Shown here: positions 1-64,000 of the stretch, in pieces
How positions within the stretch are numbered: the stretch's first letter is position 1
How the letters are laid out: each line of letters begins with the position of its first letter
Source of the DNA: Sternotherus odoratus
Lineage: Eukaryota > Chordata > Testudines > Kinosternidae
NCBI GenBank assembly: GCA_032164245.1
Contig: JAVMKO010000005.1
Location: forward strand, 58,513,442-58,577,441
DNA: 64,000 nucleotides
Direction: 5' to 3'
Notes under the pieces: model-generated
Told to the model about the DNA's origin: nothing
What the model saw: only the letters and a program-made list of their open reading frames with translations
Databases searched by the model: none
Made by a program: the position numbers and the translations under genes

Positions 1-497
1 CAAAGGATCAAAGTGAATTTCTGCTTCACAGTCCTTGATACTGTTGTTCACTCAGTTGATGAAAGATTTCAACAGATGCAGCAGCTACAGTCCGAATTTG
101 GCTTTCTATATGATATCCACAGCTTGCAAAAGAAAACAGCAAAACAGATAAAATAATTTTGTATAAAACTGGAGTCAGCATTGATTAATGAAAATTCAAA
201 AGACATTGATGCTACAGATTTGTGTAGTGAGCACCAAGCTTTTTCAAGACGACTAAGAAACATTCCATTCCTGGAGAAGTGCTGAAGTTTGTTTGTGAAA
301 ATAAACTCTCAGACAGTTTCCCAAACATTTTTATAGCTCTACACATTCTTTTAACTTTGCCAGTTTCCACAGCTAATGGGAAAAATAGCTTCTCAAAGAT
401 AAAATTGACAAAAACATATCTGCGTTCAACAGTGCAAGAGAGATTTATTGAACTTGCCACAATGTCAGTAGAGCATGGAAAACTGGATCTAAAATAA
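1..497 (+). pseudogene. hAT-family transposase relic (ZMYM1-like, C-terminal part)
   Basis: Reading from base 1, the frame gives a hAT-transposase-like stretch (FTVLDTVVHSVDERFQQMQQ) interrupted by stops at 154-156 and 283-285. A second frame from 279 to the stop at 495-497 gives the hAT C-terminal dimerisation region, with LHILLTLPVSTANGKNSFSK and IKLTKTYLRSTVQERF. In the family this block normally reads like 'IPVTVASAERSFSKLK'. The match to ZMYM1-like/hAT proteins is from recognition, not a search. It is broken by at least one stop and one frameshift and its 5' part lies outside the window, so it is a dead copy. It could be a processed copy of a domesticated gene rather than a transposon remnant. 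Confidence 0.7.
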
Positions 498-887
498 CTA
501 CTGACTGAATTTTCAAACTTAAAACAAGAAAAGTCATGTTTTAAGAGTACGGAGTGTTTTGTATTCAGAATGTTTTGTAGATACAGGCTGAAGTTCATTG
601 AAGAGTTTTCATATGTCTGTGTTAGATCTGGTGGTAATGGCAGTTAAAGCAGGATAGTGTAATGATGATGTATACATTTGATATTGGGTTACACAGCAAT
701 TTTAGACATAACATGGCTCATAAGCTGAAACTTTTTGCTTGATGACATGTGGGGAAGCTCTCACAGCTGTAGACTTCCATATGGGCCAGTCTAATACTAG
801 TTGTAACAGTGATTTCCTGTTAATTGCTTTCAAATGCTGAATGTGATATAGCAAACTTAAAAAGAAAAGTACTTGCACCTTTCTGTG
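498..887. other. no gene recognised
   Basis: AT-rich sequence after the hAT relic. I see no coding signature, tandem repeat or familiar transposon end. Confidence 0.5.
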
Positions 888-1395
888 GGTTTGTCTTCAC
901 TGCAGAGTTAACTCATTATCTACACTCAAGCTATTCCTTTGGAGGTAGCCTTGCTCCAGAGAGAACAGCCACACTGTGAAATAACATTTGAGCTGCTGTG
1001 TCCCACTGCCACTGCACTCACCCATGTGTGGCATTAAGGCTTCTGGGGGGTATGTCCCATGGTTCTTTGCACAGCAGTAAGTTGAAATGCTCTATTAATT
1101 TTTTCCCCAGTGAACTGTGGGAGCCATTGTTTCTTTTCTGGGCAGATGAAGGGAGTTGTGGGAAGGCATTGGAGGACTACCACCACTCAAGTGGAGATAG
1201 CTGGTGTCCACACTGCAGAGTGGTCATGTTACCACTGATGAGTTGTGCTAATCTGAGCTTTAATCTTTACCACCGACACTTTCAGCCAACTTGAGTTAAA
1301 AGCACCACCACGCATGGGTTTTTATGTGTGGATGAGACTCGAGTTAAGGACAACACTTGAGTTATATCATGAGTTGACTTTGCAGTGAGGACTTC
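888..1395. mobile_element. MITE-like DNA transposon with imperfect terminal inverted repeats
   Basis: The left end (GGTTTGTCTTCACTGCAGAG, then TTAACTC) is matched in inverted orientation by the right end, whose complement reads like AAGTCCTCACTGCAAAGTCA. Internal copies of GAGTTAA-type motifs near the right end fit a subterminal repeat. No ORF of note lies inside. I could not see a convincing target duplication, so the superfamily is unassigned and borders are approximate. Confidence 0.5.
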
Positions 1396-1678
1396 CAAGA
1401 TCAGTGTTCCACTAGGATGTCATATTATTGATTCAACTCACAAGTAAAGATCTTCCTAGACTAATCTGGAGAATATCTGTTATTTTTCTAACACAAGCAC
1501 AAATTGCAGCACACAGAGGCCTGTTATAGAGGTCAAGACTGATTATTTGTTGCAGAAGACTAATGGGAAGGGAAGTTTGCACAACAGCTGCCCACACCCA
1601 GGTGTAGATTTAACCAAGCTGGTTAACAGCACACTTGACTCAGCATTTAATCCTTTAATAATCAGGTGTACATATAAG

Positions 1679-1880
1679 ACGAGGAAGACTTTGTAGCACC
1701 TTAGAGACTAACCAGTTTATTTCAGCAAAGCTTTCATGGGCGATAGCCCACTTCATCCGATGAAGTGGGCTATAGTCCACGAAAGCTTATACTGAAATAA
1801 ATTGGTTAGTCTCTAATGTGCTACAAAGTCTTCCTCGCCTCATTTACAGATACAGACTAACACGGCTGCTAATCTTAAAG
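1679..1880. mobile_element. Tail-to-tail inverted pair of turtle-type SINEs (palindrome)
   Basis: Arms 1680-1757 and 1759-1837 are near-perfect reverse complements around a single central base (1758). The arms hold the SINE body recognisable by GCACCTTAGAGACTAACC and AGCCCACTTCATC. The right copy continues on the minus strand into the tRNA-like SINE head (CAGACTAACACGGCTGC at about 1853). This is a fold-back of about 158 bp. See the finding on SINE palindromes. Confidence 0.8.
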
Positions 1881-2189
1881 ATGTACATATGTATGTCAAA
1901 ACAGAACTTTCTCTGATTTATCTTAAACTATAGCAGCCAGTCGTACTATTGGACTGTAGCCAAGGGTGGAGTGGCGCTGTTCAAGTAAGAAAAATCCCAC
2001 CGGGGATGAGGAGATTAAGATTAGTAATGTCACTGATGCCAGTAAAAATATATGACGTGCATAGCCTACTGTGATGTATGTAGTGATTATCTTCCAAACA
2101 TGCCTTCCCTTAAATGTGTGCCCGTTTGCATACATGCTCTCTGTTTGAGATTCAATTCCAAATTCACAGTGGTCATTTATTGTTCCCCT

Positions 2190-2441
2190 GCCAAGCCTTT
2201 CCCAGGGAAGGACGTATAGGCTTGGGGGGGATTTTTTGGAAAGGGAGGGGGCTCCAAGTGGCCATGCCCCTAGTTCTTGGGGTACGCTTGGTGGTGGTGG
2301 TATACTGTTCCTCCAGGTACAGAAGAAGCTTGTGCCTGGGGAAGTTTTAACCTAAGATGGTAAAATAAATTTAGGGGGTATTTTCATGTGCGTCCCCCCC
2401 ATCTGTACCCTGGAGTTCAGAGTGGGGATGGAATCCTGACA
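2190..2441 (+). mobile_element. LTR fragment related to the LTR at 53297-54168
   Basis: The segment near 2310-2441 (AACCTAAGATGGTAAAATAA; TTTTCATGTG; then a GTACCCTGGAGTTCAGAGT block ending CCTGACA) matches, in reverse complement, the first about 150 bases of the repeat at 53297. It is therefore the 3' part of an LTR in + orientation, truncated at its left. The left border is uncertain. Confidence 0.55.
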
Positions 2442-3134
2442 AGGTGTATGTAGACATAAAATGAGACCAAGGGTGCAAGCTTTTTTTAACTGCACTCAGT
2501 CTGTAGGAGTGTTAGTTAGATCCTAGGACTAATATTGTTAACTAATAAATAGGTAATGAGGATTGATTTCCATAGATCCATTGGATGGGAAACTTTGGTG
2601 AATTGGCATGTGAGTAACTGACCAAATTGTTCTGTGATCTAGCTTTGATTTGCTTTTCCTCTGATGTGTTAGCAACACCAGAGCTGATAACCAATTGATA
2701 AAAGTCAGGTCCTGTTCTGAGCAACAATTAGTCATAAAATCTAAAAATAGTAACCAATATAGTGACTAAATATAAGAGTTGTTTTTCTGTTGTGGATATG
2801 TGCTTTGATCTGAAAACCCGAATGGTTAGATCAACCAATTTTCTTGTTTCTTAGCCAAATCATGGTCCAATACCATTTTTGACTTCTTGTATCCTATATT
2901 ATTATTATTAGCTGCTGCTGTTAGGGATGTATAATAAAACTAAATTGATCTCTTGAAACTTGTTCTTTAGTTAAGCAACTGAATTTAAAAGAACCCCAAG
3001 AAAGGTGGTATACATACTACATTAGGGAGTTGCTTAACTAGGTTGGTTTTATACCCTATCTTTATTACAGGAGATAAGGAGACAAAAATTGTCTCTTGGC
3101 TTAAGGAAACATATCTCTTAATCTGTATCTAGTA
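2442..3134. other. no gene recognised
   Basis: AT-rich unique-looking sequence. No coding potential or repeat structure that I recognise. Confidence 0.45.
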
Positions 3135-3690
3135 CAAGGATGGGCAAACTATGGTCCGCGGGCTGGGTGTGGCCCGCAAACCATTTTAGGCCAGCTCCTG
3201 AGCTGCACCATGTGGCTCGGCCCCACTCTGGCTCCTACGCACTCGAATGGGAGCTGCAGGGGCCATGCTTGCGGATGGGGCAGTGTGAAGAGCCGCCTGG
3301 ACACGCCTCTGCATAAGAGCCGGAGAAGGGACGTGTCGCTGCTTCCGGGAGCTGTTTGAGGTAAGCTCTTCTTGAAGCCTGCACCCCTTGAGCCTCTTCC
3401 CACATCCCAACCCCTTCCCCAGCCCTGATCCCCCTCCCACTCTCCAAACCCCTCAATCCCAGTACTGAGCACCCTTCTTCACCCAAACCTCTCATCCCCA
3501 CCTCTGAGCCTGAACCCCCAGCCAGAACTGCATCCCTTCCCGCACCCCTCTCTCAGCCCTGATACTCCTCCTGCCCTCCAAACCCCTCAATCCCAGCCCG
3601 GAGCACCAATTTCCTGAGCATTCATGGCCTGCCAAACAATTTCTATTCCCCAATGTGGCCCTTCTGTGCCAAGAAGTTGGCTCATCTCTG
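3135..3690. mobile_element. non-autonomous hAT element
   Basis: Begins CAAGGATGGGCAAACTATGG and ends TTGGCTCATCTCTG, imperfect inverted ends of the CAGNGATGGGCAAACT type. It is flanked by ATCTAGTA (3127-3134) and ATCCAGTA (3691-3698), an 8-bp duplication with one mismatch, as expected for hAT. The interior is C-rich with repeated 'CCCTCAATCCCAG' phrases and carries no transposase. Confidence 0.8.
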
Positions 3691-4394
3691 ATCCAGTAGA
3701 TAGGAGAGTGAAAGCTGTTGTATCTCCTCAGATAGGAGGCTCCAGGACTGGCTTATCAGCTCCATACTGAATGTAGTTTGTGTGAGTAGGTAGCTTGTAT
3801 TGGAAATAGGACAGTGCAGTGAGTTATGTCTTTGCAACCTTTGTCTGGCGATTTCCTGTTTGTTTGTTTTTCAGACAGTACTTAGCTAATCCTGAGAGCT
3901 TGCTGTAGCTGGGAGACGGATTACATTTTCCTATCACTCTGTGGTGTAAATATGCTGTAGTTGAACCTCTATTTGAATTGCAGGATGATTGTCAAAAAAT
4001 TGCGGCTAAGTTGCAGACAAGCCATGAAAAATTGTGGAAAAGTAATAATAGATCTTATTTGCAGTAATAAAGTCCACTATTACTTTGATGCGATTTTCTG
4101 CTGTCAGCCACTCGGGGCTCCCGCTGTCAAAAATGCGGTGGAAGCCTAATATTGCCGAATCTGCAATTTTGTACAACGTTGCTAGTTAAGTAGGGCCTTG
4201 TATATATTCAATATACAAGGTTCCAGCATTTAAACCCAATGCTTCCTTCAGCCAGAGCAGGTCAACTACAGTTTATAAATACACTTGAATAGGGTTCATA
4301 GGGTTTATACATTTACTCAGCTTTCTTGGGAGTTAAGACTGTTACATGTGGAGTTTATAAACTCCACAGAATTTTATAATAAGCTATACTCCAC

Positions 4395-4830
4395 TTAATG
4401 GAATGTAAAGTCTGGAACATAGTCTTGTGAAGAGTTTATTAAATCTGGTAAAGAGCCCAATTCTACTTGGACCCTTTTTTCAGCCCTCTGATTCTTCGTA
4501 CAAAATGCAGTCAACCTGTGGAATTCTTTGACAGGGAATGTTGGAAAGGCCAAGACTATATCAAAGTTCAAAAAAGAACTAGATAAGTTCATGGAGGATA
4601 GGTCCATCAATGGGTATTACCCAGGATGGGCAGGGATGCTCTAAAGTGGCCCTAAGCTGTTTGTCAGAAGCTGGGAATGGGCTACAGGGGATAGATCACT
4701 TGATAATTATCTATTTTGTTCATTCCCTCTGAAGCACCTGGCATTGGCCACTATTGGGGAAACAGGATACCGGGCTAGATGGAACATTGGTCTGACCCAG
4801 TATGGCTGGGTTCTGAAGTTCTTATGAATT
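4395..4830 (+). mobile_element. CR1 LINE 3' fragment
   Basis: Corresponds to the last part of CR1 ORF2 and the 3' UTR: GTCAACCTGTGGAATTCTTT, AAAAAAGAACTAGATAAGTT, then GGGCTAGATGGAACATTGGT and CTGACCCAGTATGGC. The same phrases occur at the 3' end of the copy ending near 29017. It is 5'-truncated, as is typical of CR1. Confidence 0.9.
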
Positions 4831-5831
4831 TATTTTGCTCAGAGCCCTCCCTGTATCCAGACACACACAACCCTCTAATTGTGCCAACCTTCCTTTCCTC
4901 TCCCCTCCCCCATCAGAGCTCCCAGATAACCTAAGTGATTAATATGAGCATAGGAATGAGTTGTCTGGGTCATTGTTGCTAGGCAGATGCACACTTAGCT
5001 CTCCACACCCAGAAGTTTCTGGAATTGGGTGTGGTGGTTTTGGGTATGCTCAATGACTTCCCTGTCATTAGACTCAGACTCCATGAGGGCGAGCAGTCAG
5101 GGCAGCTGATTTACAAAGGGTCATGTGCCTGTGTGGGCTGGGAGAAGCTGAACCCAGGAGCAGAAAGCTGCCACAGAGTTCTATCCTCTACATACCATAC
5201 TTAAAAGACTTACTCAGACTTGGGTGAACTCAACCTTTGCTTTTGGGAACTCTGAGTTACTTTACTGCATTTCTGTGGAGACTGGCCTATTTAGATTTCA
5301 TTTGTGTCTAACTGTGAAGATAATATATGTGGATTATAAAGTAGCCATGCTATGTTGTAAAACTTAACTTATTATTTATTTTGCTTTATCATTGAGATTA
5401 TGCAAAGTTACTTCTTAATTAAATTAATTCTTTTTGGCTTTGATTGTGTTTGATCCTATGCTTTCATTGCTGAAAATTCTCAGTGACTGAATTCTGGGTT
5501 TCCATGTGCTTTGCTATAGGAGTTGGGTTTTCTTAGGCACTAGGAGAAGGGCAGTGAAGTAAACCCCAGCCCACCCAAAGGTTACCCCTGAATATGTTGT
5601 AATTTGCATATCAGCGTTTCTGAACTTGCATATGGAGATTAAATGTCCCTGACTGGGGGATGTGCCCTAACTCACAACTGATTTATGACATGAGGGGTAG
5701 AGGACAAAAATCTAGCTTACAGTGGAAATTCTCTTAACAATGGATTTTCTTCTCCAGCATGCAGCCAGACTTGGCTGGAATAGACTGATCTAAAGCCGTT
5801 TTCCCTCTCTCAAATGCTCAAGCATGCTGAT
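4831..5831. other. no gene recognised
   Basis: No exon, RNA gene or clear transposon end seen. Contains ordinary A/T-rich sequence. Confidence 0.4.
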
Positions 5832-6215
5832 CATCCAGGCATAGTCACCGACTCTGTGGGTGCTCTGGGGCTGGATCACTCACAGGGGCAAAATTAGTAG
5901 GTGTTCCACACCCACCAGCAGCCAAGCTCCTCCCTCCTCGCCTCCTTCTTCCCCGCCAGAGTGCACTGCGTCCCTGCTCCTCTCCTTCCCTCAGGCGCTT
6001 CCTGCCTCCCCGCTGCCTGACAGCTGATTGGTGGCGCTTAGGACTTTCCAGGAGGGAAGGGGAGAGGAGCTGGGATGTGGTGCACTAAGGGGAAGAGGCG
6101 GGGCAGGGGCATGGACTTTGGGGAAGGGATGGAATGGGGGTGGGGTGAGAGTGGTGCAGAGGCAGGAAGAGACAGGGCAGGGGTGGGGCCAGAAGCGGTG
6201 GGGGAGGGGTCAAGC

Positions 6216-6892
6216 CAGGACCGGCGACAGGAATTTTGGGGCCCCGTACGGCAGATCGTACGGCCCCCCCATCTCCCGCCGCCCGCGGGGCCCCCCCCTG
6301 CCCGGTCTCCCGCCGCCCGCGGGGTTGCCCCCCCGGCCCGGTCTCCCGCCGCCCGCGGGGTTGCCCCCCCGGCCCGGTCTCCCGCCGCCCGTGGGGTTGC
6401 CCCCCCGGCCCAGTCTCCCGCCGCCCGTGGGGTTGACCCCCCGGCCCAGTCTCCCGCCGCCCGCGGGGTTGCCCCCCTCCGCCCGGTCTCCCGTCGCCCG
6501 TGGGGTGCCACCCCACCCGGTCTCCCGCCACCCGTGCCCTCCCCCCCCGCTGGTCTCCCACCACCCGCGGGGTTCCCCCCCCGGCCGGTGTCCCGCCACC
6601 CGCGGGCTTCCCCCCCCGCCGGTCTCCTGCTGCCCGTGCCCCCGCCGGTCTCCTACCTCCCTTGGGCCCCAACCCCCGCATGCGCTGCGGCCGCGTGGGC
6701 GGCCGGGAGAAGCAAAGGCGGGCGGGGGAGGGGGCTGGTGAGCGCTGCAGCGGCTGCCCGGAGCCGCGCCTTGCTCACAGCCCCGGCGACAAGGGGGTAC
6801 AGCTGAGTACCGGGCCCGGACTTCAGGGGGCCCCCCTGAAGTCTGGGGCACGTTACAGCTGTACCCTTTGAACCCCCCTGTCGCCGGCCCTG
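6216..6892. mobile_element. non-autonomous hAT element (inner), minisatellite-bearing
   Basis: Starts CAGGACCGGCGACAGG and ends CCTGTCGCCGGCCCTG, inverted ends. It is flanked by a perfect 8-bp duplication GGTCAAGC (6208-6215 and 6893-6900) made from the outer element. Inside are a 36-bp minisatellite and, at about 6783-6888, a long inverted repeat (GGCGACAAGGGGGTACAGCT against its complement near 6860-6887). No transposase gene. Confidence 0.88.
6290..6650. repeat. 36-bp GC-rich minisatellite inside a hAT element
   Basis: Units built on GGTCTCCCGCCGCCCGCGGG start at 6304, 6340, 6376, 6412, 6448, 6485 and 6519, then degrade to about 6650. The 36-bp period is a multiple of three, so long Pro/Gly/Arg-rich open frames exist on both strands (up to about 240 codons). 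These are not genes. Confidence 0.9.
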
Positions 6893-6942
6893 GGTCAAGC
6901 ACCCACCGGGCAGAGCGGGGAGTCGGGGCCTATGCATCCAGG

Positions 6943-9264
6943 TCTGGTTATTGATCTTTGAATGAGTTGCTCTGAGGGGGCAGTCATTGCAGTGCACCGG
7001 ACTGCCTAGCACACCTCAGCAGCAGCAGAACCCCATTGAAAAGCCTAGCAAACCATGGCAAAGCACACCTTTATGTAGGGAGCATGTGCGTGTTAACCTA
7101 GGTGACTCCATGCCACCCGTTGTCTTCATCAAGCTACTTGTCAGTAGAGCAGGTTGAGAATTTTTCAGAGATTGTGGAGATGTATTAGTTCAGACAAAAC
7201 TTTCTAATATTGGGAGGGGACAAAGAGGACCCAGAATATCCATAACCTGATGACCAGGGTACTCGCTTTGGATGTGTAAGGCCCAGGTTCAAACCCCTAC
7301 TCCCAATCAATACTCCAGCCTACTGACTATTCTGGGCCAGTCACGCTCATGTTTGTTTGGATCAGAATGAAAACAAATTTCAACATTTCAGAATCGTTCA
7401 TGAAACACAGACATTGTTTTGCAGCCAGTCCTACTTGAAAGCCACAAAATGCAGGAAAGGGTAATGAGCTCGTATAAAGTAAAGGAAAGTTACAGTGACC
7501 CATGTAGGCTGAAAGCTGGCATAATCCCTGAAAGATGTAGGCTTGTACAATAACAGCGAAGGTTGGCCTAGGTTTGGGAGGGGAAAGGTACCACTAGTTT
7601 TTCAGGAACTGTTTTGGTTGTAAAGAAAACCTGCTACCTTATCATAAAATCCAAAAAGTTAAGTGCTATCAAGCAGTAATAGGAGAGGTAAAATAATGAT
7701 TGGCTCTAGAAACACATAAGAAAATTCGTATTAGAAAACACATAAAACAAAGATTTGTGCAATGCAAGGTTTGTAGTTACATGGAAACTATAAATCCTTG
7801 AACCAGCCAAATGGAAATTTTGATTGAGAATAGTTTTCAGTGCTCAACATAAAAACAGCTGCAATTTTGTTAGAGGGTAGACCAGAGCTAGATGTCCTAC
7901 TTACTAATAACAATTAAACATAGATACCAGTGTGCTTTCTCTCCGTGTTCTTATTCTAGGCTTATCACTGTGGTATCAGCATGCTTAGAGTTATGTGCTT
8001 AGATAGTTCATGAACAAGTAAAAGTCAATAACTGCAAAAGCACCAGAAACAGATTTGTTATTACTAATGGAAAATTCAAAGTAGATTATTTTTTTTTTAG
8101 GTAATTTATTTTTCATCTCCTGGGATGCTGATCTCCCAATGCCCATGTAGAGTTAATTCAAGATGGTTTTGTATGTACATTATTAATTAAGACTGCCACA
8201 GCTATCATTATAAACATACAGGGCATTAGAAGCAGCATGTGAATATGGTTGTAAACTTCTGCAATACTCAGTGATGGTATGTTTCATGAGTGATGAAACA
8301 TCTCCTTTTCTGTAACATTTCTGACTAGAGCTGTTATGCTCACATGCATTTTAATAGCACAAAATATGAACCTCTCCTATATTAAAAAAATACTTTATGT
8401 AGTGCTTTACAAACACTACCTATGTCATCTTCACATAAAATCCTGGTTGACTTGTTCTCAGCCCTATACAAATAAATTATCTATTTTTTTTCTCCCATGC
8501 AAACACTTCTCTCAAGAAGTTAATTATCCTGCAGTCTGTTCCTTGCAAGCTTGGAATTACTTACCTGAAAAATCTTGTTCCTGAAGCACCAAAATAAAAG
8601 CCAGAGCCCAAATGAAAAGCATGGTTTCGAAGCCTCCAAGCTCGGTCTGGGGATGTGTCTCCTAGTCTGGGAGCAGAGGAGCGATGCAGAGTCCCTCCTC
8701 CGGTTACATAGCCTCCCAGTCCGGGCTTTTGTGCTGAGGTTTAGCCAGAGTGCTGGGAGGAAATATTCCAAGGCTGAGCCAAGATTCTTGAGCCTGATCT
8801 CTTTCCTTCCTCTTTTTAAACACACCCTTCAAACTCCACAAAGGGTCCAGTTAACCAGGCAAGCTGGCTGTAGTCCAAGCGTCCCAAACTTTTAACTTTT
8901 GTATTTGTTTATATTGAGCATGAATGGAATGTGTTGAAGAGCTTCAAATCCCGACTATAGGCAAACGGGGTAAGAAAAAGAGGGGGCTGCTCTGCCTGGC
9001 ATCCTGAGACACAGAAGTGGGTGGGTGCACGTTCATTCCTCCTGTAGAGTCTGTCTAGGATGGGGATATTGAGGGTGAACATTTAAGAACACAATGGCTT
9101 TCAGCATATGATCGAACAGGTTTGGGGTTTTTTTAAATCCACAAATCTCCCTGGCAGTACAGATTCTTTCTTTTTAAAGATATTGGCCAGAGAGGCTAAA
9201 TCACTTTTAGACAGTGGAAAATTCTACTGAATTAAATAGTATTGGATTAGAGGTGGTAATAATA
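6943..9264. other. no gene recognised; possible tRNA-derived SINE trace near 7247-7330
   Basis: Mostly AT-rich sequence without coding signature. Near 7280-7300 a box-B-like CAGGTTCAAACCCC followed by GGGCCAGTCACGCTC resembles a degraded MIR/tRNA-derived SINE, too decayed to call firmly. Confidence 0.35.
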
Positions 9265-9475
9265 CCTAACTCTTGTGTAGGGCTTTTCATCCTTAGATCT
9301 CAAAGAACTGTACAAGGGTGATAATTACCCCATTTTACAGACAAAGAAACTGAGGCACGGGGGTGAAATGACTTGCCCCAAATCACCCAGTAGGCCAGTA
9401 GCAGAATCAGGAATAGACCCCCAGGTCTTGAGTCCCAGACTAATACTCTTGCCAACACTGCCTCTACTAGTAGTA
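9265..9475 (-). mobile_element. MIR / CORE-SINE
   Basis: Reads as reverse-orientation MIR: CTCAAAGAACTGTACAAG, ACCCCATTTTACAGACAAAG, AAACTGAGGCACGGGGG, TGACTTGCCCCAAATCACCC, CAGAATCAGGAATAGACCCC. Relic copy. Confidence 0.85.
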
Positions 9476-9699
9476 GTTTTTTCTGCCTAATGTCTTAAAG
9501 TAGTGCTGGACCTAATCTGGGGCTCACCACATTGAATTTTTAGTTTTGGAGCCATCTTAAATCCTAACCTAAATCATGCATGCATGAAAATTTCAGTGAT
9601 AAGGAAGGCTTGTCTTGAAGACTCAGTTATCTTTTAATAGGATCACACCTAACTGTTACCGAACACATATTTTTGTCTAATGGAGCTACCCTGTATTGG

Positions 9700-9915
9700 T
9701 TGGGTCAGTGATTAATGTATGGGACTATGGTTTGGATTCAGCTGGGCTCTAATCTGGACTCTGCCACGGAATTCCTGTGTAATTTGAACACCTCACTTTA
9801 AACCGTCTGTCCCTCAGATTCCAACTGCAAAATGGAAACAAGATAGTACTTTACCTCGTAGGACTGTGAAGCTTACTTAATGTTTGTAAAGTGCTTTGAG
9901 ATTACTCGGATAAAG
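9700..9915 (+). mobile_element. MIR / CORE-SINE
   Basis: Forward MIR signature: GGACTCTGCCACGGAATTCC, CCTCACTTTAAACCGTCTG, CAACTGCAAAATGGAAACAA, GTAAAGTGCTTTGAG. It lies about 230 bp from the oppositely oriented MIR at 9265-9475. Confidence 0.8.
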
Positions 9916-10096
9916 GGGATATGTACAAGTAAAGCATTATGCTTTGTTGAAGGAAAATTAACACACAGGGGCACAGGGAATTGCAAAAGCCACTTCAGCA
10001 AAGAGTGACTGTAATAACATGACATCTGTTCTGGGTGGGACCCACTGGAAATCCTGTTGTCTGAGTGAGCCTGCAGAGTTAATATTTTTCTTGGAT

Positions 10097-10274
10097 CAGG
10101 GCCGGCTTTATCTTTTTTGCCACCCCAAGCAAAAAAAAAAACAAAAAAAACCCCACCTGAACTGCCAAAGCAAAAAAAAAAAAAAAAAAAAAAAAAAGAC
10201 TGACTGGAATGCCGTCCCTTACACCGTGCCACCCAGACATGTACTTCCTTGGCTTGTCTCTGGAGTCGGCCCTG
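10097..10274. mobile_element. short MITE with CAGGGCCGGC ends
   Basis: Begins CAGGGCCGGCTTTATC and ends GGAGTCGGCCCTG, inverted. CTTGGAT occurs immediately on both sides (10090-10096 and 10275-10281), a 7-bp direct repeat consistent with a target duplication. The middle is almost all poly(A). A second copy of the family starts near 51341. Confidence 0.75.
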
Positions 10275-10281
10275 CTTGGAT

Positions 10282-12235
10282 GTTTTTGAGGGTGACCTTT
10301 GTGAATCTTTTGACCTGAGCAGAAATGTTAACAAAGGCCTAGTTTGGATCCAAATCCTTAGTGCCTTCCTTGAAGTGTGGGGAAGCAGCAGCATGTCTTC
10401 CGCAGTCAGAAATGTCTGACTTTTACGAAGTGGGCCCAAAGATTAGTTCAGCCGCTCTGTCAGACAGAGCCTGAACAAAGCCGGTTTCAACAACTGTGTA
10501 TTTCCATGAAACACTTGGTGTCTTTACTCTCTGTCTTGTGCCCTTCCGGGAGGAGATTACCAAGTAGTGTCTGATACAGCCACATCTTCTCAGTACAAAG
10601 ACATAAGTTAAAAACAGAGCCGTTAGTTTTACCAGGAATATACTTGCTTTTAAAGATTATTCCTAAATACCAGAATTGCTAAAAACAATAATTTTCAAGG
10701 AAAAAAATGTTTCCCATCAGAAAATGCTGATTTGATGGAATTGAAATCTCCCACGAGAATGTGTTGACCCCATGAAAACTCTTTGAAAACTAGGAAGGCA
10801 GGTGGCTGACTGGTCAGCCAGCTGTAGATGGGCAGGATTCCTGGCTGACTGTCTCCTCAACTGCCCCGAATTCTCCTGAATGGAATTTGATTTCACAATG
10901 TCACAAATCGGATTTTTGGTTCCCATTTAGAAACTTTTTTTTCTTCAAAATTGTGAAACTTTCTACAGAATGGGAACTCCAGTTCCCACTCGGCTCTGAT
11001 AAATAACCTTCTCTGTTCACAGATGCATGGTGTTTCTCTTGAATGGGCCCAGTTTTGTTTGAGATGTGCTTGTGGTGGTGAGAATGTTACATGGATGGTT
11101 GCTTTGAGGGTAATGTAATAGTGGTCGATTTTACAGGTGCTCCACCAATGAATGTAATTCCACTTTCCAATAAGGTGGTTATGCTGGGGCAGGAGAACAT
11201 GCCTCTGGAGACTTCACAATGGAAAGACAGGCATGATGGTCCTGTGCTTAATGATAGAGTTATGCTCACAATGTCCTGAAAGTGGATTTCACAAGCTGGG
11301 AGAGAGCAATTTTACGGAACTGAAAACCCCCCCACAGGTGATAAAATAAATAAACCCCGATGTCCATTTTCTCTGCAAAACTCACTGCAGTTCTAACTGG
11401 CCTTAATGAAGAAGAGGGGGACCTCAGGTTATCAGAAGGACCAGAAAAATATGAAAGAGCTAGGAAAGCATTGATGTGAGACTGGGGCATTCTTCTAGTA
11501 CCTAGGCGTCTGTGGTGATATATTGTACCAGTCAGGGTGCTAGCTGGTGAAGGAGTGCATCCTGGTGCACACTGCCCTAAATGCTCAAAAATAGCAAATA
11601 AAGACCCCCAAATTTATTTTCAGAAGCTCACATTTAAGCCAATCTCATGGTTTTTGAAGACCTGATTTGTGATTTTGTGTGTGTGTGTAAGTCTTAAGGC
11701 TGGCAATACTGTTGTATTTCATTGACAACCACCCTCCTATGCCTCTTATGTGAACTCTAAGAACTAATGGGATTATCATACAATAAACAATATAAAGGAA
11801 AATTCAACTGCTGAAAACTTAAGAACCAACACTTTGCCACGTGGATTGTTAGCCGAATGAAAGTGAGTCTATTCGGAAAATGTTGTCTTTTCTGTCTATA
11901 CAATGTCAAGACGCTGGCACAGTTGGGTTCCAAATAACAGTATTTATTAACTATGTACAAATATACAAAACCAAGCTATTTACCTACAGCACTGCTTTTG
12001 CAACTATTTTGATGGCTTCAGTAAAAGACAGGGTGGCTCACAAGTGGGATTCCAAATTGTTTAAAGAGATGCTACCCAATTTCAGACTGTAACAGTATAC
12101 AATGTGCCCTTGTTAAGTATTCATTGTGTGCTGCCTGTGAATAGCTCTGGTCAGAATAGGCAAAGGTGGTGCGGTTATAGTAGGCAGCTGTCCTAATTTT
12201 CCCTTCTTGCCGGTGTCCCTAAATGTTAACACTTC
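10282..12235. other. no gene recognised
   Basis: Contains a short (GT)n near 11673. An open frame on + at 11091-11279 is clean but matches nothing I know, and its flanks show no plausible splice structure. Confidence 0.35.
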
Positions 12236-12380
12236 TATGGGTATGTCTTTACTATGAACCTCGATTACCTTGCAGTCGATTTTTGTAAGCAGACTGTATA
12301 GAGTCGATTTTGTGTGTCTCCACAAAACACAGCAAGTTGGCAGCATCTGTCCGCACAACTATGGCAAGCGTCGACGTAGT

Positions 12381-12527
12381 GAGTGGTGCACTGTGGGTAG
12401 CTATCCCACAGTTCCCGGAGTCCCCATAAGGCACCATTTTGAGTGGTGCACTGTGGGTAGGCATTTAATTATTTCACGCCCTTTTTTCGCTCTGCCGACA
12501 CCATGTCGAGTGGTGCACTGTGGGTAG
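12381..12527 (+). repeat. three subterminal direct repeats in the Harbinger element
   Basis: GAGTGGTGCACTGTGGGTAG occurs exactly at 12381-12400, 12441-12460 and 12508-12527, spaced 60 and 67 bp. They sit between the left end and the nuclease ORF, where transposase or Myb-like protein binding sites would be expected. Binding is inference. Confidence 0.9.
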
Positions 12528-12580
12528 GCATCTCATTATTTCGCGCCATTTTTCCGCGCTGACACCATAGCAGTGAAAGC

Positions 12581-13720
12581 ATGGAGCCTGCTCAGGTCAC
12601 CGCTGCAGTAATGGCCATTGTGAACACCTCGCGCATTGTTGTGGACTTTATGCTGCATCGTATGCACAAGAAGGCGATCAGGAGAGAACTGCGCAATCAG
12701 GAGAATGACGACAGTGATGAGAACATGGCCATGGCCATGGACTTGGACATGGACACTGACCTTTTTGAAAGTAGCGGGTCCCACAATCTGGCAATTTTGG
12801 TGGCAACGGGGCAGGCTCAGGCTATGGAATGCCGATTCTGGGCCAGGGAAACAAGCACGGACTGGTGGGATCGCATAGTGCTGCGGGTCTGGGATGACTC
12901 CCAGTGGCTCAGAAACTTTTACATGCGTAAGGGCACCTTCATGGAACTTTGTGACTTGCTTTCCCGGCCCTCCAGCGCAAGAATACCAGAATGAGAGCAG
13001 CCCTCACAGTTCAGAAGCGAGTGGCTTAGCCTTCTGGAAGCTTGCAACGCCAGACAGCTACCGGTCAGTCGCGAATCACTTTGGGGTGGGTAAATCTACA
13101 GTGGGGGCTGTTGTGATGCAAGTAAGCAGGGCAATCATGGATCTGCTGCTATCCAGGGTTGTGTCCCTGGGAAACGTGCAGGCTACAATAGATGGCTTTG
13201 CCACAATGGGATTCCCTAACTGTGGTGGGGCTATAGATGGGACTCATATCCCTATCCTGGCACCGGACTACGAGGGTGGAGAGTACAGAAACCGGAAGGG
13301 GTATTATTCTATGGTTATGCAAGCACTGGTTGACCACAAGGGACGTTTCACCGACATGTACGTGGGATGGCCGGGAAAGGTTCATGACGCTCGTGTGTTC
13401 AGGAACTCTAGGATTTTTAGACAGCCGGAGCAAGGGACTTCCTTCCCAAACCAGAAAATTACTGTGGGGGGTGTAGACACACATTACTTACTTGCTCAGA
13501 CCTCAGCGAAAGAAATATCCCCATTGTTATTGCTGCTTGCTCTGTGCTCCACAATCTCTGTGAGAGCAAGGGGGAGACGTTTATGGCGGGGTGGGAGGCA
13601 AAGGCAAATGTACTGTCTGTTACTTACCAGCAGCCAGACACCAGGGCAAGTAGAAGGAGCGCACCAGGAGGTGCTGAGCCTCAGAGACGCCTAGAAAACC
13701 AGTTTTGTGAGTGGCCAAAA
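12581..13720 (+). pseudogene. Harbinger DDE nuclease (HARBI1-like), frameshifted and deleted
   Basis: ATG at 12581 opens 137 codons, with DWWDRIVLRVWDDSQWLRNF and MRKGTFMELCDLL typical of the N-terminal helical region. The frame breaks near 12990-13030; the parental frame there also contains a TAG. Coding resumes with DSYRSVANHFGVGKSTVG, then the nuclease core: MGFPNCGGAIDGTHIPI (first Asp) and YVGWPGKVHDARVFRNS (second Asp). After VGGVDTHYLLAQTSA the sequence jumps to the C-terminal NIPIVIAACSVLHNLCESKG in another frame. The block that carries the third acidic residue (a '..ECAFGRLKGR..' type segment in relatives) is missing. The copy is therefore catalytically dead by deletion as well as by frameshifts. 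Confidence 0.88.
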
Positions 13721-13979
13721 TGCCGTTGAAAACCTGTTCCCTTGCTCTGCTCAGCGTAAAGCCTGCTGCCCTTGCACCCTCTTTCCCCCTCCCCCACGCT
13801 TGCAGAGGAAATAAATTAACTTTTTTTAAAATCATACATTCTTTATTGCTTCTTCACAATCACAGGGGATGACTGGCAAGGTAGCTCAGAAGGGGTGGGT
13901 GAAGAGGGAAACCAGCAGTCGGGGTGGTGGATGAGGGGAGGGAAGGGGGGGGACGAACAAAGACCAGTATTTGATTCAG

Positions 13980-14309
13980 TTAGTTGTAGAATCGGCATGT
14001 CCGCGGCAGTGCCCCAGAATGTCCATTTGCCTCTTTTGTTTTCTGGAACGCTTGCCTTGGCACCTTAATTTTCACACGGCACTGTTGGGCATCCCTGTTG
14101 TGGCCCCTATCCAGCATGGCCTTGGAGACTTTGGCAAATGTGTTGACATTCCATTTGTTGAAACGGGGTTCTGCCATCACGGATTCCTCTCCACAGAGAG
14201 TGATCAAATCCAACACCTCCTGTGTGGACCATGCTGGAGCTCTTTTCCAATGGTTGGGCTCCTGTGCTGATGAGCTCTGCGTGGTGGCTTGTGCTGATGA
14301 GCTCTGCAT
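13980..14309 (-). CDS. Harbinger Myb/SANT-like DNA-binding protein (109 aa frame)
   Basis: The minus-strand frame begins MQSSSAQ and has a Myb/SANT-like trihelix: RAPAWSTQEVLDLITLCGEE, then NKWNVNTFAKVSKAMLDRGH, QQCRVKIKVPRQAFQKTKEA and NGHSGALPRTCRFY. This is the accessory protein that in Harbinger elements is thought to bind the transposon ends and carry the nuclease to the nucleus. The usual 'KELRQAYQK' reads KVPRQAFQK here, and the frame ends just after CRFYN where relatives continue. It is open but probably truncated or decayed. It lies convergent to the nuclease gene. Confidence 0.75.
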   Translation of the reverse strand: MQSSSAQATTQSSSAQEPNHWKRAPAWSTQEVLDLITLCGEESVMAEPRFNKWNVNTFAKVSKAMLDRGHNRDAQQCRVKIKVPRQAFQKTKEANGHSGALPRTCRFYN

Positions 14310-14711
14310 GGTGAGTGCCCTGTGCCGGTGAGCTCGCCATGCTGGTCAAACAGGAAATGAAATTCAAATATTCCCTGGGCTTTTCCTGGCTACATGGCCA
14401 ATGCATGCGAGTTGAGAGTGCTGTCCAGAACGGTCACAGTGGAGCAGTGAGTGCTGTCCAGAGTGGTCACAATGCAGCATTGTGGGACAGCTCCCGGAGG
14501 CCAATAACATCCCCATGCATCCTCACTAATCCACAGTCAATCCGGTGAGGTCGATTTCAGCGCTACTCCCCATGTCAGGGAGGAGTACAGAAATAGATTT
14601 TGAGGGCCCTTTAAATCAACGCACATGGCGGCCATGTGAGGACGGGTGCAGGTTTATGTCGACTTAACGCCGCTAAAGTCGACGTTAAGCCACGGTGGAG
14701 ATCAGCCCTAT

Positions 14712-16002
14712 GCTGCAGTCCGGTTCAAAGGAAAAACTGAATTTGACAGCCAAGTTTCTGAAGTGTTAAATCATTTAGGAAATCGGGTGGGCCTGAAGAA
14801 CTTCTTGGGGCGGCTCATCCTCCGTTGAAATGTGTGGAGCGATGGCAATTTTCATTGGCTTGGGCCCTGTCCCAAGTTGCTTTGCAAGGGGAGCAATCCA
14901 AAAGAATCAAAATGTTGTTTAGCAGATTAAGTACCCTTTCTTGTAAAAAGGAGAATAAAGATTTTCAAACTGGTTTGTAGTCTATGGAGAAGTTGCTGGT
15001 GGGCTTTGGAGAGCTGGCTGGTCACATAGTGGTGCATCTCTTCTTTCTTCTTCTTCTCCTCTGCCCCCCTGCTCCCCAGTCTTTCTCCTCCCCCCCATCC
15101 TTCTCCCCGAATGGTTGGCTGTGGTGATCCTTAGTCATTTGGTCCATTCCTGTGCGGCCACAAGGGCTTGACGAGCTGAAAGTTAGTGGATAGTGGAGCT
15201 ACCCAGTGTGTCTTATTGGGTATGATCTAGCTTCAAGCAGACACTCATGAGACTGACATCAACTAAGATGTCTCCATAGATTGATTTTCTTAATGTGATA
15301 GCTGAGCAGGAGTTACCTTTCCTCAAACCATCAAATCTAAAGGGCCAGAAGCTATATATTGGTGAGCTAATGCACTGTGTTGTCTTTTTTAAAAAAGGCT
15401 ACTATCCAGGATCAACCGGGTCCCCTTTATTGAAAGCACCTGGTAAGTTAAACAGGTTTTGTTGGTAAAGTTGAAATCAAGTTTGAAAATAAACCTGCTT
15501 AAAGTCAGCTTTTATACATGACCTCATGGGATTCAATCTTTATTCAGCCTCCATGTCAATGTTGGTCAGTTTACAGTCCAAAAGGATTAAAAATAATCCC
15601 TACCAGCTCCACTGGGACCGGTAAAACCTATGTGTTCCACTTCTGCCTCTTATGTCATCCCCACTAATAAAGATTCTGCAGTTGAAATTCAGTTGTTTTC
15701 CTTGATGCATGAGGCAGAATAAAATCCAGCTGCTTTATTCTGTGGCTGAATCAACCTTTTAGGGCTAGTGGCATTAAATATTTGGCTGTGTCAATAAAAC
15801 AGATTTGATCCTAACTGCTTGTCTACGTGAACACTTAGTTCGGAGCAAGCTCCGTGCTCACCTGTATTGCGCAAGGGAAATCTGTGTGGATACTGCTGCC
15901 ACCACCTCTGCCCTGGCCATTATGTGTGGATCAGGCCCCACTGGGAAGGGTGGGGGAGGAACACCTATCTACACCTGGCTTGAGAATTGTGCAGAGTGAT
16001 AG
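14712..16002. other. no gene recognised
   Basis: Pyrimidine-rich tract at about 15040-15110 and otherwise unremarkable sequence. No exon or clear element ends seen. Confidence 0.35.
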
Positions 16003-16312
16003 GCTTAGTCTTCACTGCCCCCCAAATCAGCGGGTACTGATCAATCTATCAGGGACTGATTTATTGCATCTCATCTAGACATGATAAATCGATCCCCTGA
16101 GGCACTCTCCGTCAACTCTGGTACTCCAGCTCGCCGAGAGGCGCAAGCGGAATCGAGGGAGCTTGCTGCTGCTGTGAGGATGCCAGGTAAGTTGACCTAA
16201 GATGCGCCGACTTCAGCTATGCTATTCACGCAACTTCAGCTACGTGATCTTAAGTCGACTCTCTTTCCCCCACCCCCCCCACCCCCCGCTAGTGTAGACC
16301 GGCCCTTAGACA
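16003..16312 (-). mobile_element. MITE of the GGTCTACACTAGCGGGG type
   Basis: The right end, complemented, reads AAGGGCCGGTCTACACTAGC followed by a C/G tract, and the left end is CTTAGTCTTCACTGCCCCCC. Inside are TCGACT-rich blocks (ACCTAAGATGCGCCGACTTC; ATCTTAAGTCGACTC) and ATAAATCGATCCCCTGA. The phrases match an abundant turtle Harbinger/Mariner-type MITE from memory. Borders approximate. Confidence 0.65.
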
Positions 16313-17035
16313 TGAGAGGCATCTGGAAGCTAGAAGTGAGGCAGCAGTTTGCCCACCCAGTGGCAGAAATTTAGGCACTTAAGGAATATTTACAGTGGAA
16401 ATTTAGGCACTCTGAGTTTAGGTGTCTGCAGAGTTAGGTGGCCACCAAGCAGGGATTTTGTGGATTGCAGTTGTCCCTAAAACTAGCTAGGCACCTAAGT
16501 CTGGATGGATCTAAGCCTTAGAAAATACAGGCAAAAAGCATATAACTAGCAACAAAGTGACTTACTAGATTAAAAAAGGCACAGCACAGACAGGCTTGAC
16601 TGAGCTGTTTAAGTAAATTCTGTGGAAAGAAGGTTTTGGAACAGAGGAAATAGAATGTTACAGATGCAGTTCTCTGGAAAGTAAGCTACTAATTACCATC
16701 GGAGAAAGCATTCTCCAGTGTATTCATTTTGGCAATGGCATAACATGAGAAACTAATTAGAATCATGTGAATATGGGTTTGTACAAAATCCAGCTGTTGA
16801 GATGTTCCCAACATACCACTGGCAATGATGTTTGCATAAACCTTTTCACTCGTGCTCTCTGTCTTACTCACTTGAACAAGTCCAATACTTGATCAAAGAA
16901 GTAAATAAATATAGCAGTTGAGCTGAACTTGTAGTGTTGTCTACTGTCTATACTTTGTGCATGAAGCTTTACATGGGTTCAGTAATTAGCTCTATTTTCT
17001 GACACTGAAGTACAATGGTGCAGATGCAGTAGAGA

Positions 17036-17200
17036 GACAAGGTGGGTGAGGTGATATATTTTATTGAGCCAGCTTCTGTTGGTGAAGGAGACAAGCTTTC
17101 GTGCTTACAGAGCTCAGAAGAAGCTCAAAAGCTTGTCTCTCTTGCCAACAGAAGTTGGTCCAAAAAACCCCCCATCTCACCAGTCTTCTCTCTAATAGCC
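17036..17200. mobile_element. Inverted pair of a second SINE family (fold-back)
   Basis: Left copy: GACAAGGTGGGTGAGGTGAT, TATTTTATTGAGCCAGCTTC, TGTTGGTGAAGGAGACAAGC. It is followed within about 30 bp by its own reverse complement (AAAAGCTTGTCTCTC, GCCAACAGAAGTTGGTCC, CCCATCTCACCAG). Arms run about 17041-17099 and 17127-17182. An uninverted copy of the family is at 18855-18965. Confidence 0.8.
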
Positions 17201-17734
17201 TGGGATCCACATGCAAACAGCTGATACTGTGGGAACAAGCAAAAAAAAATCAAATTACTACATAATTTATTGCTGAGAATAACTGGTATACACACATACA
17301 GTCACAGGGAGAAAGAGAGAAACCTCAGTTTAGGTTAGGATAATGTAGCAGATCTCTTTGGAGCCAGCTCCCTTAAGAACAATACAGTCCATACTGTGTT
17401 GAAAGCCAGCAGTGAGTCAGTAATTGGAAATGTTGCTCCTAAATCTTGGTGCCAGTACAATCTAGTTTAGTGTATTTGTCAAAACTGGCTAAGAATCTAA
17501 TGATAACTCCAAGCTGTTTGCAGCAGTTGCTTTGGAGTTTGTGAGTGATCAACTAGATGGGCCAGGAAACTGACAGGAAAATAGGGGGTTCAAGTGGAAA
17601 ACAAGTGAGTAATATCATCACTTGGGATTTTTAATCCGTCTCAGATTGAGGATCTCCGCTCTTCATGAAGCCTCATTATGATGCAGAACACCCCTGTGAA
17701 ATATTATAAGTATCAGTGAATATTAGTTATACTC

Positions 17735-17860
17735 ACATCAGAGAGGGGTAAACTTAGGCCTGGAGAAATGACTTGACTGAGGTCCCATCGTAGCTAAATA
17801 GCTGAAGTAGGAATAGAATTTGTGAGTCCCAGTCCCCTATTCTAAGCGTGCTGCTTCCAA
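17735..17860 (-). mobile_element. MIR / CORE-SINE relic
   Basis: GAAATGACTTGACTGAGGTC, TAGCTAAATAGCTGAAGTAG and GAATAGAATTTGTGAGTCCC follow the reverse MIR order. Confidence 0.65.
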
Positions 17861-18289
17861 AATATACACAATATTTTCTGTTAGATAGGCTGCATCCATT
17901 TGTTACACACTTCCTGGAAACCAAAATATGTCTTCTGTAAACTTGTTCTGTATAATACAGCTTTAGATCATGCAAAAGTGCAACCCATTGCTAACATGGA
18001 GTATACTAGGGCTACCAAATGGTAAAATGGATCCATGGCAGAAAAACTAGTCCGGGAATTATTTGAGTAACCCAGAATCAGGATGAGATTGCTAGGGTCT
18101 CTGGCAGGTTAGCTTTGTAAATTGCACTTGTCAAAGTGAAAAACAAGTGAAAGTGGAGGAAGAACCTCTTTCATCACAAGAATGAGAAATTGGTGGCTGT
18201 AGGACTTGCATAGAGCAAGTTGAGATTCTCCTGCTGTGGCGGAAGGGAAGTTGTGTTGTCAAATAGCAAGGAGGTTGAGCATTGTATTA

Positions 18290-18500
18290 CTTTGCATTTT
18301 TGTAGCAGTTGCCAGGAGTGACTCGGTGCTGAGTGTATTAAACCTCATGACATAGGCAACACTTAACAAGTGGGGAAACTGAGGGGCAGAATACCAAGCA
18401 AACTTGTCCAAGGCAATTCAGCACGTCAGAGGTGAGTTGGGAATAGAACCTGAATCTGACTCCTAATTTGGGCTCTAACCATTGGCCTATGCTCCCTTTT
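18290..18500 (-). mobile_element. MIR / CORE-SINE relic
   Basis: GTGGGGAAACTGAGGGGCAG, AACTTGTCCAAGGCAATTCA, GGGAATAGAACCTGAATCTG and GGGCTCTAACCATTGGCCTA match a reverse-orientation MIR. Confidence 0.75.
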
Positions 18501-18854
18501 CCATAGCTACAGGAGGTCAAAGAATGATTCAGAAAAGGGAATGTCTTGCCAAAGGGAGGGACCAAATGAGCCATTTCAATGAAAACCTGCATCATGAATA
18601 AAAGACACCTCCAATGCTCCCCCATGTTCCTGCTACATTACCTGTAATGGTCCAGTGGCTTTTTTTTTTTTTTTTTTTGAGTCGGGAACCAGTAGAAAAG
18701 GGGTTAATCTTTACCCATCTTCTAATAACATACAGCATGCACATGTCATGTTTCAGGTGGCATATAGCAGAAGCAAGCCATGAATCCTTAAAAATAGATT
18801 GTAGGAGGAAAGTTTGCCATATTGTAGTTGTGATGGTTGCAGGAGACCAGATGA

Positions 18855-18965
18855 GAGAGACAAGGTGGCTGAGGTAATAGCTTTTATTGGACTAACTTCT
18901 GTTGGTGAGAGAGACAAGCTTATTAGCTTCGCAGAGCTCTTCTTCTGGTCTGGGGAAGGTAACCA
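18855..18965 (+). mobile_element. SINE (GAGAGACAAGGTGGCTGAGG family)
   Basis: Runs GAGAGACAAGGTGGCTGAGG, TAATAGCTTTTATTGGACTA, ACTTCTGTTGGTGAGAGAGA, ending at the GCAGAGCTCTTCTTCTGGTC phrase. Same family as the fold-back at 17036-17200. Confidence 0.75.
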
Positions 18966-19029
18966 GAATGGCCAAGCATTAAGTACAGGCAGGGGGTTCA
19001 CGTGTGCTGTAGAACACCATGTAAAGTGA

Positions 19030-19737
19030 AGTGGGCAGTTTTCACAAAGTGATCTACTTCATAGCTGACCCCTCAGTCATTGTCCTTAAAGGAAATCTGC
19101 CCAATGTCTTCAAAAGACAAACCTGGGAACTTCAATTCATAACTCTGCTGAGCAGAGAAGATGAGTGTCTGATATTTTCTTAGTTAATCACATAAGGGCT
19201 CCTGACCAGCATTGGCGTGTAGAATAAACCTAAAATTGTCAAACGAGAGCTGGCTGATCATATATCACTGGCTTCGCTGCCTTATTTCCAGCTACAAACC
19301 TGCATGAGAAAGAAGCTTGAATACTTTCCCAAAGACTTTATTTCTTGGAAACAATTGCTGCATTTGCCACATGGATGTTTTGTAATCATGATTAGGAATG
19401 CAGATAGCTATGACACTCTATTAAAATGTGGTCCCTAACATGAAAAAACTTGACACACTCTAAACTACTTAATAAAAGATCTAGATTAGCAGGATCCAAG
19501 GCTTTGGTTCATGTTGTCAGGAGCCAGATGCATAATCTGAATTATGATCCTCCCTCCATCCTTTTCTCTTGAGGGTTCTTTCTAAAACAGACAAAGTATT
19601 TATTAACAGTCACAAATCATTATAGAAATATACACCAGACTGCAGTTCCGTACAATTTCAGGTACAGATGGTTACACCAGGGACACAATGATTCCAATAA
19701 ATGCTGAAACTGAAATAAACAAATAATGACCAAGATT
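19030..19737. other. sequence upstream of the tandem array; no gene recognised
   Basis: AT-rich, single-copy in appearance. It shows no similarity to the array unit until about 19738, where the array starts abruptly in mid-unit. Confidence 0.45.
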
Positions 19738-19783
19738 CAGGAAGTTCTCCAGGTGAAGAAGGAGTAGATACAGGACCCTTGGG

Positions 19784-19863
19784 GTAAGTGGCTGTGTGTG
19801 TTTGGGGGTACTGGCTGTGTGCTGAGCTTGTTTCTGTCTGTTCCTCTGAGTGTTTGTTTGCAG
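19784..19863 (+). promoter_or_regulatory. Representative mini-intron in the first monomer (80 bp)
   Basis: GTAAGT at 19784 follows CTTGGG; CAG/G ends at 19863. Between them are TGTGCTGAGCTTG (a possible branch site, CTGAG) and TTTCTGTCTGTTCCTCTG plus TTTGTTTGCAG. The last monomer has the same 80-bp spacing (25143-25222). Two monomers (near 23867 and 24630) read GTAAAT instead of GTAAGT. An intron of about 80 bp is near the lower limit used in vertebrates, so splicing is plausible but unproven. Confidence 0.55.
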
Positions 19864-19962
19864 GAGCATCTGCTCTGGCTGGCAGTTGGTGTGACGTTTA
19901 GAAGCCTCTGTCCATTGGCTGAGCCTTAATCAGGGGGTGGGGCTAATGAGGAAGCCCAGGAC

Positions 19963-22900
19963 TTTATAAAGCAGCCAGCAAGCGAACAGGGGAGTTGTGA
20001 GGGAGTTCTCCAGGTGAAGAAGGAGCAGATACAGGACCCTTGGGGTAAGTGGCTGTGTGTTTGGGGGTACTGGCTGTGTGCTGAGTTTGTGTTTCTGTCT
20101 GTTCCTCTGAGTGTTTGTTTGCAGGAGCATCTGCTCTGGCTGGCAGTTGGTGTGACCTTTAGAAGCCTCTGTCCATTGGCTGAGCCTTAATCAGGGGGTG
20201 GGGCTAATGAGGAAGGCCAGGGCTTTATAAAGCAGCCAGCAAGCGACTAGGGGAGTTGTGAGAGGGAGTTCTCCAGGTGAAGAAGGAGCAGATACAGGAC
20301 CCTTGGGGTAAGTGGCTGTGTGTGTTTGGGGGTACTGGCTGTGTGCTGAGCTTGTTTCTGTCTGTTCCTCTGAGTGTTTGTTTGCAGGAGCATCTGCTCT
20401 GGCTGTCAGTTGGTGTGACCTTTAGAAGCCTCTCTCCATTGGCTGAGCCTTAATCAGGGGGTGGGGCTAATGAGGAAGGCCAGGGCTTTATAAAGCAGCC
20501 AGCAAGGGACCAGGGAGCTTGGGAACAGGAGAGTTGTGAGAGGGAGTTCTCCAGGTGAAGAAGGAGCAGATAAAGGACCCTTGGGGTAAGTGGCTGTGTG
20601 TGTTTGGGGGTACTGGCTGTGTGCTGAGCTTGTGTTTCTGTCTGTTCCTCTGACTTTGCAGGAGCATCTGCTCTGGCTGGCAGTTGGTGTGACCTTTAGA
20701 AGCCTCTGTCCATTGGCTGAGCCATAATCAGGGGGTGGGGCTAATGAGGAAGGCCAGGGCTTTATAAAGCAGCCAGCAAGTGACCAGGGGAGTTCTCCAG
20801 GTGAAGAAGGAGCAGATACAGGACCCTTGGGGTAAGTGGCTGTGTGTGTTTGGGGGTACTGGCTGTGTGCTGAGCTTGTGTTTCTGTCTGTTCCTCTGAG
20901 AGTTTGTTTGCAGGAGCATCTGCTCTGGCTGGCAGTTGGTGTGACGTTTAGAAGCCTCTGTCCATTGGCTGAGCCTTAATCAGGGGGTGGGGCTAATGAG
21001 GAAGCCCAGGACTTTATAAAGCAGCCAGCAAGCGACCAGGGGAGTTGTGAGGGAGTTCTCCAGGTGAAGGAGCAGATACAGGACCCTTGGGGTAAGTGGC
21101 TGTGTGTTTGGGGGTACTGGCTGTGCGCTGAGCTTGTGTTTCTGTCTGTTCCCCTGAGTGTTTGCAGGAGCATCTGCTCTGGCTGGCAGTTGGTGTGACC
21201 TTTAGAAGCCTCTGTCCATTGGCTGAGCCTTAATCAGGGGGTGGGGCTAATGAGGAAGGCCAGGGCTTTATAAAGCAGCCAGCAAGCCACCAGGGGAGTT
21301 GTGAGAGGGAGTTCTCCAGGTGAAGGAGCAGATACTGGACCCTTGGGGTAAGTGGCTGTGTGTGTTTGAGGGTACTGGCTGTGTGCTGAGCTTGTGTTTG
21401 TCTGAGTGTTTGTTTGCAGGAGCATCTGCTCTGGCTTGCAGTTGGTGTGACGTTTAGAAGCCTCTGTCCATTGGCTGAGCCTTAATTAGGGGGTGGGGCT
21501 AATGAGGAAGGCCAGGGCTTTATAAAGCAGCCAGGGAGCTTGCGACCAGGGGAGTTGTGAGAGGGAGTTCTCCAGGTGAAGAAGGAGCAGATACAGGACC
21601 CTTGGGGTAAGTGGCTGTGTGTGTTTGGGGGTACTGGCTGTGTGCTGAGCTTGTTTCTGTCTGTTCCTCTGAGTGTTTGTTTGCAGGAGCATCTGCTCTG
21701 GCTGTCAGTTGGTGTGACCTTTAGAAGCCTCTGTCCATTGGCTGAGCCTTAATGAGGGGGTGGGGCTAATGAGGAAGGCCAGGGCTTTATAAAGCAGCCA
21801 GCAAGCCACCAGGGGAGTTGTGAGAGGGAGTTCTCCAGGTGAAGGAGCAGATACTGGACCCTTGGGGTAAGTGGCTGTGTGTTTGGGGGTACTGGCTGTG
21901 TGCTGAGTTTGTGTTTGTCTGTTCCTCTGAGTGTTTGTTTGCAGGAGCATCTGCTCTGGCTGTCAGTTGGTGTGACCTTTAGAAGCCTCTGTCCATTGGC
22001 TGAGCCTTAATCAGGGGGTGGGGCTAATGAGGAAGGCCAGGGCTTTATAAAGCAGCCAGCAAGGGACCAGGGAGCTTGGGAACAGGGGAGTTGAGAGGGA
22101 GTTCTCCAGGTGAAGGAGCAGATACAGGACCCTTGGGGTAAGTGGCTGTGTTTGGGGGTACTGGCTGTGCACTGAGCTTGTGTTTCTGTCTGTTTGTTTG
22201 CAGGAGCATCTGCTCTGGCTTGCAGTAGGTGTGACGTTTAGAAGCCTCTGTCCATTGGCTGAGCCTTAATCAGGGGGTGGGGCTAATGAGGAAGGCCAGG
22301 GCTTTATAAAGCAGCCAGGGAGCTTGCGACCAGGGGAGTTGTGAGAGGGAGTTCTCCAGGTGAAGGAGCAGATAAAGGACCCTTGGGGTAAGTGGCTGTG
22401 TGTTTGGGGGTACTGGCTGTGCACTGAGCTTGTGTTTCTGTCTGTTTGCAGGAGCATCTGCTCTGGCTGGCAGTTGGTGTGACCTTTAGAAGCCTCTGTC
22501 CATTGGCTGAGCCTTAATCAGGGGGTGGGGCTAATGAGGAAGGCCAGGGCTTTATAAAGCAGCCAGCAAGCGAACAGGGGAGTTGTGAGGGAGTTCTCCA
22601 GGTGAAGAAGGAGCAGATACAGGACCCTTGGGGTAAGTGGCTGTGTGTGTTTGGGGGTACTGGCTGTGTGCTTTGCTTGTGTTTCTGTCTGTTCCTCTGA
22701 GAGTTTGTTTGCAGGAGCATCTGCTCTGGCTGGCAGTTGGTGTGACGTTTAGAAGCCTCTGTCCATTGGCTGAGCCTTAATCAGGGGATGGGGCTAATGA
22801 GGAAGGCCAGGGCTTTATAAAGCAGCCAGCAAGTGACCAGGGGAGTTCTCCAGGTGAAGAAGGAGCAGATAAAGGACCCTTGGGGTAAGTGGCTGTGTGT

Positions 22901-25329
22901 TTGGGGGTACTGGCTGTGTGCTGAGCTTGTTTCTGTCTGTTCCTCTGAGTGTTTGCAGGAGCATCTGCTCTGGCTGGCAGTTGGTGTGACCTTTAGAAGC
23001 CTCTGTCCATTGGCTGAGCCTTAATCAGGGGGTGGGGCTTTATAAAGCAGCCACAAGCGACCAGGGAGCTTGGGAACAGGGGAGTTGAGAGGGAGTTCTC
23101 CAGGTGAAGGAGCAGATACAGGACCCTTGGGGTAAGTGGCTGTGTGTTTGGAGGTACTGGCTGTGCACTGAGCTTGTGTTTCTGTCTGTTCCTCTGAGAG
23201 TTTGTTTGCAGGAGCATCTGCTCTGGCTGGCAGTTGGTGTGACCTTTAGAAGCCTCTGTCCATTGGCTGAGCCTTAATCAGGGGGTGGGGCTAATGAGGA
23301 AGGCCAGGGCTTTATAAGGCAGCCAGCAAGCAACCAGGGGAGTTGTGAGAGGGAGCAGATACAGGACCTTTGGGGTAAGTGGCTGTGTGTTTGGGGGTAC
23401 TGGCTGTGTGCTGAGTTTGTGTTTGTCTGTTCCTCTGAGTGTTTGTTTGCAGGAGCATCTGCTCTGGCTGTCAGTTGGTGTGACCTTTAGAAGCCTCTGT
23501 CCATTGGCTGAGCCTTAATCAGGGGGTGGGGCTAATGAGGAAGGCCAGGGCTTTATAAAGCAGCCAGCAAGCAACCAGGGGAGTTGTGAGAGGGAGCAGA
23601 TACAGGACCTTTGGGGTAAGTGGCTGTGTGTGTTTGGGGGTACTGGCTGTGCACTGAGCTTGTGTTTCTGTCTGTTTGTTTGCAGGAGCATCTGCTCTGG
23701 CTTGCAGTTGGTGTGACGTTTAGAAGCCTCTGTCCATTGGCTGAGCCTTAATCAGGGGGTGGGGCTAATGAGGAAGGCCAGGGCTTTATAAAGCAGCCAG
23801 CAAGTGACCAGGGGAGTTGTGAGAGGGAGTTCTCCAGGTGAAGGAGCAGATACAGGACCCTTGGGGTAAATGGCTGTGTGTGTTTGGGGGTACTGGCTGT
23901 GTGCTTTGCTTGTGTTTCTGTCTGTTCCTCTGAGAGTTTGTTTGCAGGAGCATCTGCTCTGGCTGGCAGTTGGTGTGACCTTTAGAAGCCTCTGTCCATT
24001 GGCTGAGCCTTAATCAGGGGGTGGGGCTTTATAAAGCAGCCAGCAAGGGACCAGGGAGCTTGCGAACAGGAGAGTTGTGAGGGAGTTGTCCAGGTGAAGG
24101 AGCAGATACATGACCCTTGGGGTAAGTGGCTGTGTGTGTTTGGGCGTACTGGCTGTGTGCTGAGCTTGTTTCTGTCTGTTCCTCTGACTTTGCAGGAGCA
24201 TCTGCTCTGGCTGGCAGTTGGTGTGACCTTTAGAAGCCTCTGTCCATTGGCTGAGCCTTAATCAGGGGGTGGGGCTAATGAGGAAGGCCAGGGCTTTATA
24301 AAGCAGCCAGCAGGCGAACATTGGAGTTGTGAGGGAGTTCTCCAGGTGAAGGAGCAGATACAGGACCCTTGGGGTAAGTGGCTGTGTGTGTTTGGGGGTA
24401 CTGGCTGTGTGCTGAGCTTGTGTTTCTGTCTGAGTGTTTGTTTGCAGGAGCATCTGCTCTGGCTTGCAGTTGGTGTGACCTTTAGAAGCCTCTGTCCATT
24501 GGCTGAGCCTTAATCAGGGGGTGGGGCTAATGAGGAAGGCCAGGGCTTTATAAAGCAGCCAGCAAGCGACCAGGGGAGTTGTGAGAGGGAGTTCTCCAGG
24601 TGAAGAAGGAGCAGATACAGGACCCTTGGGGTAAATGGCTGTGTGTGTTTGGGGGTACTGGCTGTGTGCTGAGCTTGTTTCTGTCTGTTCCTCTGAGAGT
24701 TTGTTTGCAGGAGCATCTGCTCTGGCTTGCAGTTGGTGTGATGTTTAGAAGCCTCTGTCCATTGGCTGAGCCTTAATCAGGGGGTGGGGCTAATGAGGAA
24801 GGCCAGGGCTTTATAAAGCAGCCAGCAAGTGACCAGGGGAGTTGTGAGAGGGAGTTCTCCAGGTGAAGGAGCAGATACAGGACCCTTGGGGTAAGTGGCT
24901 GTGTGCTGAGCTTGTGTTTCTGTCTGTTCCTCTGAGTGTTTGTTTGCAGGAGCATCTGCTCTGGCTGGCAGTTGGTGTGACCTTTAGAAGCTTCTGTCCA
25001 TTGGCTGAGCCTTAATCAGGGCGTGGGGCTAATGAGGAAGGCCAGGGCTTTATAAAGCAGCCAACAAGTGACCAGGGAGCTTGGGAACGGGAGTTGTGAG
25101 AGGGAGTTCTCCAGGTGAAGGAGCAGATACAGGACCCTTGGGGTAAGTGGCTGTGTGTTTGGGGGTACTGGCTGTGTGCTGAGCTTGTGTTTCTGTCTGT
25201 TCCTCTGAGTGTTTGTTTGCAGGAGCATCTGCTCTGGCTTGCAGTTGGTGTGACCTTTAGAAGCCTCTGTCCACTGGCTGAGCCTTAATCAGGGGGTGGG
25301 GCTAATGAGGAAGGCCAGGGCTTTATAAA
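19963..25329 (+). promoter_or_regulatory. Repeated RNA polymerase II promoter modules (CCAAT, GC/CACCC box, TATA)
   Basis: Each monomer holds CATTGGCTGAG (an NF-Y site read on the other strand as CAGCCAATG), about 25 bp later GGGTGGGGC (Sp1/KLF-like), and about 25 bp after that TTTATAAA. The first TATA is at 19963-19970 and the last at 25322-25329. Spacing and order fit a classical Pol II core promoter pointing right. A start would be expected about 25-30 bp after TATA, near CCAGGGGAGTTGTG. A few units have GTGGGGCTTTATAAA with the spacer deleted. Promoter activity is inferred from motifs only. Confidence 0.75.
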
Positions 25330-25490
25330 GCAGCCAGCAAGTGACCAGGGGAGTTGTGAGGGAGTTAGGAAGGTGGGTGGGAAGCAGGGGAGGCCTAACT
25401 GTCACTCTTTAAATCCTGTCCCTTAAACTATAAACTATAGTCTAAACTCCCTCAATTAAACATTCCTATTAACCTACATCACTGTTAGAG

Positions 25491-26401
25491 ATGATGGAGG
25501 CAGAAGCCCAGCAGCAGAGTGGGGGCTATCCAGTTTATTGCACTCAATGTAGCATGTATGACTATCTGCCCTATGGGCCGGTGGCGTATGTGTGCATTCG
25601 GTGCAAGGAGCTCCTGGCCCTCAGACTGTGTACGGGCTTTGGAGGCCAGGGTGGCGGAACTGGAGGAGCAAAGGGAGGCAGAGAGGTATGTTGACGAGAC
25701 TTTCAGGGACATCGTAGGCTTGTCCCACCTCCGGTCAGACAGAGCCTGTGCTGTTGAGGAGGATGAAAGGCCTTGGGAAGGAGAGCAGTCAACGGGAGCA
25801 GAGGGAAACCTTCCCACAGCTGGGACCCTTCTTCCAGGTGACGGAGGGGTGTCCCCTTGCACAGAGGTCACCTCTCCAGGGGAGGGAACTCCAATTATTA
25901 GGAAACGGCAGCTGTTAGTAATGGGGGATTCTATCATAAATATAGATAGCTGGGTTTGTGATCGGGAGAACCGTATGGTGACTTGCCTGCCTGGTGCAAA
26001 GGTTGCGGATCTATCGAGGCATCTAGATAGACTTATGAGTAGTGCTGGGGAGGAGCCGGTGGTCATGGTACATGTAGGTACCAAAGACATAGGGAAGGGT
26101 AGGAGAGATGTCCTGGAGGCCAAATTTAGGTTGCTAGGAAAGAGGTTGAAATCCAGGACCTCTATGGTGGCTTTCTCAGAAATGCTTCCAGTTCCACGCG
26201 CAGCGCCAGGTAGAGCTTCAGAGTCTCAATGCGTGGATGAGACGATGGTGTAGAGAGGAAGGGTTCAGATTTATTAGGAACTGGGGAAACTTTTGGGATA
26301 GGGGGAGCCTATACAGGAAGGATGGGCTCCACCTAAACCAAAGTGGAACCTGGCTGCTGGCACTTAACATTAAAAAGGTTGCAGAGCAGTCTTTAAACTA
26401 A
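25491..26401 (+). pseudogene. CR1 ORF1: zinc-ribbon-like, coiled-coil and SGNH-esterase protein, frameshifted
   Basis: The first ATG (25491) begins MMEAEAQQQSGG. It is followed by a Cys pair YCTQC and, 18 residues on, a second pair CIRC, a likely zinc-binding unit. After a frameshift near 25620-25640 comes a short coiled coil (ALEARVAELEEQREAERY), then an acidic linker. The SGNH-hydrolase (esterase) domain follows: block I LVMGDSII, with the nucleophile Ser codon at 25930-25932, and HVGTKDI where relatives have GTND. After another frameshift near 26245 comes RKDGLHLNQSG, holding the Asp (26321-26323) and His (26330-26332) of the triad. CR1 ORF1 esterases are known from vertebrates; their exact role in retrotransposition is unclear. 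The Asn-to-Lys change in block III and two frameshifts mark this copy as inactive. Confidence 0.85.
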
Positions 26402-26589
26402 GATGGGGGAAAGCCGATTGCTGCAGAGGAGCACGTGGATCGGATAGAGACTTTTCTTACAGGAGGGTCTGTTAAAGATTCTCTAGGTTCTAGACAGGAA
26501 AGGATGGAAAAGGATAAAGGAGGGGCCAGATCAGATGAGAAATTTTCACATAAAGAATCTGACACACCAGGGAAGAGCAGACAGATAAA

Positions 26590-28820
26590 CGGTGACCAGT
26601 TTTTAAAGTGCTTGTACACAAATGCCAGAAGTCTAAATAATAAGATGGGTGAACTAGAGTGCCTTGTGTTAGAGGAGGATATTGACATAATAGGTATCAC
26701 AGAAACATGGTGGACCGAGGACAATCAATGGGACACAATCATTCCAGGGTATAAAATATATCGGAAGGACAGAATAGGTCGTGGGGGCGGGGGAGTGGCA
26801 CTTTATGTAAAAGTGTAGAATCAAATGAAGTAAAAATCTTAAATGAATCCACATGTTCCATAGAATCACTATGGATAGTAATTTCATGCTCTAATAAGAA
26901 CATAACAATAGGGCTCTATCGACCACCTGATCAGGACCGTGATAGGGATGACGAAATGCTAAGGGAGATTAGAGAGGCTGTCAAAATAAAGAACCCAATA
27001 ATAGTGGGAGACTTCAATTATCCCAACATTGACTGGGTACATGTCACCTCGGGACGAAATGCAGAGATGAAATTTCTTGATACTTTAAATGACTGCTTCT
27101 TGGAGCAGCTGGTACAGGAACCCACAAGGGGAGAGGCAACTCTGGATTTAGTCCTGAGTGGAGCGCAGGATCTGGTTCAAGAGGTAACTATAAGGACCGC
27201 TGGGAAATAGTGACCATAATATAATAACATTTAACATTCCTATGGTGGGAATAATACCTCAGAAGCCCAACACTGGGGCATTTAATTTCAAAAAGGGGAA
27301 CTATGAAAGAATGAGGGGGTTAGTTAAACAGAAATTAAAAGGTAAAGTGACTAAAGTGAAATCCCTGCAAGCTGCATGGACTCTCTTCAAAGATACCATA
27401 ATAAAGGCCCAACTCAAATGTATACCCCAAATTAAAAAACAACGCCAGAAAACTAAAGTCACCGTGGCTTAACAGCCAAGTAAAAGAAGCAGTGAGAGAA
27501 AAAGGCATCATTTAAAAAGTGGAAGTCTAATCCTAGTGAGGTAAATAGAAAGGAGCATAAGCACTGCCAAAAAGTGTAAGAATGTAATAAGAAAAGCTAA
27601 AATGGAGTTTGAAGAGCAGCTAGCCAAAAGCTCAAAAGGTAATAAAATGTTTTTTAAATGTCAGAAGCAGGAAGCCTGCTAAACAACCAGTGGGGCCCCT
27701 GGATGACAGAGATACAAAAGGAGCACTTAAAGATGACAGTCATTGCAGAGAAACTAAATGAATTCTTTGCTTCAGTCTTCACGGCTGAGGACGTTAGGGA
27801 GATTCCTAAACCTGAGCTGTCTTTTGTAGGTGACAAATCTGAGGTATTGTCACAAATTGAAGTATCAGTAGAGGAGGTTCTGGAACTCCTTGATAAACTT
27901 AACTGTAACAAATCACCGGGACCAGATGGCATTCACCCAAGAGTTCTGAAAGAACTCAAATGTGAAATTGCGGCACTATTAACGAGGGTTTGTAACCTAT
28001 CCTTTAAATCGGCTACTGTGCCCAGTGACTGGAGTAGTAAGGACCAAAGCAGACTGTGAAGAACTTCAAAAAGATCTCACTAAACTAAGTGATTGGGCAA
28101 CAAAATGGCAAATGAAATTTAATGTGGATAAATGTAAAGTAATGCACATTGGAAAAAATAACCCCAACTATACATACAATATGATGGGGGCTAATTTAGC
28201 TACAACCAATCAGGAAAAAGACCTGGGAGTCATTGTGGATAGTTCTCTGAAGGCATCCACGCAGTGTGCAGCGGCAGTCAAAAAAGCAAACAGGATGTTA
28301 GGAATCATTAAAAAAAGGGATAGAGAATAAGTCGGAGAATATCTTATTGCCCTTATACAAATCCATGGTGCGCCCACATCTAGAATACTGCGTACAAATG
28401 TGGTCTCCATCTCAAAAAGGATATACTGGCACTAGAAAAGGTTCAGAGAAGGGCAACTAAAATGATTAGGGGTTTGGAACGGGTCCCATATGAAGAGATT
28501 AAAGAGGCTAGGACTTTTTAGCTTGGAAAAGAGGAGACTAAGGGGGGATATGATAGAGGTATATAAAATTGAGTGGTGTGGAGGAAGTAAATAAGGAAAA
28601 GTTATTTACTTGTTCCCAAAATAGAAGAACTAGGGGCCACTCAATGAAATTGGCGTGCAGCAGGTTTAAAACAAATAAAAGGAAGTTCTTCTTCACACAG
28701 CGCACAGTCAACCTGTGGAACTCCTTACCTGAGGAGGCTGTGAAGGCTAGGACTATAACAGGGTTTAAAAGAGAGCTGGATAAATTCATGGAGGCTAAGT
28801 CCATAAATGGCTATTAGCCG
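26590..28820 (+). pseudogene. CR1 ORF2: endonuclease and reverse transcriptase, RT core deleted
   Basis: APE-type endonuclease: KCLYTNARSLNNKMGELE, IIGITETWW (catalytic Glu), GLYRPPDQD, IIVGDFNYPNIDW, ATLDLVLS, and the SDH motif at 27209-27217 in a shifted frame. Then come FKKGNYERMRGLV and, after frameshifts, the reverse transcriptase start: LLDKLNCNKSPGPDGIHPRV and SATVPSDW. The next residues, TKADCEELQKDLTKLSDWAT and MKFNVDKCKVMHIG, belong downstream of the polymerase active site. The block carrying the YxDD motif is therefore gone, the junction lying near 28030-28040. The tail (VEWCGGSK, QPVELLT) runs to about 28815 with stops. Confidence 0.88.
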
Positions 28821-29149
28821 GGATGGGTAATGAATGGTGTCCCTAGCCTCTGTCTGTCAGAGGGGGGTGATGGATGGCAGGAGAGAGATCGCTCGATCAT
28901 ACCTGTTAGGTTCACTCACTCCGGGGCACCTGGCACTGGCCACTGTCGGTAGACAGGATGCTGGGCTAGATGGACCTTTGGTCTGACCCAGTATGGCCGT
29001 TCTTAAGTTCTTATGTTAAGTGATATGAAGTGAGGGATTTCATGTGAAGCTCTATTTTTTGGAAAGCTAGATGTTGCTTAAATGTGATGTTCTGGTACAT
29101 CAATTAGTTTTACAATAACACTAGTTTCATACATACATTGATAAAATAT

Positions 29150-30003
29150 TGCTCAGGCATGGAGGAGTAAAATTAGGAAGACCAAATCACACTTGGAGTT
29201 GCAGCTAACAGGAGATGTTAACAGTAGCAAGAAGGGTTTCTTCAGGTATGTTAGCAACAAGAAGAAAGTCAAGGAAAGTGTGGGCCCCTTGCTGAATGAG
29301 GAAGGCAACCTAGTGACAGAAGATGTGGAGAAAGCTAATGTACTCAAGACAAGGTCAGATCCCAGCCTACTGCACTATGCAGCACAGTATGGGGAGGAGG
29401 TGACCAGTCCTCTGTGAAGAAAGAAGTGGTTTAGGACTATTTAGAAAAGCAGGATGAGCACAAATCTATGGGGCCGGATGTGCTGCATCCAAGGGTGCCA
29501 AAGGAATTGGCAGATGTGATTGCAGAGCCATTGGCCATTATCTTTGAAAACTTGGCACTTGGGGGAGGTTCTGGATGACTGGAAGAAAGCTAATGTGGTG
29601 CCCATCTTTAAAAAAGGGAAGCAGGAGGATCTGGGGAACTGCAGGTCAGCCTCACCTCAGTCCCTGGAAAAAATCATGGAGTAGGTTCTTAAGGAATCAA
29701 CTCTGAATCACTTAAAGGAGAGGAAAGTGATCAGGAACAGTCAGCATGGATTCACCAAAGGTAAGTCATGCCTGACTAACCTAATTGCCTTCTACGGTGA
29801 GAACTGGCTCTGTGGATGAGGGGAAAGCGGTGGACGTGTTATTCCTTGACTTTAAAAATCTTTTTAAAGCTTTGTTTAAGTCAGGCTTAACAAAGCCCTG
29901 CCTGGGATGATTTAGTTGGGGATTGGTCCTGCTTTGAGCAGGTGATTGGACTAGATGACGACTTGATCTCCTTTCTAACCCTGATAGTCTCTGATTCTAT
30001 GAA
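29150..30003 (+). mobile_element. second CR1-clade LINE fragment
   Basis: Frames give KKGFFRYVSNKKKVKESVGP, LLNEEGNLVTEDVEKANV, then DDWKKANVVPIFKKGKQEDL and [20 protein letters not shown], i.e. the N-terminal half of a reverse transcriptase. It then skips to a 3' end (GACTAGATGACGACTTGATC ... GTCTCTGATTCTATGA). This belongs to a different, older-looking subfamily than the copy before it. RT palm and C-terminus are deleted. Confidence 0.85.
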
Positions 30004-30487
30004 AATACTTATGCAGTAGCATTATGCCAAAACAAAGTTAAATGTACAGGTGTTTCTCACATGGTTCTTCGTGGCTAAAGTTGTGGTTCTTAAATGTAAA
30101 TGTAAATTCCACACTGGAATTCAGGGGAAGGTTCACACAGAGACCTAGTTGTTGTGGCTTCACATATTTATCAGTAATTTTGCGTTAATATCTATGGATG
30201 CTGCTATAACCCAAATAGTAATTCAAGGGCATAACTTCATTATGACCTCTTCAAAAATGTTTGTGCTACATACTTAGAAAGTGAATGGACTTCTAAGGTC
30301 ACTTACTAACGTTGCCACTGATACAGAGAGTTCACAGAGCACTAAATATTACACAGATTGAAAGATAAAATACACAGGAGAGAACTAGGGAGCTAATTGA
30401 TTATGCTCAAGAAATGAAGAGATGGGATGGGAGAAGAGGTGATATGAATTGTAATAAGCCTGTGAATAATTTCAAGAAAGGAATATG

Positions 30488-30588
30488 CCCTCTCCCTCTC
30501 CCTCTCCCTCTCCCTCTCCCTCTCCCTCTCCCTCTCCCTCTCCCTCTCCCTCTCCCTCTCCCTCTCCCTCTCCCTCTCCCTCTCCCTC
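30488..30588 (+). repeat. (CCCTCT)n microsatellite
   Basis: About 17 uninterrupted copies of the hexamer. The six-base period makes Pro-Leu, Pro-Ser and, on the other strand, Arg-Glu open frames that are not genes. Confidence 0.97.
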
Positions 30589-30589
30589 A

Positions 30590-31740
30590 AAAGATGGTAA
30601 AACAAGAAGCAATGGTCCAAAGTTAAAAAAGGGAAAATGTGGTAGACTAGGCAGTAGGAATTGTTCTGCCCCATGTGGGTACTGGGGATTGTAAGAAGAT
30701 TGGGAGGTGGGAGAGCACCAGACTTCCTTCCTGGAAATAGTCAGTATAAGGGGCCTGATCTTTCAGCTTTTATGAATTTGCAGGAGATCTGACTGCATAA
30801 AGGCCGCAGGATCTGATCCTAAACTAGTTAACTCATGAGTGGGAATAATTATAGGGAGTAGACCAACCAAAAAGCAAGATGGGGTACTGGGTAGCAAGGA
30901 GATTGAAGGACCCAGGTAAACTATTTTTTCTGGACCTAAGAGCTATGATCCAGAAACTTGCACGTGTAGTTCACTTATGCAATCTCACTCATTTCTTAGT
31001 CTGATTCTGGCACTAATAGACACCTATTTCTTAGGTTTAGTTCCTGTTTGTGTACATTTTTGACGGTCATTTTATTATTATTATGTGCCAAATAGGTATA
31101 CATTTTGTACAGCTGTTTTCTCCGCCCACCCCCCACAAAATAAATTCAGACACTTGATTTATTTTACTGTCACCACAATTGCACCAACAGAAAATGAGGC
31201 CTGCCTGGCACTGCACCAACCTACTTGATTTTAAGCACAGCTCGAACTGTGATCCAAAGCTGTGATCCAAATCAGACACATCAGGAGAGGATAGGAAAGA
31301 GGATTTAGTCAATGAGTCTGGAACAGGGTGAGAGACTTTGAACCCTTAAGTACTTTACCTTGAGACGACTAGTGCTGACTGGGAAAGCAAAGAGTTTAGT
31401 GTTCCATTTCCAAATCCGCCCTGATGTACTGTCTAACACTGAGCTGAAACATTTATTTGTCTTCAGCAAAGTGCACAATGATTCATGGTTTGAGTTGTCA
31501 CCTCTCAGCAGCAATGCATCATAAATGAAGGCTTTTTGAACTCTTCTCAACACAACACCTAACTAAACACCACAAGACTGAGCAATTCTAGAATAACCTA
31601 CATGTGTCTCTGCTCTCAATTTTTATTAGGATTTTAGCTCTTTGGCTACATTTGTAAATACACATACATTGTACATAAAATGAATGATTTTAACATTTTA
31701 ATTGAGGTATTAGGTTTTAAAAATAAACAATACCAAGCTC
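30590..31740. other. no gene recognised
   Basis: Unremarkable AT-rich sequence. No familiar repeat or exon. Confidence 0.4.
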
Positions 31741-31741
31741 T

Positions 31742-31835
31742 TGTATAATAATTTGAGGTCTATAGATCTCAAAGTGCTTTACGAAAGAGGTCAGTATCAT
31801 TATCCTCATTACCCAGATGGGAAACAAACAGAAGG
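31742..31835 (-). mobile_element. MIR / CORE-SINE relic
   Basis: GGTCTATAGATCTCAAAGTG, CTTTACGAAAGAGGTCAG and ATTACCCAGATGGGAAAC match reverse MIR. Confidence 0.65.
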
Positions 31836-32031
31836 GCAGTTAATAGAAAATGATAGTAATACTGGTATTGCTTCAGCCTTGTGGGTTATGGAATGTCAGT
31901 TCCATTCAGGGCTGTTAGAAGAAAAAGACCAGAAAGTGGTGGGAAAAGTCCACTTCCCCCTCCAAGAAGTAGTCTGGCATACCTCAGAGGCTTTGTATAC
32001 AGAAACAATTGCAGGTGAGTGCTTAGACCAG

Positions 32032-32165
32032 GGGGTGTCAAACTCATGGCCCATGGGCCATCCGTGGCCTGCAAACCTCCCCAGTTTGGCCTGTGTGGCT
32101 CCAGCAGTTTTGGGGCCGAGTCTCTCCATTGGCCCCTTGGAGATAACGAACAATAAGATGAAACC
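32032..32165. mobile_element. truncated hAT element
   Basis: Begins CAGGGGGTGTCAAACTCATG followed by GCCCATGGGCCATCCGTGGC and GGCCTGCAAACC, the known 'CAGGGGTGTCAAACTCATGGCCC' hAT end. No right terminus is visible, so it is taken as 3'-truncated. Confidence 0.65.
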
Positions 32166-32169
32166 ACGC

Positions 32170-34800
32170 CCACATATCTCAGCTGCTATTTTACAAATGT
32201 GAACAGATGGGGACACATTCTGATCTTACTCACTGCTAAAGTCTGAGTTATATGGCTTGTAAGATTGAGCGGAGTGTTAGGTAGATCAGAACTTGAAACT
32301 GATCAAGAGAAATTTGATATCGGTTAGTGTTCTATATTTTGTATGTTGGCTCTTCATCTCACACAATTTGTGTATCCACATTAGTTTTTATATAATGTCC
32401 TGTAAAATGTCAGTTGCATCATTGCACACCATAATTCTAAGAGAGATCATTTTGGTTGCCACATTTTACAACTTAGTGTTGACTTACCATAGGCCCCATT
32501 TCCCTCCTTCTGTAGCTAATCAAATTCCCCAAAGATCCTTCCACCTTGGAGAGATCTCCAGTTCCTGTCCATGCCGTTTTATGCTTATATTGGAAATATT
32601 CCATATCTTCTATATGGAAAACTTGACTACATCCTGTGAACCCACCTTTAAGTGACATAATTCAAGGGAGGCTTTCTTTACTAGGATAATAGCCGCTTGT
32701 ACTGTCCAAAATGAGTTCACTCTGGTTTCATGCAAGTGAATTTTCCCTCCTCCCCCATTTTAAAAGCCAACACGATCACTTTGTTTTTGTGTTGAATTTG
32801 GAAAAAGGACAGCACAAAACCTTCTAAACAAGGGTTACGGAGAAGCAAGCAAGCTGTTTTCACACATGGAAAGTATTACATAGCCTTGGGATGTCTTTCA
32901 TGAGAAAGAGGGAGTGGTCAGTGCCAAGGGCAGGCTGTCTTAGGAATAAGATGTACCTTAATGAGTCCAGTACAGCAAGTAGAATGTTTTTATGACTAGG
33001 TATGTGCCAAGAAGCGTACCACCAAGATGCACAAATGTTTGTATAAAAAGACTAAGGGTTCTGTCCTGCAATTGGTTCTTACTGGCTATCTCTTTTCACC
33101 TGATCCCAGGTTCACTGAAAGTAAAGTGTTCATGTGCCGGTGGAAAAGATTAAGGATTTCCATGTGACATGCACCCTGAAGGTACTGGCATACAGTCGGT
33201 AAAAATTTGTCATTGGTAGTGAATTAAAGACCCAGAATAAAATATCAAAAACATATGAACCAGAGGGGCTGTGGAATGTTGTGTAAAGTAATGGAAAAGA
33301 TTGTCTCAATAATAAAATTAAAAGGTCTCTGACAGAAGGCTGACTTTTTCCATTTGCTAGATGTGCCTATAGTCGTGCTACCTTGGTTTGCGGTCTCCAT
33401 GCTCCAGACAAAGTGTGGGTGTGGGATGTATGAGAGACTCCTAGAATGCTGCATAGTGTGAAGATGAAGGCTCTCTTCCCTTTTGGGTCAGTACTGAGCT
33501 AGTGTGTGGTGTTTAAAGGACGCTTTGTTTTTTGAAGTCCTGTGCCTTGAGATCTTGACCTCCTTATGATCTCTAAAGATCTCATAGCAATTGGTCTGTA
33601 TTTGAATATGGGTGTTGTTCAGGTTGGGATTTAGCCAGGCCACCAGGTTAATTGTCCTGTCTATTTAAATTCCCATTATAATTTCAATTGTGAAAGGTAG
33701 CTTTTCCTTCCCGTGTTGGTCGTATGCTCTTCAACAGCATTCTGACTTGGAGGTGGCTGCATTTCAGTGGGGAATAAATGGATTCCTGGATGTTACTTAA
33801 CTTGCATAATCTGCTTATGATCCTTTTGGGTGAAATGAGCTCTGCTGTGTGGAGAAGTCACTGGGACTCTGAACAGAGTGAAATATACAAAGCAGTAACT
33901 GTTTGTAGGATAAGGCCCTAACTGCAGTTCTCTTCAAATTGTTTTGATTCAAAATTGTGGCTACTTCTCCCATATCTTTACAGTACTAATTGCATTCCTA
34001 TGAAATGCATTTTGAGATCATAATTGCGATGCTTGGCATTTAAAGCTGACTCAAAGAACAAAGTCCAGGCAAGATCAGCAAAACGTGGTAGTAGTCAATT
34101 GGTTTCTGAGTTAAACTGCTTCATGGAAGGAGGCTGAAAGTTCGGGCTCACGTGCTTTCTCTGTTCAGCTTGTTGCATCCAGATATTCAAGTAGTCTGAG
34201 AAAAGAATCCCAAGTCCTTCACTTCTTACACACAACGTGGGGAGTTAATGAACGAGGAAGAGATTGAAAGGGATGGTGTGTCGCAGGCAACTCGCTGCCA
34301 CAGGGTATTACTAAGGCTAATAGTCTACTAAATCCTATAAAAAAAATAGTCAGCAATTACAGTACCTCTTAGGGCTATTTAAAGTTTGGCTAGAACCTTG
34401 ACCTCACCCAAAATCATTGTAGCAAGCTGACTTGGAAATAGTTATGTGACTTCCCTTTGCACTCAGCTGATAAGAGGATAATGAGATGGCATGTCCCAAA
34501 AAATGTGCTCTTTTCCCATTTCAGAACTGGTTCAAAATGTTTGAATCTAACACAACATACTTTACCTAGTGCTACGCGAGAGCTAATTGCAAAACATCTG
34601 GTAATTCATGTTCACGAGGCAGACGCTGAGGTTACAAGTGAAGGGTTATCTGGATCAAGCTTAAAATAGATAGTGTAATATAGAAGCATAAGTATGCTGC
34701 TTGCTGCAGAACTAATCAGGGAACAAGGTACCTTCAGGTCACTCAGTCAACGGTGATAGTTACGAACGCTTGCAAACAATGGACTTACTGGGACTAATAT
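32170..34800. other. no gene recognised
   Basis: About 2.6 kb without exon-like reading frames. GTATAAAAAGACTAAGG at about 33040 followed by a CACCTGATCCCAGG phrase could be a decayed LTR promoter, but no ends are visible. Confidence 0.35.
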
Positions 34801-35050
34801 TGGAAAAAGGGATTTATAGGGAATTGGATGGCTCATTGGGGGAATCGCTAATGGGATAATCTTTCACTTCTAGGTCATTAGTTCAAATCTGTCGCTGGCC
34901 GGTAGTGACCAAAAGACTGTTTGGTGGTCTATATGAAGTGCTTCACGGCAGCTCCCGGTGGACTGATGTCCTCCTCACAGCTGCCAGCAGTTGCATTTGG
35001 TGGCAGGGTGAAAGAGCTAGCGTGGTGGCCGTAGAGATTCAAAATAAAAT
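34800..35050 (+). mobile_element. tRNA-derived SINE-like repeat (weak)
   Basis: GGATGGCTCATTGGGGGAAT, TAATGGGATAATCTTTCACT, a box-B-like TAGTTCAAATC, and CAGCTCCCGGTGGACTGATG resemble a dispersed turtle repeat with tRNA-like head. Recognition is from memory and borders are uncertain. Confidence 0.4.
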
Positions 35051-35639
35051 TGGTGCCCACAAAGGGTGATGAAGTCCGGTTGCTTCAAAAGAGGAGAATG
35101 CAAGGCAGGTGAGAGTGCATGGGTGTGGTATCGTGTGTAAGCAGGGCCAGCATGTGTCTGAGCAGCACAAAACAACAAACTTTCAGTGACAAGGAAGTTT
35201 GACAGGCGAGGAAGAGATATCTAATAGGGCATGTCTAACCATTAATCTCTCATTCAGGAAACAGCAGCTAAGAAAACGGTTAACGTAGAGCAATTATGGT
35301 ACTGCAGCTCCTTCTGAGATAAAGCTCAGTCAGCATTTCCACCCTAGACTTCATTGGCAAGGCTTTCAGTCTGGGCTATGGACACTTGACATAAACTTGA
35401 ACCTAACTGTGGAAGTGTCTCCTCCCAGCAGTTGGAGAGGGTCTTTGCAGGATGGCAGTTTAGTTTTGAATGTTTCTCCCCAGAATAGCCGCAACTTGGT
35501 AAACTGGCAGCTGCTGGGCAAAATAGTTCCAAGGATTCCGTTATCATAGAACAAACAATAGTAGGAGCAGCTCATGGTCCCAAACGTGGATCCCCTTGTG
35601 CTAGGTGCTATACAGACCTAAAAATATACGGTCATTGGG

Positions 35640-35780
35640 CAGAAGTTGGCTTTGTGGGTTCTGTTCCCAGCTCTGCTACTGACTCTGTGTGACTCGGGGT
35701 CAGTCACTCTCTGCCTCAGCTTCCCCGTGTATTAAAGGACTAAAATAAATTCCTGAGAAGCTAGTATGTGAGAGGCGATA
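35640..35780 (+). mobile_element. MIR / CORE-SINE
   Basis: GTTCCCAGCTCTGCTACTGA, CTCTGTGTGACTCGGGGTCA, GTCACTCTCTGCCTCAGCTT and CCCCGTGTATTAAAGGAC follow the forward MIR order. Confidence 0.8.
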
Positions 35781-35784
35781 GAAT

Positions 35785-38185
35785 GGAAAGCTATCACTTT
35801 TTGGCTAGTAGCATCTTTAAAACGGGGACATTGGGCTTGAGCACCTACAACAGTGCTTTTCAACCTGGGAGTGCCAGGCCAGTCTGAGGCATTCACAGCA
35901 TTTGTTATACCTGAACTATATGGTCCTCCTTTCTCTCTCCCTTATCCCTAGCATTCAGTGCAGGTTTTCCCCATCTCTGCTCTGAAAGCAGCAATGCTGC
36001 GGGGGCTCCCTCTGACTTGGGAAATGTTTTTGTCTTTAATTGAAACCATGTGAAGTGCACTTGGCAATTAGTTAGGAGTGCCTCATATGTGCTTGTAATA
36101 ATAATAGGACCCTTCTCGGAACATTGGAAATAAAGAGCACTGGTTTACATCAGTAGGAGCAGTGTGAATCTTTACCCACTCCACCCCCACACTTCAAATG
36201 TTTTGAGTAAAGCTGCTGATGAGTCCTTGAAAGTCCACTCATCTCTCCTCCTGGCCCCTTAATAAAACTGGCCTGGGCTTGATGTACAAGGCATGTAGTC
36301 ACTGAGGTGATACCACGTGTAGCATGGCCTCATATGGTTCCCAGCCCAGGCTACTGACCCACCTGAAACAGCTGATGAGTTGGAGAACTGGATCATGGGG
36401 ATGAAGTATGGAAAGTTGAGAGAGCGCAGCAACTGTCACAGCTTGGGGAGCACAGATGAGCAGGGGCGGCGAGATGTATGGGCCCATGGTGCCTGAGCTC
36501 CAGTAAAATTCAGAATGTGTGTATCGGGGGGGAGGGGGGACGACTTGGACCCATTCTGAGCACCACCAAAAAACAAACCTGCTGCCTCTGCAGATGAGGG
36601 GGTGAATGCCTACAGGTCTGTTGTGGGGAGGAAGGGGAAAAAAATGACTAAAGCAGTGGTGATGCAACTGACAAGTTTGCAGTAATGCAGAGGTTCCGAA
36701 GCAGTCTACATTTTATGATCTGTCACTTGGGAGAGAAGTGAGATTCCCTGTTCCTAACGTATCTTTCCACCAATAATACTCAAGTTTTGCAGCTCTGCAC
36801 CTCTGCCACTGATTTTTAGTAATGCTCCTTTACTATACCAGGGGTCAGACTCAACCTCAGACTTGTCACCACAATCTTGTGCCTTCAACCCCAAAGGGCT
36901 CTTCTTCCTACTTTCCCTGAATGAGCTGTGTAATCTCTTCTCCTGCTATGAATACCCTGAGCAAAGCAGCCCATCACTCAGCAACTCTGCTGCTGACACT
37001 GTTGACTCAGGGCTTGGATTCCAGACTTTCAGCATGCTAAACTCTGCTTCCGAGGCTTGTGAGTTAAGTAGTGTAAAACCCAGGTCTCAGTAAAACACCC
37101 CATTGCGAATTCACAAACCACTGTGACTCCCTCAGGAAAGTGGCATCCTTTCCTTGAGGTTTCTTTCTGCAGAAGTCAATGTTGCTAACTCCACGAGCCA
37201 TTTAGCAAACCTAGATCATGCTCTATAGCTAAGTATCTAAAGCTTCACGTGTTCTGCCAACTGAATGTCACCTAAGTATAATCCAGGCCCTGACTCAAAT
37301 TGACAGGGACAGGCTGGCCTGGGAAATAATCTCTTTAAATAGCAGCAGCCAATTCTCAAAGTCATTTCTTTTGCCCTGTCTAGAGTTGGAGAGCTGCTTA
37401 CAGCAAGTCGCCTACAGAGCACACATCCCTCCCAGGTTTAACAGGGGTGGCACGTACCAAAGGCAAGTGAGTCAGTTGCCTGGTGTCTCGCCACTTTGGC
37501 TAACGCTGGGAATTGCTATGAATTTTGCAGCACAGTTTCTCTACTCCAAGGTTTTAAAGAACAGAACTCCCAGGGAATGCTCCAGGGAAGAGGAAGACTC
37601 TGATCCTTTCTGGCAAAGGTTGGAGAATATTGCTGTGTGACTTAGAACTAGCTTGCTCCTTTCTCCTCCTTACTAGTGATGGACAGTCCCAGGGCTGTAC
37701 CTGGGTCTGGAGCTGCGGGCATCACTTCCCCTGGATCTCCTCTGCCTCCTTACGGTGCGATAGTTGGAGTTGTGCTTCGCCTCTGTGTGTATTTTGTTGC
37801 TCTGCTTTATAGGTAATGCTTTTTGTTTTCCCTATCTTTTCCCAGTTCCCCAGTCAAACAAAAGTGATGGTAGTTATTCAATATTTTCTAAAGCTCTTAG
37901 TGGGCCAAAGTGATCGCTGAGGCCACTGCACTGGAATCAGTGGAGCAGCGCTGGGAATGAACTTGTCCCACCAGTACAGGTGAGGACTGAATTGACTTAT
38001 CTATGGGATTCAAAGATTTTACTTTTCTGTCAATATATCCTTATGGAAAAAGGCCTGAAGTGGTTAATGAAATATTGAAAAAAATGAACTGGCTTGTGGG
38101 ACCTTTATTTTATGTGTATTTCTGGAATCTGGTGTGAACAGCATGTTAGATGTCTTTCTGCTGGTGATCATGGTCTACTGTTAAT
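35785..38185. other. no gene recognised
   Basis: No exon with coding signature. A possible hAT-like pair (CAGTGCTTTTCAACC at 35852 and AGAGCACTG near 36140) lacks a matching target duplication. Confidence 0.35.
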
Positions 38186-38189
38186 TATT

Positions 38190-38565
38190 ATATTGCAGTA
38201 GAGTGTGGAGTCCTCAGCTAAGATCAGTGGCCCATTGTGCTAGGTACGGACAGCCATGAACATACCCTGCCCCGAAGATCTTACACTCCAAGGCCCTTAT
38301 TCTGCAAATAGTTTGTGCTTAGTATTCAGTAGCCCTACTGACTGCAATGGCCTCAAAGACCAGCACACATTTGAGCATTTCCACCTACAGAGACAAAACG
38401 GACAGATGAAGAATTATCATCCTATTTTTTTATAAATGAGGAGCTGGCTCAGTGAGAGAAAAAGTGACTTTTTCATGGTCACGTAAGAAGCTTTCTGCAG
38501 TCAGGACTAGATCCTGGATCTCCAGAGTTGAGTCCAGTGCCTCTAACGGTGCCGTCTCATCTGTG
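38190..38565 (-). mobile_element. MIR / CORE-SINE with long 3' region
   Basis: CAGTGGCCCATTGTGCTAGG, CCCTGCCCCGAAGATCTTAC and TTTATAAATGAGGAGCTGG lead to AGTCAGGACTAGATCCTGG and TCCAGTGCCTCTAACGG. This is the reverse order of a CORE-SINE whose tail is shared with the elements at 39310 and 59885. Confidence 0.75.
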
Positions 38566-39309
38566 CTGTTTGTCATTTCTTACATGAAAGCCAATGGAAA
38601 ACTTCTCATTTGGTTAATAACCTTGGGACTCTGCATTTTCAGAATTTTTTAATTATAAAAATGTTTACAACCAATTTATCTTCAGTTTATCTTCATTTAC
38701 CTTCACTTTCCTAACAGATGCAGCCAGCCCTGAAGTAAATATTGTTCATTTGACTTTCTTAAGGAAGAAGCCTCCGTCCATTCGAGGGACTTTGCAGAAT
38801 GACTGTAGCATTCGCATCACAGGGAATGAACCACACAAAGCGTAGCCACTTAAACTCATCATGACTCCACATTTCTAATTCCCATATTAAGGAGGTGTCG
38901 GATCGTTAAGGGGATAACACTGCCAGCTTTAAGCAGTGGCGTTTGTTTGGACTGAGGTCACGGTGACTGTTCAGACAGGACTGCTGGTCAGGCTGAAGCC
39001 AAATAAAGGGTTTGACTTGGCTCTGCCTATGATGATGCTGAATTAGTAAAGCTAATGCTATAACAGAGATATAGAAATTAATATTGCAGCTTGACTGTTG
39101 GGTGGCAGACATAATCAGGCCTGACCTTCACATCCCTTAATTGTAGAACATTGCACATGAGGAACTGAGACAAATGTGACTGTTGTATGTATAGTGTCCA
39201 AACCACTTTCCAACTCAGTTATTCAATTAGTTTATTTTAATTGAAAAAAACTTCAGCTAAACTATCTGGTCGTGATGTATTTGGCTCCATCACCCTGCGT
39301 ATTTAGTCT

Positions 39310-39725
39310 GTAGAGTGGTAGGCTTATCATTAAGGCATGGTTATGAATAGTTAAGACCCGAAACTGGGACTCAGGAAATGTGGGTTCAGTTCCCACCGCA
39401 GACAGACTTCCTGTATGATCTTAGGCAAGTTGCTTAAATCTCTCTGTGCCCTAGTTCCAAGTCTGTACAGTGATTATAATTCTTCCTTGGTCTGTCTTAT
39501 TTAGCGGAGGTTTTCCAAAGTGCTGGAGGGATTTAGGAGCAGAAGTCCAAATGACTTCTGTGGGAGTTGGGTGCCTAGATCACTGAGCAGCTTTGGAAGA
39601 AAACCACCCTTAGATTGTCAGTTCTTTGGGGCAAGGACTGTTTCTTACTGTGTGCAAGTACAGGGCCTAGCACAGTGGGGTGCCACCAGCCTTGGGAGTC
39701 TCTAGGTGCTACTGAAATAAAAGTA
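39310..39725 (+). mobile_element. MIR / CORE-SINE with long 3' region
   Basis: Head: GTGGGTTCAGTTCCCACCG, GATCTTAGGCAAGTTGCTTA, TCTGTGCCCTAGTTCC. Tail: TTAGATTGTCAGTTCTTTGG, GGCAAGGACTGTTTCTTACT, TACAGGGCCTAGCACAGTGG, TCTCTAGGTGCTACTG. Confidence 0.75.
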
Positions 39726-40043
39726 GAAAACCCTTTGCCAGTTTTATTACTAATCTGCCATTACAGTTAGAGCACTGCAGGGGGTCCCAGTGTATTTGCT
39801 CCCTGTACTTGGGGAAAACTCATTGTACCTCTGGTCCAAGCCATATAGGTTGCGTGTGTACCACTTTGAATGGTGCCTAATATTTTCTGGTGGTGGTGGT
39901 GATGCTTTTTATAACTTCAAAATATGCAAATGTTTATTTGTTTTCCATTGATCTCTGTTCTCAATGCACTTCAAAACATAGGGCTGAACCACAGGTTATA
40001 GGCTTGATGCAGGAATGACTGGCTGAAATGTTATGGTCTATGT

Positions 40044-42800
40044 CAGTGATGGCAAACCTTTTTGAGCCCAAGTGCCCAAACTGCAAACCAAAATGACTTG
40101 TTTTTTTCAAAGTGCCAACACTGCAATTAAACCTGAATAACGAGGTTTTAGTTTAGAAAAAACAATTCGTACAGTTTTTCAAACTAATTAACAGCTTTTG
40201 TTTAAAAAGAAAAACACAACAACATTTTTTTATTGAAAAAAACAAAAACAAACAAAAAAAAAACTGTACACCCCCCCCCAACTGACCCACTCAGCCCAGT
40301 CTCTCCCCCCCAAACCTCCTCCCTCCCACCCACCCCCCAAATGACCCACCCAGCCCGGTCTCTCCCCCCCAAACCTCCTTCCCTCCCACCCACCCCCAAA
40401 TGACCCACCCAGCCCGGACTCTCCCCCCCAAACCTCCTTCCCTCCCACCCACCCCCCAAATGACCCACCCAGCCTGGTCTCTCCCCCCAAACCTCCTTTC
40501 CTCCCACTCCCCAACTGACCCACCCAGCCAGGTCTCCCCCCAAACCTCCTTTCCTCCAACCCCCCCCCCCCCAACTGACCCACACAGCCTGGTCTCTCCC
40601 CCAAACCTCCTTTCCTCCCACTCCCCAACTGACCCACCCAGCCAGGTCTCCCCCCCCCCCCCAAACCTCCTTTCCTCCAACCCCCCCCCCCAACTGACCC
40701 ACACAGCCAGGTCTCTCCCCCCCCAAACCTCCTTTCCTCCCACTCCCCAACTGACCCACCCAGCCAGGTCTCCCCCCCCCCCCCCAAACCTCCTTTCCTC
40801 CAACCCCCCCCCCAACTGACCCACACAGCCAGGTCTCTCCCCCCCAAACCTCCTTTCCTCCCACCCCCCCAACTGACCCACCCAGCCAGGTCTCCCCCCC
40901 CCCCCCCCAACCTCCTTTCCTCCAACCCCCCCCCCAACTGACCCACACAGCCAGGTCTCTCCCCCGCAAACCTCCTTTCCTCCACCCCTCCCAACTGACC
41001 CACACAGCCAGGTCTCTCCCCCGCAAACCTCCTTCCTCCCACCCACCCCCCAACTGACCCACCCAGCCTGGTCTCTCCCCCCCAAAACCTCCTTTCCTCC
41101 AACCCCCCCCCCAACTGACCCACACAGCCAGGTCTCTCCCCCGCAAACCTCCTTTCCTCCCACCCCCACCGCCCAAATGACCCACCAGCCTGGTCTCTCC
41201 CCCCAAACCTCCTTTCCTCCCACCCCCCAACTGACCCACCCAGCCAGGTCTCCCCCCCCAAACCTCCTTTCCTCCAACCCCCCCCCCAACTGACCCACAC
41301 AGCCAGGTCTCTCCCCCCCTCTCCCCCCCAAACCTCCTTTCCTCCCACCCCCCCCAACTGACCCACCCAGCCAGGTCTCCCCCCCCCCCCCCCCCAACCT
41401 CCTTTCCTCCAACCCCCCCCCCAACTGACCCACACAGCCAGGTTAAAACCTCCTTTCCTCCAACCCCTCCCAACTGACCCACACAGCCTGGTCTCTCCCC
41501 CCCAAAACCTCCTTTCCTCCAACCCCCCCCCCCAACTGACCCACACAGCCAGGTCTCTCCCCCGCAAACCTCCTTTCCTCCCACCCCCACCGCCCAACTG
41601 ACCCACCCAGCCTGGTCTCTTCCCCCAAACGTCCTTCCCTCCAACCCCCCTCAACTGACCCACCCAGCCTGGTCTCTCCCCCCAAACCTCCTTTCCTCCC
41701 ACCCCCCAACTGACCCACCCAGCCAGGTCTCCCCCCCCAAAACCTCCTTTCCTCCAACCCCCCCCCAACTGACCCACACAGCCAGGTCTCTCCCCCCAAC
41801 CTCCTTTCCTCCCACCCCCCCAACTGACCCACCCAGCCAGGTCTCCCCCCCCCCCCCCAACCTCCTTTCCTCCAACCCCCCCCAACTGACCCACACAGCC
41901 AGGTCTCTCCCCCGCAAACCTCCTTTCCTCCAACCCCTCCCAACTGACCCACCCAGCCTGGTCTCTCCCGCCCAAAACCTCCTTTCCTCCAACCCCCCCC
42001 CCCCAACTGACCCACACAGCCAGGTCTCTCCCCCCGCAAACCTCCTTTCCTCCCACCCCCACCGCCCAAATGACCCACCCAGCCAGGTCTCCCCCCAAAC
42101 CTCCTTTCCTCCAACCCCCCAACTGACCCACCCAGCCAGGTCTCCCCCCCAAACCTCCTTTCCTCCAACCCCCCCCCACTGACCCACACAGCCAGGTCTC
42201 TCCCCCCCAAACCTCCTTTCCTCCCACCCAGCCAGTCTCCCCCCCCCCCCCCCCCAACCTCCTTTCCTCCAACCCCTCCCAACTGACCCACACAGCCAGG
42301 TCTCTCCCCGCAAACCTCCTTTCCTCCCACCCACCCCCCAACTGACCCACCCAGCCTGGTCTCTCCCCCCCAAAACCTCCTTTCCTCCCACCCCCCACCC
42401 CCCAACTGACCCACCCAGCCTGGTCTCTCCCCCCCAAACCTCCTTCCCTCCAACCCCCCTCAACTGACCCACCCAGCCCAGTCTCTCCCCCACACCGCTT
42501 ACCCCCGCTCCCAGCCCAGCCTTCCCCCGGCGCTTACTTGTTCGCTGGGTCACGCTGCTGTGACCCGACTCCAGTGAGGCCCCTGCCCCAGTCGCTCCTG
42601 TGACGTCCGTGTGTCAGGTGATAGAGCGGGGGGCGTGGCTTCAGTGTTCTCTGGGGAGGGTTCTCCCCAGAGAACTGTGGGAGATGTAGTCTGCGGGAGC
42701 CGACGCCGTGACTACAGTGTATGACTGTAGTCACGGCGTGCCCACAGAGACGGCTCGGCGTGCCAGCAGCGGCACGCGTGCCACGGGTTCGCCATCACTG
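40044..42800. mobile_element. non-autonomous hAT element expanded by an internal minisatellite
   Basis: Starts CAGTGATGGCAAACCTTTTT and ends GGGTTCGCCATCACTG, inverted ends. Perfect 8-bp target duplication GTCTATGT (40036-40043 and 42801-42808). Of 2,757 bp, about 2.2 kb is the minisatellite. The unique parts are about 220 bp at the left and about 310 bp at the right. No transposase. Confidence 0.92.
40268..42490. repeat. GC-rich ~57-bp minisatellite, about 38 units
   Basis: Units built on AACTGACCCACMCAGCCAGG, TCTCYCCCCC and AAACCTCCTTTCCTCC repeat at 54-60 bp. The landmark TGACCCA is at 40283, 40342, 40401, 40461, 40516, 40576, 40630 and so on. Length variation is mostly in the C runs (5 to about 17). 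Much of the middle alternates two unit types (ACCCAGCC with TCCCACC; ACACAGCC with TCCAACC), a roughly 115-bp dimer. Open frames of up to 735 codons on the minus strand (Gly/Trp/Arg-rich) are by-products. Confidence 0.95.
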
Positions 42801-42808
42801 GTCTATGT

Positions 42809-43326
42809 TATGCTGGAGGGTCAGACTGGTACATCATAATGATCCCTTCTGGTCTTAAAATCTATGACTGAAGTCCTTGGTCCAAAACTATTAACTGGAG
42901 GATTGGTCTACAGTATTTGTCTTGGTCAATGAGACTTCTAGTCCATCAAGTGTAGTGGCCCATACTTGATTCAGAGGAAGGTTAAAAATGTACATATAAT
43001 GTGTCACACAGACTGGCTCCTGTAAACTGCTGAGCCACTCCTCAGAAGTGCTAGGGTTCTTAGCATTGTTAAAGAGATGTTCAGTACCTTGGAGGGTCAG
43101 GCCTCAGCTGAGTAATGTTTTACAGAGGTAGAAATCTTTCCATCCATGATAGGCATTTGAGAGCTGACTGCTCTTATCTTGAATGCAAGCTACAAGTGGG
43201 TCTATTGATTATAAAAGGATCTGTTTTTTTTTTAACTCCAGATTTGATATTTGTTAAAATAAATTGGGGGCCCGTCCACATAAATTGGAACTATCAGAAC
43301 AGTGTTGATGCATAATAATCCCTAAA
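42809..43326. other. no gene recognised
   Basis: Short unique-looking stretch between repeats. Nothing coding seen. Confidence 0.4.
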
Positions 43327-43425
43327 AAAAAGAGAAGTACCTGTGGCACCTTGGAGACTAACAAATTTATTTCAGCATAAGCTTTCATAGGCTATAGCCC
43401 ACTTCATCAGATGCATAGAATGGAA
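43327..43425 (+). mobile_element. SINE 3' part
   Basis: AAGTACCTGTGGCACCTTGG, AGACTAACAAATTTATTTCA, GCATAAGCTTTCATAGGCTA and GCCCACTTCATCAGATGCAT are the body and tail of the turtle-type SINE, here not in a palindrome. Confidence 0.85.
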
Positions 43426-43742
43426 CCCACAGTAGGCAGGTGTATATACACACATGAAAAAGTGGAAGTTATCATATCAATTCTAAGAGGCAAGTTTGCA
43501 CACTACCATTGTCCACTGTAATTGCTGCAGAGGAGTTTTGGATCATACAGAAATAAACACACACGTAACTACTCTTCTAACCTCCTCCTGAGTAGCCCCA
43601 GTATTGTCTTTTAGTGTCTGTATTAGAGTTGAAACTTAACTTTATAGATCCAAATTCTGTTGGTCACTTATATCTACTCAGCAATGCCCTGATTCTAACT
43701 TGCAGCAACCCGACAAAACCCTGGATTTCAAACTCAATAGAC

Positions 43743-43983
43743 CAGCGGTCGCCAACCGGTGGTCCGCGGACCACTGGTGGTCCGTGGGAAAATTCTGGTG
43801 GTCCGCGGCGCCGGGCTCCCTCATGGCCGCCCCTCTGGGTGCGGGTGCCTGTCCCGCCCCGGCGGCCAGCAAGCGCTGGCTCGCTACTGCCTCCCGTCTT
43901 CTGCCGCGCGAGCCAGGGGGCCCGAGCCGTGCCGCTGAAGCTGGGGGGCTGCGCTGCACTGCTGAGGCCGAGCCGCGCCGCTG
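43743..43983. mobile_element. hAT element, left end, running into the assembly gap
   Basis: CAGCGGTCGCCAACCGGTGG then TCCGCGGACCACTGGTGGTC is the hAT 'CAGNGGTCGCCAACC' end. The sequence becomes GC-rich and is cut by N at 43984, so the right end cannot be seen. Confidence 0.75.
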
Positions 43984-44183
43984 NNNNNNNNNNNNNNNNN
44001 NNNNNNNNNNNNNNNNNNNNNNNNNNNNNNNNNNNNNNNNNNNNNNNNNNNNNNNNNNNNNNNNNNNNNNNNNNNNNNNNNNNNNNNNNNNNNNNNNNNN
44101 NNNNNNNNNNNNNNNNNNNNNNNNNNNNNNNNNNNNNNNNNNNNNNNNNNNNNNNNNNNNNNNNNNNNNNNNNNNNNNNNNNN
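43984..44183. other. assembly gap (200 N)
   Basis: Exactly 200 undetermined bases in a GC-rich hAT element. A round 200 suggests a placeholder size, so the true length is unknown. Confidence 0.99.
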
Positions 44184-46490
44184 GTCTGATGAGACAGATA
44201 AAATACATATGAGACAATCAGCACATACAATGACCTGAAGCTGTATCCTTGGTGATGTGGCTGCTAACCTCTGTGGCAAGAATTTCAGACTGGTAACAGT
44301 AGCAGTGGGAGCTCTGGTGTGGACAAAGTAAACTAGAGTAGTTGCTGAAGTCAGTTATGCCAGGAAGCAATTTGGCCCAGTGTTCCTGTAGCTATCAAAA
44401 CTGTAGACTAGACAAAGTATAAGATTTGATTTATTTCCCTTCCACCTCTCTTTAGCACTTTCCTGGGCCAAAACAAGGTAATCTGGAATAAGGTCAAAAT
44501 CCCCAATCTGCGATTTTGGCCTCTTCCTTTGTAGAGGAAAAACATTTGGTGGCATGAATGTATGATGGTAGTCACATTATAGCCTCGGATCTACAGCAGT
44601 CTAAGCTAATTAATAGAGTTTTTGTGGGGGTTTATTAGTAGCAATAGAAAAATAGAAGTGTCTAGTATCTGTATTTCTTATGAATCAATCAGTCCTTTGA
44701 ACTGAAAATAAAATCCCTACTTCTGTATCTACCCAATAACTTATCTTTTTTTACCCATCACCCATATGAGAAACTTGATATGTTTCTAATTGCTGAACTA
44801 GGCAACCTATGCATTTAGGGAGCTAGGAGCATGTGTGTTCTTGTCCTTTGGAGTTGTTATGGTCAACTGGCTTATAGGAAATGTTTTGTTGGTCAATGAA
44901 CTGCTGAACTGAGATGCTAGCCTGCTAGATCAGGATGATAATAGGCCTATTTAGGTCATGGAATCTTGCAATATGTTGTAACAACTCCTGTGGTAGCCAT
45001 TTTGGTCTAATGTGTTGAGCTAGACACTATGCAGGAGAACTAACTCTCAACTCCAAAATAACTCAGCTGTAGAAATTAGCTTTAGGCTAATGGATGAAAG
45101 AATGTCATTTGAAACCATAGTCGGTGCTCTGATAGTATGGCACTTTTCAGATGTGTTCCTGAGAAGAATCTTTAAAACACAAACTTCAACTCAGCTAAAT
45201 TAGAAGGCTGGGAATATAGACCTTGTTCAAGACAGATGTTTTATCCAGTCTTGCTTAAAATAGTGATGGAATAATGTTGCTTTTTTCTAATGGGGAATTT
45301 TGAGGACACGGGAAAGTTTTTGTGGGACATAGTCTTCTCTCCCTCTCAGAAAAATATCCTTTTAAGGGTACATTTGCAAAACAATTGATGAGGCTAATAC
45401 AGGACTGCATCCAAAATAACAAAAACCTTTTCTTAGCTGCCCTAAACATATCTCCTCCAAGACACATATTGAACAGGAATATATTGGGAAGTAGCGCCTC
45501 TGACATGCCTCAGGAGTCCTGGTAGGAGCACTGATGGCGGTTCTTCAGCACAGCGCTTTGCAGCTCTGGAAAAAGGGGGATTTGTCCAGGAAACATTTCC
45601 TTCTAAATGCGCCATAATGGCCTTGTTTAAAGTGATTGGAATGTGCATGGTGACCAAAAATGTAAAATTAGTGAGCCATTCCAGTCACCCTCTCCATGGA
45701 TAAATGGCCTCCTTAATCACTTGGAAATCTTCCAGGACCAGAGAAAATAACCACAACTCATAGATTTTGTTGGCAAGGATGCTAAAATCTCCTATTGAAA
45801 ATATATGTTTAAAAAATCTGGCAAATGTTGTTTCGTATTAGTGTCACTGAGCTATGACAGTATGAAGTTTGGCTTTTATTAGATTTTTTTTTTAATCACA
45901 GAAGTATAAGCAAGGGAGTTATCAAGATAGCAAAGTACTATCTTTTCAATTGCTGCTGTTCTGTTATATATATTTCCCTCCATATGTCACTTCCTAAATA
46001 CCAAGAGTTTTGGGGAGTTTGGCCTTTATCTGTTCAAGGGACTGCAGCACATGAGAATTCATGCACAGGACTACACACTATAATCTCCAAGGAATAACCT
46101 GTAAAGATAATGATTTGGAATGTTAGTCTTTTTCCACTTAAAAACCCAAACATTCTGATAAGAGAGGATAAAACTAGCCTTGCTAATATGACCTAGCAGT
46201 TCCCATGAAAAATTTGTCTTGAGTGAAATGAAGATGTAATTTTAAGAATACAACCAGTCCAGGCAATGCTCATGAAAGTGCTATGAAATCAATGGGTATT
46301 ACTTGTGAAAACGACTGCTGAACTTGGCTCTGCGCATGGGCATAGGTTGTTTGGGGGGGGGGTTGGTTAACTGTTTGTCAGACTGATTTGATTTCTAACT
46401 TACTTAATTTTTAAAAATATTTAGGAATGAATTAATTCGGTTCGCTACACTTGTGCATTATGTGCATATCTCTTAGAGAAACTAATAAGA
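44184..46490. other. no gene recognised
   Basis: About 2.3 kb of AT-rich sequence. No exon or clear element ends. Confidence 0.35.
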
Positions 46491-46493
46491 GAC

Positions 46494-46860
46494 TGTATCA
46501 GAGGGGTAGCCGGGTTAGTCTGGATCTGCAAAAGCGACAGTCTATTTAAAAAAAAAAACTATAGTCTATAGCAGTGGTCATCAAATTGGGGTGCAGGCAT
46601 CCCTGGGGGGGTGTAAGACCACCTCCGAGGGTGCGTGAGACCCCAGGGCCGCCACCGATCCCACTCGGGAGCCCACAGAACTCCACAGGCAGTCTATTTT
46701 GTCCCACAGAAATGCTGCCGTGGAAAGCAGTGGCATTTCGGCGGACATACCCACCGGGGGCCGCATGACTTTTCCCTCTGTGGTAAGGGGCCATAGAGGA
46801 AAAAGTTTGGAGACCTCTGGTCTATATAGTGCCACCGGATTCTTTGTCACTTTTAATAAG
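46494..46860. mobile_element. Inverted SINE pair interrupted by a hAT insertion
   Basis: The SINE head GTATCAGAGGGGTAGCCGGG, TTAGTCTGGATCTGCAAAAG is on +. To the right of the hAT element, GTGCCACCGGATTCTTTGTC then ACTTTTAATAA is the minus-strand SINE body (complement AAAAGTGACAAAGAATCCGG). The two halves thus face each other, another fold-back, with the hAT at 46572-46819 in the middle. Confidence 0.65.
46572..46819. mobile_element. non-autonomous hAT element (248 bp)
   Basis: CAGTGGTCATCAAATTGGGG at the left and AAGTTTGGAGACCTCTG at the right are inverted ends. Flanks are GTCTATAG (46564-46571) and GTCTATAT (46820-46827), an 8-bp duplication with one mismatch. Confidence 0.85.
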
Positions 46861-47491
46861 AGACTGAAGATCCATTGGCACAACCTGTGCCTATGTATGG
46901 TGTTAGCATTTTTTAAATTGTCATTCATATTTTTTCTGATAGTCCCCAAATGGTGAATTCCCTTTATTTCTCCTCTTGTCAAGTGTTATCCAGGTACAGC
47001 ATGTTTTAAATTGGGGCTTAGGAGCCGTCGTCTTTTAGCTTCACAGTCGGACACAATTATTCACCCTTGTTGCAGTCAGTCCATCCCCATCACATGCCAG
47101 GTAATGGCTGGTAACTGTACTTTGTAAGTATCTAAGATCAGTGAAGCAGCCACCTGATGCATATGATACAATCACACCAGTTACTGCTATTATTGGCTTT
47201 AAGGGAGTGCTGTGTGTCACAGCCATGTGTCTTTTTCCAGACTTCAGTAGTGCTGAAAACACAGGACCAGATTTTTCAGTAACCATTGAACAAATTAGAG
47301 CTATTGATGCTGAGCACTCTTGAAAATCTAGCTCCATAGGGTATGTACTCATTAGCAAGGGAATGATAATTCCTTAGTTTGGTCATGTGGTCAGTTATCC
47401 ACTGCTACTGTGCTAGCTGGCTAGCTTTGTGAACTCCCTATCCACACAGAACATGATAGTCCATTAATAAGTGTAGTAAGCCGAAGATTAA

Positions 47492-47901
47492 TGTGACGGC
47501 AATCGTTAGGTGGCGCAATTTCACTTCTATCGTGTCTCTATGGGAACGGCCTTGGCTTCAGAGCTTATCTCATGGGAAGCCTCTTGGAAGCTGTTTACCT
47601 ACCCTGTGTGAATCTCAGCTTGTGTGAAACCAAACTGGTAAACTGAGGCAGGATTGCAAAACATGTAATTAGCTATTCATGAGCTATGCATGAGATGCAA
47701 ATGAGCATGAGTATTTCTGTGTCTGTGTGCCCTTGTGTCGGGTTTCTTCCCTGGGCAGTGCTCCGCTGTGCCAGGTCTCCCATCTGTGGCTGCGCTGAGT
47801 GGGGCCCCCAGTGCCAGATGGTCGCTACCTTCAATAAACTCACTTCAAGCCACTATCTGTGAGTATCGTTTCTATGGGACTTCTTAGGGTACCCTGCAAC
47901 A
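47492..47901 (+). mobile_element. candidate solo LTR
   Basis: Begins TGTGACGGCAATCG and ends ACCCTGCAACA (TG..CA). It contains GTGTCGGGTTTCTTCCCTGG and a polyadenylation signal in CTTCAATAAACTCACTTC about 60 bp before the end, the layout of a retroviral LTR. No clear target duplication and no internal region, so the assignment is tentative. It lies about 140 bp upstream of the first recognised exon. Confidence 0.5.
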
Positions 47902-48039
47902 ATAACTTAATTTATCTGCCTGAGGCATGCAAGTGAATGAGAAGATGAGGGGTGGTGTCCTTCTTAAACAGCAGATGTCGATCTTTTAATCATCCAGACT
48001 TTCATTGCTTTGTAACATGATTATTTCATTCTTTCTTAG

Positions 48040-48379
48040 GAGTGACCGGAAAGTGAAAAAACAAGATGCCCCAACACCTTGTGAACATCATTGCTGTAAG
48101 GGGGGCCCAATTCGAAATGGCCATGTTGGGCACCGGCCACCATCCATCAACCCTGAGAGACTGAAAGATTTTGGGGAGGAGGACTACCTGAATGGGGATG
48201 TGAAGACTTGGGAGATGAAGATAGTGAGTCGTAATGAGGAATTGCTCAGAGATGCTCTTGACCCAGTCACTCAGCCAAACAGAAGCAGCCAGCCAACCTA
48301 TAATAAGCTGATTCGATTTGAAGATATCAGTGCTGCAGCCTTCAAAATCCAGAGTGGTGTCCAGAAAACCCCCTGCATG
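48040..48379 (+). CDS. Threonine dehydratase/serine racemase-like gene, exon A (N-terminal part)
   Basis: Acceptor TTCATTCTTTCTTAG ends at 48039; donor ATG/GTATGG starts at 48380. The exon is 340 bp: one base completing a codon, then 113 codons beginning SDRKVKKQDAP. A Cys/His-rich stretch (CEHHCCKGGPIRNGH) is followed by SINPERLKDFGEEDYLNGDV, KTWEMKIVSRNEELLRDALD and KLIRFEDISAAAFKIQSGVQ, ending KTPCM. The 'FEDISAAAFKIQSGVQKTP' segment is the start of the fold-type II PLP-enzyme domain (family form 'I..A...I.....TPL'). The roughly 85 residues before it are an N-terminal extension longer than in serine racemase. No suitable start Met precedes the acceptor, so an upstream exon must supply it. 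I recognise the family, not the exact orthologue. Confidence 0.85.
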
Positions 48380-50362
48380 GTATGGTATTTGCAGTGCTTT
48401 GTTCTCTGAATCTCTCTCGTCTTATGGGAGTTAGTCAGAAATAACCAGAGGGCGTGCATTAATAGCAGCAGATGCGGCTCTATAGGATAATCCTTCCAAC
48501 AAAGTAGCTGACGTCAGCCCATGTTAAACTTTTTCTTCTGTTTTTTCACCATCCTAAATTCTCAACTGGTTACAGTAACCTGTAGAATGAAGGACACTAG
48601 TGCATTATGCACCCAGTTAAAAACACTTGCCACAAGTATCTTCTCGCTTATGTAGCAGTAAACGGTGTATTGTTGTGTCTCTTTCAGTAATGTTATACTG
48701 AAGGCTTTGTTACCATTTCCAGCATATACATTTTCCACTTAACAGGCAGATGTTTTTCAGCAGGGCCTCAGATTTAAATTTGGTGACAGATGACTGTGTA
48801 ATCCACTTTAAAGATAAAATTATTAAGAACCAATATCCCAATGGAAATTATGTAAAACTTTGCTGCATCCTTTATAAAGCACTTCTCTGACCCATTATAT
48901 TGCTGGAGCAAAAGTCAGTGTTCTGGGGTTGAGGTGATGGCTCCACCGTAAAAATTCCAGCATGCACTATGTTGGAAACAACAATCCAAATGGGGACTGA
49001 ACATCATGGGATTTATAAAACAAAAATGGTTCTAAACATCCAGAGCTAAATTTTGTAAGTAGCATGCAGTGAGCAGAGGAAGTATGGAGTGTAAGATGCA
49101 CATGCCTTTTCCATAGGGTTGTGTATATGGGTTCCTTAGGAGCCCAAATATCTTGCTGCTTAGGTAAACTTGAATAAGCATGCATAGCTCATTCTATGCA
49201 TTTTCTGTTTTGGTCGGATTTTTTCCTCAGACATTTAAGCCACAACAAATTAAGAATCAGGTCTTTCTTCACTATTTCCACTGTCCAATGACTGAAATAA
49301 CATCAGGGAACACAATTCACCCCTTTATTTTTCTCCCTAACCACTGCTTCAAGGGGGAGAGAAAGATAGTAGGAAAAGTAGATTATTTTTTTTAAACAGA
49401 GACATTTTAAAAGCCACCATCTTTCCTGAGTTTCCCATTGTGTCCTGTCATGTCAGTCTGTTTTAGACAGAGCAGTGGCGTGATGGCCTATAATTAAGGT
49501 TTCCTAACACTTTCTTTTCAAGTGGGCAGTGGAGTAGGCTCAATGAAAGTGAGGGAGATGTCATCTCTGCAGAGGTACAAACAATTGGGTAGATCAGATA
49601 TTAGCTGGAATGGTGCAAGGTACAGGCAAACTGGTTGATTTGCATGGTATCCCCTATCTCTTACTGTTGAGAACTATGAGAATGACTATTCCATTTTCTC
49701 TGATTGTGCCATTTAGATTCTGTGCCTAACTGAATACTGGTGCTGACACGTCAAGTTTTTGTTTATGTGCAGTGAATATTCCAGGCAGAGTAGATAATCA
49801 TCTGTATTGGAGCCAGTGAGTTAGGTATATGGATTCTGTATGTTCCATTATGCTCAACAACTTGAGTTAGTTTTTATTTGTCAGATTTCAAACTGCATTA
49901 AGGAAAGAAAATCAGAATGAGTTAGTTTTTTTTTCCTGCTGGATACGTAACATGTAAATAATTTACCATTTCCTCACTGATTTTTGGCTATCTATAAAAA
50001 TCTGTGGCTTTAAACATTTATTTTGCTTAATATAACCTTTCCAAAAAACATCTTAAGTCCCAGGAATCCACAGAACACATATGCCTTAAAAGTTCTGGCA
50101 AGCTACAGGTTTTATGTAAGCACCATTCTTTATAGAGTCCAGACATGAGCGTAACTGATGGGGAACAGGAATAGGACAGAAAAAAGAATGAAAAAGGCAC
50201 CAGTGACTAATAAAGTAAAACTGTAGAAAAACACATTAAATGGCAAGTTCTATTTAAATGTGGGGAGCATAAATGCTGCACTGACTCCTTGTACACCGAT
50301 AGCCTGGGCTCTCCCTTCCATGCACCTCACACAATCATTTACCTCTGTGTAATATGCTACTG
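48380..50362. other. intron sequence, no element recognised
   Basis: Lies between exons A and B. AT-rich, with no clear repeat ends seen before 50371. Confidence 0.5.
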
Positions 50363-50370
50363 CTCAGACT

Positions 50371-50772
50371 TAGGGTGACCCTATGTCCCATTTTAGCTGG
50401 GACAATCCCTTTTTGATCAGTGGGCAAGAGCAAATGGGACAAATGCCCAAATGTCAAAGTGGGTGTGGAAGAATATGTGTTGGGGGAAGTGGCGATGCCA
50501 ACCCCACGCAAGGTGGGGAAGCAGGACTTGGGAGGGGGGTGAGCAGGGCTCTGTCAAGTGGTGACGCTGACCCCGCATGGGGGGAGGGCTCTGGTGAGGG
50601 GTAGGCAGGACTCAGTGAAGCAGTAATGCCAGTCCAGTGCCTGGGAGGGAGCGGGAAGGGCTCGGATGAGTGGCTCTGGCCAGTCCTGCACGGGGAGGTG
50701 GGGCTTGGGTGAGCAGCTCAGGCTAGCCCCACATGGTGTCTCATTTTCCCTTTGGGAAATATGGTCACCCTA
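50371..50772. mobile_element. non-autonomous hAT element in intron A-B
   Basis: TAGGGTGACCCTATGTCCCA at the left and AAATATGGTCACCCTA at the right are inverted ends. Flanks are CTCAGACT (50363-50370) and CTCCGACT (50773-50780), an 8-bp duplication with one mismatch. GC-rich interior without a gene. Confidence 0.85.
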
Positions 50773-51205
50773 CTCCGACTCCGAAAGGGTGTGGAGCCGT
50801 GAGGAACCAGGCAGATTTAGCCCAAGTGACTGTAGTGCAAGCTTCACTCTATCAAGAGATTACCATCTCCAGTGAGCTCCTCTGTAAAGTGAAGTTTTCT
50901 CTCATCCTTTGCCACTTCGCAGACACTGTAATAGCATTCTGCGAGATGTGGATACCTGTGCACAAGGAAGTGAACTGGTGCATGAACTTGGGAGCAGGGG
51001 GTGTGGTCTCATTACAACTCAGCTGCCAGCCTCCAGGAGGCAGTGACTTCATCATTGCTAGCATTGAATAGGCTGAGGCCAGCAACACAGAAGTGAAAGG
51101 TTCTGCATCTCTTTACCAATCCCCTGGGCTGTCTAATTGCCTGCAATGTGTTTTAAACATGTTTTCTGTTTGGGCCAAACTGAAAAAGGCAAACTCATCA
51201 CGTTA

Positions 51206-51250
51206 TATACCAATGAAATACAGACTAGCACGGCTGCTAATCTTAAACTT
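51206..51250 (-). mobile_element. SINE head fragment
   Basis: CCAATGAAATACAGACTAGC, ACGGCTGCTAATCTTAA is the complement of the turtle-type SINE head (compare 1849-1878). Only about 45 bp remain. Confidence 0.6.
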
Positions 51251-51275
51251 GAGGAGAGGTCATTGGAACTATTTA

Positions 51276-51556
51276 CAGTAGACTCTCGATTATCCAGGAT
51301 TTGGATTAACCAGGATGTCAAAAAAACCGCATACTCACAGGGCCGGCTCTGGCTTTGTTGCCGCCCCAAGCGCACACACAAAAAAAACCCACCAGGGCGC
51401 AGGGCAGCCAGTGAACCAACACCCCCTCCCCCTGGCACAGTGTGGCTGGTGAACCAAAACTCCCTCCCCATATTTCCTATGGATGGTGATTATCCGGGAT
51501 TTTATTAACCAGGATTAATTTTTCCCCTATCATCCTGGATAATCAAGAGTCTACTG
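51276..51556. mobile_element. Tc1/mariner (pogo/Tigger-like) MITE in intron A-B
   Basis: CAGTAGACTCTCGATTATCC at the left is matched by GGATAATCAAGAGTCTACTG at the right, nearly perfect inverted ends, each next to TA (51274-51275 and 51557-51558), the mariner target. A second inner pair (GATTAACCAGGAT / ATTAACCAGGATTAATTTTT) recalls subterminal repeats. It hosts a CAGGGCCGGC-type insertion. Confidence 0.88.
51341..51470. mobile_element. CAGGGCCGGC-type MITE nested in the pogo-like MITE, right end lost
   Basis: CAGGGCCGGCTCTGGCTTTG, TTGCCGCCCCAAGCGC and a poly(A) stretch match the family at 10097-10274. The expected right end (GCCGGCCCTG) is not visible, so the right border is a guess. Confidence 0.55.
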
Positions 51557-52496
51557 TATTCTACCTCAGACCCTGAGGGAAATTGTTGAGGCTTTTAAAG
51601 CATAATATGATGTGAAGGATAGAATATAACATACTTCAGCATCTCTCCAATCAACTGCAAAATCTTCCATAAAGATACCAACTTTGAAAGTGAGTGTGCA
51701 TGCAGTTGTAAAGGGTTGTAGCAATAAATGTGTGTGATTGTTTTGGTTCTTGATGTGCCTGCTGTTGTGTTACAGTAGCAACTGGAGGCCTTAGCTGAGA
51801 ACAGGGCCTCACTACACATGGGGTTGCCAGTTTTGACTGAGATTTAATATACATCATCCAGCTATATATTTAAAATAACACAACTCCTCTTCATTCTCTG
51901 TCCTGCAAGCCCATAGTCCTTACACCCATCTTAAGTTGGCGGAAATCAGGTCCCCGGTCCCCGTTTCATAAGGTTGCTGTATGCAGTGTATATAACAGTC
52001 ACATTTGTACCAGAGGACTGCATTTCGGTTGCAAGTGAAGCGGTTTTGTTCATGTAGTTGATGTATATAAAGTCATATATAAAAATGAAAACTTGCTTGT
52101 GGTATCGGTATCCATGCGAGAAATCATGCATGTGTGGTATTAAGGTAAGGTGGCTCCATAAAAGGAAGGAAGTGAAAAATAAAATTTGTAACCTTCTTTT
52201 AGTAATACTCTAAAAATACCTCAATTATCTTTTGCTGTAAAATATGGGGCACATACAGACACAGAATGGTGCAGTGTAAATGTTTTATGGACAGTTGTTT
52301 GGAATGATCTACATAACTCCCAAGAATCTTGGAAATTACACCAGACCATCATGTATTCTTAATGGAAATATCGAATACTTATATGTTGCTGGAACCGACT
52401 AATGATTGTGCTGTGGTAAAGCAAGTGGAAGACTGACTTGGAATGTAGGCATGTAAAATACCGCAGCAACATAATAATGGTTTTCCTGTGTTTCAG

Positions 52497-52613
52497 TATT
52501 CTAGACTTTCAAAGCAATATGGAATGGATATCTATCTAAAGAAAGAGTTCCTTCAGTACACGGGATCTGTTAAGGAGCGAGGTGTGCTTTACCTGCTAAC
52601 ATCTCTACAGCAG
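52497..52613 (+). CDS. Threonine dehydratase/serine racemase-like gene, exon B (PLP-lysine exon)
   Basis: Acceptor TTTTCCTGTGTTTCAG ends at 52496; donor CAG/GTATGA starts at 52614. It has 39 codons in phase 0 following exon A: YSRLSKQYGMDIYLKKEFLQ then YTGSVKERGVLYLLTSLQQ. SVKERG aligns with the family motif S-F-K-x-R-G, whose Lys forms the Schiff base with pyridoxal phosphate. The Lys is kept and Phe is Val. GMDIYLKKEFLQYTG corresponds to '..diylKrEdlqptG' of the family. The exon therefore retains the key catalytic residue. Confidence 0.9.
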
Positions 52614-52855
52614 GTATGATCAAATTATATAAGCCTATAAAGAACAACAATAACAAAATATTAAACATTCTTAATCTATGTGCAACTTCATGCTGCAAAA
52701 TTTAAGGTGACTCTATTTTCTGTAAATCCTCCCTGTCTTGTTGTATTTCCTCATTCAAGTATTCAGATACAGCTGGGTTGAGCAGCTGAGACATGCCTGT
52801 GAATAAATTAATTAAAACATTGTATTTATATCTTTATACTTGATGTCAAGAATCA

Positions 52856-53035
52856 GAGAGGTAGCCATGTTAGTCTGGGTTTGCAGAAGAGACAGTCCTG
52901 TGGCACCTTAAAGACTAACAAAAGTATTGAAGGATAAGCTTTCGTGGGCTAGTACCCACTTCTAGCCCATGAAAGCTTATCCTTCAATACTTTTGTTAGT
53001 CTTTAAGGTACCACAGGACTCCTGGTTGCTTTTAT
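52856..53035. mobile_element. Tail-to-tail SINE palindrome in intron B-C
   Basis: SINE head (ATCAGAGAGGTAGCCATGTT) at the left. Arm 52895-52951 (GTCCTGTGGCACCTTAAAGA ... TTTCGTGGGCTA) is answered by 52963-53019 (TAGCCCATGAAAGC ... TACCACAGGAC). Loop 11 bp (52952-52962). I count two mismatches in 57 positions, so the structure is young or has been kept similar. Confidence 0.9.
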
Positions 53036-53296
53036 ATTTGATAATTCAAGAGGACTTTTAAATGACATTTTATGGGATAAGTGAAGGAAAAAATTGTGCA
53101 TGTAGATTTTAGAGCTCATTCATGGTGGTTGAATGAGTTGATCCTGATGCATATTATATACTACTAGACTGACAAAAAGTAGTTGAAATCCCAAATTGTG
53201 TGTGGATTCTTAGAGAAGAAACTGGATTAGAGTAGTTTTGGAGAGAATTCCAGCAATTCTTGAATACTGGCTTTATCCCCCTTGTTGTATAAGATG

Positions 53297-54168
53297 TGTC
53301 ATGGTTCCCTCCTCCCTCAACTGTGTGAACTTTGGGATACAGGTGTGGGGACCCACATGAAAGACCCCTTAAACTTATATCCTACCATCTTAAGTTAAAA
53401 CTTCCCCAAGCCACAAACACCTTCCTTGTCCTCGGACGGTATTGCTGCCACCACCAGTGATTTACACAAAAATTCATGGAAGGGTCACTTGGAATCTCTA
53501 TCCCTCCAAAATATCCCTCCAAGTCTCTTTACCCCCTTTCCTGGTGTGGGGGAGCTTGAGACTAAAATACCAACCAGTTGCTTCAGCAACATGAGCACAG
53601 ACCAGACCCTTTGTCTTCAGGACACTGAAATCAATCAGGTTCTTAAAGAAGAACTTTATTTTTAAAAAAAGTAAGAATCACACCTGCAAAATCAGGAGGA
53701 AGGTAACTTTTATAAGCTAATAAAAAGATTTAAAACACCGAGGATTCCCCTTTCACTCAGTTTCACAGTTAAAAAACAGGAATAAAACTACCTCTTTAGC
53801 ATAGGGAAATTTCACAAGCCAAACAAACAAGAGATAACTTAACACATTTCCTTGCCCTGCTTACAGTTTCTGTGGTTTTAGCTGAATTATTCCAGGTATG
53901 GTTTTTAGAAGATAGTGTACCTGCTGGCTTTTCCCTCTGTCTGGAGAGGGAACAACCAATGAGAACAAACAAATCCTTCACCCACCCCCCACCCCCGCAG
54001 ATTTGAAAGCATCTTCCTTCCTCATTAGTCCTTCTAGTTAGGTGCCAAATAGGTCATTTGAAATGTTTAACCCAAACAGGTAAGGCAGTTCAGTACAGCT
54101 GCCAAGGAGGAATTTTATGCTACTGCATAAAGGTTGCTACCCTTCCCTCTATATTTATATTTATGACA
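53297..54168 (-). mobile_element. solo LTR, probably Gypsy-like, in intron B-C
   Basis: TGTCATGG at 53297 and TTTATGACA ending at 54168 form a TGTCAT/ATGACA inverted pair. Read on the minus strand it begins TGTCATAAATATAAATATAG, with a polyadenylation signal in TTAAAAATAAAGTTCTTC (around 53655). The 3' block is shared with 2190-2441. No internal coding region and no clear target duplication. The Gypsy assignment is from memory of similar turtle LTRs. Confidence 0.6.
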
Positions 54169-54214
54169 GTGTTACCTGTCTGTAGAAGAAATAATATTTA
54201 GATTAGATAGGGCA

Positions 54215-54480
54215 CTTTAGAAGTATTGATTTTTACAGCTACTCTGCATCATTATATTACAGGGTGGGAAAGTGAGGCAGAAAGGTCAAGTGATTTTCCC
54301 AAAGGCAGAGATGGGGACCAGGTCTTGTATCTATTCAGATCACTCTGAGTTTAGCCAGGATTTCAGTGGGAGAAGGATTGGGCCCAGGGAATGTTAGAGC
54401 TGGGATTCAAACTCAGAATTTCCTGATTCCTAGTCCTGTGTTTTAAGCCATTTGATCACCCAGCAATGCACATGTCGTAT
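54215..54480 (-). mobile_element. MIR / CORE-SINE relic in intron B-C
   Basis: ACAGGGTGGGAAAGTGAGGC, AGAAAGGTCAAGTGATTTTC and GAGCTGGGATTCAAACTCAG follow reverse MIR order, ending about 160 bp before exon C. Confidence 0.7.
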
Positions 54481-54640
54481 ACCTGTGCCTTGATAATGTA
54501 ACACTGGGGAAAAAGACTTAAAAAAGGTTAGAACAGGAGTCGGAAGATGAAATCCTCCACCGTTAATCTTTGCATGCTTATATGACTAAGCAGCCATTTT
54601 CTGTGATACTGTGTGATCTAGAAGCAAATGTGTTTTGCAG

Positions 54641-54882
54641 GAGCAGCAGAGAAAGGGTGTGATAGTGGCTTCTGACAGTAACTTTTCCATGGCGGTAGCA
54701 TACCATGCCTCAGAACTCCGCATTCCAGCATTTGTCATCATGTCTACCAGCACTTCGCCAGCCAGAGTGAAAATGTGCCGTGAGTATGGTGCCATGGTGA
54801 TCTCCTATGGCACTACAGCTAAGGATTCCCAGATCCACGCAAGGAGGCTGGCCCAAGAGAATGGCTATCTATACCTGGAAGA
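54641..54882 (+). CDS. Threonine dehydratase/serine racemase-like gene, exon C
   Basis: Acceptor AAATGTGTTTTGCAG ends at 54640; donor GAAGA/GTAAGT starts at 54883. It is 242 bp, phase 0 in and two bases over. Begins EQQRKGVIVASDSNFSMAVA then YHASELRIPAFVIMSTSTSP, ARVKMCREYGAMVISYGTTA, KDSQIHARRLAQENGYLYLE. In the family the first block is 'GV..aSaGNHaqg.Aya'; here it reads SDSNFSMAVAY. The Asn that contacts the PLP ring hydroxyl is kept, but the flanking Gly and His are Ser and Phe. The remaining part matches the small domain ('a..ip..ivmp..tp..Kv...r.yGA.vi..g'). Confidence 0.9.
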
Positions 54883-54889
54883 GTAAGTA

Positions 54890-56413
54890 AGTTTTTTATC
54901 AGATAATTGTTCAGAATCTTCAGCTCTGCAAAGCCCATTTGGTGTCGTATTTTATTACCGCAAAACTTGACCCTTTGCTCACCATAGGTTTCACAGAGTT
55001 TCCCATGAGCCTGGGGCAGACTTCCTGAGAGTTTGGACTGATCTTTTTCATTTTTCTGGTGAGCCCATGATCACTGGCAGTCTTGCATGGTTTCCTCCCC
55101 AAAAAGGGCAAATTTGTTGGCTTTGGTTGGAATTTGCATTAAGCTTTTATACTGGTTCAGAGCAAGACTTGAAGTGATGTTTCACCCCCTATTCTCCTCC
55201 TCCTCCTATATAGAAATCTTTTAGAAGGACAGCATTTACAGGGTGATGCAAATATAACCATTTAATATTAAAATGGTGGAAGAGTTCCTATTAAAGCACC
55301 AGCCTGCAAATCCTTCATCATGGGAGCAGTCCTTAGAAACCATTTCCTTAGAAACCTAAATGGGTTCTCTGTATATTTCAAACCTGTTAAATCTCCCAGA
55401 CCAGTCAGGTGACTTCTCTTTTTGGCCACTTTTTGCACTGCTCATTAGAAGCTTCACTCTTATAACTTGAAAAGCTTCAAGAGCTCACGAGGCTACACCT
55501 CTGTCTACAGAGACATAGCCTGGGGGATACTAACCATAAAGAGGCATTTTAGAGTATGATCCATCAACCTCCCCATGACTATAGACTCATACATATGTCC
55601 AGATAGCTGCTGGACAATGCTGTAGCCACCTGTCTGTAGCCACAGGGTGCAGGAACCAGGTTAACCCAGGAACAACAGCCAGTGGCTTGGGAGCAGTAAC
55701 AAGGGAGGAATAGGCCAAGGCAAAGAAGCCTTCTAACCACAGCCTACCATCCAGTAAAGGAAAAGGAGCAACTAGTTACTTGGGCATCAGGCCAAGGAGA
55801 TGCCAGAGACAACTAGGTGTTAACTAGTCAACAAGAGCTATTAGCAAGAAGTCAGTAACAGATCCTGCAGTGCATCTTCCATGGAGAAACTGCTGCCACA
55901 ACAGACAGAAAAAGAAGAGTGTTTTAAGTATGAGACAGGAAGAGCAACAGGTTGGCTAAAGATGCCAACCAATGAAATCTGGGCAGGAGATAACTAGCAA
56001 AAATGCCCTTTCCCCCTCTGCTTCCCACTGAGGCAGGAGCTGAAGGTAGAACTCCAGATCTTGTGCCCTGTAATGTGAAGGTAGGTGCAGAGCAGTGGCT
56101 ATGTTAGCTTGGATCACTGCTCAGGTGAGGACACTTTAAAAAAAAAAAAGAGTATAATCTCTCCTGCTAACTACTGTTATGCATTAGGAAGAAACTTCCC
56201 CACTTGGGACCATAACATGTAGGTAATACTGAAAGAGGGGAAATGGTAAAACTCAGAAGGCTGGATCTGTTTTACAGAAAGATCTTGGTTGGGTGTATAG
56301 GGTCAGAGCTGAAATATGAAATCGAATGTGCCTAAGAGAAAAGGGGTGAGTTTTGATAGACAAAGCTAAGTTCCATAAACATGGCATTGAATTAGTTAAT
56401 ACAGAAGAAAAAG
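54890..56413. other. intron sequence, no element recognised
   Basis: Intron C-D, first part. No clear repeat ends or exon. Confidence 0.4.
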
Positions 56414-56421
56414 ATCTAGGT

Positions 56422-56689
56422 CAGGGGTTCTCAACCTGTGGGTCGCGACCCCTCGGGGGGTCGCCGACCCGGTTCCCGAGGGGTCGTGAGCTGTTTTTTT
56501 CTGCCGAAAAGCCGCCGCCGTGATCACGATCACTTCCACTATCTTGGGAACGCTCGGCATGTCCGCCGAAAATAGCACCGAATGTGGAAGTAATTCATTC
56601 GGCAGCTTTTCGGCAGACACTCAAGGGGTTGCGGCGCCGTGCCGCTCAGAAAAAAGGGGTCGCGCTAAAGGTAAGTTTGAGAACCGCTG
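56422..56689. mobile_element. non-autonomous hAT element in intron C-D
   Basis: CAGGGGTTCTCAACCTGTGG then GTCGCGACCCC at the left; GGGGTCGCGCTAAAGG and AAGTTTGAGAACCGCTG at the right. Perfect 8-bp duplication ATCTAGGT (56414-56421 and 56690-56697). Confidence 0.95.
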
Positions 56690-56859
56690 ATCTAGGTATT
56701 TGCTAGATCCATCTGTTAAATTCTCAGTCTAGTGTGCACCAGTGTAGAAGATTAATAAAATATTGAATTGTGTTGAGGGACATATTCTATAAGTCTAAGC
56801 ATACTGTTCTGATATTAAGGAAGTAATGCTCAATTTCAGTCCCTTTTTTGAAGAAAAAA

Positions 56860-57240
56860 TGTGGTTACGATGGACAGAATACAGTGTAAGGCCAGGGGAG
56901 ATTAATGGAATGGAGAGTCTTGCATATGAGGAATGATTGACAAAACTGGGACTCTGCCTTGAGGGAAGGCGATTAAGTGGTGACATGACTGAAGTATTAA
57001 ACTAGCTAAGGATTATTATAAAATTAGGCATGATTATCTGAGGGCATTGGAAAGGCCAGATCTAGGGGACATTGGTTTAAAATGGGAAAATACTGTATAT
57101 GCAAAAAATGTAAGGAGTTATTGTTTAGAATGAACATGGGAAAATAGATGGAACAAAGAGGGTTCTTCAGTTTTTTCCTAATTGGTTCATTCATCTCTAG
57201 TTTGATTTCTGGAATGGATTTACTGAAAATGCTAGCTTTT
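56860..57240 (+). mobile_element. old CR1/L3-like LINE 3' remnant
   Basis: A frame from about 56892 gives RPGEINGMESLAYEE, a stop, then LTKLGLCLEGRRLSGDMTEV. This corresponds to 'YEERL.ELGLFSLEKRRLRGDMIEV' near the end of CR1-clade ORF2. Later bases (GTTTAGAATGAACATGGG) are degraded. Confidence 0.6.
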
Positions 57241-59880
57241 CAGTGCACAATGTCATTTGCTAGTTAATTAGGGCAGCAGGAGTATGAACTCAGGATGAAA
57301 AATAGTCTTAGGTCAGAACTTTCAAAGAAGTCTAAGGGAGTTAAGTGCCACAAACCACAATGAATTTCAAATTTCCTTTTTTCTAACCTTCAAAAATCAC
57401 AGCTTTAGGTATTAAGTCCCCACTCATCCATTTTCCTCCAGTTGTCACTAATTTTGACATGTTTTGACTGGATGCCACTTTTACCAATGAGAAGTTTTTG
57501 TTTCATCATGTCCTGTATAAGAACTAATATTGATGGGTTTTTTTTATATCGTGGTCTCAGCTTTGTTTATAAATCTGGCCATTTTGAGACACGCATCTTC
57601 CCAGGTTGAAATATCTCTGCTGTCAACAGGTTGTGCTTGTGGGGAATTTTTATAGCAGTTGCAATTATAATTGAATACTATAAATATCAATTACAATGTA
57701 TAGCTGATTCCACCAGGTGGCTTTTAAGCACCTTGGCCAATTCAAAACTCAACTATAATAAAGCAAAGGCATCTGGTCTATTACTCTGTGTGATCGAAAA
57801 CCTAATTCCACATACAAACATCACTCAGACACCAAAACTAAAAAGAAAACACAGCCATGCTCTAAAGGAATGCCTGACTCATGCTCTTTTGAGTGTGGAT
57901 TTGAACAGCATTCCTGAATAATGGACACTCACAGGAGACATCCCTGCTTTTCATCCTCTTGAGCAGATGTGTGTCAACCCCACCTGTCCCAGTTTTACAT
58001 AATGGATCAAATGATTTTCAGTGGAGTAACTTGTGTTTTGGAAAACTAGGCTATTTATGGAGAACCAGGAGTATGTTTCAGGGTTTTGTAATCTATACAT
58101 TTTATGTTCAGAAGGTTTTTTTGGTGAACAGTTGTGCAAAAATACCCAAAAGAAAAACTTCAAACTCCCTCCCCCCTCAAAATTTGATTCTTCTACTTTG
58201 GATTTGTAACCCACTTGAAGTGCCTGATGCTCTGAGTCCAAACTGTTAAAATCATCCTAATGCCTTTCCAAATAGCAATTACAATCCCACTAAAAACTGC
58301 TCACGTGGATGTACTCATCACACACTAACTATACCCTATCACCCACACACTTTATTGAAAAAATATTAAGAGTGTGATAAGGAGGCTAACATACCTGGAC
58401 CTTACAAGACTAGGATCAAGTAAATCTCAGAGATGAGTGGTCTCCTGCCAGTAATCACCTTCCACTAAAGCCAAGAAGACTCTAGCTCAAATGCCTACAC
58501 TGGTCACAACTGTGGCTGTGACAGGCAATGATGTAGGTACTTGGATCTCCAAAGTCTCTGTCCAGTGACTTAACCAATAAACTATCCTTTCTCCTCTGCT
58601 ATGGATACCATCTGACCATCTTCTAAGTTATGATCCTTGTTGACAAATATTAAGCAAACTTTCTCAGTTGGAAGTGTTGGCGTCAAGCTCACTACTCTTC
58701 CACCTCCAGGTCAAATGAGGTGCTACTCTGTCAGTAAAACCAACACGAGGGACTTTAGGTGGGGAAGCAAAACTTCATATTCCGATAAAACTGCCTGTGA
58801 AATTCTAGGTAGCAGTATATAATTACCCAAGTTGGAATTCAGTCACGGTGTCCACATTAATGCTATACTAGTGGCAGGGGATCTTTAATAGCTACAAGTC
58901 TTCAGGACACCAGCTTTACATTTATCCGGAAAGAAAGCACATACATTAGCATAATGACTCCAGAACAATGCTGAAGCCTGGATTCATTTGTGGACTGAAG
59001 GGAGAAGAATTGCAAACATTCCTTGAGTGTCCTGGGTTTTCTTGTATAACAAGAAAAGTTATTTGAGAGCTGATGAACTTGTGACCTCAGGAAGCATATC
59101 TAGTAGTACACAGGGTTGAATATTTCTAGAGCTATGTCTGCACAAGGAAAGCTATGTAAGATAGGCACCTAAATACCTTTGAGGATCTGGCCCCAGGATC
59201 TTTGAAGGACATGTACAAAAGTATGCCATGCAAAAATTATAATAGAATGCCTGAGGTGGGGAGCCTATTTTCAAACACTGGCATCTAACAGGGCATTTGA
59301 ATCCTACATTTTGAAAGTAAATAGACACTCACCAAATAGCTAGTTTTACATCGCAATTTTAGCATCCAAATGTGGAATTTATGTTCTATTAAATTCCTGT
59401 TTATGTATAAAGAGGGAAGTGAAAGTGCTGCTCAGATTTGCCTTTATATCTAAGCACATAATGGTAAAAAAAGCCCTAATGAATTAGTTTCACCATAAAT
59501 GAAAGTAAAGTATGAAACATTAATGTAGGAGGCTTGGATTGGAGTCCTTTCTAAACGTTAGCAAGGAACGTGTGAGTGTCTAAAATCTGTGTCCATGCTG
59601 CTAAAAGGAATATTGATCATGCCATATGAAAGGCAGTCTGGCATTTGATACAGCTTTGCATTTTTAAAGCAGCTTTATATGTAAATGGAATCTTCCAGAT
59701 CCACATTCACCTTTGCAAGTCCTCATGAACTTCAACACGTAGATTGTGGGGGTAACTTTAAAACAAAAATAATCTTGGTTGGGGGGGAAAGTGTTCTAAT
59801 ATCCCAGTCAATTTTTTCAAAGCACCAGTGGTAGTTTTAATATTGCTTTACTTGTAAAACGATCCTATATAAAGGGGAAG
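57241..59880. other. intron sequence, no element recognised
   Basis: About 2.6 kb, AT-rich. Two open frames near 57631-58249 have no recognisable domain and no splice context. Confidence 0.35.
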
Positions 59881-59884
59881 GGAT

Positions 59885-60175
59885 TGTCTTCGGGTTATGG
59901 CCTTTGATTAGAGTTCAGTTCCCAGCTCCTCCACAGACTTCATGTATGACCTTGAGCGAGTTGGTTAATCGCTCTCTGCCTCATCTGGAAAACTGGGATT
60001 ATATTGATTTCCTCCTCCTCCACCACCCCCCATCACTCCATCTTGTTGATTAATATTGTAAATTGTTCAGGGCAGGGGACTGCCTTTCACTGGGTAGGTA
60101 AAGTAACAGCACACTGGGGCCCTGAGCTCTATTGGGCCTCTAGGTGTTACTATGATACAAATAATTAATGAATAA
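59885..60175 (+). mobile_element. MIR / CORE-SINE with long 3' region
   Basis: GTTCAGTTCCCAGCTCCTCC, CATGTATGACCTTGAGCGAG, TCTGCCTCATCTGGAAAACT, then AATTGTTCAGGGCAGGGGAC, GGGGCCCTGAGCTCTATTGG and CTCTAGGTGTTACTATG. Same family as 39310-39725. Confidence 0.75.
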
Positions 60176-61316
60176 AAGCAGCCTCTTGTACTAGAGATAA
60201 AATTAAGGGATTAATATATTGGTAGGATGTAAAAAATGAAATCACTGGTACAGTAACTCTGCTTGGTTTATTGATGTCTGATTATGTAAAATGCATCCAA
60301 GTACTCAAGTCTTACGGTTTTAGGTTAATTTGTCATTCTGCAGGTTTAATTAAAATGGTTCTAAATCAGTCATCTCTGAAGTTACAACAATCTTTTGTTG
60401 TACATTGCAGGCAGTATGTACTCTTAATATGTTCATTAAACTGTCTGTAGCTATAAGTGTTTTTCCAATCAATACTTAGGCAGACTAAATCCTCCTCTTA
60501 TCCTTCAGGGAGGTCTTCCAAGATGGTATTAAGGTATCAGATTTTGGCCCTGAATTGTGAAAAGATTTGCACTCCATTGTTCTGGTCTGTATCTATGTGA
60601 CGATGTAAACACAATGCTTCCCTTTCCTGTAAATTCCCACTATTGTGAGCACTAACTCACGCTCAAGTGAACAGAGATCGCTATACCTACATTAGATTCC
60701 TCCTTATTGCTTACAGTGTTGACTGGAGAATATTGGAACTCATGCAGTTTAAGGAAGTGACAGAAACGGAAATGGGAGTCCTCTCTCTTCCAGCAATTTA
60801 AATATCGGACAGCGACGCCAATAGAGAATTCACCTGATCATAATTACAGTAACTTGAGAGTTAGCAGGATGAGCTTGCTAGGGGCAGAACATTCCATTCA
60901 TTCATCTAGGAAAGCACTGCTTGTCACTTTAATCCTGACTCACCTGGATGAAATCCATCACCCTGTCACTCTCAGATGGATTGTACACCGTAAAGTGGTT
61001 TAGAGATCTTGAAACATTTGCTGACCTGGCAGAAACTTCTGAACTTGCCTCTTTCCTCTCATGGGATTATTTTGCTCCATGTTGCCTTTCAATGTAATGT
61101 TTTAGAAAGTGTCAGAACTAAGGTTCATTGCAGCAATATCTATAGCTGCAACTTATGTGAGGATCTGATCAATAGCAGTAAGTACTTGCAATGTCTCCCG
61201 GAAATTCTAACAGTATCTATTTCCATTTGCAGTTTTCCTGTTAAACTATAGCTTTACAATAATGAACTGTTAGCAAGTCCCAACTCTGCAATTACTTTTT
61301 TTTTCTTTTCCCCCAG
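60176..61316. other. intron sequence upstream of exon D
   Basis: No further repeat recognised. Ends in the pyrimidine-rich acceptor of exon D. Confidence 0.4.
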
Positions 61317-61482
61317 GGAGGACAGTGCTATATACCTGTCAGGGCTGGGTACCATGGGATTGGAGATCTATGAACAAGTGCCAAAGCTGGATGCAGTGAT
61401 TTTCCCTGCAGGAGGTCACTGTGGATTGCTGGCAGGATCAGCTGCTGCCCTCAAACATCTCAACCCACATATTTCTGTGATT
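61317..61482 (+). CDS. Threonine dehydratase/serine racemase-like gene, exon D (glycine loop)
   Basis: Acceptor TTTTCTTTTCCCCCAG ends at 61316; donor ATT/GTAAGT starts at 61483. The first G completes the split Glu codon from exon C (242 + 166 bases = 136 codons). It encodes EDSAIYLSGLGTMGLEIYEQ, VPKLDAVIFPAGGHCGLLAG, SAAALKHLNPHISVI. SGLGTMGLEI matches the 'aGqGTi.lEi' block. The tetraglycine phosphate-binding loop, 'PvGGGGl.aG' in relatives, reads PAGGHCGLLAG, one residue longer with His-Cys in it. The gene continues beyond the window: no exon after 61483 was recognised in the remaining 2.5 kb. Confidence 0.9.
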
Positions 61483-61497
61483 GTAAGTTCTTTTCAC

Positions 61498-61991
61498 TAG
61501 GGCTGGTGCAAGGATATTTTGTGCCTAGGCGAAATTTCCACCTTGCGGCCCCCCCCCTCCCCCACACTCCCGGGGAGTCCTGTGTCCGCTCCCTCCCCGC
61601 CCCCAACCTGGGAAGCCCTGTGGCAGCTCCCCGCCCCAGCTCACCTCCGCTCCACCTCCTACCCTGAGCACGTCACCGCCGCCACTCCACTTCTCCCGCC
61701 TCCCAAGCTTGCAGCTCCAATTAACTGTTTGGCACAGCAAGCCTGGGAGGGGAGGAGAAGCAGGGTGGAGCATGCTCAGGGGAGGAGGTGGAGCTGAGGT
61801 GAGTTGGGGCCGGGAGCAGTTCTCCTGCACGCTCCCCCCCTCCCCCCCGTTACTTGCTTTGGGCGGCACTCATGCCCCTTGCCCCAGCTCACCTCCACTC
61901 CACCGCCTCCCCTGAGTACACTTTTTGGTGCCCCCAACCACTTGGCACCCTCGGCAGCCACCTAATTCACCTAGTGGTTGCACCAGCCCTG
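61498..61991. mobile_element. non-autonomous hAT-like element next to the exon D donor
   Basis: TAGGGCTGGTGCAAGGATAT at the left; TAGTGGTTGCACCAGCCCTG at the right, inverted. Flanks are CTTTTCAC (61490-61497) and CTTTTCGC (61992-61999), an 8-bp duplication with one mismatch. GC-rich interior with C runs. Confidence 0.85.
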
Positions 61992-61999
61992 CTTTTCGC

Positions 62000-64000
62000 C
62001 TTTTAATTGTGTATTTTGAGGGGTTTATCCTCCTATCTCTCAGGCTTCAGAAAGGTTTTGTATTCTACTAAGGTCCTGGGAATGAGTCTGTGTACACTGT
62101 AGACTGAGGTTATTGGTTCCCATGGCCATCCTTCATGAGAATTCTGGGCAGTCTGCTTTGTTTCTTGGTTAATTGTTTGGGGTTTTAACGGTGTAGGAAC
62201 CCCTTTTTCAAAGCAAATAAGACCAAACTCTCTACATCTAAAGCTTTAACTGACCTGTTTTGGGGCTTTTAATTGATTTAGGAGTGTTTATTTAGCTTGT
62301 TTGAAACCTGTATGATCTTATTAAAAGTCTTTAGTTGCCTCAACGTTTTAGGACACTGTAGAATTCTTATTTGAAAGACCTCCAACTAGATAGATCCCCC
62401 CAAAACAGTATGGAGATTACTTAAGTTTTACTCCTGGAAGGAACAACCTATTCAGGTTAAAACTGAGGTCTCTGTGGATTATTGTGAGAATTTGTCTAGA
62501 AAATAAAACATTCATCACAAATTATACACAGAATAATCCCTTCTGGCTCTTGGTGTAGAAATTTCAGCTAGCAGCTGTTGAAATTGTAAGTGGTGGGATA
62601 CAGCAGACGACATATTGCTGGATGATGAAAGGTTACTTGACGTTGCAAGGTTGAATGACTTTAACCACCCACAAATGTATAATCGCTATAAAAAATGTAG
62701 GAACCTGGAAGGTCCCTAAAGATGGGCACCAAACTAAACCTTAAATGCAAACACCTGTGAATTTTAAGAAATTGGAATCAAGAGCCAAATTTTTAGGCTC
62801 TAGTCCATCTCTATATATTGGTGGTGGTGGTGATGAGTCATGATAAATGAGATTTATATATTAAAAACATAGGGATATGACCTGAGGTCTTTAATAATTT
62901 TTTACTCAATCCTGGGAGTTTGCCTAAATATAGAACACTAAACTTGGCCCAAGGGAAAATCAAACCTATACTGAATATGATGGAAACTGGTATGAATAAT
63001 TGATGAGGCTGAAATCTCCAGGGGACCATAGTACTCAAGACTGGAAATGTATATGATATTGATGCTATTCCGTTATTTCTGGGGAAAAGGTCAATGCAAG
63101 GCCTGGGCACTACTTTAGACCTATTTTGAGGACTTAAGTGGCACATGGGCCTTGTGCTCTCCCTGTGCATCAGGGTAAATTTCACCCTGCTTTTGTATGT
63201 CTTATTTTTTCCTCATTTTAATGTAAAGCCTGCAGAAAATGAGGTGATCCCTGTTGGCTAAGATAGCTGGTTGCAATGGGTTTTCTTCTTAAGGAGGGAT
63301 ATAATAGTCCAATGACTAATTGTCCTTTCTATGACACAAAGGAACTGTTGGATTAAACATACTTTTTTTTTTATTGCTTGCTTCCATTACAATAGAACTT
63401 GATCATAAAAGATTCCTTTTGAATAACATCAAGTGATAAGTCAAAAAGAACAATTCAGACTCCTTTTATGAGCTTATTCTCTCATGCCAAAAGTAATGAG
63501 AGATTTAATTTGATCTATTTGGAAGAGTTTAGTGACTGAGAAATTGTAGAGGGACCACTGTCAAGGTAGTATCATAAATTAAAATCAACACATCATTTTA
63601 TCCCGTTAAAATAATGCCCTAGACTACTGAAAGGTTGTTTTGTAGTATAAACAAATGGCAAATATTCAACTAAAAGCAACATTATAACTTGTCAATCATC
63701 TTGTCAGTAGGATTAGCCAAGTCAATTTCAGTTTGTTTTGTACCAGTACAATGCTGCTGTTTTGGGTCCCCATGCAGGGAAATGGTTTTGATCCTTTTGG
63801 AATTCATGCAAACATTTCTGTTCACTTTTATTTTTAACCTATTTCCATCTCAATTTTTTTTAAAGAAAACCTAAATTTGGACCTTTACCAAACAGGCAGT
63901 ATATCTTTAGAACTAGGGAACAGCTAAAATTTAATTGGCAAAGGGAGTCATAATGATTGCTAATCATGATAACAAACTTTGCCCACACTTTTTACAAATT
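62000..64000. other. downstream intron sequence, no element recognised
   Basis: No next exon of the PLP-enzyme gene seen and no clear repeat ends. A short GGTGGTGGTGGTGATGA run lies at 62820-62836. Confidence 0.4.

What the first reader, a model, noticed from the sequence alone, without database searches (positions are those of the whole stretch)
19738..25490. Tandem promoter array feeding a CR1 LINE: a monomeric 5' UTR
Seen: 22 units of about 255 bp, each with inverted CCAAT, GGGTGGGGC and TATA boxes in promoter order on the + strand. The last TATA (25322) lies about 160 bp before the ATG of CR1 ORF1, and I see no ATG in between. CR1-unique sequence starts inside the leader of the last unit (after GAGGGAGTT, about 25365). 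The array is therefore joined to the LINE in register, in the right place and direction. Known: mouse L1 elements carry tandem promoter monomers. Most CR1 copies are strongly 5'-truncated, so such a 5' end is rarely seen. I do not recall monomeric promoters described for CR1. Inference: these are CR1 promoter monomers that expanded by unequal exchange or during reverse transcription.
Basis: partly seen in the sequence, partly recalled or inferred. Interest (0 to 1): 0.93.

Follow-up and report, generated by a model that had tools for sequence, protein, structure and literature searches.

The report
Turtle CR1 LINE with tandem promoters
A CR1-family jumping element in what looks like a turtle genome carries 22 copies of its own start switch in a row, and sister copies begin exactly where such a switch would start their RNA, so copying seems to use up switches that some copies have regained in rows up to tens of kilobases long.

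Summary
Window 19739-25365 is a 22-unit head-to-tail array joined to a CR1 LINE (25366 to about 29017). The window's own genome (1.76 Gb, unnamed) shows that the unit is the normal 5' UTR of a young CR1 subfamily: 54 places carry its CR1-specific 5' UTR. In 39 other copies found with a probe that lacks the unit, 5' ends are quantised: 10 have no unit and 13 exactly one, starting 23-58 bases (16 of them 23-36) after the position of a TATA box, as Pol II transcripts would; 11 are cut inside the last unit, 5 inside a second. Besides the window, four long arrays were found: about 200 units on the same chromosome, and about 50, at least about 100 and at least about 130 on C8. Three of these four join CR1 sequence in the same orientation, and both whose 5' edge was read start at the canonical CR1 5' end. 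No read copy lies between about 1.3 and 22 units. Splice-like signals sit in every unit, yet no spliced copy was found. This is the mouse-L1 monomer principle, independently in the CR1 clade, with TATA boxes and far longer arrays. Promoter activity and the way arrays grow are inferred.

The parts
19739..25365 (+). Array of 22 promoter units (225-274 bp between TATA boxes), the 5' UTR of this CR1 copy
19739..19746 (+). 5' edge of the element: starts in the leader, about 36 bases after where the TATA of a preceding unit would lie, i.e. in the transcription-start phase
   Evidence: phase compared
25324..25329 (+). Last TATA box (TATAAA), which would give a leader without any ATG before ORF1
25143..25222 (+). 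Intron-like stretch of the last unit (GTAAGT...TTTGCAG); the same signals are in all 22 units
   Evidence: never seen removed
25366..25493 (+). CR1-specific 5' UTR, 54 places in the genome at up to 2 mismatches of a 29-base piece
25494..26400 (+). CR1 ORF1 (SGNH esterase type), broken by frameshifts
26402..28830 (+). CR1 ORF2 remains (endonuclease, part of reverse transcriptase); about 550 bp missing at 28033 relative to three other copies
29000..29015 (+). CR1 3' end with TTCTTAAG/TTCTTATG octamers, then unrelated flank

Best explanation
The units are the internal Pol II promoter of a young CR1 LINE subfamily, arranged as tandem monomers. Each unit holds a GC-rich box and a TATA box (in this lineage also an inverted CCAAT) and then a leader; RNA starts about 30 bases after a TATA. 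RNA from one unit contains the units downstream of it but not the promoter that made it, so a copy has at least one promoter fewer than its source; most copies end with none or one. Some copies have long arrays again, from 22 to about 200 units, probably by DNA-level duplication in place, and these keep promoters to spend. The window copy is one such long-array element, now dead, of a lineage that was already defective and so probably moved with proteins of intact relatives. SHOWN: unit and junction recur in CR1 copies; 5' ends are quantised at the TATA-start phase; long arrays recur, mostly joined to CR1. INFERRED: promoter activity, loss of a promoter per cycle, trans-mobilisation, and growth by unequal exchange (one 4.8-kb block duplication seen).
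For: Unit plus junction in other CR1 copies. 5' ends of 39 other copies: 16 in a 14-base window at TATA+23..36 against 1.9 expected under uniform phase, p about 1e-11, in two classes one unit apart. Canonical 5' ends at the far edge of the C5 array and of the C8:49.56 Mb array. Arrays joined in register to CR1 5' UTR at C8:48.06 and C8:49.57 Mb and to a CR1 body at C5:52.06 Mb. No array behind the CR1 3' end in the window. Window and C5 copies share 6 indels and 1 substitution in about 1.05 kb. Block duplication of 4821 bp in the C5 array.
Against: No RNA evidence. A fixed 5' end could also be a reverse-transcriptase stop, though it would then have to recur at the same TATA distance in both classes. 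Eleven of 39 ends lie inside the last unit and 5 inside a second, so truncation is common too. If long arrays were transcribed from every unit, copies with 2-20 units should be common, but among 50 of 54 copies read none lies between about 1.3 and 22 units; promoters nearest the body must dominate, or long RNAs are rarely copied in full. The dispersed-type units aligned lack the CCAAT.
Confidence: 0.82

Rival explanations
1. Growth in place only: the window CR1 arrived with one or a few units and the array then grew here by unequal exchange; the number of units says nothing about what was inserted.
For: The C5 and C8:49.56 Mb arrays begin with a canonical CR1 5' end, as if an ordinary insertion had grown inside, and the C5 array has a block duplication. 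No copy read has between about 1.3 and 22 units, so insertion of long arrays looks rare.
Against: Units in the window array differ by 3.3-3.6% substitutions on average while the body carries 0.7% private substitutions (12 of about 1690); there is no neighbour similarity, no repeated 3-unit block and no identical pair among 210. But the closest pairs differ by only 6 changes, about what duplication at insertion would give, so some growth here is possible.
Confidence: 0.4
2. Insertion of the whole array: a transcript that started upstream of the first unit carried all 22 units and the body and was inserted in one event.
For: 5' edge in the start phase; unit diversity larger than the age signal of the body; array private substitutions 26 of 5737 against 12 of 1690 in the body, Fisher p 0.24.
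Against: No other copy with a complete second unit among the 39; no direct source array identified (0 of 21 window units are as close to one of 7 C5 units held as to another window unit).
Confidence: 0.55
3. The array is an unrelated satellite or host gene promoter that happens to abut a CR1.
For: The unit resembles promoter, first exon and short intron of a gene, so its ultimate origin may be a captured host promoter.
Against: Unit and junction recur at CR1 copies with different flanks; the array does not resume behind the CR1.
Confidence: 0.02

Closest known systems
Monomeric 5' UTR of mouse L1 (A, Gf, Tf subfamilies)
   Same: Tandem promoter units of 200-300 bp upstream of ORF1, number varying between copies, unique stretch between units and ORF1, preferred 5' start points in the unit taken as transcription starts (PMC6454616 and PMC9022269, passages).
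   Different: Another LINE clade (CR1, esterase ORF1); TATA box in the unit; most copies have 0-1 unit and a few 22 to about 200, whereas young mouse subfamilies average 3-4 and seven loci have more than 10 (PMC9022269 passages).
CR1 5' UTRs of chicken (CR1-B, CR1-F) and the turtle CR1 of Kajikawa et al. 1997
   Same: Same LINE clade; subfamilies with unrelated 5' UTRs are known; turtle CR1 is said to have a 32-bp direct repeat in the 5' UTR (PMC2734521, section 8; the 1997 paper itself was not seen).
   Different: No tandem full-promoter units are described there; the chicken CR1-B 5' UTR is about 240 bp.
Satellites born from transposable elements (general knowledge)
   Same: The C5 and C8 arrays are long tandem blocks derived from an element part.
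   Different: They keep element boundaries: canonical 5' end in both edges read, CR1 sequence at the other side in three of four.

Membership tests
CR1 LINE | ORF1 with SGNH esterase (CR1 type) | tested here: met
   80% identity over 83% of the query to a Chrysemys picta bellii esterase-domain protein; other turtle relatives
CR1 LINE | ORF2 with endonuclease and reverse transcriptase | tested here: met
   PF14529 in one ORF2 piece, E 1.9e-10; the read-through ORF2 finds reptile reverse-transcriptase proteins. No Pfam match for the RT piece itself, part of which is deleted
CR1 LINE | 3' end in short octamer repeats, no poly(A) | tested here: met
   TTCTTAAG/TTCTTATG at 29000-29015 and the same octamer in L086-L088
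Monomeric LINE promoter (mouse L1 type) | Tandem units in the 5' UTR, number varying between copies | tested here: met
   0, 1, 22, about 50 and more units in different copies
Monomeric LINE promoter (mouse L1 type) | Preferred 5' starts at one phase of the unit | tested here: met
   16 of 39 ends within 14 bases of the 292-base ruler unit
Monomeric LINE promoter (mouse L1 type) | Measured promoter activity | not testable with these tools
   no RNA or reporter data
L1 LINE | L1-type ORF1 and poly(A) 3' end | tested here: not met
   CR1-type esterase ORF1 and octamer 3' end
Satellite independent of an element | Long arrays at places without the element | tested here: inconclusive
   Of five long arrays, four join CR1 sequence; at C8:44.19 Mb no CR1 in about 370 bp read

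The most novel reading that the evidence does not exclude
A CR1 lineage runs a promoter budget: each round of retrotransposition started from a TATA box costs at least one promoter unit, so ordinary copies are dead or have one round left, and the lineage lives on through rare copies whose arrays have been re-amplified at DNA level into satellites of promoters (22 to about 200 units; at least about 136 kb in this genome). Such arrays would be both the element's germline reservoir and a new source of satellite DNA.
Probability: 0.4. Interest if true: 0.83.

Novelty: new variant of a known kind. Interest (0 to 1): 0.74.

Why it matters
How LINEs with internal promoters keep them through truncation-prone copying is open; the mouse L1 paper says the mechanism of monomer duplication remains unclear (PMC6454616, abstract passage). 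Here a separate LINE clade shows the same solution with a sharper ruler: a TATA box fixes the start, so each copy's 5' end tells which promoter made it. Short copies and array-bearing copies of one young subfamily sit in one genome, so promoter loss and promoter regain can be studied apart, and the step from transposon part to satellite is caught with element boundaries still in place.

Tried and rejected
Unrelated satellite beside a CR1: rejected. Intron use: 22 of 22 sampled copies spanning the donor keep the stretch (20 by pattern, L011 and L070 by eye), and the expected spliced junction has 0 matches at up to 2 mismatches in the genome. Homogenisation of the window array after insertion, first suspected from the many frameshifts: not needed (26 of 5737 against 12 of 1690 private substitutions, Fisher p 0.24). 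A higher-order period in the first 23 kb of the C5 array from TATA spacing: not above shuffles; the 4821-bp block lies further on. C5 array as direct source of the window array: not supported. Predicted proteins containing units: 0 of 722 candidates. Exact module in IMG/VR: 0. Rfam at gathering scores in 19000-29200: 0. Closer members of the defective lineage by 27440-27760: 40 of 1617 candidates listed, next best 95%; the C5 copy is not in that list. Target-site duplication of 7 bases or more: none found. Papers: seven answered searches of the held open-access library listed no paper on monomeric CR1 promoters that I recognised from titles and abstract starts; subscription papers and Repbase reports were not searched.

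Full report
WHAT IS THERE. Window 19739-25365 is an array of 22 units in one orientation, TATA spacing 225-274 bp. Exact counts: TTTATAA 22, CCATTGG 21, GGGTGGGGC 20, donor-like GGTAAGTGG 20 plus GGTAAATGG 2, acceptor-like TTTGCAGGAGC 22. It passes into CR1 sequence after GAGGGAGTT at about 25365; ORF1 starts at 25491/25494 with no ATG between it and the last TATA. The body is a CR1: ORF1 is 80% identical over 83% of the query to a Chrysemys esterase-domain protein, an ORF2 piece matches PF14529, the 3' end at about 29015 carries TTCTTATG-type octamers. The copy is dead: frameshifts and about 550 bp missing at 28033.

IS IT PART OF THE LINE? Yes. A probe over the last unit and the junction finds other CR1 copies with both. 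A probe without any unit (25366-25560) gave 385 loose candidates, of which 40 were scored and listed, 96-100% identical. A 29-base piece of the CR1-specific 5' UTR has 54 places at up to 2 mismatches, control 0; the 40 are all among these 54. So the subfamily has about 54 copies that reach this far, and I read upstream sequence of 50: the 40, eight held from probes that included the unit (L003, L006, L007, L064 and its duplicate L065, L080, L082, L083), and two on C8. The array does not resume behind the CR1.

QUANTISED 5' ENDS. Of the 39 other copies from the unbiased probe: 10 have no unit and start in the leader (6 at 23-36 and 4 at 37-58 bases after the TATA position), 13 have exactly one unit and start at the same phase (10 and 3), 11 start inside the last unit, 5 inside a second. 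The narrow window holds 16 of 39 against 1.9 expected for uniform phase (p about 1e-11), the wide one 23 against 4.8. The test assumes independent, uniform starts. None of the 39 has two complete units. The simplest reading is that these ends are transcription starts of the parents; the mouse L1 work argues alike (PMC6454616, passages).

CONSEQUENCE. RNA started at a TATA does not contain that TATA. A copy without a unit has no such promoter; a one-unit copy can only give copies without one; the 13 one-unit copies needed sources with at least two promoters. Five of the 39 ends lie at ruler phase 205-215, a possible second site that I did not follow.

LONG ARRAYS RECUR. The TATA module has 203 forward and 365 reverse matches at up to 2 mismatches, control 0. 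(1) The window subtype (CCATTGG and AATGAGG, up to 1 mismatch) has 21 forward and 202 reverse matches: 20 of the forward ones are in the window and L035 holds one; all 86 listed reverse ones, and 46 of 46 of a variant, lie in an array at C5:52.06-52.12 Mb. Its 5' edge at about 52120656 is the canonical start GCTTGCGACC with a full leader. Its 3' part is split by a provirus-like insertion with two identical 476-bp LTR-like copies, resumes for three units and runs into a CR1 body at the equivalent of window 26749. From these edges, less about 6 kb, it is about 53.6 kb or about 200 units; the middle was not read base by base. (2) A module of the dispersed type (CAGTGG, AATCAGG; up to 2 mismatches) has 128 forward and 136 reverse matches, control 0, and its list (first 100) shows three arrays on C8. 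At 49.56-49.57 Mb the array runs from a canonical 5' end at about 49560085 to a junction with CR1 5' UTR in register at about 49573680: about 13.6 kb, about 50 units. At 48.03-48.06 Mb it joins CR1 5' UTR in register at about 48060650, the body breaking off just after the ORF1 start; its 5' edge was not reached, so at least 27.6 kb. At 44.19-44.22 Mb it spans at least 35.7 kb; no CR1 in the about 370 bp read behind it and the 5' edge was not reached. With the window this is at least about 136 kb of promoter units. I edges-checked these arrays; continuity between is from module positions.

WHAT THIS SAYS ABOUT MECHANISM. Among 50 of 54 copies read, 47 have at most about 1.3 units and 3 (window, C8:48.06, C8:49.57) have 22 or more. 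Two things follow. First, long arrays with canonical 5' ends look like ordinary insertions that grew inside, by DNA-level duplication; a 4821-bp block repeated in register in the C5 array (8 module positions) shows such an event, although spacing in its first 23 kb shows no period above shuffles. Second, if every unit of a long array started productive RNA, copies with 2-20 units should exist; their absence counts against a plain one-by-one countdown and suggests that the promoters nearest the body dominate or that long RNAs are rarely copied in full.

THE WINDOW ARRAY. Units differ on average by 3.3-3.6% substitutions; 115 of 351 pairs of informative sites fail the four-gamete test, so units have recombined. 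Private substitutions are 26 of 5737 in the array and 12 of about 1690 in the body (Fisher p 0.24). No neighbour similarity, no repeated 3-unit block, no identical pair among 210. Most diversity therefore probably predates insertion, which favours arrival of many units together; but the closest pairs differ by 6 changes, about what duplication at insertion would give by my estimate, so growth here is not excluded. I put arrival together at 0.55.

A DEFECTIVE LINEAGE. The window and C5 bodies share 6 indels and 1 substitution in about 1.05 kb, with 7 substitutions and 4 indels private to the window and 22 and 5 to C5; a 4-base deletion near 26811 is found in these two and in no other locus matched there. 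Both thus descend from an already broken ancestor, which implies help in trans (inference). The window copy has 8 private indels in 1.7 kb against a mean of 0.48 (maximum 3) in 27 others; I cannot explain this excess.

SPLICE-LIKE SIGNALS. About 80 bp separate donor-like and acceptor-like signals in the last unit. No spliced copy was found. They fit an origin from a host promoter with its first exon, untested.

COMPARISON. It works like the mouse L1 monomer promoter and is a CR1, not an L1. Young mouse subfamilies average 3-4 monomers, seven loci have more than 10, and mouse L1 is called the vertebrate record (PMC9022269, passages); 22 to about 200 units exceed this. For CR1, the chicken paper (PMC2734521, section 8 read) mentions unrelated 5' UTRs and a 32-bp direct repeat in turtle CR1. 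I rate it a new variant of a known kind.

LIMITS. One assembly, whose array lengths may be wrong; no RNA; four copies not read; motif names (TATA, CCAAT, GC box, splice signals) are from general knowledge.

Noticed in passing
window 25366-27032; L079: The window CR1 has 8 private small indels in 1.7 kb against a mean of 0.48 (maximum 3) in 27 other copies, and shares 6 indels but only 1 substitution with the C5:52.06 Mb copy: an indel-dominated history without explanation.
   Followed up: partly
L079 and L090 (G000:C5:52061778-52067766): A provirus-like insertion with two identical 476-bp LTR-like copies sits inside the long C5 promoter array; observed only.
   Followed up: no
L033 and L064, 5' ends: Short tandem duplications of the leader at the 5' end: about six 13-base copies in L033, two 26-base copies in L064; possible traces of reverse-transcriptase slippage or template jumps.
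   Followed up: no
L089 (G000:C13:29304950-29306350); also C13:29401513 and C13:29505606: Diverged (about 85%) unit followed by the start of a second, three similar places about 100 kb apart on C13; the one read runs into other sequence just after the splice-donor-like site.
   Followed up: partly
L014, L015, L021, L069, L073: Five of 39 5' ends fall at ruler phase 205-215, between the intron-like stretch and the GC box: a possible second start or stop site.
   Followed up: no
window 40270-42491, 6272-6636, 30488-30588: Three other tandem repeats: a roughly 59/122-bp pyrimidine-rich array, a 36-bp GC-rich array and (CCCTCT)17.
   Followed up: no
window 4508-4826 and about 29140-30000: Other CR1-like fragments: one about 75% identical to part of this CR1, one seen by eye just downstream.
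   Followed up: no
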